DNA of 64,000 nucleotides from Bacteriovoracaceae bacterium (GTDB lineage Bacteria > Bdellovibrionota > Bacteriovoracia > Bacteriovoracales > Bacteriovoracaceae). The notes under the pieces were generated by a model. That model searched no databases, was not told the DNA's origin, and was given only the letters and a program-made list of their open reading frames with translations. The position numbers were made by a program, and so were the translations under genes. Shown here one piece after another: positions 1-64,000 of this stretch. Each line of letters begins with the position of its first letter. Position 1 is the first letter of the stretch. Location: the NCBI GenBank assembly GCA_003245675.1, contig QKCN01000084.1:21121-85120 (forward strand), in the 5' to 3' direction.

Positions 1-282
1 CACTTCTTTAGCCTTACCAAGGCCAAATCCGATGCGTCCTTTTTTATCTCCGGCAACAATAAGAGCTGCAAAAGAGAAACGACGTCCACCCTTAACAACC
101 TTTGCTACACGGTTAATTGCAACAACTCTTTCTTCAAGCTCTACAAGAGGAGCGTCTGCCTTAGGGGCACGAGCACCACCGGCTTTGCGAGGAGCTTTCT
201 TCTTAGAACTTTTATCAGAAGCTTCTTTATTGTCTTCAGCTTGAGCTACAACTACTTCTTCATTTTTTGTTTCTTCACTCAT
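1..282 (-). CDS. rpsE: 30S ribosomal protein S5, N-terminal part (truncated by window edge)
   Basis: Minus-strand translation from ATG at 282: [14 protein letters not shown]...[49 protein letters not shown]; follows rplR. Confidence 0.95.
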
Positions 283-299
283 TTCAACCCTACCTATTA

Positions 300-674
300 T
301 TAAACCTGAATTCCGCCAGCACGAATGCTATCAGCAACTGTCGCCATTACCGCAGCATAAATGTTTCCATTGCGATCAAAAACCGCAGTTGTAACATTAC
401 GCTCTTTCAACTTGCTAGCAACCGCTGCACCAACTTTTTCTGCGGCAGCTTTATTGTTGCCTTCTGCCACTTTATTCTTTCCAAAAGTTTGAACAGAAAA
501 TAGGGTTTTATTAGCAGCATCGTCGATAACTTGCACCTGAAGACATTTATTTGTTTTAATAGCGCAAATACGAGGTCTTTCTGCAGTCCCTACAATCTTA
601 CTACGGATAGTAAGTTTTCTTCTATCTTGTTTTCTTCTTCTTTCATTAAGAACTTTTCCAAATATCTTTCTCAT
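300..674 (-). CDS. rplR: 50S ribosomal protein L18
   Basis: ORF protein and spc operon position. Confidence 0.97.
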
Positions 675-687
675 AACAGCCTACCTA

Positions 688-1227
688 CTATTTACCTGTC
701 TTACCAGCTTTACGAATAATAACTTCATCAGAGTATTTAACACCTTTACCCTTGTAGGGCTCTGGTGGTCTGAAGCTACGTACTTTTGCAGCAACAAATC
801 CAACGAGTTCTTTATTACAGCCAGAAAGCTCAATTTTATTTTGCTGAACCTTTGCAGAAATTCCTTCTGGCAGAGGGTACTCAATAGGATGAGAGTAACC
901 AAGATTCAAAACAAGATTATTACCACTTACTTGTGCTTTATAACCAACACCATTAAGTTCAAGTGTGCGAGTAAAGCCATCAGTTACACCAGTTACCATG
1001 TTATTCAACAAAGTTCTAGCCATCCCCCACAATCCACGATTTTTCAATGAATCATCACAAGGAGTAACAATCAATGCTTTCTCTTCTTTTTTAATTTCTA
1101 CACCCTGACAAAAAGTATATTCCAATTGTCCTTTAGGTCCCTTTACAGAAACGTTTAGCCCATTAACTTGAACATCTACTTTCTCAGGAATTTGAACGGG
1201 TTTCTTTCCAATACGAGACATAATCAA
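688..1227 (-). CDS. rplF: 50S ribosomal protein L6 (start probably at 1221, MSRIGKKP)
   Basis: MSRIGKKPVQIPEKV...; synteny. Confidence 0.97.
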   Translation of the reverse strand: MIMSRIGKKPVQIPEKVDVQVNGLNVSVKGPKGQLEYTFCQGVEIKKEEKALIVTPCDDSLKNRGLWGMARTLLNNMVTGVTDGFTRTLELNGVGYKAQVSGNNLVLNLGYSHPIEYPLPEGISAKVQQNKIELSGCNKELVGFVAAKVRSFRPPEPYKGKGVKYSDEVIIRKAGKTGK

Positions 1228-1230
1228 CTC

Positions 1231-1614
1231 CTACCAAATGTTACAAAGAATTTCTCCTCCAACCTTGAATTCTTTCGCCTTACGAGAGGAAAGGACTCCT
1301 TTGGAGGTAGAGATAACGGAAATACCCAAACCTGAAATAACTTTAGGTAATTCGCCATAGCCTTTATAAACGCGCAAACCAGGAGTTGAAACTCTCTTTA
1401 AACCTTGGATCGCACCTTCTTTCAAAGCAATTTTAATATTAATATTAGAAGGACTTTTTGCCACAATTTTGAAAGAACGGATATAACCTTCATCTTTCAA
1501 TACACGACAAATATTCGCCTTAATCTTACTTGCGGGAATCTCCACTTTATCGTGGCCTGCCATAATGGCATTTCTAATTCTCGTCAAAAAATCTGCAATA
1601 GGATCAGTCATCAT
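1231..1614 (-). CDS. rpsH: 30S ribosomal protein S8
   Basis: MTDPIADFLTRIRNA...; synteny. Confidence 0.97.
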   Translation of the reverse strand: MMTDPIADFLTRIRNAIMAGHDKVEIPASKIKANICRVLKDEGYIRSFKIVAKSPSNINIKIALKEGAIQGLKRVSTPGLRVYKGYGELPKVISGLGISVISTSKGVLSSRKAKEFKVGGEILCNIW

Positions 1615-1639
1615 AATAAACTCCCAAACTCAACAAATA

Positions 1640-1945
1640 CTACCAACTAGCCTTGGTAACACCGGGTAAATACCCTTTCAACGCCAACTCTCTAAATTTG
1701 ATTCTAGAAAGACCAAATTTTCTATACACTCCTCTCGCTCGACCTGTCAGTACGCAACGAACAACTTGACGACAAGGAACAGAATTACGAGGAAGCTTTT
1801 GAAGTTTAGTTCGAGCCTCGTCTCTTTCTTCATCTGAGAGATTCATATCAATTGCTTTTTTCTTTAGATCTGCTCTTTTTGTATTATACTTTTGAGCAAG
1901 TCTTTTTCTTTTTTCATTTCTTTGCATTACACTAATTTTAGCCAT
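1640..1945 (-). CDS. rpsN: 30S ribosomal protein S14 (long form lacking zinc-finger CxxC)
   Basis: C-terminal [34 protein letters not shown]; synteny. Confidence 0.96.
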
Positions 1946-1973
1946 AAATCACCTTCTCTATTTAACTAATCAA

Positions 1974-2516
1974 TTACTTTTCTCTGAAAGGCATACCCAA
2001 AAGTTTCAACAACTCTCTACCTTCCTCATTCGTTTTTGCCGTAGTTACGAAAGTAATTCCCATACCACGAACTTTGTCAATTTTGTCATAGTTGATTTCA
2101 GGGAAGATGATCTGCTCTTTAATGCCCATAGTGTAATTTCCACGACCATCGAAACCTTTAGGACTTACGCCCTTGAAGTCACGAACACGAGGCAATGTAA
2201 AATTAATGAGACGATCAATGAACTCATACATTCTATTTCCACGAAGTGTTACGCAAGCGCCAAGTGCCTGTCCTTCACGAAGTTTAAAAGATGCGATTGA
2301 GTTACGTGCTCTGGCAATAACAGGTTTTTGACCTGTGATAGCAGCCAAATCAGCAGCAATACTCTCTACAACTTTTCCATCCTGAACACAGTCACGAGTA
2401 ACACAGTTTACTACAAGCTTTTCAAGCTTCGGTACTTGCATCACATTCTTATAGGAAAACTTCTCCTTCAACTGAGACTTTACTTCCTTTTCATATTTTT
2501 CTTTAGCTAGTGACAT
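1974..2516 (-). CDS. rplE: 50S ribosomal protein L5
   Basis: ORF protein; synteny. Confidence 0.97.
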
Positions 2517-2539
2517 AACAACCTCTATTTACAATCTAA

Positions 2540-2851
2540 TTAAGATAAAACGCTTCCACATTTCACTGCGACACGAACATTTTTTCCGTCACGCTTTTCA
2601 ATTTTTACTCTAGTAGCTCCGCCAGTCTTAGGACTAACAATCGCAATATTACTAATGTTAAGTGGTGATTCTACATCAACAATTCCACCATTAGGATTTT
2701 GCTGAGTAGGACGCAATGCCTTCTTAACCTTATTTACGCCTTCAACTACAACTTTATTGTTTTTGCGATCAATTTTAAGAAGTTTCCCTTTACGGCCCTT
2801 ATCTTTTCCTGCAATCACAATTACTTCATCATTAAGTTTTAACTTTTCCAT
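2540..2851 (-). CDS. rplX: 50S ribosomal protein L24
   Basis: KOW-type motif VIVIAGKDKGRKGKLL; synteny. Confidence 0.97.
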   Translation of the reverse strand: MEKLKLNDEVIVIAGKDKGRKGKLLKIDRKNNKVVVEGVNKVKKALRPTQQNPNGGIVDVESPLNISNIAIVSPKTGGATRVKIEKRDGKNVRVAVKCGSVLS

Positions 2852-2866
2852 AACAACACCTAACCC

Positions 2867-3235
2867 TTAAAGAACTTCTGGCGCCAAAGAACAAATCTTG
2901 GTGAAGTTTTTATTTCTCAGCTCTCTAGCTACTGGTCCAAAAATACGTGTTCCAATAGGCTCCATAGAGTTGGAAAGTAAAACCACGCTATTTTCGTCAA
3001 AGTTGATGTAAGTTCCATCTTCTCTGCGAACAGGAAATTTTGTTCTTACGATAACAGCTTTTTTAACATCACCTTTTTTAACTTTTCCACCAGGAATTGC
3101 TTCTTTGATAGCAACAACGATGATATCGCCCAAAAGAGCACTCATACGCTTAGAACCACCAAGAACTTTCACACACTGAACTTTTCTCGCTCCAGAATTA
3201 TCAGCAACAGTTAAATTAGTCTCCATCTGAATCAT
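2867..3235 (-). CDS. rplN: 50S ribosomal protein L14
   Basis: [28 protein letters not shown]; synteny. Confidence 0.97.
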
Positions 3236-3261
3236 GGTAAACCCCGCTTCCGCTCAATCAA

Positions 3262-3519
3262 TTAATTATTTTCAATAGACAAAAGCGCCCAGCGCTTAAG
3301 TCTTGATAATGGTTTGGACTCGATAATCGTTACACGATCTCCAATCTTAGCCGTATTATTCTCATCATGTGCGTGGTATTTTTTGCGGCTAGATACGTAC
3401 TTCTCATACAAAGAATGCTTATATCTTCTCACCACATTCACAACAATAGTCTTATCAGACTTGTTGCTTACCACTGTCCCACTTAACTTCCTCTTTGATT
3501 TTTTTTGGCTCTCGCTCAT
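3262..3519 (-). CDS. rpsQ: 30S ribosomal protein S17
   Basis: GTVVSNKSDKTIVVNVVRRYKH; synteny. Confidence 0.96.
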   Translation of the reverse strand: MSESQKKSKRKLSGTVVSNKSDKTIVVNVVRRYKHSLYEKYVSSRKKYHAHDENNTAKIGDRVTIIESKPLSRLKRWALLSIENN

Positions 3520-3556
3520 ACCGCACTCACTTTGTTCTCAGCAAAACGCTAAACTA

Positions 3557-3757
3557 TTATTTTCTGTTCTTTTCACTTAATACTGTAAGAAGACGTGCAA
3601 TATCTTTCTTATTCTCCGTCAACTTGTGAGTTTCCTTTAAAGTAGTAGTCACTTTAGTCATACGGAGATCATGAGTAGAAAGTCTCAACTCATTGATCTT
3701 TGCACGAATGGCGTTTTCATCCATATCACGAACTTCATTCATCTTTAGCATATTCAA
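3557..3757 (-). CDS. rpmC: 50S ribosomal protein L29
   Basis: Size and position between rplP and rpsQ; IARLLTVLSEKNRK C-terminus. Confidence 0.9.
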   Translation of the reverse strand: MNMLKMNEVRDMDENAIRAKINELRLSTHDLRMTKVTTTLKETHKLTENKKDIARLLTVLSEKNRK

Positions 3758-3814
3758 CCTCTATATATTAAAAACAGCCTTATATAAACTTACACTACTC
3801 GAAAGTCCAGACTA

Positions 3815-4225
3815 TTATTGTTCCTTTGAAATAATTTTAGTCTTCATAGGTAGTTTATATTTAGCCAAACGAAGGGCGCTTAAACATACATCTTTTGTAA
3901 GACCACCAATTTCAAACATAATACGGCCAGGCTTCACAACAGCAACCCATTGCTCTGGAGAACCTTTCCCTTTACCCATACGAACCTCTGCAGGCTTCTT
4001 AGTTAGGGGCTTATCAGGAAAAACCTTAACCCAAACACGTCCACCCCTCTTGGATTCACGAGAAATCGCAATACGGGCCGCTTCGATTTGACGGTTAGTA
4101 ACAAATCCGCACTCAAGAGCTTGAAGACCATACTCGCCAAAAGTCAATGTATTCCCACGACTTGCAGCTCCAGTCATTCTTCCCTTAAATACTTTTCTCC
4201 ACTTTACTCTTTTGGGACTCAACAT
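3815..4225 (-). CDS. rplP: 50S ribosomal protein L16
   Basis: [25 protein letters not shown]; synteny. Confidence 0.97.
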
Positions 4226-4248
4226 AAGAACCTCTATCTAAAAAAAAA

Positions 4249-4881
4249 TTATTTATAAATCTCGCCTTTATAAACCCAAACTTTAACACCAATCTTACCG
4301 AAAGTTGTCATAGCCTCAGCTGTAGCGTAGTCAATATCTGCACGAAGAGTATGGAGAGGAACTTTACGCTCTGCATATCCTTCAGTTCTTGCCATATCAG
4401 CTCCACCAAGACGACCAGAACACTTGACTTTCATTCCTTTAACTCCAGAACGGAAAGCCGATGCCATCACTTTTTTCATCGCACGACGGAAAGCCACACG
4501 TTTTTCAAGTTGTTGAGCAATATTTTCTGCAATAAGCTTTGCTTCAGCATCAGGTCTCTTCACTTCTGCAATATTAAAAAGAACTGTTCCATCAACCATT
4601 TTATTAAGGTCAAGACGGATTTTATCGATCCCTGCACCTTTTTTACCAATGGCAACACCAGGCTTAGCAGTATGGACAACGACTTTTACCTGATCACTTG
4701 TACGAACAATATCAATCTTTGCAACTGAAGCACTTTTCAATTCTCTTTCGATGTATTCACGAACTCGAAGATCTTGTTGCAAAATAGTTGCATAGTTGTC
4801 TTTAACATACCAATTAGAAGACCAACCCTTGATGTAACCTAATCTAAAACCGTGGGGATGTACTTTTTGTCCCATTGTCAA
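4249..4881 (-). CDS. rpsC: 30S ribosomal protein S3
   Basis: MGQKVHPHGFRLGYIKGWSSNWY; synteny. Confidence 0.98.
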   Translation of the reverse strand: MTMGQKVHPHGFRLGYIKGWSSNWYVKDNYATILQQDLRVREYIERELKSASVAKIDIVRTSDQVKVVVHTAKPGVAIGKKGAGIDKIRLDLNKMVDGTVLFNIAEVKRPDAEAKLIAENIAQQLEKRVAFRRAMKKVMASAFRSGVKGMKVKCSGRLGGADMARTEGYAERKVPLHTLRADIDYATAEAMTTFGKIGVKVWVYKGEIYK

Positions 4882-4886
4882 CCACC

Positions 4887-5222
4887 TTATTTTTCTTTCA
4901 ACTCAATTGTGACTTTACTTGTACGCTTGCGAATTCTAAAAGCGCGCCCCTGAGCTCTTGGCATAATTCTCTTAAGAGTTGGGCCTTCATCTGTAAAGAT
5001 GCGGCTCACAACCAAATTATCCAAGTCGTATTTTTCTGCTTCAGAAGCAATTGCCAAACCACTATTAATTAGCTTGGATAGTACAATCGCAATTTCTCTT
5101 TTTTCACAAAAACGTAAAAGATTCAACGCATCCTCGGCTCTTTTATTGCGGATCAAGTCACAGACCTGACGCACTTTGCGAGGAGCGATGCCAACATTGT
5201 TATTTTTCACTAAAATCGCCAT
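4887..5222 (-). CDS. rplV: 50S ribosomal protein L22
   Basis: APRKVRQVCDLIRNKRAEDALNLL; synteny. Confidence 0.97.
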   Translation of the reverse strand: MAILVKNNNVGIAPRKVRQVCDLIRNKRAEDALNLLRFCEKREIAIVLSKLINSGLAIASEAEKYDLDNLVVSRIFTDEGPTLKRIMPRAQGRAFRIRKRTSKVTIELKEK

Positions 5223-5239
5223 ATCACACCTACCAGCTT

Positions 5240-5524
5240 TTATCTCTTGCTCTTCTTATCAGCGCCGTGACCATAAAAAGTTCTGGTCAAAGCAAACTCA
5301 CCAAACTTATGTCCAACCATATTATCTGTAATATAAATTGGAATAAACTTCTTGCCGTTATGCACAGCAAAGGTAAGTCCGATAAACTCAGGAACAATCA
5401 TCGATCTTCTTGACCAAGTTTTAATAACCTTAGAAGAAGCGTTCTTGTCACCAGCAAGAGCTTGAGCTTTTTTCATCAAATAATCATCTACAAAAGGACC
5501 TTTCTTAATAGAACGTGCCATCAC
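5240..5524 (-). CDS. rpsS: 30S ribosomal protein S19
   Basis: [17 protein letters not shown]; synteny. Confidence 0.97.
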
Positions 5525-5534
5525 TAGCTCCTAA

Positions 5535-6353
5535 TTACTTTCTTCTCTTAACAATAAAACAATCAGTTCTCTTATTTCTACGAGTCTTATAACCTCTGGT
5601 AGGTTTACCCCATGGAGTCACAGGATGACGACCACCAGATGTACGACCTTCACCACCACCAAGTGGGTGATCCACTGGGTTCATAGCAACACCACGAACC
5701 GATGGACGAATACCACGATGACGATTTTTACCAGCCTTACCAATCACAAGATTTTCGTGCTCAAGATTACCAACTTGACCAATAGTTGCTCTACAAACTG
5801 CTTTAACTTTTCTCAACTCTCCAGATGGAAGACGAAGAAGAGCATAATCACCTTCTTTCGCCATAAGCTGAGCATAACTTCCAGCTGAACGAGCTAATTG
5901 TCCACCCGCTTTAGGGTGAAGTTCAACATTGTGAACAAGCTGACCAACAGGAATGTCTTTCAACAATTTAGAGTTTCCAACTTTAATATCTGCATTTTCA
6001 GAAGCAACAACAGTGTCACCAACTTGCAAGCCGTGTGGAGCAAGAATGTATTTCTTTTCTCCGTCTAGGTAGCAAAGAAGTGCAATGTTACATGTTCTAT
6101 TGGGATCATACTCAATAGATTTAACAACAGCAGGTACTTCCAACTTATTACGTTTGAAATCAATAATACGATATTTTTGCTTTGCCCCACCACCTTGATG
6201 TCTAGTAGTGATGCGCCCGTCATTATTTCTTCCCGCATTCTTTTTCTTAGGGGCCAACAAAGACTTTTCTGGCTTAACACGACAAGTCTCTCCAGAGACA
6301 TTTGTCATTTGTCTTACCGCAGGTGATGTTGGCTTAAATTTTCTAATACTCAT
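5535..6353 (-). CDS. rplB: 50S ribosomal protein L2
   Basis: [39 protein letters not shown]. Confidence 0.98.
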
Positions 6354-6376
6354 AACGCCCTCGATTCAACTTCTAA

Positions 6377-6667
6377 CTATAAACCTTTATAAAACTCAAT
6401 CTTCTGACCTTGCTCAGTTTGAACATAAGCCTTCTTCACTGCTGGAGTCTTTTTGGTATTACGACCAATACGCTTCATTTTCCCAGGAGTAACACTTGTC
6501 CAAACTTTTGCAACTTTAACATCAAAAAGAGTCTCAACTGCTTCTCTGATTTGATGCTTAGTCGCTCTCGTATCAACAACAAAACCATAACGATTATGTG
6601 TTTCTGTTTCTTGAGTAGACTTTTCTGTCAAAAGAGGTTTTTTGATGATTCTTTCAATAGTCAACAT
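6377..6667 (-). CDS. rplW: 50S ribosomal protein L23
   Basis: IIKKPLLTEKSTQ...; synteny. Confidence 0.97.
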   Translation of the reverse strand: MLTIERIIKKPLLTEKSTQETETHNRYGFVVDTRATKHQIREAVETLFDVKVAKVWTSVTPGKMKRIGRNTKKTPAVKKAYVQTEQGQKIEFYKGL

Positions 6668-6668
6668 A

Positions 6669-7298
6669 CTACACCAACCTTTTCAACAATGTTTCCAAAG
6701 CTGCTTTTTCGATAACAAGGTTTTCGAATTTTACTGCTTCATACACACTAAATCCCTCAACACCCATTGCTTTAGCGCGAGCGATATTCTTTGTTGCTCT
6801 AATAACAAGAGCATTTTTGTCTTCAGCAACAAGCAAAGCTGGCAAAAGATTTTTTCCGCTCAACGCATTGAACATCTCTTTTGTTTTCCCTGTTGTTTCA
6901 AATTTTTCAACAACAGTTAATTTTCCACTTTGAAGCTTGTCTGCAATGATAGCTTGGATAGCTTTTTTCATTACAGTTTTGTTTACTTTTTGTTCATAGT
7001 TTCTAGGCTTTGGTCCGTGTGCGCGTCCACCGCCAACCATAAGAGCTGAACGATTAGAACCTTGACGAGCATTACCAGTACCTTTTTGTTTGAAAGGCTT
7101 CTTTCCGCCGCCACTCACTTCAGACTTTGTCTTTGTACAAGCATTACCTTGACGACGACCAGCTAAAGTAGCTTTAACAACTTGATGAACAACAGGAACA
7201 TTAATTTCCTCAGCGCCTAAGCGAATATCGGTGTTCAGAGTTCCACTTTTTTCGAATTTTGAATTTAATACAGCTATTTCACTCATTATCCACCCCAC
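6669..7298 (-). CDS. rplD: 50S ribosomal protein L4
   Basis: GGGKKPFKQKGTGNARQGSNRSALMVGGGRAHGPKPR. Confidence 0.97.
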   Translation of the reverse strand: MGWIMSEIAVLNSKFEKSGTLNTDIRLGAEEINVPVVHQVVKATLAGRRQGNACTKTKSEVSGGGKKPFKQKGTGNARQGSNRSALMVGGGRAHGPKPRNYEQKVNKTVMKKAIQAIIADKLQSGKLTVVEKFETTGKTKEMFNALSGKNLLPALLVAEDKNALVIRATKNIARAKAMGVEGFSVYEAVKFENLVIEKAALETLLKRLV

Positions 7299-7301
7299 TC
7301 A

Positions 7302-7997
7302 CTATTGAGCTTTTTTGATTGCCGTAGAAATTCTAAGGAAACCATTTTTAGCTCCAGGAACAGAACCTTTGATAAGCATATAGCCATCTTTAAGATTTAA
7401 TTCCACGACTTTAAGATTTTGAACTGTAGTTTTTTCCATTCCCATATGACCAGGCATTTTCTTTTCAGCAAAAACGCGTGCAGGAGTTGCACGGTTACCG
7501 ATAGAACCAGGTCTTCTATGGAAGTGTGAACCATGTGCAGCAGGTCCACCACGGAAGTTAAACTTCTTCATAACACCTTGGAAGCCTTTACCTTTAGAGA
7601 TACCTGTGATGTCTACAATTGTATCTTTATTAAAAAGGTCTAAGGAAACTTCTTTACCAAGATTTTCAGAAGAAATAGCTTCGGCGACTTTAACCTCAGA
7701 AAGACGGACGAGACTTTTTTCAATGCTTGCTTTAGCCAAGTGACCTTGCATTGGCTTATTTACCAATTTAGGTCTCTTTTCATAGTAAGCTACTTGATAA
7801 GCTTCATAGCCATCTTTGTCTTGAGTTTTTACCTGTGCAATGTAGTTAGAAATAAGCTTAACGACTGTTACAGGAACTTGGTTGCCTTCATTATCGAAGA
7901 TCCTTGTCATTCCGGCTTTTACGCCAAAGAATGAAGGAAGAGCAACAGCGCCATTGGCGTCAGCTTGAACTTGATTTTCAGATGTGTTCTCTGCCAT
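7302..7997 (-). CDS. rplC: 50S ribosomal protein L3 with N-terminal extension
   Basis: GISKGKGFQGVMKKFNFRGGPAAHGSHFHRRPGSIGNRATPARVFAEKKMPGHMG. Confidence 0.97.
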   Translation of the reverse strand: MAENTSENQVQADANGAVALPSFFGVKAGMTRIFDNEGNQVPVTVVKLISNYIAQVKTQDKDGYEAYQVAYYEKRPKLVNKPMQGHLAKASIEKSLVRLSEVKVAEAISSENLGKEVSLDLFNKDTIVDITGISKGKGFQGVMKKFNFRGGPAAHGSHFHRRPGSIGNRATPARVFAEKKMPGHMGMEKTTVQNLKVVELNLKDGYMLIKGSVPGAKNGFLRISTAIKKAQ

Positions 7998-8071
7998 TTT
8001 TCCTCCACAGCATCACCCCAAAATGAGGATGCATACATGGTTAATATTGAATGTAAAGTTTTGCAACTATA

Positions 8072-8386
8072 CTAGTACTTAATTTCGATGTCAACACCAA
8101 CAGACAAATCTAGCTTCATCAAGCTATCAATTGTTTGTTGAGTAGGATCAATAATGTCAACAAGACGCTTGTGAGTTCTCATTTCGAATTGCTCACGAGA
8201 AGTCTTATAAACGTGGGGTGAACGAATCACTGTGAAACGATTGATCTCTGTAGGCATAGGGATTGGACCAGCAACTCTGGCGCCAGTATTCCTAGCTGTT
8301 TGAACGATCTCGAGGACGGACTTGTCCAAAATTTGATAATCATACGCACGCAACTTGATTCTTAACCTATTAGTTTTCATTAACAC
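8072..8386 (-). CDS. rpsJ: 30S ribosomal protein S10
   Basis: [14 protein letters not shown]...[35 protein letters not shown]. Confidence 0.98.
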
Positions 8387-8503
8387 TCCACTTCAACATG
8401 AAATTTCAAATTATCTGTTATTACGGCCCAACTTTGGCTTTGGCAACCCTTTTTTTCAACTTTTTAATTGACTATTTTACTTTTTTCACATTTTTTTGCT
8501 TTT

Positions 8504-10597
8504 TTAGAGAAAAATCCCTCTTTTTTCCAAAACGGCCTTCATTAAATTGCCATCCATGAGCTCATAATGTGAAAAACTCATCGTAAAATTGGCCCTTCCT
8601 TGAGTCCGTGAGCGCAAATCGGTGCTGTAACCAAACATAGAGGCCAAAGGCACTTCTGCTTTTACAATTTCTTTTGCTGCTTTAGGCTCAATATTTAAAA
8701 TACGACCACGTTTACTATTAATATCAGCAATAACATCGCCAGTGAAATCAGAAGGCGTCAAAACCTCTAATTCCATGAAGGGCTCCATAAGACCCACTCC
8801 AGCTTTGGTACATGCTTCACGGAATGCCATAGAAGCAGCAATTGCATACGCTACTTCATCTCCTTCCATATCATTCAATTCGACATTATCAATTTTGACT
8901 TTTAGACCAAGAAATGGATATCCGGCAACAGCTCCGCCAGGTATTGTATCACGAATACTTTTTTCAATCGCATGGTAAATTTCGTCATGTGCCTTTGTTC
9001 GTTTAAAAGAAAATTCAATTGGAATATGCACCTGTTCACTTTTTTCGTGTTGTGGTTCAACAGAAAGAGAGCACTGACCAAATGAAACTTTCTCACCTAG
9101 TTCACGACGGTATGTGTTTTCAGCACTGCCTACAGACTTAACTGTTTCACGATAAGAAACTTGCGGCTTACCAACATTGACTCCCACTTTAAAATCACGC
9201 AACAAACGATCTGCAATGATTTCTAAATGCAATTCGCCCATACCATAAATTAATAACTGTCCCGTTTCTTTATTGTTGAGATAATTAAAAGAAGGATCTT
9301 CCAATTTTAATATATCCAATGCGGCAACAAGCTTTTCTTCATCGGCTGAAGTTTTTGCTTCAATCGCAATAGAGATCACTGTTTCCGGAAACTCCATTAA
9401 ATCAAAAATAATTCGACGATGCTCAATGCACAGAGTTTCACCGGTAATCGTTTCCTTGAGTCCTGCAAACGCAACGATATCTCCAGCGTGTGCTTCTTCT
9501 AGTTCAACTCTTTTATTCGCATGCATTTGTAAAATTTTTTGCACACGTTCTTTCTTCTGTTTAATTGGGTTGTAAACATTTTGTCCCGTTTTTACAACGC
9601 CTGAATAAATACGAAAATAAGTCAATGTCCCAACAAAAGGATCGCGCTGAATTTTAAAAGCTAAGCCACTAAACGCATCTTCAGGATCTGGATTCCGTGA
9701 AATTATTTTTTCAAAATCTTTTGCATCATGTCCCTTAATTTCGCCCCTATCTAAAGGCGAAGGAAGGTATGCATTAACAGCATCAAGTAGTGGCTGAACG
9801 CCTTTATTCTTAAAGGCTGAGCCGCACATCACGGGAATAAAAGCGTGATCAATCACGGCCGTGCGAATGGCATTTGCAAGATGTTCTTCAGAAATGCTTT
9901 CTCCTGCAAGATAAAGTTCAGCCAGTGCATCATCAAAATCAGCAAGCACAGAGATAAGTTCTTCACGGTGCATTTCTGCTTCATCAACAAGATCTTCAGG
10001 AATTTCTTTTTCTAAAACAGTGGCACCTTGGTCACCTTCAGAAAAGAAAAGCGCCTTGCTTTTCACTAGATCAATGACTCCTTGAAATGCATCTTCCTTT
10101 CCTATTGGAATTTGAATTGCAGCAGCAGTTTTACCGAGCTTAGTTTTGATCTCTTCTACAACTTCAAAAAAGTCAGCACCAACACGGTCCATCTTGTTAA
10201 TAAAAGCAATGCGAGGAACCTTGTATTTATCTGCCTGATGCCAAACTGTCTCTGACTGAGGCTCTACCCCTCCTACAGCACAAAACACGCCTACAGCGCC
10301 ATCTAAAACGCGTAACGCCCTCTCTACTTCAATGGTAAAATCGACGTGCCCAGGAGTATCGATGATATTAATAAATTTCCCTTGCCAACAACAAGTCGTC
10401 GCAGCAGAGGTAATTGTAATTCCTCTTTCTTGTTCTTGGATCATCCAATCCATAGTGGCCGTGCCATCATGGACTTCTCCAATTTTATAATTTTTTCCTG
10501 TATAAAAAAGAATTCGTTCTGTCGTTGTGGTTTTACCGGCATCAATATGGGCCATGATTCCAATATTTCGAATATCGGCCAGATTAATTTTTTTCAT
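8504..10597 (-). CDS. fusA: Elongation factor G
   Basis: [24 protein letters not shown] GTPase motif, full-length EF-G. Confidence 0.98.
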
Positions 10598-10666
10598 GAA
10601 AAAACTTCCAATTTTTTATTTGATGGTCTTAATATTTTTTAATGGAAAATGCAGTTTTAGACAATA

Positions 10667-10762
10667 AAAAAAGGAAAGGTCTAAATGAGCTTTCCTCTTA
10701 CTTAATTTAGATGAAACAAAAAAGGAAAGGTCTAAATGAGCTTTCCGCTTACTTAGTTTAGA
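10667..10762. repeat. Two tandem ~45-bp direct repeat copies with 51-bp period (10667-10711 and 10718-10762)
   Basis: aaaaaaggaaaggtctaaatgagctttcc[t/g]cttactta[a/g]tttaga twice; two mismatches read by eye. Confidence 0.95.
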
Positions 10763-10769
10763 ACATAAT

Positions 10770-10800
10770 AAAAAACCCTCTGACTAGCAGAGGGTTTTTT
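10770..10800 (-). terminator. Intrinsic terminator-like hairpin downstream of rpsG
   Basis: aaaaaaccctct-gactagc-agagggtttttt, 12-bp stem with A/T tails (can act in either direction). Confidence 0.75.
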
Positions 10801-10827
10801 GTATCGAACAATTTCTTTAAAAGAAAA

Positions 10828-11298
10828 TTACCACTTAAGGTGAGCAAATGCTTTATTAGCTTCTGCCATTTTGTATGTATCTTCTCTCTTCTTAATTGCT
10901 CCGCCTCTATTATTAGCTGCATCGATGATTTCATCAGCAAGATTGCTAATCATAGAATGACCGTTACGCTCACGAGCATAATCTCTCAACCAACGAATGG
11001 CCAAAGATTGACGACGAGCAGGACGAACTTCAACTGGCACTTGATAAGTAGCACCACCAATACGACGAGATTTAACCTCTACCGCTGGTTTAATATTGCC
11101 AATTGCTTTACGGAATACTTTGATTCCTTCTTCGCCTGTCTTCTCTTGAACAAGATCCATTGCATCATAGAAAATCTTTTCTGCAACAGACTTCTTGCCT
11201 TGATACATAAGACAATTTACAAACTTAGTAACGAGAGTATCTCCATGAATAGGATCAGGTAATACTTCTCTAATTTCTGCTTTATGTTTTCTACTCAT
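10828..11298 (-). CDS. rpsG: 30S ribosomal protein S7
   Basis: [37 protein letters not shown]; str operon. Confidence 0.98.
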
Positions 11299-11313
11299 AA
11301 CTTACCCCACTAC

Positions 11314-11706
11314 CTATTTTTTAGGTCTCTTAGCACCGTACTTAGATCTTCCTCTTCTTCTCTTATCAACGCCAGTAGTGTCTAGAGCACCACGAACAGT
11401 GTGATAACGAACACCAGGAAGGTCTTTAACCCTTCCACCTCTGATCAACACGATAGAGTGTTCTTGAAGATTATGACCTTCACCACCGATATAAGAAATT
11501 ACTTCGTAACCACTGGTAAGTTTAACTTTGCATACTTTTCTCAAAGCAGAGTTAGGTTTCTTAGGTGTTGTAGTATATACACGTGTACAAACACCTCTTC
11601 TTTGAGGACATGCTACCAAGGCTGGGGCTTTGTTTTTGACAACTTTATCTTGACGCCCTTTCCGCACTAACTGATTAATTGTAGGCATTTGAACTCCTTC
11701 ATTCAC
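11314..11706 (-). CDS. rpsL: 30S ribosomal protein S12
   Basis: [15 protein letters not shown]...[18 protein letters not shown]; likely start 11688. Confidence 0.98.
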
Positions 11707-11786
11707 AAATCTACACTGGTTTCAAATTTTAGCTACCAGTGTTTAACACATGATTTCAACTTCCACAAGTACAAACAAAAAAATTT

Positions 11787-11814
11787 ATTGGCCCACACAG
11801 CACTGCGGGCCAAT
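11787..11814 (-). terminator. Probable rpoC terminator
   Basis: attggccc...gggccaat stem, followed on the minus strand by AAATTTTTTTGTTTG. Confidence 0.75.
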
Positions 11815-11822
11815 ACATAAAA

Positions 11823-14800
11823 TTAAAGACTTAACTCTATTCCACTGGTGTAGTCCTCGGCTGGCTCGTCGAGAACTTGAACCTGATAGTCACGATAACG
11901 TGCCAAACCGGTTCCTGCTGGAATAAGACGTCCCATAATCACATTTTCTTTAAGTCCGCGTAATACATCGCGCTTCCCTTCAACACAAGCCTGGGTAAGG
12001 ACTTTTGTTGTTTCTTGGAAAGACGCCGCAGAAATGAAAGAATCTGTACTCAAAGATGCTTTAGTAATACCAAGAAGAACTGGGCGAGTAGTGATAGGAC
12101 TTAGCCCATCTGATTCTAAACGATCATTTTCATCTCTTAGTACTGCTTTAGAAATTGAATCACCTGCAACACAAGTTGAATCACCTGGATCAACAACTTC
12201 TACTTTTTTAAGCATCTGACTAACAATTACCTCGATGTGCTTATCATCGATTTTCACACCTTGTAGACGATAAACCTCTTGGATCTCATCAACAAGATAA
12301 CGTGCTAGCTCTTTTTCTCCCAATACTCTTAGAATGTCATGTGGGTTTGGCGCACCATCCATAATCTGGTCTCCAACCCTCACGTAGTCACCTTCATTAA
12401 CGGTAACAAAACGTCCTTTGGGTACTGAAATTGTTACAGACTCTGAGCCGTCTTCTGGGCGGATGATCACTTTTCTTGACCCTCTCACCTCTGGACCAAA
12501 CTCAACAATACCTGCAACGTCTGCAATTTGAGCAGCATTGGATGGTTTCCTGGCTTCGAAAAGCTCTGCAACTCGAGGAAGACCACCGGTAATATCTTTA
12601 GTTTTTGTAGTTTCTCTTTGCACTTTAGCTAGAGCAAAACCAGCATCGACTTTATCGCCTTCGTTTACAGTAATGTTCGCATTAGCTGGAACACGATAAA
12701 CAGCAAGACGGCCAGATCCTGGGATCTTAAGAGGTTCACCATTTTCATCAACAATCACGATACGTGGTTGCATAGATGTACCATCTTTATTCTTCGCTTC
12801 AGTTACAACTTTGTGGAAGAGACCAGTTACAGCATCGGCTTGCTCAATAACGGTTTGTCCCACAATCAAATCTTCATATTTTACATAACCTGGAATCTCA
12901 GAAAGAACAGGAACAGAATAAGGATCCCATTCAATAATCTTATCCCCAACTTTTACTTCGTCACCTTCTTTAAAGAAGATTGTTGCGCCGTAAATTGCAG
13001 GATAACGATCTTTGATATCTCCGTTATCAGCAACGATTAAAACTTCGCCAATCTTGTTCATGATAATCCAAGAACCATCTTCACGTGTTGCCACTTTGAG
13101 GTTTTCGAATTTAACATGACCAGCAGTTTTAACCTCTGTCTTATTAACTTGAGCACCTGCAGTTGCAGTACCACCGATGTGGAAGGTTCTCATGGTCAAC
13201 TGTGTACCTGGCTCACCAATAGATTGAGCAGCGATAACACCGACAGTCTCACCAATGCTAACAAGATGCCCACGACCAAGGTCAGATCCGTAGCACATAG
13301 CGCAGAAGCCATATTTTTCTTCACAAGTGATTACTGAGCGGATTTTAATTTTGTCAAAACCTTCTTCTTTAATCACTGGAACATCAGAAGCGGAGAAAAC
13401 GTGATTACGCTTAAACACAACACGGCCATCACCAGAAACAAGATCATCACAAAGAACACGACCAATGATTCGTTCACCAACAAAGTCGATAATTTCACCA
13501 TTTTCAACGCGCGAAGTGATAACCATACCGTCTGCAGCGTCACAGTCATGTTGACGAATAATACCGTCTTGAGCCACGTCAACCAAACGACGAGTCAAGT
13601 ATCCAGAGTTTGCTGTTTTAAGAGCAGTATCGGCAAGACCTTTACGTGCACCGTGGGTAGAAGCAAAATACTGAAGCGCAGTCAAACCTTCTCTAAAGTT
13701 AGAAGTAATAGGCGTTTCAATAATTTCACCAGATGGCTTGGCCATCAAACCACGCATACCGGCTAATTGTCTGATTTGCACCACAGAACCACGGGCTCCG
13801 GAATCGGCCATCATAAAGATCGCATTAAATGAAGGTGCAACTTCAACATCGCCTTTATCATTTTTGAATTCAGTTTGAGACAAACTTTCAATCAAAACTT
13901 TAGAAAGACGCTCATTGGTTTGTGCCCAAACGTCGACGGTTTTGTTATAACGTTCGCCGTTAGTAATAGAACCTTCGTTATACTCGTTGGTAATTTGAGC
14001 GACTTCTTCATAAGCTTCATCCAAGATCGCTGCTTTTTCTTGAGGAATAACCATATCTTTGATGTTGATGGAGATCCCTGCTTTTGTTGCTTGCTCATAA
14101 CCCATTTTCATAACAGCATCGGCGAGCAATACAGTGTCTTTTTCAGAACCACGCTTATAGGCTTTATCAAAAAGTTTCGCTAATTCTTTCTTGTTCAAAA
14201 TCTTATTGATGTCTTCATACTTCAAGCTTCTAGGAACAATATCGTAAACGAAAGTTCTTCCCACAGAAGTATCAACCAAACGACCTTCAATACGAACCTT
14301 AATAGGGGCTTGAAGATGAAGGTTTCCGGTATGATAAGCAAATTGTGCTTCTTCCTTACTGGAGAATACTTTTCCATATCCACGAGCAAATGGACGAATA
14401 CGAGTCATGTAGTACATCCCTAACACAATGTCTTGGGAAGGCACGATGATCGGAGATCCATCTTTCGGAGAAAGGATATTGTTAGTAGACATCATCAAAC
14501 AGCGAGTTTCAACCTGTGCCTCGATAGAAAGAGGAACGTGAACGGCCATTTGGTCACCGTCGAAGTCCGCGTTGAACGCAGTACATACGAGAGGGTGCAA
14601 CTGAATAGCTTTACCTTCAATAAGAATTGGTTCAAAAGCCTGAATACCAAGACGGTGAAGAGTTGGAGCACGGTTAAGCATAACTGGATGCTCTTGTACC
14701 ACTTCTTCTAAAATATCCCAAACTTCTTGTCTTTGCTGATCAACCATACGCTTAGCAATTTTAATGGTTGTACAGTGACCACGGTCAATTAGCTTGTTGT

Positions 14801-15950
14801 AGATAAAAGGTTTGAACAATTCAAGTGCCATATGTTTAGGCAAACCACATTGGTGCAAACGAAGATTTGGACCAACCACGATCACAGAACGACCAGAGTA
14901 GTCAACACGTTTACCCAAAAGGTTTTGACGGAAACGACCTTGCTTACCACGAAGCATATCAGAAAGAGATCTCAAAGGACGCTTATTGGCACCAGTGAAC
15001 ACTTTCCCACGACGACCATTATCAAAAAGAGCATCTACAGATTCTTGTAGCATTCTTTTTTCGTTGCGAACGATAATTTCAGGCGCATTCAACTCGATCA
15101 ATCTTTTCAAACGATTATTACGGTTGATTACACGACGATAAAGATCATTCAAGTCAGAAGTTGCAAAACGTCCTGCCTCCAGAGGAACCAATGGACGAAG
15201 ATCTGGTGGCAATACTGGAATAACATCCAGCATGAACCATTCAGGTCTATTAGTTGACTTCATCATTGATTCGACAACTTTCAAACGCTTGATGAGTTTT
15301 GCTCGGGCCAAATCTGTTGTTGCAACAGAAAGTGCACGACGCAATTCACGATTAAGGATATCAATGTCCATTTTGCTAAGAAGTTCTTTAACAACTTCTC
15401 CACCAATACCAGCTTTAAAGTTGATTTTAGCACTCTTTAGCTCTGCAAATTTTTGCTCAGAAAGGATTGTTCCAACTTCTAAGTCTTCAGTAATTCCTTC
15501 ACCAACTTCTGTAACAATATACGCTTCGTTGTAAAGAATACGCTCAAGATCTTTTAGAGTCAGATCAAGCAATGCACCAATACGAGAAGGAAGTGAACGC
15601 AAAAACCAGATATGTGCAACAGGTGTTGCAAGTTCAATATGACCACAACGCTCACGACGAACTTTAGAAAGAGTAACCTCAACGCCGCATTTTTCGCACA
15701 CGACACCACGGTGTTTCATTCTTTTATATTTACCGCAAATGCACTCATAATCTTTGATTGGCCCAAAGATTTTTGCGCAAAAGAGACCGTCTCTTTCAGG
15801 CTTAAAGGTACGGTAATTGATTGTCTCAGGCTTTTTCACCTCTCCAAATGACCATTCGCGAATGGTGTCTGGAGAAGCCATTTTTATAGAAATGGCTTCG
15901 AGACTTACAGGATCTTTTGGTTTGTCAAAAAAGTTTAATAAATCCTTCAT
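11823..15950 (-). CDS. rpoC: DNA-directed RNA polymerase subunit beta'
   Basis: [16 protein letters not shown] catalytic motif, full length. Confidence 0.99.
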
Positions 15951-15989
15951 TGAGCTACGCCCCTTTTATTTTATTAAAGCAAAAAGCTA

Positions 15990-18900
15990 TTACATAATCT
16001 CAGTTGCAGGTTCTTCTAGCTTCATATCCAAAGCAAGAGCCTGTAACTCTTTCACCAATACGTTAAAAGATTCAGGAAGACCTGGTTCTAAAGTCATCTC
16101 ACCTTTAACAATTGATTCATACATTCTTGTTCTACCAACCACATCGTCAGATTTCACAGTCAAGAATTCTTGTAATGTGTAAGCAGCTCCATATGCTTCA
16201 AGGGCCCAAACTTCCATTTCCCCAAGTCTTTGACCACCAAACTGAGCTTTACCACCAAGTGGCTGCTGAGTAACAAGTGAGTAAGGACCTGTCGAACGGG
16301 CATGTATTTTTTCATCAACAATGTGATGAAGTTTAAGAATGTACATAGATCCCACAGTAACTTCTTCAGAGAAGGCATCACCAGTAATCCCGTTGAAAAG
16401 TGTTGTCTTTCCACTTGGATCAAGATCCGCAAGTTCAAGCATCTCTTCAATGTCTTTCTCTGATGCACCATCGAAAGCAGGAGTTGAGAAACGCACACCC
16501 GTTTTCAAGGTGGAAGCGTATTCAAGAACTTCTACATCGGATGCGGATTTAAGCCACTCGTCCATTTCTTTCAATTTATAAATTCTAGAAATGACATCAC
16601 GTACTTCTTTAACTGGATAGTTTTGCTGGATCATGTACTCGAATTTTTTTCCAAGACCACGTCCTGCCCAACCAAGATGCAACTCAAGAAGTTGACCAAT
16701 ATTCATACGGGAAGGAACGCCTAGTGGATTCAAAACGATATCAACAGGTGTTCCATCAGCAAGATATGGCATATCTTCGGTAGGAAGAACTCGAGAGATA
16801 ACCCCTTTATTACCGTGACGACCAGCGATTTTATCACCGGGCTGCATTTTTCTCTTAATCGCGACGTAAACAACAACTTTCTTGATTACACCAGGAAGGA
16901 GTTCATCACCTTTGTGAAGCTTAGCAATTTCATCATTAGCTTTAGCCTTCACTTTATTAATGCGCGCACGGACGTCAGCAAAGTATTCACTAACCTTTTC
17001 TTCCAAATCTGCTTTCACAGGAAGATATCCGATAAGATCAAAAGGAATTCTATCCAATACTTCACGAGTAATCTCTGTGCCTTTGGCAAGAAGTTCAGCT
17101 GAACCATCTTCTGAAACAAGAGCTTCGTTGATCTTTGCTCCACCAAGAATTTCTGCAATTCTCATTAGGGCAGAGTTTTTAATCGCTTTGATTTCAATTG
17201 ATTCATCACGACGAACAAGCTTAGTTTCTTTCTCAATAATTGCCTTGGAACGGGCATCAAGTTCAACGCCTTCACGAGTAAACACGTGAGCATCAATAAC
17301 TGTTCCATGAACGTGAGAAGTTGCACGCAAAGATGTATCTTTAACATCGCCAGCCTTATCACCGAAGATCGCTTTCAAAAGTTTTTCTTCTGGAGACAAT
17401 TGAGTTTCACCCTTTGGAGTAATCTTACCAACAAGAATATCTCCAGGCTGAATAATTGCGCCTACGCGAATAATCCCTGCTTCATCAAGATCAGAAAGAG
17501 CTTCTTCACTTACGTTTGGAATATCACGAGTAATTTCTTCTTTACCAAGTTTTGTATCACGAGCTTCTACTTCAAATGATTCAATATGAACTGAAGTAAA
17601 CACGTCTTGATGAAGAAGGTTTTCATTAATCAAAACAGAGTCTTCGTAGTTGTAACCGGCCCAAGGCATGAAAGCCACCAAGCAGTTTTGCCCAAGAGCA
17701 ATATCACCACGATCTGTTCCTGGACCGTCAGCAATAACTTCGCCAGCACGAACAAGGTCACCCTCTTTAACAAGAGCTCTTTGGTTGTTACAAGTATTCT
17801 GGTTAGTTCTTTGATATTTAGTTAACTTGTAAATATCAACACCTGTTTCAGAATCAGTAACTTTATTTTTTTGAATAACAATACGACTAGAGTCTACAAA
17901 GATAACCTTTCCATCATGAGCAGCAAACAAAGATGCCCCAGAGTCACGTGCAACCTTGCGCTCAACACCTGTTCCAACAAGTGGCGCATCGGTGCGCACA
18001 ACTGGCACAGCTTGTCTCATCATGTTAGACCCCATCAACGCACGGTTGGCGTCATCATGGGCCAAGAAAGGAATCAAACTCGTCGCAACTGAAATCATTT
18101 GAGATGGAGAAACGTCCATCAAGCTGACTTCTTCAGGACTAGTCAAAGCTAGTTCACCTTCTTTACGAACGGCAATAAGTTCGCCTTCAAGCTGCTCACC
18201 TTGAATATTTTCTTTGTCCGCTTGCGCGATAATTTTCCCTTCTTCTTCAAAAGCTGAAAAATAGCGAATATCTTTAGTGATCTTTCCGCCTTCAACCATG
18301 CGGTATGGACTTTCAATAAATCCATACTCTGAAACCTTGGCATAGCTTGCCAAAGAGGTGATCAAACCAATGTTTGGTCCTTCAGGAGTTTCCACAGGGC
18401 ACATTCTTCCGTAGTGAGTTCTATGAACGTCGCGAACTTCAAAGCCCGCTCTTTCACGAGTCAAACCACCGGGACCAAGTGCAGAAAGACGACGTTTATG
18501 CGTTACCTCAGAAAGAGGATTCGTTTGGTCCATAAACTGAGACAACTGAGAAGAGCCAAAGAATTCTTTTACAGCTGCTGCCACTGGTTTTTGATTAACC
18601 AAATCATGAGGCATCATTGTGTCGAGTTCTTGGATAGACATTTTTTCACGAATTGCGCGCTCCATACGAACAAGGCCTACGCGAAATTGATTTTCTAACA
18701 ACTCGCCCACAGCACGCACACGACGATTACCTAAGTGGTCAATATCATCAACGGCACCTTTTCCATTATTCAGATTTACCAAATAACGAGCGGTCATAAG
18801 AATGTCTTCGTTTTTCAACGTTGTTTCTTCCACAGGGATTTCTAAACCAAACTTATAATTGATCTTCATACGACCAACCTTAGAAAGGTCGTAACGAACA

Positions 18901-20111
18901 GGATCAAAGAATAAGCTATCAAACAGAGCCTGCGCAGTTTCAATTGCTGGTGGCTCTCCAGGTCTTAATCTTTCGAAAATCTTAATGAGAGCTTCTTCTG
19001 TTGAATTAATTTTATCCAACAACAAAGTATCTCTAACCTGACTACCAAAGTTCACATTATCAATGTAAAGAACTTTTACAGACTTAATTCCCAAACCAAT
19101 AAGCTCTTGAATTTTAGGCTCGCTAAGAGCTTCGTTGGCCATGGCAATAACTTCACCAGTATTTTCATCATAGATGTCTTCAGCAAAAGCTTTGCCAACA
19201 ACTTCATCCAATTCCATGGCAAGTTTTGTAACTCCCGCTTTTTCCAATTTGCGAATAGAACCAGCAGTGATTTTCTTGCCTTTTTTAACGAGAATTTCAC
19301 CATCTTTAGGATTAACAATATCCTCATTGGCACGCGAACCTTGCAATAAAGAAAAGTCCACTTCTCTTTGGAAAACACCATTTTTCTCAAAATGAATAAT
19401 TTCCGTTTCATAAAAATATTTTAGAATGTCTGTCGTCGACATACCGAGAGCCTTCAAAATTACAGTTGCATGTAACTTTCTCTTGCGATCGATGCGCGCA
19501 TACAAAACATTTTTGTGATCAAATTCAAAATCCAACCAAGATCCACGGTGTGGAATAATACGGGCAGAAAAAAGGATTTTCCCACTCACGTGTTTTTTCC
19601 CACTGTCGTGTTCAAAAATAATACCTGGCGAACGATGAAGCTGAGAAACAATAACCCTCTCTGTCCCATTATAGATAAAGGAACCAACAGGTGTCATAAG
19701 AGGAATGTTACCCAAATAAACTTCTTGTTCTTTAATGGAAGAAACTGTTCTCTGCTCTTCACCTTCATCATCATTTGTTACTTCGTAAAAAATGAGACGA
19801 ACAGTCACCTTCAGAGGAGCCTCATAAGAAATTCCTCTTTGACGACATTCTTTAATTGAATATGCAGGCTCCTCAAGGGCATAGCTTACAAATTCTAAAG
19901 AAACAGTTCTGTCAAAATTGTAGATAGGGAATACAGAGTTAAAAACAGCCTGCAAACCTTCATTTTTTCTTCTTGCAGGAGCAATATCTCTTTGCAAAAA
20001 ATCAGCATAGGAACTTACTTGTAGATCCATCAAGCTGGGAGGGGATAAAACGACGTCAGATTGTGAAAAGTTCTTTCGAAACCATTCGTTGGGGGCAAAA
20101 GGTTTTGTCAT
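15990..20111 (-). CDS. rpoB: DNA-directed RNA polymerase subunit beta
   Basis: [45 protein letters not shown]. Confidence 0.99.
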
Positions 20112-20145
20112 TGGATGACTCCTATTGTGTCTTCAAGACAAACAA

Positions 20146-20177
20146 AAGCGGGGAACATGCAGAGCATGTTCCCGCTT
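20146..20177 (-). promoter_or_regulatory. Hairpin (partial terminator/attenuator candidate) between rplL and rpoB
   Basis: aagcggggaacatgc-aga-gcatgttcccgctt, 14-bp stem with one bulged G; minus strand continues TTGTTTGTC. Confidence 0.65.
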
Positions 20178-20198
20178 ACTAATTCATAGTCAAAAAAA

Positions 20199-20567
20199 TT
20201 ACTTAAGTTCGACTTTAGCGCCAGCAGCTTCAAGTTTTTTCTTGATTTCTTCTGCTTCTTCTTTAGATGCGCCTTCTTTAACAGTCTTAGGAGCACCTTC
20301 AACAAGATCTTTTGCTTCTTTAAGACCAAGACCTGTGATTCCACGAATTTCTTTAATAACGTTAATTTTCTTGTCACCAGCGTTGGCAAGAACAACGTCA
20401 AATTCAGTTTTTTCTTCAACTGCAGCAGCTGCAACACCAGCGCCAGCAACAGCAACAGGAGCGGCAGAAACGCCAAATTTTTCTTCTAGTTCTTTTACCA
20501 AGTTAGCAAGATCAAGAACTGTCATGCTAGATACGTGCTCAATAAGTTGTTCATTTGTAATGCTCAT
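20199..20567 (-). CDS. rplL: 50S ribosomal protein L7/L12
   Basis: [43 protein letters not shown]. Confidence 0.98.
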
Positions 20568-20607
20568 TTTATTCTCCTTAAATTTTTTAAATTAAATCAC
20601 GCCGCAA

Positions 20608-21141
20608 TTATTCCGCAGTTGCAGCTTCTGCAGGTGCTGCCGCTCCACCTTCTTCCATCTTTCTCTTGATAGCATCCATTGTGCGTACAAACGCAGACAC
20701 TGGAGCATTGAAAGTTGCAAGCAAAGTAGCAAGCATTTGGTCTCTGGATGGAAGCTTAGCCAAAGCTTCAACATCGGCTTTACTCAACATTTGAGTGTCT
20801 AGCAGACCTTTCCCCAATTTAACTTGTTCAAACTCTTTACCGGCATCGTAAAGAGCCTTTGCTACAGCTGGTGCATCTTTAAATGCAAAAGCAACAGCAT
20901 TGGTGCCTTTCAACCCTGACAAAATCTCTTCGCACTTTGTTCCCGCAGCAGCTTTTCCGAAAAGACTATTTCTTGTAATAACAATAGTCCCATCAGCATC
21001 ACGTACATTTTTACGTAATGCAACTGCATCATTTGATTTCAAGCCAATCAAATTGGTGATGAACACAGCTTGCGATTTTTCGATTTTGTCACGAAGGTCT
21101 TGGACAACCTTTTCCTTCTGACTTCTCGTTAACATTCGCAT
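20608..21141 (-). CDS. rplJ: 50S ribosomal protein L10 (likely start 21135, MLTRSQKEK)
   Basis: Sequence and position; AGGAGG lies 7 nt upstream of the ATG at 21135. Confidence 0.95.
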   Translation of the reverse strand: MRMLTRSQKEKVVQDLRDKIEKSQAVFITNLIGLKSNDAVALRKNVRDADGTIVITRNSLFGKAAAGTKCEEILSGLKGTNAVAFAFKDAPAVAKALYDAGKEFEQVKLGKGLLDTQMLSKADVEALAKLPSRDQMLATLLATFNAPVSAFVRTMDAIKRKMEEGGAAAPAEAATAE

Positions 21142-21142
21142 A

Positions 21143-21165
21143 CCTCCTATACAAAACTGAGGAGG
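21143..21165 (-). promoter_or_regulatory. rplJ leader hairpin pairing with the Shine-Dalgarno
   Basis: Minus strand CCTCCT-cagttttgtat-AGGAGG; the AGGAGG is the rplJ ribosome-binding site. Confidence 0.5.
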
Positions 21166-21229
21166 GGGATTTGGGCAGGACTTATTTGAATGCCGACCTT
21201 CTTCAACCCCATCACTTCAATATAACAAA

Positions 21230-21943
21230 TTAGACATTTCCTACAGAAATGGCTTCAACAGTGTCTAAAGCAATACCTGGACTCATAGTCGCACTAAGTG
21301 TTAAAGAGCGAATATAAGCACCTTTCGATGTTGAAGGCTTTGCTTTAATAATTGCCCCAACGATTGCTTTATAGTTTTCTTTCAATTGTTCAACAGTGAA
21401 TGATTTTTTTCCGATAGGAACATGTACAATCCCTTTCTTATCAGAACGGTACTCAACCTTACCAGATTTTTGTTCAGCCACAGCTTTTCCAATTTCAGTA
21501 GTCACTGTTCCAAGCTTTGGATTAGGCATCAAACCACGTGGTCCAAGAATACGGCCAATACGACCGATTTTTCCCATCATCTCTGGACTTGCGATAACTC
21601 TATCGAAATCCATGAATCCACCTTGGATCTTAACGATCAAATCGTCAGAACCAACTAAGTCTGCGCCAGCCTTTTCAGCTTCTGCAATTTTTTCTCCAGA
21701 AGTAATAACTGCAACACGCACAGTTTTCCCTGTACCTGCAGGCATAACCAATGCACCACGAATCATTTGATCTGCATGACGTGGATCAATTCCAAGTCTG
21801 AAAGCAAGATCGACAGTTTCGTCAAATTTTGCAAAAGCAACTTCTGGTAACAGTTTCAAAGCTTCGTCAATTGAATGCAATTTATTGGCTTCAATCTTCT
21901 TAACGGCTTCTAAGTATTTTGGTGATCTTTTTCTTTTTGCCAT
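21230..21943 (-). CDS. rplA: 50S ribosomal protein L1
   Basis: GPRGLMPNPKLGTVT motif; synteny. Confidence 0.98.
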   Translation of the reverse strand: MAKRKRSPKYLEAVKKIEANKLHSIDEALKLLPEVAFAKFDETVDLAFRLGIDPRHADQMIRGALVMPAGTGKTVRVAVITSGEKIAEAEKAGADLVGSDDLIVKIQGGFMDFDRVIASPEMMGKIGRIGRILGPRGLMPNPKLGTVTTEIGKAVAEQKSGKVEYRSDKKGIVHVPIGKKSFTVEQLKENYKAIVGAIIKAKPSTSKGAYIRSLTLSATMSPGIALDTVEAISVGNV

Positions 21944-21990
21944 AATAACCTTCCTTTCGGTTCAAACGGTCCTTTTCAGGGCCTCCCGTA

Positions 21991-22419
21991 TTATTTGTAA
22001 TCCAATTTAAGGCCCATAGAGCGGGCAGATCCCTCAATTGTTCTCATTCTTGCTTCATCAGTAGCTGCTGTAAGGTCAGGCTTTTTGAGTTCTGCAATTT
22101 CTTGAACAACTTTTTGTCCAACCTGACCAGCACTTTCAAGACCAGGTTTTTTAGAACCTGATTTAAGCTTAAGCTTGTCCTTGAGAAGGTAGCTTGCAGG
22201 TGGGGTTTTGGTTACAAATGTAAAGGAACGATCAGAATACACTGTGATGATTGTTGGAAACAATGTTCCAGCATCTTTTTGTGTTTTTGCGTTGAACGCT
22301 TTACAAAATTCCATGATGTTTACACCACGCTGACCAAGAGCAGGTCCAATTGGAGGAGAAGGGTTAGCCTTCGCACCAGCAATTGTCAGCTTGATAAAAC
22401 CAACGATTTTCTTTGCCAT
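21991..22419 (-). CDS. rplK: 50S ribosomal protein L11
   Basis: [37 protein letters not shown]. Confidence 0.98.
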
Positions 22420-22490
22420 AAAAAACTCCTTTCGGTTCTTACGACTTCACAATATGAAGTCTCCCGTTTCACTTTATATAAGCTATTTTA

Positions 22491-23129
22491 CTAGCTAACT
22501 TTTTCAACTTGAGAAGCATCCAACTCCACAGGGGTAGGACGGCCAAAAATAGAAACCTGAACTTTCAGTTTTCCTTTATCTCCCACTTGCTCAACTACAC
22601 CAACAAAAGAAGTGAAAGGCCCTTCTGTAACCTTAACAGAATCACCTTCAGAGAATGCATGCAGAGATGCTGTCCTCTTGAAACCTTCTGCCGCTTGGTT
22701 GGTCATAAACGCTGCCTCTTCATCAGAGATAGGAGTAGGCATTCCGCGCTCTCCACCAATAAAGCCAGTGATTTTATCTGTGTTTTGAACAAGGTGCCAT
22801 GTTCTTTCATTCATGATCATCTTAATCAAAACGTATCCTGGAAAAAATTTCTTTTTAATATTTCTCTTTTTCCCATTCACTGTTGTTTGCACTTGCTCTT
22901 CTGGAATAAAAATTTCAGCAAAGCTTTCGGCCATTTTGTGATTAACAATTCTCTCTTTAAGAGTTTTTGTTACTCTGTGTTCAAAGCCGCTCAAGACGTG
23001 TGCAACATACCATTTAAAATCAGGTGTATCGCCCTTTGCTAAAACGCGATCCTCTGCTGCAACTTCTCCAACAGTTGTTTCTACATTAGTTTCTTCATTA
23101 TTAGTTTCTTCAATCGTCATAATATTCAC
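22491..23129 (-). CDS. nusG: Transcription termination/antitermination protein NusG with acidic N-terminal extension
   Basis: KWYVAHVLSGFEHRV...FFPGYVLIKM...KVTEGPFTSFVGVVEQV. Confidence 0.97.
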   Translation of the reverse strand: MNIMTIEETNNEETNVETTVGEVAAEDRVLAKGDTPDFKWYVAHVLSGFEHRVTKTLKERIVNHKMAESFAEIFIPEEQVQTTVNGKKRNIKKKFFPGYVLIKMIMNERTWHLVQNTDKITGFIGGERGMPTPISDEEAAFMTNQAAEGFKRTASLHAFSEGDSVKVTEGPFTSFVGVVEQVGDKGKLKVQVSIFGRPTPVELDASQVEKVS

Positions 23130-23137
23130 CCTAATGA

Positions 23138-23524
23138 TTAGTTAAGAAGACCCAACAACTTATTCGCGACAAAGTCAAAAAGACCTAAAACAAAACCAGC
23201 AATTGTTACACCAATAATGACGCCAACAGTATGCTTCGCTGTTAGAGCGCGTTCTGGCCAAACGACTTTAACAAGTTCGCCATATACTTCTCGCAAATAG
23301 TCTGCAGATTTTTTATAACGAGTAGCCACTAGGAAAGTTGTTAAACCAACTGCAATGGCAATTCCTTGCGCAAAAAAACGAAAGTGAGAAATTTTAGATT
23401 CTAATTCAAACCACTCCGCGAGTTGTTGAACAAAACTTAAAATTACATACCCAACGAGAATGGCCAAAATGGCCACAGCTGTATTAATCCACTTTTTTCC
23501 CTCGTGGTGAGTGGTGCTAGTCAT
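23138..23524 (-). CDS. secE: Preprotein translocase subunit SecE
   Basis: Position upstream of nusG; REVYGELVKVVWPERALTAKHTVGVIIGVTIAGFVLGLFDF. Confidence 0.95.
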   Translation of the reverse strand: MTSTTHHEGKKWINTAVAILAILVGYVILSFVQQLAEWFELESKISHFRFFAQGIAIAVGLTTFLVATRYKKSADYLREVYGELVKVVWPERALTAKHTVGVIIGVTIAGFVLGLFDFVANKLLGLLN

Positions 23525-23700
23525 AAAAAACTCCTAAATTAATCGTCAAGTTACTGAGTTATGCAAGAATTTGTCCATTTTGTCTAGGGGGGAATAAAAA
23601 AATCATGGAATTTTTTTATTTACTAATCACCCTCTCTTATAGAAGCTTTTATAACAATTACTTAGACAATAACAAAATAAATTTTACTGAGGGTGTTTCC

Positions 23701-24534
23701 ATGAAATTTTTGCTGCTCTTGGCTTTTCTTATTCTCATTAACTCTTCTGCTCTTATGGCCCAAACTCTCCGCGAAAAAGCTTATAGAGATACAATTTCCA
23801 TCGGACTTGAAACTGTCGACTGGAAATATGAAGAGTTTTCTTCAGATGGCAGCACTTTCATGAAAGATTCTGGCCAACTTTCTGGTTTTGTTTTTAGTTA
23901 CCAAAGACTATCCCAGTCAAATGTTTTTTATTGGAAATTATTTTTGCGTTACGTGGGTGGGGATACCCATTATGATGGAGCATATCAAAATGGAGATCCA
24001 GTGGAGTTTGATACCGAAAATCATATTTTATGGCTGGGAGCAGAATGGGGCTTTCCTATTTTTGAAAACGAACTCTTCTTTTTAGCTCCTCACTTTGGGC
24101 TGACTGGCCGGGCCCTCGAAAACCCCAAATCCGATACAGAGGGAGATTATGGGCGAGGAATTACCTACAGCTACATTCCCCTTGGCCTCACCGCCAATTT
24201 TTTCTTAGGACAAAATATGCAACTGAGTTTAGATGCAACCTATAATCACTTTTTAGGTGGAACAGTTGAAACAAGACTTAGTGACATCGGCGGTAGCGAC
24301 TTTGAGAACAAACAAGAAGAAGGTACTGGACATGAATTATCAGCAACCTTAAGCTACTTTTTCAACTCTTGGTCTATGGGACTTAAAACATACTATGAAT
24401 ATTGGGATATAGAGGATTCAGAATCCGTTTACAGCTATGGAACCAATGGAAATGGAGATCTCGTGCTCTATGAACTCAAAGAACCCAAAAACGAAACCAA
24501 AATGCTAGGATTCCAATTGCTCTTCAACTTCTAA
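23701..24534 (+). CDS. Putative outer-membrane beta-barrel protein with signal peptide
   Basis: MKFLLLLAFLILINSSALMAQ signal; alternating aromatic/hydrophobic strands; C-terminal ...QLLFNF. The ORF track start at 23605 is probably too early. Confidence 0.7.
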   Translation: MKFLLLLAFLILINSSALMAQTLREKAYRDTISIGLETVDWKYEEFSSDGSTFMKDSGQLSGFVFSYQRLSQSNVFYWKLFLRYVGGDTHYDGAYQNGDPVEFDTENHILWLGAEWGFPIFENELFFLAPHFGLTGRALENPKSDTEGDYGRGITYSYIPLGLTANFFLGQNMQLSLDATYNHFLGGTVETRLSDIGGSDFENKQEEGTGHELSATLSYFFNSWSMGLKTYYEYWDIEDSESVYSYGTNGNGDLVLYELKEPKNETKMLGFQLLFNF

Positions 24535-24544
24535 GAAAAGTCAC

Positions 24545-24613
24545 TAGGTACGTGGACACTTTTGCTAAGCACTGCGTTCATTGCACCGTTTAGCAAAAGT
24601 GTCCACGTACCTA
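24545..24613. repeat. Perfect 24-bp inverted repeat with 21-nt loop
   Basis: taggtacgtggacacttttgctaa (24545-24568) / ttagcaaaagtgtccacgtaccta (24590-24613). Confidence 0.97.
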
Positions 24614-24620
24614 ATAATAA

Positions 24621-24652
24621 AAAAAAGCCAGATCCTAAGATCTGGCTTTTTT
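24621..24652. terminator. Bidirectional intrinsic terminator
   Basis: aaaaaagccagatc-ctaa-gatctggctttttt, 14-bp stem. Confidence 0.85.
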
Positions 24653-24654
24653 AA

Positions 24655-24731
24655 TGGCGGGCGCAACAGGGCTCGAACCTGTAACCTATTGATTTGGAAT
24701 CAACCGCTCTACCAATTGGAGCTATACACCC
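24655..24731 (-). tRNA. tRNA-Trp (CCA)
   Basis: Cloverleaf GGGTGTATAGCTCCAATTGG..TTGATTCCAAATCAA..GGTTCGAGCC..TGCGCCCGCCA; CCA encoded. Confidence 0.95.
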
Positions 24732-24782
24732 ACATTAAATGCGAAGCTCTCACAAAAGAGCTTCACAATATATTATTGAAAA

Positions 24783-25976
24783 TTATTCAACAATATCAGC
24801 AACCGCGCCAGCGCCGATTGTACGTCCACCTTCACGAATCGCGAAACGAAGACCTTTTTCCATAGCAACTGGAGAGATCAAATTAACTTCGAAACCAGTA
24901 TTATCACCAGGCATGATCATTTCAACGCCATCATTCAAAGTGATGTCACCAGTAACGTCAGTTGTTCTGAAGTAGAACTGTGGACGGTATCCTTTGAAGA
25001 TTGGAGTATGACGTCCACCTTCTTCTTTAGTAAGGATATAAACTTCACATTTGAATCTTTTGTGAGGTGTAACAGTACCTGGGTGAATCAAACATTGACC
25101 GCGCTCAACATCTTCACGCTTCATACCACGTAGAAGAAGACCAACGTTGTCACCAGCTTGACCTTGGTCAAGAAGCTTACGGAACATTTCAACGCCAGTA
25201 ATTGTAGTTTTTTGTTTTTCACGGATACCGATGATTTCAACTTCTTCGCCAACTTTAACGATCCCTCTTTCAACACGGCCAGTAACAACTGTACCACGCC
25301 CAGAAATAGAGAATACGTCTTCAACAGGCATCAAGAATGGCTTATCAATGTCACGTGCAGGAGTAGGAATATACTCGTCAACAGCGGCCATAAGCTCAAG
25401 AACTCTTTCTTTACCGATTTGAGGATTATTTCCTTCAAGAACAGCAAGAGCAGAACCTTTGATGATAGGTAGATCGTCGCCAGGGAATTGGTAAGAAGAA
25501 AGAAGCTCTCTTACTTCCATTTCAACTAGCTCAAGAAGTTCTTCATCATCAACTTGGTCAACTTTGTTCATGAATACAACGATTGCAGGAACACCAACTT
25601 GACGTGCAAGAAGAATGTGTTCACGAGTTTGTGGCATTGGGCCGTCAGCTGCTGAAACAACCAAAATGGCTCCATCCATCTGAGCAGCACCAGTAATCAT
25701 GTTCTTAACGTAGTCGGCGTGGCCGGGGCAATCTACGTGAGCATAGTGACGTGCTTCAGTTTGATACTCAATGTGAGCAGTGTTAATAGTAATACCACGA
25801 GCTTTCTCTTCTGGGGCTGAGTCAATTTGATCAAATTTCTTAGTCTCTCCACCGAATTGTTCAGCAAGAGTCATGGAAATCGCAGCAGTCAAAGAGGTTT
25901 TACCGTGGTCAACGTGCCCGATCGTTCCAATATTCACGTGGGGCTTACTACGGTCGAATTTTTCTTTTGCCATCAT
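24783..25976 (-). CDS. tuf: Elongation factor Tu
   Basis: [23 protein letters not shown]...; full length. Confidence 0.99.
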
Positions 25977-26167
25977 TCACTCCTAGGATGTGTTTAGTGT
26001 TTCCTCGACATTTATATACAATAATTCAAAACCTTATTCCCATCGATGAACCGATAAGAAATACGTTTAAAATACAAAGTCATAATTCTATATTATGAAA
26101 TTTTCAAAAATGCTACTGGGAAAATTTAATTCTTTCGCAAAATTTTGAGGATTTTCACATTATAGTG

Positions 26168-26243
<76 letters not shown>

Positions 26244-26288
26244 AAAAAAAAATCCCATCAATACACAAGTATTATAGATGGGAAAAAA

Positions 26289-26364
26289 TGGAGCGGGCGA
26301 TGAGGCTCGAACCCACGACCCCCAGCTTGGAAGGCTGGTGCTCTACCGACTGAGCTACACCCGC
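26289..26364 (-). tRNA. tRNA-Gly (TCC)
   Basis: GCGGGTGTAGCTCAGTCGGTAGAGCACCAGCCTTCCAAGCTGG...GGTTCGAGCCTCATCGCCCGCTCCA. Confidence 0.95.
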
Positions 26365-26402
26365 TCTTATGTCATCGCTTTCGCGACAAACTCAAATTTC
26401 GA

Positions 26403-26488
26403 TGGTGGCGCGGGGTGGATTTGAACCACCGAAGGCAAACGCCGTCAGATTTACAGTCTGATCCCTTTGGCCACTCGGGAACCACGCC
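26403..26488 (-). tRNA. tRNA-Tyr (GTA), long variable arm
   Basis: GGCGTGGTTCCCGAGTGGCCAAAGGGATCAGACTGTAAATCTG...GGTTCAAATCCACCCCGCGCCACCA. Confidence 0.95.
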
Positions 26489-26505
26489 ATCGTACACTAT
26501 TTAAA

Positions 26506-26581
26506 TGGAGCTGACTATAGGAATCGAACCTACGACCGTCGGTTTACAAAACCGATGCTCTACCGACTGAGCTAAGTCAGC
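26506..26581 (-). tRNA. tRNA-Thr (TGT)
   Basis: GCTGACTTAGCTCAGTCGGTAGAGCATCGGTTTTGTAAACCGA...GGTTCGATTCCTATAGTCAGCTCCA. Confidence 0.95.
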
Positions 26582-26659
26582 TCTTAAAGAGTGCAAAAGT
26601 ATATATAAACGGAGGTCAATATTAAGGCAAGTATTTTTTTTAAGGAAAAATTGTTCTGC

Positions 26660-28372
26660 TTATTTTTTTCTAAAAAATGCCACGATAAACAACAATAAGG
26701 ATAAGGACCAAAAAACATAGGAAACAGGACCAATATCCCGATAGTGCTCTACTTTTTGCGAAAGCAAAGGCAATGTCCCACAAATAAGGCAAGTGGAAAT
26801 AAGCAAAATAAATGCGAGAAAGTTCAAACTGCCGGCCAAATCTTTTAAACGCTCATTTATATTTAAAAGCTTTATTTTTAAGGAAAAATTATTATGTCCA
26901 AAATCCCGCCAAAACCAAGAAAAGTAGCGAGGTAGCATACGCAAGGATTGATAACTGTCTTTTACCAGCCAAGGAACTTCTTGCATCAGTACATCTTTCG
27001 AGAAAAAGCCCTTCATTAAGTCGTCAAGCATAGGTGCCATTACTGAAAAAATATTTAAATCCATATTAAGGCTACGCCCCACCCCATCCAAAGTAATCAT
27101 GGCACGAAATAAGACGTACCAATCGCGTGGCAAATAGATTTGGTATCGCGATAAAACCTCGACTTGTGATTTAATCAAGCGCCCAAAATCGATATCTTTC
27201 ACCGAAAGACCGACAATTGGATCGAGAGCATACGACAACTCATGGACCAAGCTTTCATGGTTTGGAATTTTATCGTAATCGGCAACATCCAAGAGATCAT
27301 AAACGAGGTTTTCATAATTGCGATGAACCATGGAATAGATGATAGAAACCAATTGCATGCGCTGTTTAGCAGAAAGCCTTCCCATTAATCCAAAATCGAT
27401 AATACCAACACGCTGGTCCCGTAGGACCATGAAGTTTCCACCATGCAAATCGGCGTGATAAAAGCCATCCCCTAGGAGATTCTTTACAAAGACGCGCACA
27501 CCAACATGCATCTGCTCCATGACTTTTTGCTTAAGCTCAGTATCATCCGTTTTAAACTGAGAAAAGGGTGTTCCATCCAAAAACTCCATGACCAATAAGT
27601 CTTCACGGGTGAGCTCTCTAAAAATTTCTGGAATTACAAAAGATGTCTCTTTTTCATTTTTGAGATTCTCTTTAAGACGCTCACAATTAGCCGCTTCAAT
27701 GCGAAAATCGACTTCTTGCTCAATGGTGCGAACAAAATCTTCCAACATCCGCGAAAGTCCAAGATAGCGGATCTGGTCACTATTTTTTTCCAGTTTGTGA
27801 ATGATGAAACTCACAATGGCAAAATCTGTTTCAATGGTCGAAATAATATGTGGGCGCCTTACTTTAAGAACAACATCTTTCCCCGCAAGGGTTTTTGCGC
27901 GATAAACAACAGCAATCGAGGCCGTCCCGACAGGCATTTCCTTCACATACTCAAAATAATCTTCAACTTTTCCCCCTAAGGATTTTTCAACTTTATTTTT
28001 AAGTTGGGCAAAGGGGATGGGAGACATTTGGCTCTGCAACTGCTTCATTTGATCAATAAAATTTTTGTCAAAAAAATCTTCTCGGCTGGCCAAGAGCTGA
28101 CCAAACTTCACAAAAGATGGTCCCAATTCCTCAAAACTCTTTTTTAAACGCTGTCCAATGATACTAGACCATTTCGCCTCTTCCCCTCTCTTTTCCAAAA
28201 CGGCTTCAACCCTTTCTCGATTAAAAGCAAAGTCTGGGATTCGCGAATGAAGACCTGTCTTAATTAGAAACTCATCAAAACCATTTTTCACCAAAATCGA
28301 TATAATTTCTCTAAAACGAGAAACATTTTTGATAGTTCTTCCAATTTCAAGACCAGTGCGTATAAAATCCAT
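26660..28372 (-). CDS. AarF/UbiB/ABC1-family atypical kinase with C-terminal TM segments
   Basis: LGPSFVKFGQLLASR, VVLKVRRPHI, FYHADLHGGNFMVL...IGIIDFGLMGRL. Confidence 0.93.
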   Translation of the reverse strand: MDFIRTGLEIGRTIKNVSRFREIISILVKNGFDEFLIKTGLHSRIPDFAFNRERVEAVLEKRGEEAKWSSIIGQRLKKSFEELGPSFVKFGQLLASREDFFDKNFIDQMKQLQSQMSPIPFAQLKNKVEKSLGGKVEDYFEYVKEMPVGTASIAVVYRAKTLAGKDVVLKVRRPHIISTIETDFAIVSFIIHKLEKNSDQIRYLGLSRMLEDFVRTIEQEVDFRIEAANCERLKENLKNEKETSFVIPEIFRELTREDLLVMEFLDGTPFSQFKTDDTELKQKVMEQMHVGVRVFVKNLLGDGFYHADLHGGNFMVLRDQRVGIIDFGLMGRLSAKQRMQLVSIIYSMVHRNYENLVYDLLDVADYDKIPNHESLVHELSYALDPIVGLSVKDIDFGRLIKSQVEVLSRYQIYLPRDWYVLFRAMITLDGVGRSLNMDLNIFSVMAPMLDDLMKGFFSKDVLMQEVPWLVKDSYQSLRMLPRYFSWFWRDFGHNNFSLKIKLLNINERLKDLAGSLNFLAFILLISTCLICGTLPLLSQKVEHYRDIGPVSYVFWSLSLLLFIVAFFRKK

Positions 28373-28475
28373 AATTCTATTTTATTGCTCTTATGCTATT
28401 TAAAGAATACGGATAGTTTTACCCCTTCCGTTTTTTCGTCTATAATCATGAAAAACGAGATTTTAGGAAAGTAAT

Positions 28476-29015
28476 TTGCTCAGACACTATTTTTGGATAT
28501 TCATTTTTATAAGTTTTGCTACCCTAAGCTTTCCTGTCTTAGGAGGGGAAGCTTGCGGTAGAAATGCAGTCATTAACTACCAAGAAGTATTGGTTGATAC
28601 AGGACCAACTGGCAAAGGCGAAGGCTTACGCTATTACTTATCCAAGGACAAAGTCGCCGCAAGCTATCTCGACACCTTCCAGAAAAACAGTAAACCCATG
28701 TGGCAAACTGCTGCAATTAGTACGACTGGCGTTGCCATGATTCTGGCCGGAATTATGCAATCGGGAAGAGATGAAGGCAGAGGGTTTGCGAGCAAAGAAA
28801 CGCTCTTTATTGGGGGCGCCTCCATGATTATTATGAGTTACTTGGTTTCTAAAACAATTGAATACAACAATGAAATCTATCTCATTCGGGCCATAGACGA
28901 ATATAATAAGAGAAATTTGCCTAGAATTTACTTCTACCCCTATGGTGATACAAATAAGTCTTCGGGGGCTGAAGACCGTATTGGTATTGGGGCAGGAGTT
29001 AGTACAAGTTTTTAA
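28476..29015 (+). CDS. Secreted/membrane-anchored protein of unknown function
   Basis: TTG start after aggaaag; signal-like MLRHYFWIFIFISFATLSFPVLGGEACG; two further hydrophobic segments. Confidence 0.65.
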   Translation: MLRHYFWIFIFISFATLSFPVLGGEACGRNAVINYQEVLVDTGPTGKGEGLRYYLSKDKVAASYLDTFQKNSKPMWQTAAISTTGVAMILAGIMQSGRDEGRGFASKETLFIGGASMIIMSYLVSKTIEYNNEIYLIRAIDEYNKRNLPRIYFYPYGDTNKSSGAEDRIGIGAGVSTSF

Positions 29016-29028
29016 TTGAGGTTTTAGT

Positions 29029-29328
29029 ATGACTATTATTTGCCATAATTGTGGTAAGTCTTTTGAATTGGATGGAAAATCCTCCATTTCGCGAAAAGAA
29101 GAGTGCCCCCACTGTAGTGCCGATATCCATTGCTGCTTGATGTGTCGCTTTTACAGCCAATCATCTTACAATGAATGTACGGAGCCAGTGGCAGAAAGAA
29201 TAACTGAAAAAGAGAAAGCTAATTTCTGTGATTACTTTTCAATCAGCAGTGGAGATGGCATACAGTCCACTAAAAATTCGCGTAATCAACAATTGGAAGC
29301 AGCTGCGGCCCTATTTAAAAAGAAGTAA
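29029..29328 (+). CDS. Small Cys-rich putative zinc-ribbon protein
   Basis: CHNCGKSF..EECPHCSADIHCCLMCRFYSQSSYNEC...NFCDYF. Confidence 0.75.
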   Translation: MTIICHNCGKSFELDGKSSISRKEECPHCSADIHCCLMCRFYSQSSYNECTEPVAERITEKEKANFCDYFSISSGDGIQSTKNSRNQQLEAAAALFKKK

Positions 29329-29342
29329 ACGGGAAGGTTATT

Positions 29343-29819
29343 ATGAGTAAAGAAGTTTTAATGACTCTCAATGGAAAACAAATACTAGAAACAGAACTCA
29401 ACCAATTAGTAAAAGTTGAGCGCCAAAAGGTAACAACTCAAATTGCCGAGGCACGTGAGTTGGGCGATCTTAAAGAAAATGCAGAGTATCATGCGGCAAA
29501 AGAAAAGCAGTCTCATCTTGAAGGACGAATTCTTGAGCTGCAGGGACGTATTGCCAATGCGAAAGTTATCGACGTTGCGAGGCTAAAAAGCAATAAGATT
29601 GTATTTGGCGCCACCGTGACTTTGCTTGATGTGGATAAAGATGAAAATGTGACTTATCAAATAGTCGGAGAAGAAGAAGCCGATCGTTCCAAAGGAAAAA
29701 TTTCGTATCGAAGCCCCATTGCCCTTGCTCTTCTGGGCAAAGAAGAAGGCGACGAAGTGATTGTCCAAGCACCGAAAGGCAAAATCACTTTTGAAGTTGA
29801 AGACATAGAGTATAAATAA
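29343..29819 (+). CDS. greA: Transcription elongation factor GreA
   Basis: EARELGDLKENAEYHAAKEKQSHLEGRILELQ...YQIVGEEEADRSKGKISYRSPIALALLGKEEGDEV. Confidence 0.96.
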   Translation: MSKEVLMTLNGKQILETELNQLVKVERQKVTTQIAEARELGDLKENAEYHAAKEKQSHLEGRILELQGRIANAKVIDVARLKSNKIVFGATVTLLDVDKDENVTYQIVGEEEADRSKGKISYRSPIALALLGKEEGDEVIVQAPKGKITFEVEDIEYK

Positions 29820-29820
29820 A

Positions 29821-30234
29821 ATGATTAATCTTGAATTTGTTTCATCTCCTGATCAAGAAATAATTGGCCCGCGCAGTTATCATAAAAATATGATTTATCT
29901 AGGGCACAAATCGGGAGATATACTCATTCAAGATCCCGATATTTTTGATAATCACCTTATTATTGAAGTAAATGAACACGGCATCTTTTTGCACCCACAC
30001 CCCCATATTGATCATTTCCATCTCAATGGGAAGAGAACTTATGGTGTCATTGCTCTCAAACTAGGCGATCAAATTACAATTGGGAAGACCTGTTTTATCC
30101 TGCGCCAAGCTGAAAAATCTGAAATATTTTATCGCAAAGAACTGCTCAATAAAGGACTGGAAAGAGTTATCCAAGATAAAGACCCAATTTCGGAAGTGCT
30201 GAGCTTTTTGGAAGAAAGAATAAAATCCAACTAA
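29821..30234 (+). CDS. FHA-like beta-sandwich domain protein (divergent)
   Basis: YLGHKSGDILIQDPDIFDNHLIIEVNEHGIFLHP...HLNGKRTYGVIALKLGDQITIGKTCFIL resembles FHA spacing. Confidence 0.55.
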   Translation: MINLEFVSSPDQEIIGPRSYHKNMIYLGHKSGDILIQDPDIFDNHLIIEVNEHGIFLHPHPHIDHFHLNGKRTYGVIALKLGDQITIGKTCFILRQAEKSEIFYRKELLNKGLERVIQDKDPISEVLSFLEERIKSN

Positions 30235-30798
30235 TTACATTTTTTCAACCAACTCAAGCACGGCCAGAGGATAGTTCTTGAGTTCAACAATTTTCCCTCT
30301 CCGATTGGCAATGTCGATATAGTTTTTCAAACAAAGCGCCAGCACTGGAGTGATCAGACTCTTCTCATGAGAACACTCTTCATAGAAACTCTCATATACT
30401 GCGAGTTCATTATCGTTTTTTGCCTTTTGGCTTCGCTCTTTTATATTCCCAAGAATTCGCCCAACTTCATTTAAGTACAGGCCCATTGATTCATCGGGAT
30501 CTTTTCCCGGAACAAATTCAATTTTTGATATTTCCAAAAGCTCTTTAGAAAGTTCACGTTGCATATTCTCTTCTTCCGCATTCTTTTCTTGAGCCAGTTC
30601 GACTCGAGTGACTTTCTTTTCTTTTTTTTCTAAATATTTTTCTTTTTCTGCAGTTTCTATGATCTTGCTTTTTGACATGGCAATTTCTGCATTTTCACTT
30701 TGAAAAATATCCTGCTCTAAAGGACGTTGGGCCCACCAGATTATCACGGTAAGCCCGACTAAAACTAAAAGACCCAAACTCCAAAATTTTTTAGTCAT
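30235..30798 (-). CDS. Uncharacterised protein with N-terminal TM and charged linker
   Basis: KKFWSLGLLVLVGLTVIIWWAQRP; overlaps the upstream gene stop. Confidence 0.6.
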   Translation of the reverse strand: MTKKFWSLGLLVLVGLTVIIWWAQRPLEQDIFQSENAEIAMSKSKIIETAEKEKYLEKKEKKVTRVELAQEKNAEEENMQRELSKELLEISKIEFVPGKDPDESMGLYLNEVGRILGNIKERSQKAKNDNELAVYESFYEECSHEKSLITPVLALCLKNYIDIANRRGKIVELKNYPLAVLELVEKM

Positions 30799-31996
30799 AT
30801 TCTAATGTCTCTGCTTCTGGCTCATTTTGTGCTGGTTCAGATTCTCTAATCATTCCAATCTCTGGTTCCGCATCCCAATCTTGACTTTGGAACTCCACTG
30901 GTTTTTCTAGTTCTGCAATTTCGGCATCAAGATCGGTCAACTGAGTCTCATATTGTTTCAAAAATACGGAATGAGCATCAACGCGCATTGGATTGTCTAA
31001 AACTGGATTTGGGCTTCTTTTTTTCATACTGTCAATTTGTGTTTTAAGCAATTGACGACGCACTTCTAGCATTCTTATTTTCTGCGAATTCTTTTCATTA
31101 AAAGCTTCATAAGTTGAAACCACTCGCCCGTAGGAATCCAAAAAACGCAAACGCATTTTTTCTTTTTCAACATCACTACAATCTTCACAGCTATCCACAA
31201 AAGTTTTAAGAATAATTGCACCAACAGTATAAGGACCATTTAAATTTTTATCGCAAGCTGGAACACCTTCAAAATAATGCCCTAGCGGACAATTTCCATG
31301 AAGAAAACTCAAACCTTTTCCATTACCATCACTATGACGACCTTCGTGAAATAGCGTGGCTAAACGCTGATAGCCATTGGCCGAAGCATCAAGATTTTCC
31401 TTATTAATTTGCAAACGCTCCATAAAGTGGCCTTCACCAACTTGTACAAGACCGATGCGGGGAGAATCAATTGGAATCAATGATTCTTCACCTGACTCAT
31501 TTTCAAAAACAAGAGCTTTAGCCCCACTACCAAAGGAAAATTTATTCAGTAAATAGACAAAGGCACCCATATTAGCCATCACCGTGATGCCCTTTTTAGC
31601 CGCTTGCTCTTCTTCTTTGTCATCAGCGGGCTTAGGTTTTACTGGATCCATCTGGGGAAAGACATAATTAGGAGCAATTAATCTTCCCGAAAGTTCAACA
31701 GTGTCTTTTTTATAATCAAATTCCTCTGCGACAATATATTTAACTCTTTCCTCTAACCACTTCTGAATCATTGGGGTATTGGCATTTTCAAGCCCAAATA
31801 CTTTGCCAAATTCTTCGGCATCTCGAACAACCAAATTTGTATTTTGAAGAAGATCCAAATCAGACTTCATATATTGAAGCTGATTTTCAGGTAATTTGGC
31901 AGAAAACTCCATTGCCGAAGCGGCAAGAGGCAACATAAAAAGAGCTGATAACGCTTTTGTCATTTTCTTCATATAATACTCCTTGAACACGAGCAT
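30791..31996 (-). CDS. Secreted protein with HExxH motif (putative zinc metalloprotease); likely start 31972
   Basis: Signal MKKMTKALSALFMLPLAASAM; RLATLFHEGRHSDGNGKGLSFLHGNCPLGHYFEG. Confidence 0.65.
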   Translation of the reverse strand: MLVFKEYYMKKMTKALSALFMLPLAASAMEFSAKLPENQLQYMKSDLDLLQNTNLVVRDAEEFGKVFGLENANTPMIQKWLEERVKYIVAEEFDYKKDTVELSGRLIAPNYVFPQMDPVKPKPADDKEEEQAAKKGITVMANMGAFVYLLNKFSFGSGAKALVFENESGEESLIPIDSPRIGLVQVGEGHFMERLQINKENLDASANGYQRLATLFHEGRHSDGNGKGLSFLHGNCPLGHYFEGVPACDKNLNGPYTVGAIILKTFVDSCEDCSDVEKEKMRLRFLDSYGRVVSTYEAFNEKNSQKIRMLEVRRQLLKTQIDSMKKRSPNPVLDNPMRVDAHSVFLKQYETQLTDLDAEIAELEKPVEFQSQDWDAEPEIGMIRESEPAQNEPEAETLEYD

Positions 31997-32051
31997 TTTA
32001 CAAAGAATAACGCAGTGCGTAAATTCTTATTTCCCAGTCTGTAATTAATTC

Positions 32052-32513
32052 TCATAAAAGAGGGCGATGGCCGTGAGAAAATAGAATGCGAAACTGCTTT
32101 TGTCTTATTTTTTGGATTTCGACAAAGTCTTTTTCAGCATCTATCTCACTAAAAACACTAGATTTCCTTTCCATCAGGCGCTGTTTTTGGACTTCATCAC
32201 TCAACGATTCTTCCTCCCAAAGCTCCTGCAAAATGGATGTAACATCAAAACCATATTCAAAAGTTATTTTATTTACAACGCCATCAAAAGAGTAACCTTT
32301 GCGCAAAAGACCTCGGATGCGGGCACGAAAGTACTCATTTTCCTGAATATAACCAAGCTCATCAAGTCGCAAAATAACTTGTTCAATAATGTCACGACCG
32401 ACAGCTCGAAGCTTCATCTTTTCACGCAACTTTGCGCGAGGGTAATCGCGCTGAGCTAAAATGCGCAAACAATATTGATAGGCTTTTTGATATTCTTGAT
32501 TTTCCTGCATCAT
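32052..32513 (-). CDS. recX: RecX-family regulatory protein
   Basis: AYQYCLRILAQRDYPRAKLREKMKLR...LDELGYIQENEYFRARIRG; downstream of recA. Confidence 0.85.
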   Translation of the reverse strand: MMQENQEYQKAYQYCLRILAQRDYPRAKLREKMKLRAVGRDIIEQVILRLDELGYIQENEYFRARIRGLLRKGYSFDGVVNKITFEYGFDVTSILQELWEEESLSDEVQKQRLMERKSSVFSEIDAEKDFVEIQKIRQKQFRILFSHGHRPLL

Positions 32514-32525
32514 ATCTCAAATAAT

Positions 32526-32549
32526 AAGGGGAAGCCTTGGCTTCCCCTT
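32526..32549 (-). terminator. Hairpin between recA and recX
   Basis: aaggggaagc-cttg-gcttcccctt; minus strand continues ATTATTTG. Confidence 0.65.
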
Positions 32550-32558
32550 AATGATTGA

Positions 32559-33662
32559 CTATTGAAGAACTTTTTTTGATTTTTTCTCTTCCGCTTCGAT
32601 GATTTCTCCAGTCTGCATATCAATACTTGCTGTATTGGTTGGAGCATCATAGTGCTTGGCCAAAACTTTCTTTTTAATTTCTTCCATAACCTCAGGATTC
32701 GTTTCAAGAAAAGTCTTAGCATTCTCACGCCCTTGACCAATTTTGGTATCATTATATGAGAACCAAGCCCCTGCCTTGTCCACAATTTTTTCATTAACGG
32801 CCATATCGAGAATACAACCTATTTTAGAGATACCTTTGTTGTACTCGATATCAAATTCAACTTCCTTAAAAGGAGGTGCAACTTTATTCTTCACAATTTT
32901 TACACGAGTTTTGTTGCCAACAACATTGTCACCATCCTTGATGGCACCAATTCTCCTAATATCCATACGCACAGAAGCATAAAACTTAAGAGCATTTCCA
33001 CCAGTTGTGGTTTCAGGATTTCCAAACATCACACCGATTTTCATACGTAATTGATTAATAAAAATCACGGTGCAATTGGAACGAGAAATAGATCCAGTTA
33101 ACTTACGCAAAGCCTGACTCATCAAACGAGCTTGAAGCCCCATGTGAGAATCCCCCATATCGCCTTCCAGTTCTGCACGAGGAGTAAGTGCGGCAACGGA
33201 GTCAACAATAAGAAGATTAACAGCACCTGAACGCACCAACATATCAGCTATTTCTAAGGCTTGTTCGCCGCAATCAGGCTGAGATATGAGCATGTTAGGA
33301 ACATCAACTCCTAGCTTTGTGGCATAAGTTGTATCTAAAGCATGTTCTGCATCAACGAAAGCAACAGTTCCACCCATTTTTTGGCACTCTGCCGCAATAT
33401 GAAGAGTTAAAGTTGTCTTTCCCGAAGATTCAGGTCCAAAAATTTCGATAATACGTCCTTGAGGAATTCCCCCAATTCCGAGAGCAATATCCAAATCCAA
33501 AGCACCAGTAGGGATTGCGGGGATGCGCTGAGCAGCAACATCTTCGCCAAGTCGCATAATTGCGCCTTTTCCAAATTGTTTCTCAATAGATGATAAAGCT
33601 AATTGAAGGGCCTTGTCCTTGTTTGAATTTGCCGAAAATCCAGCATTCGCTTGAATCGCCAT
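32559..33662 (-). CDS. recA: Recombinase RecA
   Basis: [21 protein letters not shown]...[37 protein letters not shown]. Confidence 0.99.
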
Positions 33663-33830
33663 AGTGTCTCTCCTTAAAAAATGTCAAATAGCAGGCTGGT
33701 GTTGTGTGTGTTCAAAAATGATACTGCACCCACCAGAGCTTGGCAATCTAAGTTAGCAAAAGCGAACTTCTTTTTAGAAGAGACAACTAGCTGAAATTTT
33801 AGGGAATCAAAATTAATAAAAAGAAAAAAT

Positions 33831-34322
33831 TTATCGTAATGCAAACAATATATTCACGATCAACAATAGAATGCCTGCATAGACTCCACTGATCACATCA
33901 TCCAAAATAGTTCCTGCTCCATGATTCATTTTATCAAAATAGGAAGCTGGCCAAAACTTGATAATGTCAAAAAAGCGAAAAAACACTAAGCACAATAATA
34001 AATTCCAAAAATCAATCTGAGGCACAAATGCAAAAGTCACCATCATACCCAGCATTTCATCAATCACAATCCACTGGGGATCTTTGAGATTTAATTTTTT
34101 TTGCACACGCTCTGTCATGAAAGAAATAATGGATATTAAAAAAATAAGTGCTACAATGGTCACGATTTTGGGAATAGAAACAAGCCCCCAAAGGTACAGC
34201 AAGGGGAGTGAGACAATACTTCCCATCGTCCCAGGGGCCAAAGGGGAAAACCCCACTCCTCCCATAGAAAGAACAAGTGTTGAAAAGCTTATTTGAGGTG
34301 GTAAATTTTTTTTCCAATTCAT
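33831..34322 (-). CDS. pgpA: Phosphatidylglycerophosphatase A family protein
   Basis: GGVGFSPLAPGTMGSIVSLPL...WIVIDEMLGMMVTF...FFRFFDIIKFWPASYFDK...GTILDDVISGVYAG. Confidence 0.93.
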   Translation of the reverse strand: MNWKKNLPPQISFSTLVLSMGGVGFSPLAPGTMGSIVSLPLLYLWGLVSIPKIVTIVALIFLISIISFMTERVQKKLNLKDPQWIVIDEMLGMMVTFAFVPQIDFWNLLLCLVFFRFFDIIKFWPASYFDKMNHGAGTILDDVISGVYAGILLLIVNILFALR

Positions 34323-34346
34323 GGCTTTTAGGGTATTAATTTTTAA

Positions 34347-35624
34347 ATGAATCGTCCAAATTATTTATCAAAATATAATTTTAACTGGGAAATGTTTGAC
34401 ATTCTCATTGGTGGACGTGCTGCACTGGATGCCCAACACTTTTTGGGGAAATTTGATGACCAAACACAAGTTCAAGACTTTTTAGAAGGTTATGGATTTG
34501 ACCCTGGTGATCTAGTTCAAAAAGCTGAACTCTTTGGACACTTTCAGGAGGCTATGCAATTCATTAGACGCTACTTTTTAAAAGAGGGTCATGATGAAGG
34601 TTTAGCGCTCTCTATTCCAACTGTTTTTTACACGATCACAGACATCAATGAGTTGCTTTTGATTGCCGTTCGTAAATCATCCTTTACCTCGTCAGGAGAA
34701 GACGCACTCTGGGCATCGATCATTTTGAAAGTCATGCACACCATTTTGCATGCTGATAAGGATTTACGGTACCGCTATTTTTCAACAATTCAGCAGCAGA
34801 TTTTTGACCGCTTTTATCGCCATATATCACGCGATGATGAAGGAAAACTCTTCCTACAAAATTCTCTTACCGGTGATAAAATTCGAATTGCCGGCTTTGA
34901 AACGAAGGCAAAAAAATCACGCGAAAGTATCATCGTTAAATTATTGCTCAAATCGGATTCTGTCGCAGAAGAACTTTTTGACAGAATTGGTGTTCGTATT
35001 ATTACTGAAAATAGATCAGACACCTTTCGCGTAATGAATTTTCTGCAAGATAGCTATGTCATAATGACCCACAATGTTCACCCTGGTCGCTCCTATAATT
35101 CTCTTCTTGATATCAACAAATTTAAAGCGCGCCATCACGAACTAATTAAAGAAGCAATTCGCAATGATATGCCCGAAGATGTTTTCTTAAAAAAAGTGGA
35201 AGAAGCTGCACATGCCTCTCTTCCTGACGAGCCATTCGATCTCGATAAGAATAAATATAGTGCGACTCAATATCGCTCTATTCACTTTACGGGAAGACTG
35301 CTTATTAAATACCGCAATCCTTTTATGGAAGAATTTAGGACCGTTAAAAGCTTTACGCGCGATTTAGAGCGAGAATCAGAAGAGCTCAAAGCAAACCCCA
35401 ATGTCAAAAAGCTTATTGATAAAATCAATGCCTTAGATACCTCTTCGGTTTCACGCGAAACTCGCTTTTTCTACCCCTTTGAAGTCCAGATTACAGATAA
35501 AAACTCACATGAAATCAATACCCAAGGTGAAGCTTCTCACCGGGAATACAAAAAAGCACAGCAAAAGTCGGCCATGAAACGTCTCTTTGCCCCGCTCTTA
35601 AGCTACTTAGAACGCCAAGCGTGA
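34347..35624 (+). CDS. Uncharacterised protein with a RelA/SpoT-like nucleotidyltransferase (synthetase) domain
   Basis: KKSRESIIVKL, FDRIGVRII, HPGRSYN, QYRSIH, FEVQITDKNSHEINTQGEASHREYK occur in the same order as RSH synthetase motifs. Confidence 0.8.
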   Translation: MNRPNYLSKYNFNWEMFDILIGGRAALDAQHFLGKFDDQTQVQDFLEGYGFDPGDLVQKAELFGHFQEAMQFIRRYFLKEGHDEGLALSIPTVFYTITDINELLLIAVRKSSFTSSGEDALWASIILKVMHTILHADKDLRYRYFSTIQQQIFDRFYRHISRDDEGKLFLQNSLTGDKIRIAGFETKAKKSRESIIVKLLLKSDSVAEELFDRIGVRIITENRSDTFRVMNFLQDSYVIMTHNVHPGRSYNSLLDINKFKARHHELIKEAIRNDMPEDVFLKKVEEAAHASLPDEPFDLDKNKYSATQYRSIHFTGRLLIKYRNPFMEEFRTVKSFTRDLERESEELKANPNVKKLIDKINALDTSSVSRETRFFYPFEVQITDKNSHEINTQGEASHREYKKAQQKSAMKRLFAPLLSYLERQA

Positions 35625-36167
35625 AACTTCCCTCCACTCTCCCGGCCTTAAGTTTTCCAATTGATAATCCATAATTGCAACGCGAATCAAACGTAAAGTT
35701 GGATACCCTGCAGCTGCCGTCATCCGGCGAACCTGCCTGTTTTTCCCCTCATAAATAGAAATACGCAGCCATGCGGTGGGAATATTCTGACGAAAACGAA
35801 TTGGCGGGTCTCGCTCCCACAAAAAGGCCAATTCACTCTCCGCAACTCTTTGTACTTTAGCCCTCTTCGTCTTATATCCTGAAATAACGACGCCATTACA
35901 AAGCTTGGCAATTGCCTCGTCAGTAGGAATGCCTTCAACCTGCACTAGGTAAGTCTTATAGTGCTCAAAACGAGGGTGAGTTAAACGGTCTTTAAATGCT
36001 CCATCATCCGTCAACAAAAGCAAGCCTTCACTGTCTTTATCTAGGCGACCAGCAGCATAAACCCCTTTAGGAAGGCTGAATTCGGCCAAAGTTCTCTCGT
36101 CTTCAGTACCAGTAAATTGAGTTAAAACCCCATAAGGTTTGTTAAAAAGAATATAACGCTTTTTCAT
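35607..36167 (-). CDS. RsuA/RluE-family 23S/16S rRNA pseudouridine synthase
   Basis: LFNKPYGVLTQF...GVYAAGRLDKDSEGLLLLTDDG...GKNRQVRRMTAAAGYPTLRLIRVAI. Confidence 0.92.
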   Translation of the reverse strand: MKKRYILFNKPYGVLTQFTGTEDERTLAEFSLPKGVYAAGRLDKDSEGLLLLTDDGAFKDRLTHPRFEHYKTYLVQVEGIPTDEAIAKLCNGVVISGYKTKRAKVQRVAESELAFLWERDPPIRFRQNIPTAWLRISIYEGKNRQVRRMTAAAGYPTLRLIRVAIMDYQLENLRPGEWREVSRLAF

Positions 36168-36243
36168 TCTAATCCTTCAAAATTATTACGCTTTATGGTA
36201 GCGTATTTTTCATCATTTGAAACCAGATATCCTAGGATCAAAA

Positions 36244-38874
36244 ATGCAAGCTTCAGAAATTAGAAATCGTTTTGTAGAATTTTTTAAAAAAAATGACCAC
36301 CTTCATCTTGAATCATCTTCACTCGTTCCCGAAAAAGATCCAACACTTCTTTTTGCCAACGCAGGGATGAATCAATTTAAAGACTATTTCACGGGGACAG
36401 CTTCCCCTAATCACAGGCGCGCTGTTACTACTCAAAAATGCGTACGGGCAGGAGGAAAGCACAACGATCTAGAAAACGTGGGCTTTACCGCTCGTCACCA
36501 TACCTTCTTTGAAATGCTGGGCAATTTTTCTTTTGGAGATTATTTCAAAAAAGACGCCATAAATTTTGCCTGGAAATTCCTTACGGAAGAACTGAAAATC
36601 CCTAAAGACAAACTTTATGTCACTGTTCACTACTCCGACGATGAAGCGGCAGAAATCTGGGAAAAAGAGCAAAATATTGCTCCTGAAAGAATTTTTAAAA
36701 GAGGCGACAAAGATAATTTCTGGGAAATGGGAGACATTGGACCTTGCGGCCCCTGCAGTGAAATCTTTTTTGATCACGGTCCCAAGCACACAGACCCAAA
36801 TTTTATAAAAACCGATGACAATCAAATATTGGACGACGAACTTCGCTATGTTGAAGTATGGAACCTCGTTTTCATGCAATATGAAAAGTACAAAGAAAAC
36901 GGAGAAATTAAACGCAAAGCTCTTCCTCGCCCCTCGGTCGATACTGGTGCTGGCCTTGAAAGGATTGCAGCAGTTCTTCAGGGAAAATATTGGAACTACG
37001 ATACCGACCTCTTTGCCCCGATCATTGCTCAAATTGAAAAATTAACATCCAAAAAATATGATGACCCAAAATATCAAAGTAGCATTCGTGTCGTCGCAGA
37101 CCATATTCGCTCCTCCGTCATGCTTATCACCGATGGCGTCATTCCTTCCAATGAAGGACGCGGCTATGTTCTTCGTCGAATCATCAGAAGGGCCATTCGT
37201 CACCTCCGCGATATGGGGCTTAAAGATGTTTCCTTTTACAAACTCATTCCCTCAGTTTTTGAAGTACTAGGCTCAAGCTATCCTCAAAACCAAAAAAATG
37301 TCGCTCTTGCTGAAAAAATGCTCAGACTAGAAGAAAAGAAATTTTTAGAAACGTTAGAAATTGGTCTTAAATACCTCGAAGAAGAAATTCAAAATACCAA
37401 AGGGAAAATCTTTGATGGCAAAAGTGCCTTCAAACTCTATGACACCTACGGTTTTCCACTCGATTTAACAGAAGTCATTCTCAAAGAACGCCAGCTAGAA
37501 CTCGATATGCAAGGCTTTGAGACGGAGATGGAAGAGCAAAGAAAAAAATCTCGCTCACAAAGCAAATTTGAGGCTGAAGGAGACAACAAAAAATTGTTCT
37601 ATGATTTGCAGCAACAGTTTGGAAACACCAAGTTTTTAGGATATGACAATTTCTCTAGTTCTGCCAAATTGCTCAAGAAAGTTGAACTCGGTAAAAATCA
37701 AACTTGCCTTATCTTTGATCAAAGTCCTTGCTATGCCGAATCAGGAGGACAAGCTGGAGACCAAGGAAGCATTCTCTTAAATGGAAATACCCTTGCAACA
37801 ATCAGTGACACGCAGAAACCTGTTGAAGGGCTTTTTGTCCATATGGTGAATAATGCGGACTCACTAGAAGAGGGTGAAGAATATACCCTTCAAATTGATG
37901 TCGGCAATCGCCAACGAAGTATGAAAAATCATACTGCCACTCACCTTTTGCAAGCTGCTCTTATAAAAACCCTAGGGGCTCACGTCAAACAGTCCGGCTC
38001 CTCTGTGGGGCCCGATCGTTTGCGCTTTGACTTCACTCACCCAGAAGCTATGACTCGTGATGAGATCAAAAAAGTTGAAAAAATCGTCAACGAAAAAATT
38101 AGAGCAAACATTGCAGTTGGCGCTGTCATTGTTCCCAAAGAAAAAGCAGAAACCATGGGAGCCATGGCCTTGTTTGGTGAAAAATATGGTGACGAAGTTA
38201 GAGTTATAACGGTGGGACACGAAACCGATATTCACTCACGCGAACTTTGTGGGGGAACTCATGTTAAAAATACAGCTGAAATACAATACTTTTCAATTAT
38301 TCAAGAAACAGCATTGGCCAGTGGTATAAGAAGAATTGAGGCTCTCACAGAAGAAGCGGCCCTTGCGCGTCTTGAAATGCGCTCTGACCTCTTCGCTCAA
38401 GTTGAAAAATCCTTTTCCGTAAAGGAAGAAAAAGTACTCAAAAGACTTGAAGGTCTACAGCAAGATCTCAAAGATAAAAGCAAAGAAATTCAAGACCTCA
38501 AAGATGAAATTCAATCTTCCCACACGAAAGGACTTTTTGATCAAATTGAAGAGCTTCCCAATAAATTGCTATTTAAAGAAGTCGCACTAGCTGGAGACCT
38601 AGATTTACGCAAACTTTCCGATAGTTTTACTGACAAGTACCCCACAGGAACTCTCGTTCTCAAATGTGAACACGAGGGAAAAATTTCCGTCCTCGTCCGC
38701 ACAGGCAAAAACAACAAACAAGTTAACTGTTCTCAACTTTTTAAGGAGAACATTGGACTACTTGAAGGAAGGGGGGGCGGTCGCCCTGACTTTGCCCAAG
38801 GCTCAGCAAGCAATTCTCAAAAATGGTCAGAATTTGTTGCTCAAATAAAAAAACAAATAGGAGAGCTCGTTTGA
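36244..38874 (+). CDS. alaS: Alanyl-tRNA synthetase
   Basis: MQASEIRNRFVEFFKKNDHLHLESSSLVPEKDPTLLFANAGMNQFKDYF; the track start at 36217 is upstream of the natural start. Confidence 0.98.
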   Translation: MQASEIRNRFVEFFKKNDHLHLESSSLVPEKDPTLLFANAGMNQFKDYFTGTASPNHRRAVTTQKCVRAGGKHNDLENVGFTARHHTFFEMLGNFSFGDYFKKDAINFAWKFLTEELKIPKDKLYVTVHYSDDEAAEIWEKEQNIAPERIFKRGDKDNFWEMGDIGPCGPCSEIFFDHGPKHTDPNFIKTDDNQILDDELRYVEVWNLVFMQYEKYKENGEIKRKALPRPSVDTGAGLERIAAVLQGKYWNYDTDLFAPIIAQIEKLTSKKYDDPKYQSSIRVVADHIRSSVMLITDGVIPSNEGRGYVLRRIIRRAIRHLRDMGLKDVSFYKLIPSVFEVLGSSYPQNQKNVALAEKMLRLEEKKFLETLEIGLKYLEEEIQNTKGKIFDGKSAFKLYDTYGFPLDLTEVILKERQLELDMQGFETEMEEQRKKSRSQSKFEAEGDNKKLFYDLQQQFGNTKFLGYDNFSSSAKLLKKVELGKNQTCLIFDQSPCYAESGGQAGDQGSILLNGNTLATISDTQKPVEGLFVHMVNNADSLEEGEEYTLQIDVGNRQRSMKNHTATHLLQAALIKTLGAHVKQSGSSVGPDRLRFDFTHPEAMTRDEIKKVEKIVNEKIRANIAVGAVIVPKEKAETMGAMALFGEKYGDEVRVITVGHETDIHSRELCGGTHVKNTAEIQYFSIIQETALASGIRRIEALTEEAALARLEMRSDLFAQVEKSFSVKEEKVLKRLEGLQQDLKDKSKEIQDLKDEIQSSHTKGLFDQIEELPNKLLFKEVALAGDLDLRKLSDSFTDKYPTGTLVLKCEHEGKISVLVRTGKNNKQVNCSQLFKENIGLLEGRGGGRPDFAQGSASNSQKWSEFVAQIKKQIGELV

Positions 38875-40601
38875 TAAAAACAATCGGCTGTATTTTATTT
38901 CTGATTTTTCTTATTTCGTGCAAAAGAGTTTCCGGCACTGGAGAGAGCAATATTCTCAATGTCCCTCTGACTCGCGAGGTATCGACTTTTGATCCTGCCC
39001 TCTCCTATGATACGGTTTCAATGAAGGTGCTCTACCAATCTTATGAACCTCTCTATGAGTATCACTATGGGAAACGCCCCTATACAGTTGTTCCGCTATT
39101 GGCCGACAGCATGCCCGAGATTAGCAAAAATCAATTAGAATACACGATCAAGCTCAAACCCAATGTCTACTACCACGACAAAGCCCCCTTTGGAGGAAAG
39201 AATAGAGAAGTTCGCTCCGAAGACTTTCTTAATCAATTTAAGCGTATTGCCTATGCCCCCCTTAAAAGCCCCGGAAGATGGCTTTTTGAAGGAAAAATTG
39301 AAGGCATGGAAGAATTTCGCCAAAGAGTCGGAGATGATTTTTCAAAATTTTTTGAGACTCCAATATCGGGAATTAAAACGCCAGATCCCCAAACGCTCGT
39401 TATCAAATTAACCCATCCCTTCCCTCAACTTCTATCTGCACTTACTATGACCTTTGCCATTCCTCTTCCTAAGGAGGCTATTACTTATTACAAAAATGAT
39501 TTCTCCAAAACAATGTTCGGAACTGGCCCCTTTCAACTCGTCAAATCGGATAGCAAAGAAATTCTCTTACATCGCTTTGAAGATTATCATCCCAGCTACT
39601 TTCCTTCCCAGGGAGATCGCTTTGCCAATGAAAACAATCTCCTTAAAGACGCTGGAAAAAAAATACCTTTCATTTTCGGCGTTCACTTTTTCATTGAAAA
39701 AGATACACAGAAAGTCTGGAACCTTTTTAAAGAAAAAAAGTTAGACCTATTTGTATTAGATAAAAATAATTTTCCCAATGCTTTAGAAAAAAATGGCGAG
39801 CTAAAAAAAGAGTTAAATGACCAAGGTGCAAGGCTACAAATATCTCCAGGAGTCACTTTTCGCATGCTTGCTTTCAATATGAAAGACCCTATCGTCGGAA
39901 AGCACGAAAATCTTCGTCGGGCCATTGCTCATGCGATTAATTGGGACGAATACATTTCTATTTTCACTAATAATGTCGTCCAAAAAGCAAACTCCATCTA
40001 TCTTCCAGGCATGGCCGGTTATAATCCTTCCAAAGAATTAGGATACAGCTATGACCCTGAAATGGCGGCACAATTTCTTCAAAAGGCTGGTTTTCCCAAA
40101 GGCAAAGGACTTCCCGCTCTGCAATTTGATCTTCGTGAAGATTCCTCTGAAGCATTCGCCAAAGCTGAGTACATCCAAAAATCCCTTGCTCAACTTGGCA
40201 TCAAAATAGACATTATTCCAAATACTTTTCCCGACTTTATTCACAAGTCCTTTGCAGGGACCTTGCAATTTTGGGAAGCAGGATGGACCCTAGACTATCC
40301 CGATGCAGAAAATATTTTACAGCTGCTCATAACGAAAACTCACCCTCCTGGCGTAAATGCGGCTTGGTATTCCAATCCTTATTTTGATCGCCTCTATAAC
40401 AAGCTCGCACGTCTTGAAAATGGACCAGAAAAATACAACATTATGGAGAAGATGGAACGCATGGTACTCAATGACCTCCCATGGATTATGCAGTACTATC
40501 TTCGAGAATATGTCATTTACTGGGATCATCTCAAAAACTACAGGCACTCCGACCTCATTTTTTCTACCTATAAGTATGCGAGATTAGAAAAAACCCTCTA
40601 G
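38871..40601 (+). CDS. Lipoprotein, peptide-type ABC transporter substrate-binding protein (SBP_bac_5-like)
   Basis: TTG start overlapping the alaS stop (TTGA); lipobox LIFLISCKR; LNVPLTREVSTFDPALSYDTVSMKVLYQSYEPLYEY. Confidence 0.85.
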   Translation: MIKTIGCILFLIFLISCKRVSGTGESNILNVPLTREVSTFDPALSYDTVSMKVLYQSYEPLYEYHYGKRPYTVVPLLADSMPEISKNQLEYTIKLKPNVYYHDKAPFGGKNREVRSEDFLNQFKRIAYAPLKSPGRWLFEGKIEGMEEFRQRVGDDFSKFFETPISGIKTPDPQTLVIKLTHPFPQLLSALTMTFAIPLPKEAITYYKNDFSKTMFGTGPFQLVKSDSKEILLHRFEDYHPSYFPSQGDRFANENNLLKDAGKKIPFIFGVHFFIEKDTQKVWNLFKEKKLDLFVLDKNNFPNALEKNGELKKELNDQGARLQISPGVTFRMLAFNMKDPIVGKHENLRRAIAHAINWDEYISIFTNNVVQKANSIYLPGMAGYNPSKELGYSYDPEMAAQFLQKAGFPKGKGLPALQFDLREDSSEAFAKAEYIQKSLAQLGIKIDIIPNTFPDFIHKSFAGTLQFWEAGWTLDYPDAENILQLLITKTHPPGVNAAWYSNPYFDRLYNKLARLENGPEKYNIMEKMERMVLNDLPWIMQYYLREYVIYWDHLKNYRHSDLIFSTYKYARLEKTL

Positions 40602-40647
40602 TCCAAAGCTCGGCTACTGGGAAAAATTTGCCCCCACCTTCTTGAGC

Positions 40648-40675
40648 TAAATAGGCAGTGCGCTCTTACCGATAA
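40648..40675 (+). promoter_or_regulatory. Candidate sigma-28 (FliA)-type promoter
   Basis: TAAA-N16-ACCGATAA, compared with consensus TAAA-N15-GCCGATAA. Confidence 0.4.
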
Positions 40676-40711
40676 CTAGAGTAGCACATGCCTCGTAACT
40701 AGAAGGTTTTT

Positions 40712-41122
40712 ATGATTTTGAAGAAAATTTACCCTGCAATTTTGATCTTCATTATGCTGATTTTGATGGCCACGGCCGCGACTGCGCGCGATTACGTCAT
40801 CTACAGCATCACTCAGGATATCCCCATGGGGGAGCCTAACGAAGTCATAAGAAAAAATTATTTTATCAATATGGGAAAATCACAAGGCTTACGCGAAGGG
40901 GCCAAAATTTCTGTTTTTCGAACTGTCTCTAATCAAGATCCCTTTGACAGTAATACGCGTTACAATTTTAAGGTGCCTATTGGCGTTCTTGAAGTTGTGC
41001 ACTCAGAAAGCGATGCCGCAATTACTCAGAAGCTCAGCCTGAATACTACGCAAAACACTCCACAATTTGAACTCTATGATTTCATGATTGGAGACGAAGT
41101 CAAAGTTTACGTGGAAGACTAA
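40712..41122 (+). CDS. Secreted protein resembling FlgT C-terminal-like beta domains
   Basis: Signal MILKKIYPAILIFIMLILMATAATARD; FINMGKSQGLREGAKISVFRTV...VPIGVLEVVHSESDAAIT. Confidence 0.5.
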   Translation: MILKKIYPAILIFIMLILMATAATARDYVIYSITQDIPMGEPNEVIRKNYFINMGKSQGLREGAKISVFRTVSNQDPFDSNTRYNFKVPIGVLEVVHSESDAAITQKLSLNTTQNTPQFELYDFMIGDEVKVYVED

Positions 41123-41361
41123 TTTGACTGATCTTTTTTGATTCTATTGATGATGGCCACGCGCTGTTCTTTAATCATATCGCCAATAGAATCGAGCTTA
41201 TCGACAATCTTTTCCAGTTTTTCGAGCAAATCTTCTTCGCTCAGACCACCCTTTTTTGCTTTAACCAAAGTCGTGGCACCAATTCCATAAGCAATAGTCA
41301 GACGATTGCTTATACTGTGCAAAAACTCTCGAAATTCTTCTATCACTTCCTGCTCATTCAT
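41119..41361 (-). CDS. Small protein with an H-box-like helix
   Basis: EEFREFLHSISNRLTIAYGIGATTLV; overlaps the upstream ORF by 8 bp. Confidence 0.55.
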   Translation of the reverse strand: MNEQEVIEEFREFLHSISNRLTIAYGIGATTLVKAKKGGLSEEDLLEKLEKIVDKLDSIGDMIKEQRVAIINRIKKDQSN

Positions 41362-41620
41362 TGTCCCACCATTCTTTCCCGTAATTCAATTCCGTAAAAT
41401 TAATCAACTCACAACAGAGTACCTCACTTTCTATTTTTTCAAAAACAAGGTACAAAAGGTAATCTTTTCCCTTCTCCAATGAACCCCCTTTGGGACGCGT
41501 GAGAACGGATATCTTTCCAATATAACTGCCCCTTAACATCCCTTTAAAATGGAAAAATTGCCTTTCTCCTTTCCCCCCCATACACCGACTAATAACAATC
41601 ATTTTTTGTTCTTTTTGCAC
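41354..41620 (-). CDS. Small protein of unknown function
   Basis: ORF overlapping the downstream gene; possible internal start MIVISRCMGGK. Confidence 0.5.
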   Translation of the reverse strand: MQKEQKMIVISRCMGGKGERQFFHFKGMLRGSYIGKISVLTRPKGGSLEKGKDYLLYLVFEKIESEVLCCELINFTELNYGKEWWDNE

Positions 41621-41749
41621 CGCATCCTCCCTTAACCTAAAATCAGCTACCTAGGATGCATCTATAAAATTTTTTTTGCCATTCCATCTAATTAGAATTA
41701 TTTTGGGCCCAAAATCTTTAAAGAAAACTTTTCTGAGAAGGACGAGGAC

Positions 41750-43609
41750 ATGTCTAAAAGAATAGAATTTCATGAGTCCGATACTATAGGTAAATTACTT
41801 ATCCGCCGTGTTTCCACTTCCGCGACCCATCCGTTTATCGGTCACATAAAAAATGACACCATCGTCCAAATGAACTACCAAGAATACTTTGCACAAATTG
41901 AAAATATGTTTTGGGGAACAAAAGCTTTGGGCCCGCAAAAAGGCGATCGCCTTGCCATTATGGGGAACACTTGCAAAGAATGGCATCTTTTTGATATGAC
42001 ATCCATGTGCTCCAATATGGTTACTGTTCCCATCTACCACACCTACACCCCTAATGACATTCTCTACATCATCAAACATGCTGAATGTAATTACATCGCA
42101 GTTGAAGACGAAGACCAATTAAAAAAACTCAGTGGCATTATTAAAGAACTTCCTCAGCTGAAAATTATTTTCACTTTCAAAAAAATTGCATTTCGTTATC
42201 GACGCACAATCCCTGATCACATAAAAATCTTTTCCCTTCAAGAACTCATTGCGGCGGGCGAAGGACAAGCTCGTGGCACACATGAGCAATTCATTGAAGA
42301 AATAGAGAATCAAGATCCCAGTTCAATCGCTTCCATCATTTATACTTCAGGAACAACGGGAGAACCCAAAGGTGCAGTCATCACCCATAAGGCAATTTGC
42401 CATATGCTAAAAAACGTAGACACGACGATCAAAGATGTGCTCAATAACGAAGATCGGATTTTAACTTGGCTGCCTCTTTCCCATGTTTACGGACGCGCAG
42501 ACTCCCTTATGTTCATCCCTTTTGGCTGGGAAATGATTTTTGCCGAAAGCCTCGAAAAACTTTCCCTTAACTTGCAGCTTGTAAAACCAACGATCCTACT
42601 TGCTGTGCCTCGTATTTTTGAAAAAATTCATGCCAAGATTATTGAGAAAATGGACAAAGGCCTACTACCCAAAAAGGCTATTTTTGAATGGGCCCAAAGA
42701 ATTTCAACGTCCTACCATGATCAACTCTCCGAAGGAATTAATCCCAGCAATAAAGATAAACTGCAACACCAGATGGCCAAAAAAGCTGTTTGGGAGAAAA
42801 TTTATAAAGGCCTAGGCGGACGAATTCGTTTTGTCATTTCCGGAGGCGCTCCACTTAACCCAACCCTCATGAAATTTTTGCGAAATGCAGGTCTTAATAT
42901 TGCCGAAGGATATGGACTTACCGAGACAATTGCTCCTTGTACACTTAACCCCCTTCACGCACCAGAGCCAGGCAGTGTAGGAATGCCCTTAGGGGATGTT
43001 CAAATAAAATTTGATGAAGATGGTGAAATTCTCATCAAATCAGAAGCACTTTTTTGCGGGTACCACAAAAGAGAAGAAGATACACGTGAAGCCTTTACCG
43101 AAGATGGCTTCTTTAAAAGTGGCGACATCGGAGAATTCAACGAAGCAGGCTATCTCAAAATTACAGATCGCAAAAAAGATATCATCATCACTGCCGCCGG
43201 GAAGAATGTGGCACCCCAAAAAATTGAGAATATGCTTAAATTGCAAAAGCATATCTCACAAGCGGCCGTGGTGGGCGACAAGAGAAAATATCTAGTTTGC
43301 CTCATTGGAATAGAAAAAGAAGATCTCAAAGATAAACTAGGGCAATTAGGGCTCGCCAAAACCTGCTCCTATGAAGAGATGGCCGAAAACCAAAAACTTA
43401 GATCACTCATCTGGAGAGATATAGAACGAGTCAACGGAGAGCTAGCACGCTTTGAGACCATTAAAAAGTTTATCATTATTCCTGAGCCCGTGACCGTTGA
43501 AACCGGCCTCTTAACCCCATCTTTGAAAATTAAGAAAAAAGTCCTTATAGAACGCTATGCAGAAAAGATAGAAGACCTTTATCCAAAAGAAGAAAGTTTA
43601 TTTAGTTGA
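41750..43609 (+). CDS. Long-chain acyl-CoA synthetase (AMP-binding)
   Basis: IIYTSGTTGEPKGAVITH...GYGLTETIAPCTLN...DGFFKSGDIGEFNEAGYLKITDRKKDIIITAAGKNVAPQKIE. Confidence 0.95.
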   Translation: MSKRIEFHESDTIGKLLIRRVSTSATHPFIGHIKNDTIVQMNYQEYFAQIENMFWGTKALGPQKGDRLAIMGNTCKEWHLFDMTSMCSNMVTVPIYHTYTPNDILYIIKHAECNYIAVEDEDQLKKLSGIIKELPQLKIIFTFKKIAFRYRRTIPDHIKIFSLQELIAAGEGQARGTHEQFIEEIENQDPSSIASIIYTSGTTGEPKGAVITHKAICHMLKNVDTTIKDVLNNEDRILTWLPLSHVYGRADSLMFIPFGWEMIFAESLEKLSLNLQLVKPTILLAVPRIFEKIHAKIIEKMDKGLLPKKAIFEWAQRISTSYHDQLSEGINPSNKDKLQHQMAKKAVWEKIYKGLGGRIRFVISGGAPLNPTLMKFLRNAGLNIAEGYGLTETIAPCTLNPLHAPEPGSVGMPLGDVQIKFDEDGEILIKSEALFCGYHKREEDTREAFTEDGFFKSGDIGEFNEAGYLKITDRKKDIIITAAGKNVAPQKIENMLKLQKHISQAAVVGDKRKYLVCLIGIEKEDLKDKLGQLGLAKTCSYEEMAENQKLRSLIWRDIERVNGELARFETIKKFIIIPEPVTVETGLLTPSLKIKKKVLIERYAEKIEDLYPKEESLFS

Positions 43610-43676
43610 CTCTCTTCAAAAAATAAGACATAAATGACGGTACTAAATTTAGGATCTCGTTTGGACGGAGTAAAAA

Positions 43677-43889
43677 ATGGCCAGAATTACCATTGAAGAC
43701 AGCCTTGAGCATGTAGAAAATCGTTATGAGCTTGTACACCTTGCTGCAAAAAGAGCAAAGCAACTCAGAAATGGTGATGATTCACTTGTAAAAAGCAAAA
43801 ATAAAGAAATCGTAACAGCTCTTCGCGAAATTGCTGCCAAGAAAATCCAACACACAACAATCGAAGAATACGATTCAGACGAGTTCTAA
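43677..43889 (+). CDS. rpoZ: RNA polymerase omega subunit
   Basis: MARITIEDSLEHVENRYELVHLAAKRAKQL. Confidence 0.95.
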   Translation: MARITIEDSLEHVENRYELVHLAAKRAKQLRNGDDSLVKSKNKEIVTALREIAAKKIQHTTIEEYDSDEF

Positions 43890-46800
43890 TTACTCGTCTG
43901 AAAAGCTTTCTCCTTCAATAAAATCGGAAATACTGGCATCAACAGTTTCTTTATCTAATTTTAGTTCAAGCTGATTTCTCATTTCGTCGAGATTTAAAAG
44001 ACGATCTTTTTTAGCCTCAGCACTATTCGCCTCAGCTTTTTTGCCTTTACACGCGCGCTCAACAACGGCTTGCTTGCGCATCAAATCTTGAAACCTCTTA
44101 CTCTCACTAAAAGGAATTGTATCGCAAGCCTTATTAGAAGCAGCTGAACCTCCAAGCTCATGACGACAATTAAGATCATTGATGAAGGTCTTTATTCTTC
44201 CAATATGCGCATCAACTAGTGGAGCAGAGTTAATAGCATTCGATTTAACTCTCTGTTTATGATCTTTTCTCCAATCATTATTAATGAAGGCACGTTCAGC
44301 TCTCAACTTCTCTCTCATTTCCTTAGCCGTTTTTTTATCTTCCTTACTTAACTCCTCTTCATTGAGTCCTGAAATTTCCTTAATATCTTTTCCAGAAAGC
44401 AAATAATCATCACGCTTAGGTTTGTTTTTTAGCTCTTTTTTGTAACTTGCATAATGGATAATGCTTTTAATTGTGTTGACACGCTCACGCTGCTGCTGCT
44501 CAACATTAAAAACATATGAATTTTTGACCATTGCAAAGCGATTTAACAACTCCAATTTTTCCTCTGGATTTAAATCCACACGCGCATTAACCTCTGCAGC
44601 CAATTTAGCAAAGTCAGCCTCAATTTCCGAAACCCGCTTTTGGGCCAAAGACTCTAAAGCTTCCAATTCTTTTTGCGCCTTGGACTGAAAATCTTTGGCG
44701 CGAATTCCTTTGTAGAAGAACTTATCGTCTTCTTCTTCATCACCTGTAATAAAGGGGTTTTCGCGATGGAGCAGAAGCTTTCCATCGACAATTCTCAAAA
44801 TTTTACCATTATATGGTGCACATCCCTTTAAATTTTTACAATCATCTTTGAACTGCTTGACGGTATCCAAGACATAAAGCGCATTACGCTTGTTTGCCTC
44901 TTTTTCTGAGTGCACATACGAAGTAACGATTTCCTTTAACTCCTCTCCAAAATTTTTCTTTTTCTTCTGAGCAGCCGCCTCAAGTGTGGCATCAATATAA
45001 TCTGGCGCAACAATCACCAATGTATCTCTCAAATCTGCCATTTGATATTCAAGAAAAAAGACACTATCCAAAATATGATTGAAGTATCCGCAAAGAGCAT
45101 CTTTTCCCTTCATTCCATTAAAAGAAAGCCCATCAAACTGAAGAGCTTTTTGCATATTAGCTGCAAGCTCAATTTTTTCCTGAATTTCTGTTTCAATTGG
45201 AGTAAGTGAATTAATCATACAAGCAAAGGTTTCTCTACTTTGATCATCCTTGGCCATAGCCATTTGCCCTTCCAGTCTCTTTTTAAGTGCATCTACAACA
45301 TCCTGAGAGAGCCCTGTATTTTTCTGGTAAACATTTGCAACTGCCAACATTTCATCAAATGTCGTTCCCGATTTTTCAAAGAAAGAAATCATTTTATCGA
45401 GTTCTGATTCTAATTTCCCAATTTTTTCTAGGTGTGAGTCATATTTGGACATAGCTGCAATAAAAAGCTTTTTCTGCTCCTCTAAGGTCATATTATTGCC
45501 TTTCAATTTGCGGATCAAAGCCCCCATGCCTTTAACGACTCCATCCAGAGCTAAATTTACAACCCCAGATGTCAAAGTCTTGATGGCAACAGCAGAGGCA
45601 AAAGTAAGAGCAGCCTTTTCTGGAGAGGAAAACATTTCCGCGAAAGTTCCCGTAACTGTTTTTACGTCTCCAGTGATTCCCTCGACATTTGAAGTGATGC
45701 CATCAACATTGCCAAAAAGTTTTTGAATGTCTTCAGGAGTAATTGCACCAGTCAAGTCATTAACATTTCCAATAATCGAATTAATTCCATCCATGTCAAA
45801 ATCTTTGAGGTACTGATCAACTGTCGCACTCGCCGACTCTAAGTTTTGCAAAGTTTTATTGATGCTCTCTTGATCGATATTATTGATAAAATCATTGGCT
45901 GAGGTAATTAAATTATTGGCATTACTTATTGTACTATTTAGCCCTTCCATATCAAACTGACTAACCTTTCCATCCAAGTCCTGCAAAAGAGTGTTCCCAT
46001 TTGCAAACATAGTATTAAGCTCTTGAACATCCAACTCCGAAATTTTTTCAAAACTCTGTTGAGCTGCAGCCATCGTGGAATTAAGTTGATTCATATCCAT
46101 TTGGGCCATCGTATTCATTGCATTTTCTATGGAAGAAAAAGTTGCATTCACTTGTTCAACATCCAGCTCAGACATTTTATTCATCGCACCCTCAATAGAG
46201 GCCATCATTGAATTAGCCTGCTGCACATCAAGATTTTCAAGGTTGCGCATTACCGATTCGACAGACTCTAAAGTTCTGTTCACCTGATTGGTATCAATAT
46301 TGGCAATATTGTCCGCAGCTCCTTGCATTGAGGCGAGAGTTTTATTTAATTGATCAGTATCAATGTTGCTAACATTACTCATTGCTCCTTCGGTTGCGGC
46401 CATGGTGGAATTAATCTGATCCATATCAAGTTTTTGGAAATGCTCACTTGCCGCCGTTACGCTCTTCGATGCTTCCACAATGGAATTCCAATCAACTGTC
46501 CCTAAAGTTGCCAAAGCCTGCATCCCAGCACTGTAGTCATCTGCCCCAGAACTTCCTCCAGAACCAGTTGTCCCTCCCCCAAGTGGCCATGGAAGAATCT
46601 GAGCATGAGCAGAAGAGATTAGAGAAATATTTTTCCATGCTTTATGCAAGTTTAAAGAAGAAATACTCTTAGGAAAACTATGATGGAGATCAAAAGAACG
46701 CTCCATCAAATAAGCACCAAGGATTTCTGTCTCTAAATTTAGCGTCTTTGCATAAGATTTGCGGTACATGGCCATAGCATAACGAATTGTTTTTTCTTCC

Positions 46801-47222
46801 TTGCGCACAAAAAGACGAACTATTCTTCGCGCCTTGCTCCAATAGGAATTATAAATAGTAATACCATCCTTTGAAACTTCGCGTGCTTGAATAAAAGTGG
46901 GAATTTGTAACAACTCAGCATATTCTTTTGCTAGATATGCAGGATCAAAATTTTTCCCCGAAAGATTAGGTATCACACCAAAAGAAATCGATCCTATATT
47001 CACAAAAGTGCCACGATAAAAAAGCATGCGATCTAATTTGGTTGCATATTCTTTTCCATTTTTTGTGTAAATGGTTTTGCCGGGATAGATAAGACAATTT
47101 TGCAAAAAATTTGATTCCTGCTTTTTGACAATTGTGAGGTCTGAAGTTTTCATCGCCAAGGCTGGAAAAGTAAATAGTAGAGTCCAAGCAAGAAAAACAC
47201 TCAAAATTTTTTTGCAACACAT
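43890..47222 (-). CDS. Large secreted protein with 22/26-residue helical repeats
   Basis: Signal MCCKKILSVFLAWTLLFTFPALA; repeats D-x-x-Q-x-N-x-[TM]-[ML]...; ATG at 47222 preceded by gaggag. Confidence 0.8.
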   Translation of the reverse strand: MCCKKILSVFLAWTLLFTFPALAMKTSDLTIVKKQESNFLQNCLIYPGKTIYTKNGKEYATKLDRMLFYRGTFVNIGSISFGVIPNLSGKNFDPAYLAKEYAELLQIPTFIQAREVSKDGITIYNSYWSKARRIVRLFVRKEEKTIRYAMAMYRKSYAKTLNLETEILGAYLMERSFDLHHSFPKSISSLNLHKAWKNISLISSAHAQILPWPLGGGTTGSGGSSGADDYSAGMQALATLGTVDWNSIVEASKSVTAASEHFQKLDMDQINSTMAATEGAMSNVSNIDTDQLNKTLASMQGAADNIANIDTNQVNRTLESVESVMRNLENLDVQQANSMMASIEGAMNKMSELDVEQVNATFSSIENAMNTMAQMDMNQLNSTMAAAQQSFEKISELDVQELNTMFANGNTLLQDLDGKVSQFDMEGLNSTISNANNLITSANDFINNIDQESINKTLQNLESASATVDQYLKDFDMDGINSIIGNVNDLTGAITPEDIQKLFGNVDGITSNVEGITGDVKTVTGTFAEMFSSPEKAALTFASAVAIKTLTSGVVNLALDGVVKGMGALIRKLKGNNMTLEEQKKLFIAAMSKYDSHLEKIGKLESELDKMISFFEKSGTTFDEMLAVANVYQKNTGLSQDVVDALKKRLEGQMAMAKDDQSRETFACMINSLTPIETEIQEKIELAANMQKALQFDGLSFNGMKGKDALCGYFNHILDSVFFLEYQMADLRDTLVIVAPDYIDATLEAAAQKKKKNFGEELKEIVTSYVHSEKEANKRNALYVLDTVKQFKDDCKNLKGCAPYNGKILRIVDGKLLLHRENPFITGDEEEDDKFFYKGIRAKDFQSKAQKELEALESLAQKRVSEIEADFAKLAAEVNARVDLNPEEKLELLNRFAMVKNSYVFNVEQQQRERVNTIKSIIHYASYKKELKNKPKRDDYLLSGKDIKEISGLNEEELSKEDKKTAKEMREKLRAERAFINNDWRKDHKQRVKSNAINSAPLVDAHIGRIKTFINDLNCRHELGGSAASNKACDTIPFSESKRFQDLMRKQAVVERACKGKKAEANSAEAKKDRLLNLDEMRNQLELKLDKETVDASISDFIEGESFSDE
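45648..46430 (-). repeat. In-protein tandem repeats: six 22-aa periods, then three 26-aa periods
   Basis: Anchor residues (L/I/M/F before D) at protein positions 270, 292, 314, 336, 358, 380, 402, 428, 454, 480, numbered from the ORF-track start at 47237. Confidence 0.9.
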
Positions 47223-47257
47223 AAATTGTCTCCTCAAAGGGGGAAATATCTCCTTTC

Positions 47258-47285
47258 TTATCGGCTAATTATCTGATTTTCTTGA
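47258..47285 (-). promoter_or_regulatory. Candidate sigma-28 (FliA)-type promoter
   Basis: Minus strand TCAA-N16-GCCGATAA; the -10 matches consensus 8/8. Confidence 0.45.
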
Positions 47286-47329
47286 GGATCTTAGAAAGGA
47301 GCGAGCAGAAAGCCCGCTCCTAATTTCAA

Positions 47330-49831
47330 CTACTTAACTAGTGCTATTTTTAAAACTTCATCAAAATGTTTAACAGGATAGAATTTAATTCCTGCCCTGT
47401 GTCTTTCAGGAACTTCTTTGAGGTCTTTTTCATTCTCATAGGGTAAAAGAATGGTCTTAATTCCTGCCCTTTTGGCGGCCAACACTTTCTCTTTAATTCC
47501 ACCAACAGGCATAACTTTTCCGGTCAAACTGAGTTCCCCAGTCATTGCCACCGAAGACTTAATTCTTCTTCCTGTCGCCAGAGAATAGAAGGCTAAGGCC
47601 ATGGTAATCCCCGCAGAAGGACCATCTTTAGGCGTCGCTCCAGCAGGCAAATGCAAATGTATTTCATGCGAAGCAAGGAAATCATTTTCAATGGCACGCT
47701 TTTGTTCTTCGAGCTGCTTCTGCCCCTCTTCACCTTTTTTCTTCTTCTCTTTACTCAAAGCTTCTGCTGTTTCACCTTGTAAAAGCTGGCGAACATAAGA
47801 ATAAGCAATAGTTGCTGATTCATTCATCACATCACCGAGCTGACCAGTTAAGCGAAAACCTTTCCCTTCCAAAGCAATCGTCTCAATACTTAAAATGGCT
47901 CCACCATAAGCGGTCCAAGCAAGACCTGTGACAACACCTGCAGGAAGATTCTTTTCCGCTTTTTCTGATTGATAAACAATAGGTCCAAGATATTGCTCAA
48001 GCTCATTAGGCTTAGGCGCAAATTTTTTCGCTTTCTTTTTGCCGCGACTCACTTTTTCAAGGGCCGCACAACGACAGAGTTTTGCAATTTGCTGCTCCAT
48101 CACACGCACCCCTGGCTCACGTGCATAATCGGAAATCATTTGCTTCATAACATCATTGGAAATTTGAAAATCGGCATTCGTCAAACCGTGCTTTTTAAGC
48201 TGCTTGGGGATAACCCAACGGCGACAAATCGAAACCTTTTCCTCAATGGTATAGCCGGATAATTCAATAATCTCCATTCTATCCAAAAGAGCCTCAGGAA
48301 TACTGCCAATATAGTTTCCTGTCGCAATGAAAAGAACTTTAGACAAATCGAAAGCCACATCTAAATAGTTATCAATAAAAGTGCTATTTTGCTCAGGATC
48401 CAAAACTTCCAGAAGAGCAGATGCGGGATCTCCCTGAAAAGATTGCCCTAGCTTATCGATTTCATCCAACATAATAACAGGATTATTCACTTTCACCCGC
48501 TTCAAAGCCTGCAAAAGCTTTCCGGGCATGGCACCAATATAAGTCCGACGATGCCCCTTGATCTCCGCTTCATCGCGCATACCACCAAGACTAAAGCGAT
48601 AAAACTTTCGCCCTAAAGCATCAGCAATACTTTTCCCCAAAGAAGTTTTTCCTACTCCTGGAGGCCCTGCCAAACAAAGAATGGTTCCATCGTAATTGGG
48701 TCTCAACTGACGAACGGCCAAAAATTCCATAATGCGACGTTTCGCTTTTTCCAAACCATAATGATCACGCTCTAAAATTTTATGGGCGCGCTCAATATCC
48801 ATATTTTCCTTAGTACCAATATCCCAAGGAAGATCAATCATCCAAGTCAAATAGGTTCTAACGATGTTGTATTCTGGACTGGCATCGGGAATTGACTCCA
48901 AACGCTCCAGCTCTTCTTTGATTGCATTCATCGCCTCTTCTGGAATATCTCGCCCAGCCAAATCTTCTTTGATTTTCTTTAAATCGCGGGCCTTATCATC
49001 CTCTTCCATTCCCAACTCTTGGCGAATAACCTTAAGTTGTTCTCTAAGAAAATACTCTTTTTGATATTTATTAACTTTATCATTCACTTCATCGCTAATT
49101 TTCTTCTGAATATCAGCAACATCTTTTTCGCGCTTAAGATAGACAAGTAGTTTTCCAAAACGCTTTTTAACAACCAAGGTCTCCAGAAAATCCTGTGCTT
49201 CTGGAACATCCAAAGATAGCGCAAAAGCGACTAAATCGGCCAATGCTCCAGGAGATGGAGAATTCAGCATGGCCAACTTCATTTCCTCATTGAAATAAGG
49301 ATTTATCTCGGAAAGCTTTTTCACCTGATTAATAATCGAGCGTGTATAAGCATCCAACTCCTCGTCACTTTCACTGATGTCATCAAAAACTTCTGTTTTT
49401 GTTACAAGTAGAGGCTCTTCTTGCATAAATTTAATTGCTCGATAGCGCTTCACTCCATGAACTAAAACATTTACCGATCCATCCGGAAGTTTCAGCTTCT
49501 TAACAATTTTACAAAGAACACCTACTGTATAAATATCTTTGCCTCTTACTTCCTCAATTGATGGTGGCATTTCATCTAAGTTTTCCTTGAACTTCACTAA
49601 GTTCAAAGCAACATAGCCCGTCGCCGAAAGATGTGCATCCAATTCTGGAGTGTACTTATCCTCTCCTAAAATAATTGGAGCAATCATTCCTGGAAAAATA
49701 GGACTATTCACAATTGGAATAATCACCACTTCCTTGGGAAAAACTTTGGGAATTTCATCTGTTTCTACATCTGCTGGCGCAGCAACTCTCACTTCGATTT
49801 CATCTGAAGCATCATCGTCGTAACCAATCAT
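47330..49831 (-). CDS. lon: ATP-dependent protease Lon
   Basis: LAGPPGVGKTSLGKSIADALGRKF...HLPAGATPKDGPSAGITMALAFYS. Confidence 0.98.
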   Translation of the reverse strand: MIGYDDDASDEIEVRVAAPADVETDEIPKVFPKEVVIIPIVNSPIFPGMIAPIILGEDKYTPELDAHLSATGYVALNLVKFKENLDEMPPSIEEVRGKDIYTVGVLCKIVKKLKLPDGSVNVLVHGVKRYRAIKFMQEEPLLVTKTEVFDDISESDEELDAYTRSIINQVKKLSEINPYFNEEMKLAMLNSPSPGALADLVAFALSLDVPEAQDFLETLVVKKRFGKLLVYLKREKDVADIQKKISDEVNDKVNKYQKEYFLREQLKVIRQELGMEEDDKARDLKKIKEDLAGRDIPEEAMNAIKEELERLESIPDASPEYNIVRTYLTWMIDLPWDIGTKENMDIERAHKILERDHYGLEKAKRRIMEFLAVRQLRPNYDGTILCLAGPPGVGKTSLGKSIADALGRKFYRFSLGGMRDEAEIKGHRRTYIGAMPGKLLQALKRVKVNNPVIMLDEIDKLGQSFQGDPASALLEVLDPEQNSTFIDNYLDVAFDLSKVLFIATGNYIGSIPEALLDRMEIIELSGYTIEEKVSICRRWVIPKQLKKHGLTNADFQISNDVMKQMISDYAREPGVRVMEQQIAKLCRCAALEKVSRGKKKAKKFAPKPNELEQYLGPIVYQSEKAEKNLPAGVVTGLAWTAYGGAILSIETIALEGKGFRLTGQLGDVMNESATIAYSYVRQLLQGETAEALSKEKKKKGEEGQKQLEEQKRAIENDFLASHEIHLHLPAGATPKDGPSAGITMALAFYSLATGRRIKSSVAMTGELSLTGKVMPVGGIKEKVLAAKRAGIKTILLPYENEKDLKEVPERHRAGIKFYPVKHFDEVLKIALVK

Positions 49832-49846
49832 GTTCTCGTCCTTATT

Positions 49847-50323
49847 TTACTTGATATCAATGACCAATCTTCCTGGATTTTTAAGATAAAAAACATCCAC
49901 TTTGGCATTTTTCTTGAAATTAACTTCCACAGGAAGAGCATCGCCCCCCACTGCAAATACATCTACTGTTTTCACAAATTCACTATTTCGAATTGGAGAT
50001 AAATTTTCAGATAAAGTTGTATTGAAAAAGTCCAGGTACAACTTATTTGACTGATCCTTGCGACCATAAAGGCGCGGAATTGAATTTGTATCAAAGTCAA
50101 AAACTAATCTTTCATAAGAGGAAGACTTAGAAAAATGGCGCCGAACTCTCAACAGTTTTACCGCCGTATGATTATCTTGATAATGAAAAATACCTCGGTC
50201 GATATAGACCGATCTTTTTTTAGCAACAAGCTTCCAAATTCTTTCCTGAAAAAGATTTTGCCCCAATACGGTTGTTGAAATAAAAAACAATGAAATGATA
50301 AAAATAAGATATGATTTTTTCAT
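49847..50323 (-). CDS. Secreted AMIN-like domain protein
   Basis: Signal MKKSYLIFIISLFFISTTVLGQ; ERLVFDFDTNS...NKLYLDFFNT...NPGRLVIDIK. Confidence 0.55.
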   Translation of the reverse strand: MKKSYLIFIISLFFISTTVLGQNLFQERIWKLVAKKRSVYIDRGIFHYQDNHTAVKLLRVRRHFSKSSSYERLVFDFDTNSIPRLYGRKDQSNKLYLDFFNTTLSENLSPIRNSEFVKTVDVFAVGGDALPVEVNFKKNAKVDVFYLKNPGRLVIDIK

Positions 50324-50345
50324 ACCTTTAATTATGCCTGATATT

Positions 50346-52166
50346 TCACAGTTTCCAAGAAAAAAGCTTAGGGGCAGGTCGTAAAATCAACAAGCTCATC
50401 ATCAATCCGACCATGAGTGAAACAATCAAACCCAAAGGACCACCAGTCCCTCCACCAGAAGAAGAACCCCCAATTGTCCCACAAGTGGGCAGTATAGATT
50501 TTTTATCATCTGAAACAGAAATACCGCCAGCAGCCTCTTCATCTTTATTCGACAGATAAGCGCTATTGGAACGGGTTCCCTGTGCATCAGGACAATAACG
50601 ATTATCAAAATAATCATTATTTGTAAGACTATTCACCCAAGCGGAAGACGATGCTGTTTTCAAATTAACGCTCAGCATATATTTGAATTTTCCATCCAAA
50701 TAGTGTGCTGCTCCAGGAAAATACTTATCGTTCAATAAGGCATCTGCATCATCATCACTTGCAGTTGCAAGCTCTGGCACAAGTTCAATCTCAAATACAT
50801 TATCAAAAGAGGCACTTGATAAAGACCCCTTATAAGAAAGAACTGTATCCGACATTAGACCAGTAAATGCATCTTCAATAGAGCGCTCAAGCAATAAATC
50901 ACCGTCCCTATAGATCTTCATTTTTAGGTTAAAATTAGAAAATAGCTGATAGGAAACAACATTCACTTCTAACAAATAATTTTGCGGCAACAAAAGATCT
51001 GCATCGCTTAAATCAACTAGATAGTGGTCTAATCTCTCAGCACTGTCTGCTGAAAAGAAGAAGCCTGTCACTGCGGCCATCCCTTTCTCTTTTACAGCAT
51101 CACTCAAATCATACTCTAAATCAGTTCCTCCTAACTTACTTTCCTTTGCTTCCAAAGGAACAGCATAATTGCAGCGAATACTAATCTGGCCAAGATCAAA
51201 AGATGATTCAGTAACGGTCAAGGCCACTTTTTGCGGAAAACCTTCATATGTTGAACCACAGCGATTTACAAAAGATCCTTGGTAATCTCCTCCTGCACAA
51301 AAATCGTTTGCCACAGACAAATAATACTCAGGGAGAACAGAGGGGTAGCGTAAGGGTCTCACATAAACATAGAATGCTTCCCCCAACGGCAATGCTGATA
51401 TTTTAAAAGAGCCATCATCATCAGTAATTGTTCCCGCAATAACTTCGCCAGAAGAGGCAGAAACAAGCTCAACATAAGCTCCAAAAACACCAATGCGATC
51501 GGCTCCCCCAATAACAGTTCCAGTAACCTCCCCCTTATCATAAATAGCTCCTGCATATAGCTGAGCTAATCCCGCAACATCATCAGAATGAACAGAATCT
51601 TGTCCTGCAAATGATTCATAAAACATTGTAGAGGCTAAAGTATCGCTATGATCCAGCCCCAAGAAGTGTCCCATCTCATGAGTAATTACCGATGGCATAT
51701 AGATTGTCGATGTTTCTAGATTCGCCTCTGATACATCATTCACAAAATTGAAATAGCCATCATTTAGAATAATATCTGCTTCATAAATGCGCCCAGTTGA
51801 AACAGAGTATGCAACTTTGGTAATTCCCACAACGTGAGGCGCAATCGTCAGCCCCTCTTGCTGTAGAACAGAGTTTGTCGAAAAAGAAATGGTGTTGCGA
51901 TACTGAGAGCTTGAATACAAATTATCACGCACCTGCACTTTAACCGGAGAAACAGCATTCCATTCACTTGCGGAATGCTGAGTCGCCTCAAATAACTGGG
52001 ATTTTTCAGGATCAGTTGAAGTGTTTACGACATCTAAATATAAAGAGTCTCCCGATGCTGCATTCCAAATAATATTCTTCCCACTCGAGTTCAACATATG
52101 AGAGAAGGCCCACAAAGGGGAACTAATCAACAAGGGAAGCAAATAAGCAACAAGGCGCTTTAGCAT
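50346..52166 (-). CDS. Matrixin-type (metzincin) zinc metalloprotease with Gly-rich + TM C-terminus
   Basis: Start MLKRLVAYLLPLLISSPLWAF; VITHEMGHFLGLDHSD; C-term CGTIGGSSSGGGTGGPLGLIVSLMVGLMMSLLILRP. Confidence 0.88.
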   Translation of the reverse strand: MLKRLVAYLLPLLISSPLWAFSHMLNSSGKNIIWNAASGDSLYLDVVNTSTDPEKSQLFEATQHSASEWNAVSPVKVQVRDNLYSSSQYRNTISFSTNSVLQQEGLTIAPHVVGITKVAYSVSTGRIYEADIILNDGYFNFVNDVSEANLETSTIYMPSVITHEMGHFLGLDHSDTLASTMFYESFAGQDSVHSDDVAGLAQLYAGAIYDKGEVTGTVIGGADRIGVFGAYVELVSASSGEVIAGTITDDDGSFKISALPLGEAFYVYVRPLRYPSVLPEYYLSVANDFCAGGDYQGSFVNRCGSTYEGFPQKVALTVTESSFDLGQISIRCNYAVPLEAKESKLGGTDLEYDLSDAVKEKGMAAVTGFFFSADSAERLDHYLVDLSDADLLLPQNYLLEVNVVSYQLFSNFNLKMKIYRDGDLLLERSIEDAFTGLMSDTVLSYKGSLSSASFDNVFEIELVPELATASDDDADALLNDKYFPGAAHYLDGKFKYMLSVNLKTASSSAWVNSLTNNDYFDNRYCPDAQGTRSNSAYLSNKDEEAAGGISVSDDKKSILPTCGTIGGSSSGGGTGGPLGLIVSLMVGLMMSLLILRPAPKLFSWKL

Positions 52167-52891
52167 CAGCCTTTCCTTCTCGCGAAATACGTCATTACAA
52201 GACCCATAGATGCCAATAACAATAAAGGCCAAAAAATCTCAAAAGGTTTTCCATCTCTTGAGAGAACAGCTTTAGAACCATGCGGCTCACCTGAAGCAAT
52301 TTCTCTGCTATTGCCCAAAAACTCAGCATCTGCAATTTCCGATTGGACTTTATTCACGGAACGACTATAGCTTTCATAGCTAACAACTGTTCCAAATTCT
52401 TTTTTCATTTCGTATCTAAAATTTTCATATGAGATATTTCCAAGGCGGGGATGATTGGGAAAGACTGCAGACTTTAAAAAAGTTTGTCTTCCTTCTTGAA
52501 CAATATGATACTTCGCCATTCCAAGATTCAAAGGCCAGTATCCAAATTTACCCTTCTTCAGAAGCAAAACAGACTCTTCTCCCTCTTTAAAGGTAGAGGT
52601 TCCACTAATTTTATAATTAATATCTCCCCAAACACCTCCAGGTTGAAGAATTTTTATCTCACGCCCAGCAAAAGGCTTTAACTTTATCCCCGCAACTTCA
52701 CGAATTTTGAAAGTCAATTCTGTTACGACTTCTCCACTAGGAAGCTTTTTGTACAAATGACTTAAATAAACCCCTCTCACCACTGCATCAGCCTCTCTGA
52801 GCTGTTTATCAATGGGAACAGCAAAAAAGCTAGTCGCAAAACTCACTTTAATTAGAAAGGCAACTAAGATTAAAATCACAAAAGTTTTCAT
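52166..52891 (-). CDS. Secreted protein with C-terminal TM-RRKG anchor, coupled to the matrixin gene
   Basis: Signal MKTFVILILVAFLIKVSFA; C-term FEIFWPLLLLASMGLVMTYFARRKG; TGATG overlap with the next gene. Confidence 0.7.
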   Translation of the reverse strand: MKTFVILILVAFLIKVSFATSFFAVPIDKQLREADAVVRGVYLSHLYKKLPSGEVVTELTFKIREVAGIKLKPFAGREIKILQPGGVWGDINYKISGTSTFKEGEESVLLLKKGKFGYWPLNLGMAKYHIVQEGRQTFLKSAVFPNHPRLGNISYENFRYEMKKEFGTVVSYESYSRSVNKVQSEIADAEFLGNSREIASGEPHGSKAVLSRDGKPFEIFWPLLLLASMGLVMTYFARRKG

Positions 52892-53064
52892 AAGCTCATC
52901 CTAAAGAATAAAGTACCTCACTATACTTGTCGGATAATACGCAAAATACTTGAGCAAAAATGTTGATTATTAAACGAATGCTAAGCAGGGAAGCCCTCAA
53001 GCGCAGACATTCCGCCCCCCCTGGAATATCGCTGATTCACGCATATTGGGCGCTCTATTGTCAC

Positions 53065-53134
53065 ACATTACATCCTGTAAATCGCCGACTCCAACGCATC
53101 CTGCTCCCGTCGGCATACATTACATCCTGTAAAT
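53065..53134. repeat. Two 18-bp direct repeats acattacatcctgtaaat (53065-53082, 53117-53134) flanking a gccgac...gtcggc hairpin
   Basis: Read directly; each copy contains the TTACA-TCC-TGTAA dyad. Confidence 0.95.
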
Positions 53135-53137
53135 AAA

Positions 53138-53161
53138 AAGGCCCGCTGGGGGGCGGGCCTT
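53138..53161. terminator. GC-rich hairpin, possible terminator
   Basis: aaggcccgc-tggggg-gcgggcctt. Confidence 0.6.
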
Positions 53162-53287
53162 AAGGGTTTCGAGGTTTGGGTTTTGGGGTTTAAAAAATTA
53201 AGTCGCTGACCTAATTTCTACTAATTTGATCGGGTATTTTGAAAAATACTTGAGTAATTTATTCGGGAAAAGTATCCAGAAACAACA

Positions 53288-53313
53288 AAATCCAGCACTT
53301 GCGTGCTGGATTT
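53288..53313 (-). terminator. rpsI terminator
   Basis: aaatccagca-cttgcg-tgctggattt; minus strand continues TGTTGTTTC. Confidence 0.75.
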
Positions 53314-53339
53314 CTGTATATAAAAAGCAATTCGGAAGA

Positions 53340-53741
53340 TTAACGCTTGGAAAATTGGAAAGAACGACGAGCACCTGCTTGGCCGTATTTCTTTCTCTCA
53401 ACCTTTCTCGCATCACGAGTAAGGAACCCTGCTTTCTTCAAAGTAGGACGAAGACTAGGATCAAGCTTTTCAAGTACACGAGCAATACCCAAACGGATAG
53501 CACCAGCTTGTCCAGTATTTCCACCACCAATAACATTGATAGTTAGATCGTATTTCCCTGCCAAGTTAACAAGCTTTAGAGGTTGCTCAATAACAAGACG
53601 ATGAATCCCATTTGGGAAATATTCTTCGAAGCCTCTCTTATTAACTGTGATTTTACCATTACCATTAGCCACATAAACTCTAGCAATAGATGTTTTTCTC
53701 TTGCCAACAGCATGTGATTCGTAAGTCTTACCTTTTGCCAT
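53340..53741 (-). CDS. rpsI: 30S ribosomal protein S9
   Basis: AVGKRKTSIARVYV...RKVERKKYGQAGARRSFQFSKR. Confidence 0.98.
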   Translation of the reverse strand: MAKGKTYESHAVGKRKTSIARVYVANGNGKITVNKRGFEEYFPNGIHRLVIEQPLKLVNLAGKYDLTINVIGGGNTGQAGAIRLGIARVLEKLDPSLRPTLKKAGFLTRDARKVERKKYGQAGARRSFQFSKR

Positions 53742-53756
53742 TTTCCACTTCCTTAA

Positions 53757-54194
53757 TTAGCACTTGATAACTTCAGGCGACTGAGCAGCATGTGGGTGCT
53801 CATTTCCAACATAAACTTTTAGCTTGGTTAATTGTTGTCTTCCAAGACTTGTTTTAGGCAACATACCTTTTACAGCATTCATGATAACCAACTCTGGGTG
53901 TTTATCAAGCTGCTCTTGAGCTGTTCTTTCTTTCAAACCACCAATGTGATTTGTGTGCCAATAATAAACCTTGTCTTCTAACTTCTTCCCTGTGAAACGA
54001 ATTTTTTCACAATTTGTTACAACAACAAAATCACCAGAATCAGTGTTAGGTGTATAACTAGGTTTACCTTTTCCTCTTAAAAGATCTGCAATCTTAGTTG
54101 CAAGTCTGCCTACAACAAGATCTGTAGCATCAATTTGATACCATTTCTTATCGGCATCTTCCTTCCTCAATACGAACGACTTCTGCTTGTACAT
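53757..54194 (-). CDS. rplM: 50S ribosomal protein L13
   Basis: KWYQIDATDLVVGRLATKIADLLRGKGKPSYTPNTDSGDFVVV. Confidence 0.98.
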   Translation of the reverse strand: MYKQKSFVLRKEDADKKWYQIDATDLVVGRLATKIADLLRGKGKPSYTPNTDSGDFVVVTNCEKIRFTGKKLEDKVYYWHTNHIGGLKERTAQEQLDKHPELVIMNAVKGMLPKTSLGRQQLTKLKVYVGNEHPHAAQSPEVIKC

Positions 54195-54297
54195 AACGAA
54201 CCTTCCATAAAAATATCAACTTAAAACATAAGTAATGGCTCTTATATAAAAGAATACCCCTTTAAGTCAAGGGCCATCTGGCCATTTTTTCAACAAT

Positions 54298-57144
54298 TTA
54301 GAAAAACCCTATTGACACACCGAGTCTTCCGGGGGATTCCAGTGACCCATCTGACAATTTTTTGCGGTGAAGCTTCACCCCATAATCCAAAGAAATAGAC
54401 CCAACAGGGGTAATATACTTACAGCTAAGCCCCACGGAGGATCTAAATGAAAAAGGATTAAAGGAATCGAGATAAAGTTTTCCCATATCCAAAAATAAAC
54501 CGAGCGCAACCTGATCATTAAAGAAATAGCGCGGCTCAATTTTTAAATTATTAAAATACACTTTTTCAGTGACTGAGTGTTCCCTAATATCTTTACCGTC
54601 ACTCATACGATTAATTTCAACATCGTCAAAACCCCTCACATTATCAATTCCGGACAAGCGAAACACTTTAATGTTGGGAATACCAAATTCGTAGCCGTCA
54701 CTATCTGGTGCATTTTTTGATAAATTTTCAGCAAGTCCTGCGGCCCAAGAAATAGCCACCGTTCCACGAGAAAATGGAATATAAAAATAATTTCTCATCA
54801 CAACTCGGTAAAAATTAATTTCCCGATTACCCGAAGATTGAGAGAAAAAGTAGGGATGAGCATATTCAAAAGAAAGCGCGGATAAACCACCTTTAGATGG
54901 ATTTAAAACATCATTTCTCCAATCAAAAGCAATCCCTGGAACTAAAGCTCCAATGCGAAAGTCCCCTCTGTCTTCCTCTTGAGTTGCATCAAACTGAGAT
55001 ATGTATTCATATTGATGTTCCAAAGAAAGCGTAAACTTTTTACCTAGTTTTTTCGTCAAAAGATTTTGAATACGCCAAATATTGGCATCAAATGAATAAA
55101 ATCTTTTTCTCTTGAAATCAGCCCCAACGGTATAACTAGCAGGAAGTCCCCAAATATAGGGTTCGGAAAACATCGTGTTAAAATCATATTCTAATAGCGG
55201 ATTTTCTTCACTGCGACGTCTCGAATCAAGTCCCGAATAATTCAAACGTCGATTGGTTTCCCCACGCAATCCTAAAGTCTTGCCACGCCCTCGCCAATTC
55301 GTATTAGAAACACCTCCGGCTAAACGCAAGCCTAAATCAGTTCGATAGCCTGGAGCAACCTCTAACACAATGGAATGCCTTTCTTGCACAGATATTAAAA
55401 GATCTGTTCGTCCCTGAGAATCAATTGTTTCTTGAAGCGGAGTAATGAGGATATTAGAAAAAAGACCCAAATTTTCCAGCGATGATCTCAAATTTTGTAG
55501 AGATGAGGGAGTCAAAATATCTCCCTTTTTAAGCTCCACTTCTCTCACGATAATTTCAGGATCCGTTTTTTTGTTTCCAGAAAGTAAAATACTATTCAGA
55601 ATAATTTTCTCTCCTAATTCAATAGCAATACGCAGATGAACTTTCTGATAGTCGGCAGAATAAACAAGATTCTCTCCGACCTCAAGAGGTACAACTTGAG
55701 CAAAATAGTATCCTTGCTCTCTAATTTGTTGGATAAATAAAGAAATTTTTTCATCCAAAATAAGTGGATTGAAGATATCTCCACTTTTTAAAGAAAATTC
55801 TTTATGTAACTCGTCTGGCACACCTTCAAAGGAAACTTCATCTATTAAAACCTGAGGGCCCTCTGTTATTTGAAATTTTAATTCCACCCTGGAATTATCC
55901 GCAGAAAAAGCAGGATGCGATGCAAAGACCTTTACAAAAATAAAACCTTTTTCAACATACTTCTTTTTTAGATCATTTACAAAAACATCAATAGCGGCTT
56001 CATCAAAGTTTCCGTGCTGCACAATGTCTGAATCAAGATCATAAAATAAATCCTCCAATTCAGAACTTGCAAAAAAATTATTTCCCTCAAAAATGATTTC
56101 ACCAAGACTAGTACTCTTACCTTCTTGTATCGTTACAAAAAAGCGGCGTTCTTTTTCTTTGGCAAGATGATCATACCATTTTTCCTCTCGCACTTGAATT
56201 TGCGCACGAAATAAAGAACGGCGCTTATACATTTCATAAATCATATCACGCACAATCTCTGCGACATTTCCCTTTTTATATTCACGCAAGCTCTGCTGAA
56301 TGGCCCCCATTAACTGACTGCGATCAAATAATTTATTCCCAAAAAAATCAAATGCGAATTTTTCACCAGAACTAACGGCAAATAATAGGCGCACATGAGT
56401 ATCGTTAATATCCTCTTTCCCCAAAAATTCAAAAGAAGAATGATAATATCCTTGCTGAAAAAATTCGACTCGAATTCGATCTAGCTCGGTTTTAATTTGG
56501 GCAACATCGTATCCTTTACCAATAAAGGCTAAAATTCGCCGCTGCACCAACTGCTTCCAGCCTGAACCACCTGTTCCTCCTCTAAAAATAAGCTTGTAAT
56601 CCTTAATCAGAGTCTGCTTTCCTGGGGTAATATTGAATGTTAAATAAACTCCATCACTTGTCTTCACCTTTGAAACTTGAATTTCATGAGACCAAAATCC
56701 TCGGTCCTGTAAATAAGATGAAATGACTTCAAGAGTCTTATGGAGAATTCTAGGACGAAAAGATACTCCCTCCTGTAGCGACAAAAGATTTGAAGGCAAA
56801 ATGTCCTTCACTCCCCCTGCAACATAAACAATGTCTATCTTTTTAATAATGGGCAAGAAGCCAACCAAAATTTGTAATTGATATCTTCCGTGAACCTCTT
56901 TAACTTCATACGAAAAATAATCCATTGCATCTGGCTTCAGCAAAACATCTAAATGCTTACGGAAATGTAGCTCTGAAGAATACTTACGAATAAGAGAGCT
57001 CGCTCGACTGCGAAACTCATCACAGTCTTCACTTGGTTCGCACTTAATTATAACTTCTGAAATTGCAAATTCTGCGGCAAAAGTGAATTTGCCGGTTCCC
57101 AGAATAACAACCATTAAAAAGAAGAGCTGCAGCACTCTAATCAC
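54298..57144 (-). CDS. Omp85-superfamily outer membrane protein (BamA/TamA-like, several POTRA domains)
   Basis: POTRA-like repeats (DPEIIVREVELKKGDILTPSSLQNLRSSLENLGLF); barrel ending ISLDYGVKLHRK...GRLGVSIGFF. Confidence 0.9.
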   Translation of the reverse strand: MIRVLQLFFLMVVILGTGKFTFAAEFAISEVIIKCEPSEDCDEFRSRASSLIRKYSSELHFRKHLDVLLKPDAMDYFSYEVKEVHGRYQLQILVGFLPIIKKIDIVYVAGGVKDILPSNLLSLQEGVSFRPRILHKTLEVISSYLQDRGFWSHEIQVSKVKTSDGVYLTFNITPGKQTLIKDYKLIFRGGTGGSGWKQLVQRRILAFIGKGYDVAQIKTELDRIRVEFFQQGYYHSSFEFLGKEDINDTHVRLLFAVSSGEKFAFDFFGNKLFDRSQLMGAIQQSLREYKKGNVAEIVRDMIYEMYKRRSLFRAQIQVREEKWYDHLAKEKERRFFVTIQEGKSTSLGEIIFEGNNFFASSELEDLFYDLDSDIVQHGNFDEAAIDVFVNDLKKKYVEKGFIFVKVFASHPAFSADNSRVELKFQITEGPQVLIDEVSFEGVPDELHKEFSLKSGDIFNPLILDEKISLFIQQIREQGYYFAQVVPLEVGENLVYSADYQKVHLRIAIELGEKIILNSILLSGNKKTDPEIIVREVELKKGDILTPSSLQNLRSSLENLGLFSNILITPLQETIDSQGRTDLLISVQERHSIVLEVAPGYRTDLGLRLAGGVSNTNWRGRGKTLGLRGETNRRLNYSGLDSRRRSEENPLLEYDFNTMFSEPYIWGLPASYTVGADFKRKRFYSFDANIWRIQNLLTKKLGKKFTLSLEHQYEYISQFDATQEEDRGDFRIGALVPGIAFDWRNDVLNPSKGGLSALSFEYAHPYFFSQSSGNREINFYRVVMRNYFYIPFSRGTVAISWAAGLAENLSKNAPDSDGYEFGIPNIKVFRLSGIDNVRGFDDVEINRMSDGKDIREHSVTEKVYFNNLKIEPRYFFNDQVALGLFLDMGKLYLDSFNPFSFRSSVGLSCKYITPVGSISLDYGVKLHRKKLSDGSLESPGRLGVSIGFF

Positions 57145-60100
57145 TCAAATGTTCTCCTAAATTTAATATCAACACCCAAAGATCGCCCCGTATTATCATC
57201 TGTTGTTTCACTCCCGGTTTTCATTTCATAAATACCTGTCGCGATGACATTGTCTTTTAATTGGTAATTAAGGTTCATTTTTTGTTTTTGTTCATCTCCC
57301 CCCAGAGAAGAAGAAATCGTCATATCCATCTTCGTATTAATTTTTTTGCGCACTTCAACCTTAGTGACCGATCGAATCCCTGAACTAGAACCGTTTCCGC
57401 CCACACTACGCCCCTCTAAAAAACTATCTTCCGATTGATCAAACTCTGGCGCAAGCTTAAGTTTTAAACCAAAAAACTCATCTAATGTTTTATTTAAGCC
57501 AAATTGCTCTAACAACAAGGAGCCAACTCCTGCAGACGTTAAATTTTCCCGATCACGGTCCTGTAGGCCCTTAGAAATCTCAGAGGTATATCCGAGAACG
57601 AGCAAGGAAACAATTTCATTAGAAGGTAAAACGGGATCAGACTGCAGCTCCAACTTAAATCGATCACTAGGCCCAAATACTTTCAACAATATTTTATAAT
57701 CGGCAATCGTTGTTGAGGCTAAGAGATCAATTGTGGGATTTAGCTCACTGCCACCATTAAAAAATAGATCAGATTTGGAAACAACAAATTCATTCCCTTT
57801 AAAATATAAACGACTGTCTCCCGATATTGCAGAAAGTTTTCCTTTTAGACTAGGAGAATCAACAGAACCAATAACAGACATATCTCCCATAATTCCCATA
57901 TTCATCATGCGATTACGCACCTCGAGAGGGCGAGCTACAACAATTCGTCCATCAAGATTTAACAGTTGTGACAAAATATCTTGCTTTTTTTTGATTGGTA
58001 CATATTTGAGTTTTAGCTGACTTTGCTTTTGCTTAATAAATGCCTCCGGTTCATCATTAATTGATGCCCCTTGCAACGACAAATTTGTTTTAAGTAAATA
58101 TGGCGGAGCATTTCCTGACAAAAGAACCTCCCCCGAAAAAGAAACAGAAGAGTTATCTGCAATTTTATAAAGCATTTCATCAAGTTGTAGACTTAAGTTA
58201 ACTTCGGGCACAAGAGCAAGTTTCACTCGCCCTTGGGATGAAAACTTCCCTTGGCCCCAGACTCCATTCAAATTTTCAACAATTAAATTTTCATCTTTTA
58301 CTAACAGACGAAAATTTAAATCAGTGAATTCATCAGGCAATCCCGTATAAAACACATCTACCTTTCGCCCCTCTAATTGCAAAAGATAATCGTATTCTCC
58401 ATGCTCCTCCTCCAATACGAATCGGCCGCCGAGTTGTCCCCCAATACTGCCAATCTTTGGATTTAAAAACTCAAGAAAATCAGCTTGTATATTGCCTAGC
58501 GCTGAAATACTCAATTGTTTGGCCAAACGCCCAGAAGCCTCACTTGAAAAACGACCAAGCTCTCCGCCAAGGCTGATTTTCCATTTCTCGATCACTCCGT
58601 TATTTATGGCAATTCCATTTTCCTTCCCCTGCAAGGAGAGCTCCTTTCCTTTTTTTCGAAAAGAAAGCTGATATAAATTGAAAATCACATCCGAATGCGA
58701 AAGATCTTGAATATTAAACTTCCAACTTCCATCAAAAGAAGCTTCTCCCATTTTTCCATACTGCCATACATGCTCTCCAAAAAGGCTTGCTAACAACAAA
58801 TTCCAGTCTTTAACCTTACCATGATACTCTACAAAAGAATTCTTTTTCGCTCGCAGGTCAATGATTCCAGATGCTACAAAAATTTTATTCATCAATGTTG
58901 AGCTAAAACTAATAACTTTTTCATCAAGCCGTAAAGATATCTTTGATGGCTCAACTCGACGATGACCGACCTTTGTCTGTTCTAAAAAAAACTCAACATC
59001 GGACGACAAATTATTAATGAGCCCTGCCCCCTTTATACTTCCCCTTATTACGCCGCTAACATTTGGAATAAGACGTCGCAAGTAAGTAAAATCAGCTAAG
59101 TCAAATTTATCAAGATCAAAAACATAACTGACATCAAGAGGATTAGTATTCAAATTCAAAAGGGCATTTCCTCTAATCTTGCCCTGATTTTTACTCAGCA
59201 AAAATTTTTCAACATTAAGATGTCCATCCTTAAAATGAAAATCAGAATGGATAGAAGAAATAAATTCATCTCCCAGCAAAATATTTTTACCAGAGACCCC
59301 CCCTTTAATAACAAGATCCTCTTTAGAAACTGGTCCATAAATATGAACATCGGCTCCCCAGCTTCCCCAAATATTGTCAGGAACATTAGCCCCTTGAAAT
59401 ACGGGTGCAGCAACCAGCATAATGTCACGATAATCAGCGCGGGCCATAGATACAACCAAATCTAATGTTGTCTTTTTCTGTAAATTGACATCACCATGGA
59501 ATGTAATCGCTCCAGCACCAACTAGCCCTTGATATTTCTTTATCCGAATTAAATTTTGAGAAATATTATAATTGAAATCAATTTTACCAATTCCTAGAAA
59601 ATATTTGTTAAAACTAGCCTCTTTTAATTCCCCTCGCAAGCCAAGTTCAAGATCCTTTCCTGCCTGCTGCTCGACAAGAAGGTCTAAAACGCCCCTTCCT
59701 TTGATATCTAATCCGACGATAGGTCCAAGCTCTTCAAGATTAACAAGTGATTTGTCGGCTTTTATAGAAAAACCTGATTCTCCAATTACACCTTGTACAT
59801 TAAAAACATTCTCTCCTGCCTTTAACCAGCTCCCTATAAGAATTGACTTGTCCTTGGGCTCGATTGAAATTTGATTTAAAGAGACTTTTGGATTTTGAAT
59901 AATAGCATCACCGCGAGATGATGCCCGAAAAACAAAATCAGAAATATCAAACCCCTGCTCGCTGGAAATCTTCCAATGCTTTTTATTTTTTGCCAAAACA
60001 AAATCTCCGTTGACACTTCCTTCAAGGATACTTAGCTTCTTGCCGATATTTCCTCGCAACTCTCTAAAATTCACATCCGATATAGAAAAACGATACTCAC

Positions 60101-61133
60101 CTTCTGTCATAAAATCGTTTTTGCTGAAATCATATAGTGCAACAGAAGGCATTTGGACTTTTCCATTTTTTCCCAACCGAAGAGCAAGATCTGACCAAAA
60201 CGAACCATCCTTTGTGAAAAAGCGTGAATGCAAGGACGGTATATATTCTTTGTTGTAAGATAAATCTTCTACGGATATTTCTCCCCTTAAAGAAGGAAAT
60301 AAATCTCCCGCTTTCTTCTCTAGTTTGACCGTAGAAACAGCGATCCCCGAAATATCCTCCCCAAAAGTTGAAAGCTGCCTTAAATTGAGCAAAACCTGCA
60401 ATTTTAAATCTGCACCTACATCTCTAAGAGATGTTCCTTTTCCAAATATCATTCCATCCATTTGCAGTGAAGATTCTCGTGAAAATACAGAGAGGCCCTG
60501 CATTTCTATATGATCGGCAAAGACTTGGGCTCCTCCTTTCAATCCGTTGATTTCACCAAGATAAGGTATATTCAACTGCAAATTGTTTCTAATTTTAAAT
60601 GTACAATCTAGTGAATTAATTTGATTTTTTGAGCTAAATTGATAAACAAAAAGACTTCCCTTTTTATTCATATCAATACTGACATCAGAAATAATAAGTT
60701 CATGGATGGGCAACCCCTGTAGCTGAGCAATTATTTGCTGAGTTACTGCTTCGACTCCTTTAAATTCTTGTGCGGGGGCTCCCGTCTCTTGCTCTTTCTG
60801 CAAGAATACGCCCCCCATGAGATGTACTTTACTTAGATCAAAATTTTGGAATCGCCCTATAAATGGATTGAATTCCACACGAAGCGCTTCGAGATTTAAG
60901 TTCCAATTTTTATGATAAAGATTAACTTTACTTAACTCAATGCCAGGAGGAAACAAGCTTAAATCCATTTTGCTAAAAGAGACCTCTGCTTGATGGCGAG
61001 ACGAAAAATGCTGAGTGATCTGCTTCGAAATAAATGTCGAAAATTGACGAGAACTCAACACCTGCCATAATACACTTACGGAAATGATAACGAGAGATAA
61101 AAATAGTAATAATACTGAATTCAAAGATCTCAC
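57141..61133 (-). CDS. TamB/DUF490-like translocation and assembly module protein
   Basis: N-terminal TM; long beta-rich body; C-terminal GSVDSPSLKGKLSAISGDSRLYFKGNEFVVSKSDLFFNG...VSLLVLGYTSE...LLLEQFGLNKTLDEFFGLKL. Confidence 0.88.
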   Translation of the reverse strand: MRSLNSVLLLFLSLVIISVSVLWQVLSSRQFSTFISKQITQHFSSRHQAEVSFSKMDLSLFPPGIELSKVNLYHKNWNLNLEALRVEFNPFIGRFQNFDLSKVHLMGGVFLQKEQETGAPAQEFKGVEAVTQQIIAQLQGLPIHELIISDVSIDMNKKGSLFVYQFSSKNQINSLDCTFKIRNNLQLNIPYLGEINGLKGGAQVFADHIEMQGLSVFSRESSLQMDGMIFGKGTSLRDVGADLKLQVLLNLRQLSTFGEDISGIAVSTVKLEKKAGDLFPSLRGEISVEDLSYNKEYIPSLHSRFFTKDGSFWSDLALRLGKNGKVQMPSVALYDFSKNDFMTEGEYRFSISDVNFRELRGNIGKKLSILEGSVNGDFVLAKNKKHWKISSEQGFDISDFVFRASSRGDAIIQNPKVSLNQISIEPKDKSILIGSWLKAGENVFNVQGVIGESGFSIKADKSLVNLEELGPIVGLDIKGRGVLDLLVEQQAGKDLELGLRGELKEASFNKYFLGIGKIDFNYNISQNLIRIKKYQGLVGAGAITFHGDVNLQKKTTLDLVVSMARADYRDIMLVAAPVFQGANVPDNIWGSWGADVHIYGPVSKEDLVIKGGVSGKNILLGDEFISSIHSDFHFKDGHLNVEKFLLSKNQGKIRGNALLNLNTNPLDVSYVFDLDKFDLADFTYLRRLIPNVSGVIRGSIKGAGLINNLSSDVEFFLEQTKVGHRRVEPSKISLRLDEKVISFSSTLMNKIFVASGIIDLRAKKNSFVEYHGKVKDWNLLLASLFGEHVWQYGKMGEASFDGSWKFNIQDLSHSDVIFNLYQLSFRKKGKELSLQGKENGIAINNGVIEKWKISLGGELGRFSSEASGRLAKQLSISALGNIQADFLEFLNPKIGSIGGQLGGRFVLEEEHGEYDYLLQLEGRKVDVFYTGLPDEFTDLNFRLLVKDENLIVENLNGVWGQGKFSSQGRVKLALVPEVNLSLQLDEMLYKIADNSSVSFSGEVLLSGNAPPYLLKTNLSLQGASINDEPEAFIKQKQSQLKLKYVPIKKKQDILSQLLNLDGRIVVARPLEVRNRMMNMGIMGDMSVIGSVDSPSLKGKLSAISGDSRLYFKGNEFVVSKSDLFFNGGSELNPTIDLLASTTIADYKILLKVFGPSDRFKLELQSDPVLPSNEIVSLLVLGYTSEISKGLQDRDRENLTSAGVGSLLLEQFGLNKTLDEFFGLKLKLAPEFDQSEDSFLEGRSVGGNGSSSGIRSVTKVEVRKKINTKMDMTISSSLGGDEQKQKMNLNYQLKDNVIATGIYEMKTGSETTDDNTGRSLGVDIKFRRTFE

Positions 61134-62848
61134 AAAGGAGGCTCCCTATTCGAAAGTCTTTGAATTTTTAATACCGTTAAACGATAATTTCGCTCAATTC
61201 TTTCGACATGCTTGTAACAAGCAAGAGCTCCTTGTTTATCATTAATGAGTTCTAAAAGCTCCCCTTCTAGATAGACAAATGTCAATTCCTCTTCTTTATT
61301 CAAGGGGAAATCGTATTTAATTTGCTCTAGGCAATCGAGAGCTTCTCTTATTTTATGCTGCTCGCGCAAAACAGAAATTTTCAAATAAAGAGCATCTAAT
61401 TTTTCCGTTATATTATTGTCTGAAATCTTCTTTTCCATTTCCAAGAGTAGGTGAGTGCACAAATCAAAAAATGCCATACTAAAAAATACACCTACGTAGT
61501 CCTTTAATTCTCTAAAAGAAGACTCTTCCCACATTCCAGCCTTCAATTTATGGATAAACTCTCTTTCTGCCCAATCCCAATTCCATTGATTCAAATCTTC
61601 ATGTCCAATGCATTCAATTCCTAGCTCCTTCATTTTTTCTTCGACAGTGATGCTCTCTTCTTCTTGAGAGTCATTCTGGGAAAATTTTTGGATAATTGAA
61701 CTATCAGGAGCCAATTGCAAAAGACGATCATAGGCCCATTGCCAGTTTTCACTATTTGTCTTTTTATGCCAAAATAAAACATAGCGCTCTAGAGTCTTTA
61801 CTTCGCTTTCTCTTCTTTCAACATTTCTTCCATTTAAAGCAAATAAATCTTCATCTGCAGAATTTTCAGGAAGAAACTGCGTCTGATATTGCTCATTTTT
61901 CTGCCCTGCTTTACTCTGCAAACTTTCCCAGCTCTCATCAAAAGGAAATTGAATGCTCAAATTCTGTTTTGCTGCCCATGCTGAAATAAAAGATAATGCA
62001 TCACAGTCTCCTATGATCACATACCAAAGAGCAATGTAGCATATTCCCCATGAGGGACTTCGATCAAGTAGCAAAATCTCAATGATTGTTTTTTCGATAG
62101 CTTTAATAACTTCGTAAGAATATTTTCTTTTGTACGAAAGAATAAAATTTTCAACCCAGGCATTTTTGATAAAACGTTTTAAAATGAATTTATTATAAAC
62201 AAGAGGAATAAAGTCTTTAGCATTTTCTTTTTCTAAATGCCCCAATAGACTTCCGTAAAATCGTTGCTCCACTAAAAAAGTATTGTGGTTGAATGGCTGT
62301 AATTCATTAGAGCTTAGCAAAGTATCGCCAAATTGATTTGCACCATCAGCATCTCCATCAAATAGCGCCAGTTTAAAATAATCAAGTACCAGCTCCTCCT
62401 GAGCCTCCTCGCCATTCGATATCAGGCTTTTTAATTCCTCCAATAGTTTTCGCTGGAGACAATAATCAAAGAGCTTCTTTTTCCACTTTTTTGCCAGTGC
62501 GATATTACCGGTCCGAAAACTAAGCTCCATCAAAGTTTCTATGACTCTTTTTTTGTTTTTTATAAAATTCAAAGACTGACTTCTCTCAACAAGCTCACCA
62601 AAAATCCTCAACGCTTGATCATAATTCTTATTGGCACGCAAAAATTCGCCATACTCCCACAGAATATCTAGCTGAAATGAAAGAGGATAATTGTCCAAAC
62701 AAAGCTTTAGCAAAGCTTCATAAATCTGCTTTTTTTCATCAAAAGATGGGTCCAATTGACGTGCATTTTTAAACAGTAAATCCACTGCCTCTTTATAACG
62801 CCCATCTGCAACTAAAGTTTTTGCCTTTTCTAGCGCGCTCAATTTCAA
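61130..62848 (-). CDS. TPR-like helical-repeat protein of unknown function
   Basis: AKTLVADGRYKEAVDLLFKNA...FLRANKNYDQALRIFGELVERS; overlaps the tamB-like start. Confidence 0.65.
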   Translation of the reverse strand: MKLSALEKAKTLVADGRYKEAVDLLFKNARQLDPSFDEKKQIYEALLKLCLDNYPLSFQLDILWEYGEFLRANKNYDQALRIFGELVERSQSLNFIKNKKRVIETLMELSFRTGNIALAKKWKKKLFDYCLQRKLLEELKSLISNGEEAQEELVLDYFKLALFDGDADGANQFGDTLLSSNELQPFNHNTFLVEQRFYGSLLGHLEKENAKDFIPLVYNKFILKRFIKNAWVENFILSYKRKYSYEVIKAIEKTIIEILLLDRSPSWGICYIALWYVIIGDCDALSFISAWAAKQNLSIQFPFDESWESLQSKAGQKNEQYQTQFLPENSADEDLFALNGRNVERRESEVKTLERYVLFWHKKTNSENWQWAYDRLLQLAPDSSIIQKFSQNDSQEEESITVEEKMKELGIECIGHEDLNQWNWDWAEREFIHKLKAGMWEESSFRELKDYVGVFFSMAFFDLCTHLLLEMEKKISDNNITEKLDALYLKISVLREQHKIREALDCLEQIKYDFPLNKEEELTFVYLEGELLELINDKQGALACYKHVERIERNYRLTVLKIQRLSNREPPL

Positions 62849-62976
62849 ACCTTTGAAATTACTAAAATGTTAACACTATAATTTTACCTTATTTTGATGA
62901 TAAAGATGAAAAACGCAATATTTGCCGCTCATTAATCATGAAATATGATGTGATATTTTGGTCAGAGGTTTGAAAT

Positions 62977-63008
62977 AAAAAAGCCCATCTGAACGATGGG
63001 CTTTTTTT
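62977..63008. terminator. Intrinsic terminator downstream of efp
   Basis: aaaaaagcccatc-tgaac-gatgggcttttttt. Confidence 0.85.
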
Positions 63009-63030
63009 ATTGGACTATTTTTATCAAAAA

Positions 63031-63597
63031 TTATTTTTTTACACGCTCAACATATTCTGCAGTACGGGTATCAATCTTTAAAACTTCGCCCTCATTGATA
63101 AAAAGAGGAACACTCACTTGAAGTCCTGTTTCCAAAATGGCTTTCTTCTGACCACCTGTTGCCGTATCCCCCTTAAGGCCAGGGTCTGTTTGAGCAACTT
63201 TCAACTCAACAAAATTGGGAAGTTCCAAAGAAATTGGACGGTCATTGTAGTACAAAATGAACAATTTAATTCCCTCTTGAAGATAGTTTTTGCAATCACC
63301 AACAGAATCTTCTCTCAACGCAACTGTTTCATAGGTAACCTGATCCATAAAGTGATAGCCATCTGCATCTGTATAAAGAAATTCCATCTCTTTTTCTTCT
63401 AGATCTGGCTTTGGAAATGTATCAACACCTGATTTAAATGTTCTTTCAATGACTAACCCTGTTTCAAGGTTTTTAAGCTTAGTTTTTACAAAAGCAGACC
63501 CCTTACCTGGATTAACATGCTGAAAATCAACAATGACATATGGCTTTCCATCTAACTCCAACTTCAAATTTTTTCTAAAATCCTGCGTACGAAACAT
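63031..63597 (-). CDS. efp: Translation elongation factor P
   Basis: [36 protein letters not shown]-like; lysine at the loop tip (PGKGSAF). Confidence 0.97.
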   Translation of the reverse strand: [188 protein letters not shown]

Positions 63598-63602
63598 AAC
63601 AA

Positions 63603-64000
63603 CTATCCTTTTTTACAAAGTATCGCTCGACATGCCATATGATAGGCATCTTTTCCTAATCCGCTCATTATTATCTCACAAGCCTTGGCCGTCAATAGCT
63701 TGCTTCTAATCCCGCCTCTTTCATAAACATTACTTAGATGTGTTTCCACAACGATACAAGAAACAGAACGCAAAGCATCATATATGGCCAAAGAAGTATG
63801 GGAAAATGCTCCTGGATTCATGACAATTCCTAAAATAGAGTCTCGCTCTGCAGCATGAAGTAGTTCGACGATCTCTTCCTCAGAATTAGATTCGAACCAC
63901 ACTAAATCGTGAGGACAATCCAAAAGCATTTGCTGAGTGTATTTCTTTATTTCTTCTAAAGTCAAAGTCCCATAGATCTGAGGCTCTCTTTTCCCTAAAA
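63603..64000 (-). CDS. aroQ: 3-dehydroquinate dehydratase type II (N-terminus truncated by window edge)
   Basis: LGKREPQIYGTLTLEEIKKY...ESNSEEEIVELLHAA...GIVMNPGAFSHTSLAIYDAL...VVETHLSNVYERGGIRSKLL. Confidence 0.95.
   Translation of the reverse strand, partial: LGKREPQIYGTLTLEEIKKYTQQMLLDCPHDLVWFESNSEEEIVELLHAAERDSILGIVMNPGAFSHTSLAIYDALRSVSCIVVETHLSNVYERGGIRSKLLTAKACEIIMSGLGKDAYHMACRAILCKKG

Follow-up and report, generated by a model that had tools for sequence, protein, structure and literature searches.

The locus considered here raises the question of what a second protein of the RelA/SpoT (RSH) synthetase type does in bacteria that already possess a canonical Rel. The phylum, taken here to be Bdellovibrionota, comprises predatory bacteria and their relatives; most of those sampled carry two such proteins, namely the canonical Rel and a protein of the TIGR04562/TIGR04552 family, and starvation signalling plausibly governs a predator's choice between hunting, waiting and growing. 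The gene lies in a stretch of 64,000 nucleotides (the window) and encodes, from an ATG start, a protein of 425 aa whose features are collected in Table 1. The preliminary description had confined the feature to window 34884-35561, which corresponds to residues 180-405 and covers only the C-terminal half of the open reading frame; the motifs inside that span are real, and all of those quoted were found in the translation at the positions given (D212, Y309, E379).

It had also missed that the protein falls in an already named family. Over its full length the protein scores 386.7 bits against TIGR04562 (cut-off 140) and 364.5 bits against TIGR04552 (cut-off 125), both of them NCBIfam models of the 'subfamily' type with no function stated, and the same family was found in every representative searched. 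Judged by these scores, it belongs to a family that has been named but not characterised. A literature search found no description of function for the family, no biochemistry on its proteins, and no description of their RSH catalytic-site mapping or of a G-loop insertion; the name TIGR04562 was not found, and TIGR04552 was found only as a frameshift entry (PMC9888234).

Table 1. Window coordinates of the gene and of the features of its product
Feature	Position	Strand	Basis or remark
Whole gene, TIGR04562/TIGR04552-family protein with RSH synthetase domain	34347..35624	+	TIGR04562 match, residues 13-414
N-terminal helical domain, residues 1-180	34347..34886	+	Without known family
H131-x3-H135-x3-D139 motif in the N-terminal domain	34737..34763	+	Conserved in 74/74, 74/74 and 72/74
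Donor-site basic helix K187, K190, S194, K198, K202 (RSH [R]xKxxxSxxxK, first Arg replaced at 188)	34905..34952	+	Conservation; SaRelP/FaRel2 equivalents
D212-x-x-G215-x-R217, putative metal-binding Asp and adenine-stacking Arg	34980..34997	+	Invariant in 74/74; Pfam alignment, fold
N251 to N302, G-loop with helical-hairpin insertion	35097..35252	+	36-52 residues in all members; predicted helices 256-272, 277-290
End of G-loop: N302, Y309 (putative acceptor-base aromatic), H313, F314, R317	35250..35297	+	Conservation
Second, lineage-restricted insertion between strands 4 and 5	35313..35459	+	Long in 60/74, short in 14/74
E379-x-Q381-x-x-D384...G394-x3-H398-x2-Y401-K402, putative catalytic Glu motif	35481..35552	+	Long-Rel spacing, 73/74 members, 19/20 RSH proteins

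The sole Pfam domain in the protein is RelA_SpoT (PF04607), matched at residues 190-403 with 37.1 bits (cut-off 27, E 4e-9), and the RelA/SpoT homology originally proposed from motifs has passed the profile search suggested with it. Homology to the RSH synthetases is practically certain. Across 35 diverse family members, PF04607 recovers just 18 at E <= 0.01. The stand-alone architecture was likewise borne out, as Pfam finds no HD, TGS or ACT domain; a degenerate HD hydrolase at the N-terminus was considered and rejected, hhalign against the HD domain of the phylum's own Rel giving a probability of 0.07%. When the family profile was compared with a long Rel profile, the match had a probability of 31.7%, which rose to 59.6% once the insertion columns were left out, with D212, the G-loop and E379 then aligned as expected. 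The weak match of the whole family is explained by its insertions.

An AlphaFold2 model built from the protein and 15 relatives has a pLDDT of 72 and a pTM of 0.67, with poor confidence at residues 190-212 and 393-414. The top Foldseek match of the full-length model in the PDB is Staphylococcus aureus RelP with pppGpp (probability 0.98, E 0.043, TM-score by target 0.50), and almost all of the best 35 matches are RSH proteins. A core model of residues 118-425, which brought no gain in confidence over the full-length model, places RelP/YwaC first (probability 0.99, E 0.025), and all of its best 40 matches are RSH proteins. RSH synthetases dominate the top matches in this check, which the preliminary description had suggested, and it is the consistency of the lists, single E-values being weak (about 0.025-0.043), that argues for an RSH synthetase fold in the predicted structure.

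Residue conservation was counted over 74 family members, with equivalents set by motif and spacing; in RelSeq numbering, we take K243, K251, K304 and H312 to be equivalent sites. Mean identity across the phylum is near 35%, yet K190, K198, D212, G215, R217, E379 and Q381 are each found in all 74 members and S194 in 71; D212 and E379 had been singled out beforehand as a conservation check. The spacing ExQ-x12-G-x3-H-x2-Y[KR] around the Glu is shared by 73 of the 74 members and 19 of 20 RSH proteins, and it occurs in 19 of 298 proteins of the neighbour set, matching the count of family members there. The ATP donor of FaRel2 is held by R64, K66, S70, K74, R77, R95, E145, Q147 and G93, with D90 on Mg2+ (PMC11782079); the corresponding set in SaRelP is R78, K80, S84, K88, R91, R112 and H190, with D107 and E174 on Mg2+ and Y151 in the G-loop (PMC5794853), and the RelSeq equivalents used were R241, R269, D264, E323 and Y308 (PMC7983052). 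Of the residues that contact ATP or Mg2+ in the FaRel2 and RelP structures, eight are invariant in the family or conserved to at least 96%, and a dead or repurposed scaffold is therefore hard to reconcile with the data.

The donor side departs from the canonical form in one of the two arginines that sandwich the donor adenine. R217 is invariant; the other, which is R241 of RelSeq, R78 of SaRelP and R64 of FaRel2 in characterised RSH synthetases, is replaced at position 188 by Ser (32 of 74), Pro (19) or Ala (16), next to an invariant K187. This counts against an active synthetase, and because one sandwiching arginine is missing, membership of the RSH superfamily is claimed here as domain homology and not as a canonical active site. 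The equivalent of FaRel2 R77 is mostly His, with the adjoining K202 kept in 72 of 74. The loss of this canonical stacking arginine and of the QIRT motif would suit a catalytically dead RSH-fold protein that serves as a regulator or alarmone sensor, but such a protein sits poorly with D212, E379, Q381, R217, K190 and K198 being invariant at that mean identity, and we regard it as very improbable. The protein is probably an active ATP pyrophosphotransferase. ATP would occupy the conserved donor site with K190, S194 and K198 on its phosphates and R217 and E379/Q381 around its adenine, Mg2+ would be held by D212 and E379, and the beta-gamma pyrophosphate would be transferred to a hydroxyl group on an acceptor that stacks against the aromatic residue at 309 in the enlarged helical G-loop.

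On the acceptor side, the change of QIRT to QITD and both large insertions described at the outset are real. The interval N251-N302, predicted to form a helical hairpin, measures 36-52 residues in all 74 members, whereas in the canonical Rel of the phylum KDYI and NxYQSLH are 5 residues apart. The G-loop Lys of PKxNGYxSLH is replaced by Ser or Thr at 305; position 313 is Gln in 47 members, His in 14 and Lys in 13; and the R-T of ExQIRT has given way to Q-x-x-D, with D384 in 71 of 74. Position 309 is Tyr in 67 members, Phe in 6 and His in 1, so that the aromatic (Tyr/Phe) is kept in 73 of 74, although Tyr itself, proposed earlier as a conserved residue, is not strictly kept. Since 313 is mostly Gln or Lys and 309 sometimes Phe or His, the QYRSIH of the 425-aa protein, which has Tyr at 309 and His at 313, looks more canonical than the family is: its resemblance to GYxSLH is present, but partly peculiar to this protein and its closest relatives.

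With the G-loop Lys and QIRT replaced and the GYxSLH His mostly changed to Gln or Lys, acceptance of GDP or GTP is not predicted by the sequence, and these nucleotides specifically are possible acceptors that we put forward only tentatively. That the product is a nucleotide alarmone nevertheless seems probable on balance, the most likely acceptor being a purine nucleotide. It is conceivable, if doubtful, that the family represents a phylum-wide housekeeping pyrophosphokinase whose acceptor is not a guanosine nucleotide (RNA or another metabolite), with the helical G-loop insertion and the new N-terminal domain conferring specificity and control, that is, a non-toxic, non-ppGpp use of RSH. If the acceptor is not GDP or GTP, the known range of the RSH fold in normal cells would be widened.

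The label 'small alarmone synthetase' is apt in so far as the protein is a stand-alone synthetase without HD, TGS or ACT; strict identity with that class is not established, because the G-loop acceptor site is rebuilt in every member. RelP/SAS2 (YwaC) and RelQ share with it the stand-alone synthetase domain and the predicted fold, and the equivalents of SaRelP K80/S84/K88, D107, R112 and E174 are kept. The family differs from them in the replaced equivalents of SaRelP R78 and R91, in the length of its G-loop insertion and in its less strictly kept Tyr, while the 425-aa protein has an additional N-terminal domain of about 180 residues and roughly twice the length. From the long RSH proteins (Rel/RelA/SpoT, including the 729-aa Rel of the same genome), with which it shares the Glu-motif spacing with YK at its end, it is set apart by the missing HD hydrolase, TGS and ACT domains, by the replaced QIRT and by the G-loop, where Rel has its short KDYI-to-NxY interval.

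The N-terminal region had been called unfamiliar, and it remains so: its approximately 180 residues match no Pfam family, nor any PDB entry by way of the family profile. Y49-G50, P91, H131, H135 and Q151 are invariant in it, and G23, D28, W122 and D139 nearly so; since such residues are held there, the domain is probably more than a linker and may control the activity of the protein.

Gene order was compared among the clades of the phylum. In the source genome, the gene diverges from pgpA, behind which lie recA and recX; downstream it is followed by a pseudouridine synthase gene on the opposite strand and by alaS. The divergent pgpA/recA arrangement recurs in the source clade and several others, and the family gene precedes rimO in another. 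The earlier statement that the gene sits among housekeeping genes holds for the source clade (recA, pgpA, alaS), but elsewhere in the phylum the adjacent genes encode a PlsC-type acyltransferase or Fe-S/FAD oxidoreductases, or include rimO. In several Bdellovibrionia the family gene abuts or overlaps a downstream PlsC-type acyltransferase gene, and a putative lipoprotein gene lies upstream in several (L079, L080, L089-L092); in another clade, genes for an FAD-type and an Fe-S oxidoreductase lie downstream, overlapping or adjoining the family gene (L081, L082, L084, L086, L088), and the first gene of this pair has no Pfam match. A fixed pathway partner was rejected on the same comparison, recA/pgpA being kept in some clades only and replaced in others by these genes or a phosphorylase gene. 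Phospholipid genes (pgpA, plsC) are the sole recurring theme; they are different genes, and their recurrence may be due to chance.

The neighbourhoods bear on two further kinds of acceptor. A pyrophosphokinase or nucleotidyltransferase acting outside nucleotides and RNA, for example on a lipid precursor, a sugar or a cofactor, would fit the rebuilt acceptor loop common to all 74 members and the phospholipid neighbours of two clade groups (divergent pgpA, and the downstream PlsC-type acyltransferase of several Bdellovibrionia); these lipid genes vary by clade and are missing from others, however, and the aromatic at 309 in 73 of 74 members fits base stacking, which makes such an acceptor quite improbable. 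A tRNA-type acceptor, which we consider unlikely, would explain an acceptor site without the G-loop Lys and usually without the His of the (p)ppGpp synthetases; in the tRNA-targeting FaRel2 the acceptor phosphate patch is reduced as well (PMC11782079). A large substrate could be accommodated by the enlarged G-loop together with the N-terminal helical domain, and alaS and a pseudouridine synthase gene are neighbours in the source clade. Against a tRNA-type acceptor, other clades do not share the alaS/rluE neighbourhood, the best structural matches are RelP/YwaC with no tRNA-targeting toxSAS among the 50 matches listed, and neither an antitoxin nor a fused neutralising domain accompanies the protein.

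This last point extends to the toxSAS group as a whole (FaRel, FaRel2, PhRel2, CapRel, Tas1). Equivalents of FaRel2 K66, S70, K74, D90, G93, R95, E145 and Q147 are present in the family and the acceptor patch is altered in both; the family differs in having no antitoxin gene, no fused pseudo-zinc-finger and no convincing PADLOC match to CapRel or defence models, and in being single-copy and vertically inherited as against the mobile distribution of toxSAS. The earlier remark that there is no antitoxin partner agrees with the neighbourhood comparison, in which no recurrent small gene was found beside family members, and RelA_SpoT is the only domain in the protein. With no partner gene, no convincing PADLOC match and a single copy phylum-wide, a toxin-antitoxin or phage-defence role was rejected.

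The TIGR04562 cut-off is exceeded in 254 of 286 genomes of the phylum, mostly in single copy, and in none of 14 control genomes. Many of the genomes lacking the family are small, at 1.2-2.0 Mb, and one of these, of 2.0 Mb, is 100% complete; some others are of ordinary size. PF04607 scores above its cut-off in 37 of 38 genomes searched, and each of these 37 has a long RSH (in one case split in two pieces at contig ends), including those where the family is absent. The source genome's own Rel, which the preliminary description had missed, is canonical, with HDVVED and EIQIRT. In pairwise comparisons of 15 genomes, the family and Rel diverge in parallel (Mantel r 0.85, reached by 0 of 5000 permutations), which fits vertical inheritance. 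Phylum-wide vertical inheritance, mostly in single copy, is in turn more in keeping with a cellular role than with a toxin, as had been suggested. The reading we prefer, and hold to be reasonably probable, is of an active stand-alone ATP pyrophosphotransferase with an RSH synthetase fold, inherited vertically in the phylum beside the canonical bifunctional Rel; the data show the family, fold, residue conservation, insertion and distribution, as well as dispensability in one strain, and from them we infer activity, donor, acceptor and N-terminal control. It would act as a second, conditionally used and non-essential synthetase of alarmone type whose product Rel could hydrolyse, and the long RSH of each PF04607-positive genome could supply that hydrolase.

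Experimental evolution bears on the question of essentiality. In Bdellovibrio sp. NC01, all six evolved lines were better at surviving starvation, and a one-base deletion in the 'TIGR04552 family protein' DOE51_RS08710 exceeded 75% in line B (PMC9888234, Table 1). One of the sampled genomes (G147) was taken as NC01, the ancestral bases of that table matching at the printed positions in 20 of 20 cases. The deletion, at position 1,817,535, lies within the family gene, in the codon equivalent to residue 257 of the 425-aa protein. The frameshift precedes the G-loop Tyr (Y309) and the catalytic Glu (E379), and the gene is therefore dispensable in this strain, including for predatory growth. Its loss may itself have been the benefit, or may have hitchhiked with the other mutations of line B. 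Most genomes of the phylum have kept the gene, but a line adapted to starvation carries it in disrupted form and a number of small genomes lack it; as such it offers a direct handle on the switch between hunting, waiting and growing.

An origin in phages or plasmids was rejected, no relative being found in viral contigs or plasmids apart from a lone 'phage' match. That record (GenBank MW495066.1 115540-132625, 'Microcystis phage MaAM05, complete genome') carries a family member together with glyS, secD, secF, gatD, mtgA and acpS, and is probably a bacterial chromosome contig of unplaced lineage deposited as a phage. Its relative is 27-39% identical in the main segment to all phylum families searched, which suggests an occurrence beyond the sampled families. 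An extra, more ordinary RelA_SpoT protein is present in two genomes of the phylum, as L117 (G229:C1:616569-616883) with 74.8 bits and L118 (G217:C95) with 67.5 bits, the latter with two internal stop codons. In L055 (G157:C180), the family open reading frame is open for 630 residues, about 200 beyond its relatives, upstream of the usual start. Elsewhere in the window, a 1115-residue open reading frame on the minus strand (43890-47237), with no Pfam match at E <= 1e-5, adjoins a Lon protease gene, and two minus-strand open reading frames with Omp85/POTRA and TamB domains (54298-61133) overlap by 4 bases as an outer-membrane TAM-like pair.
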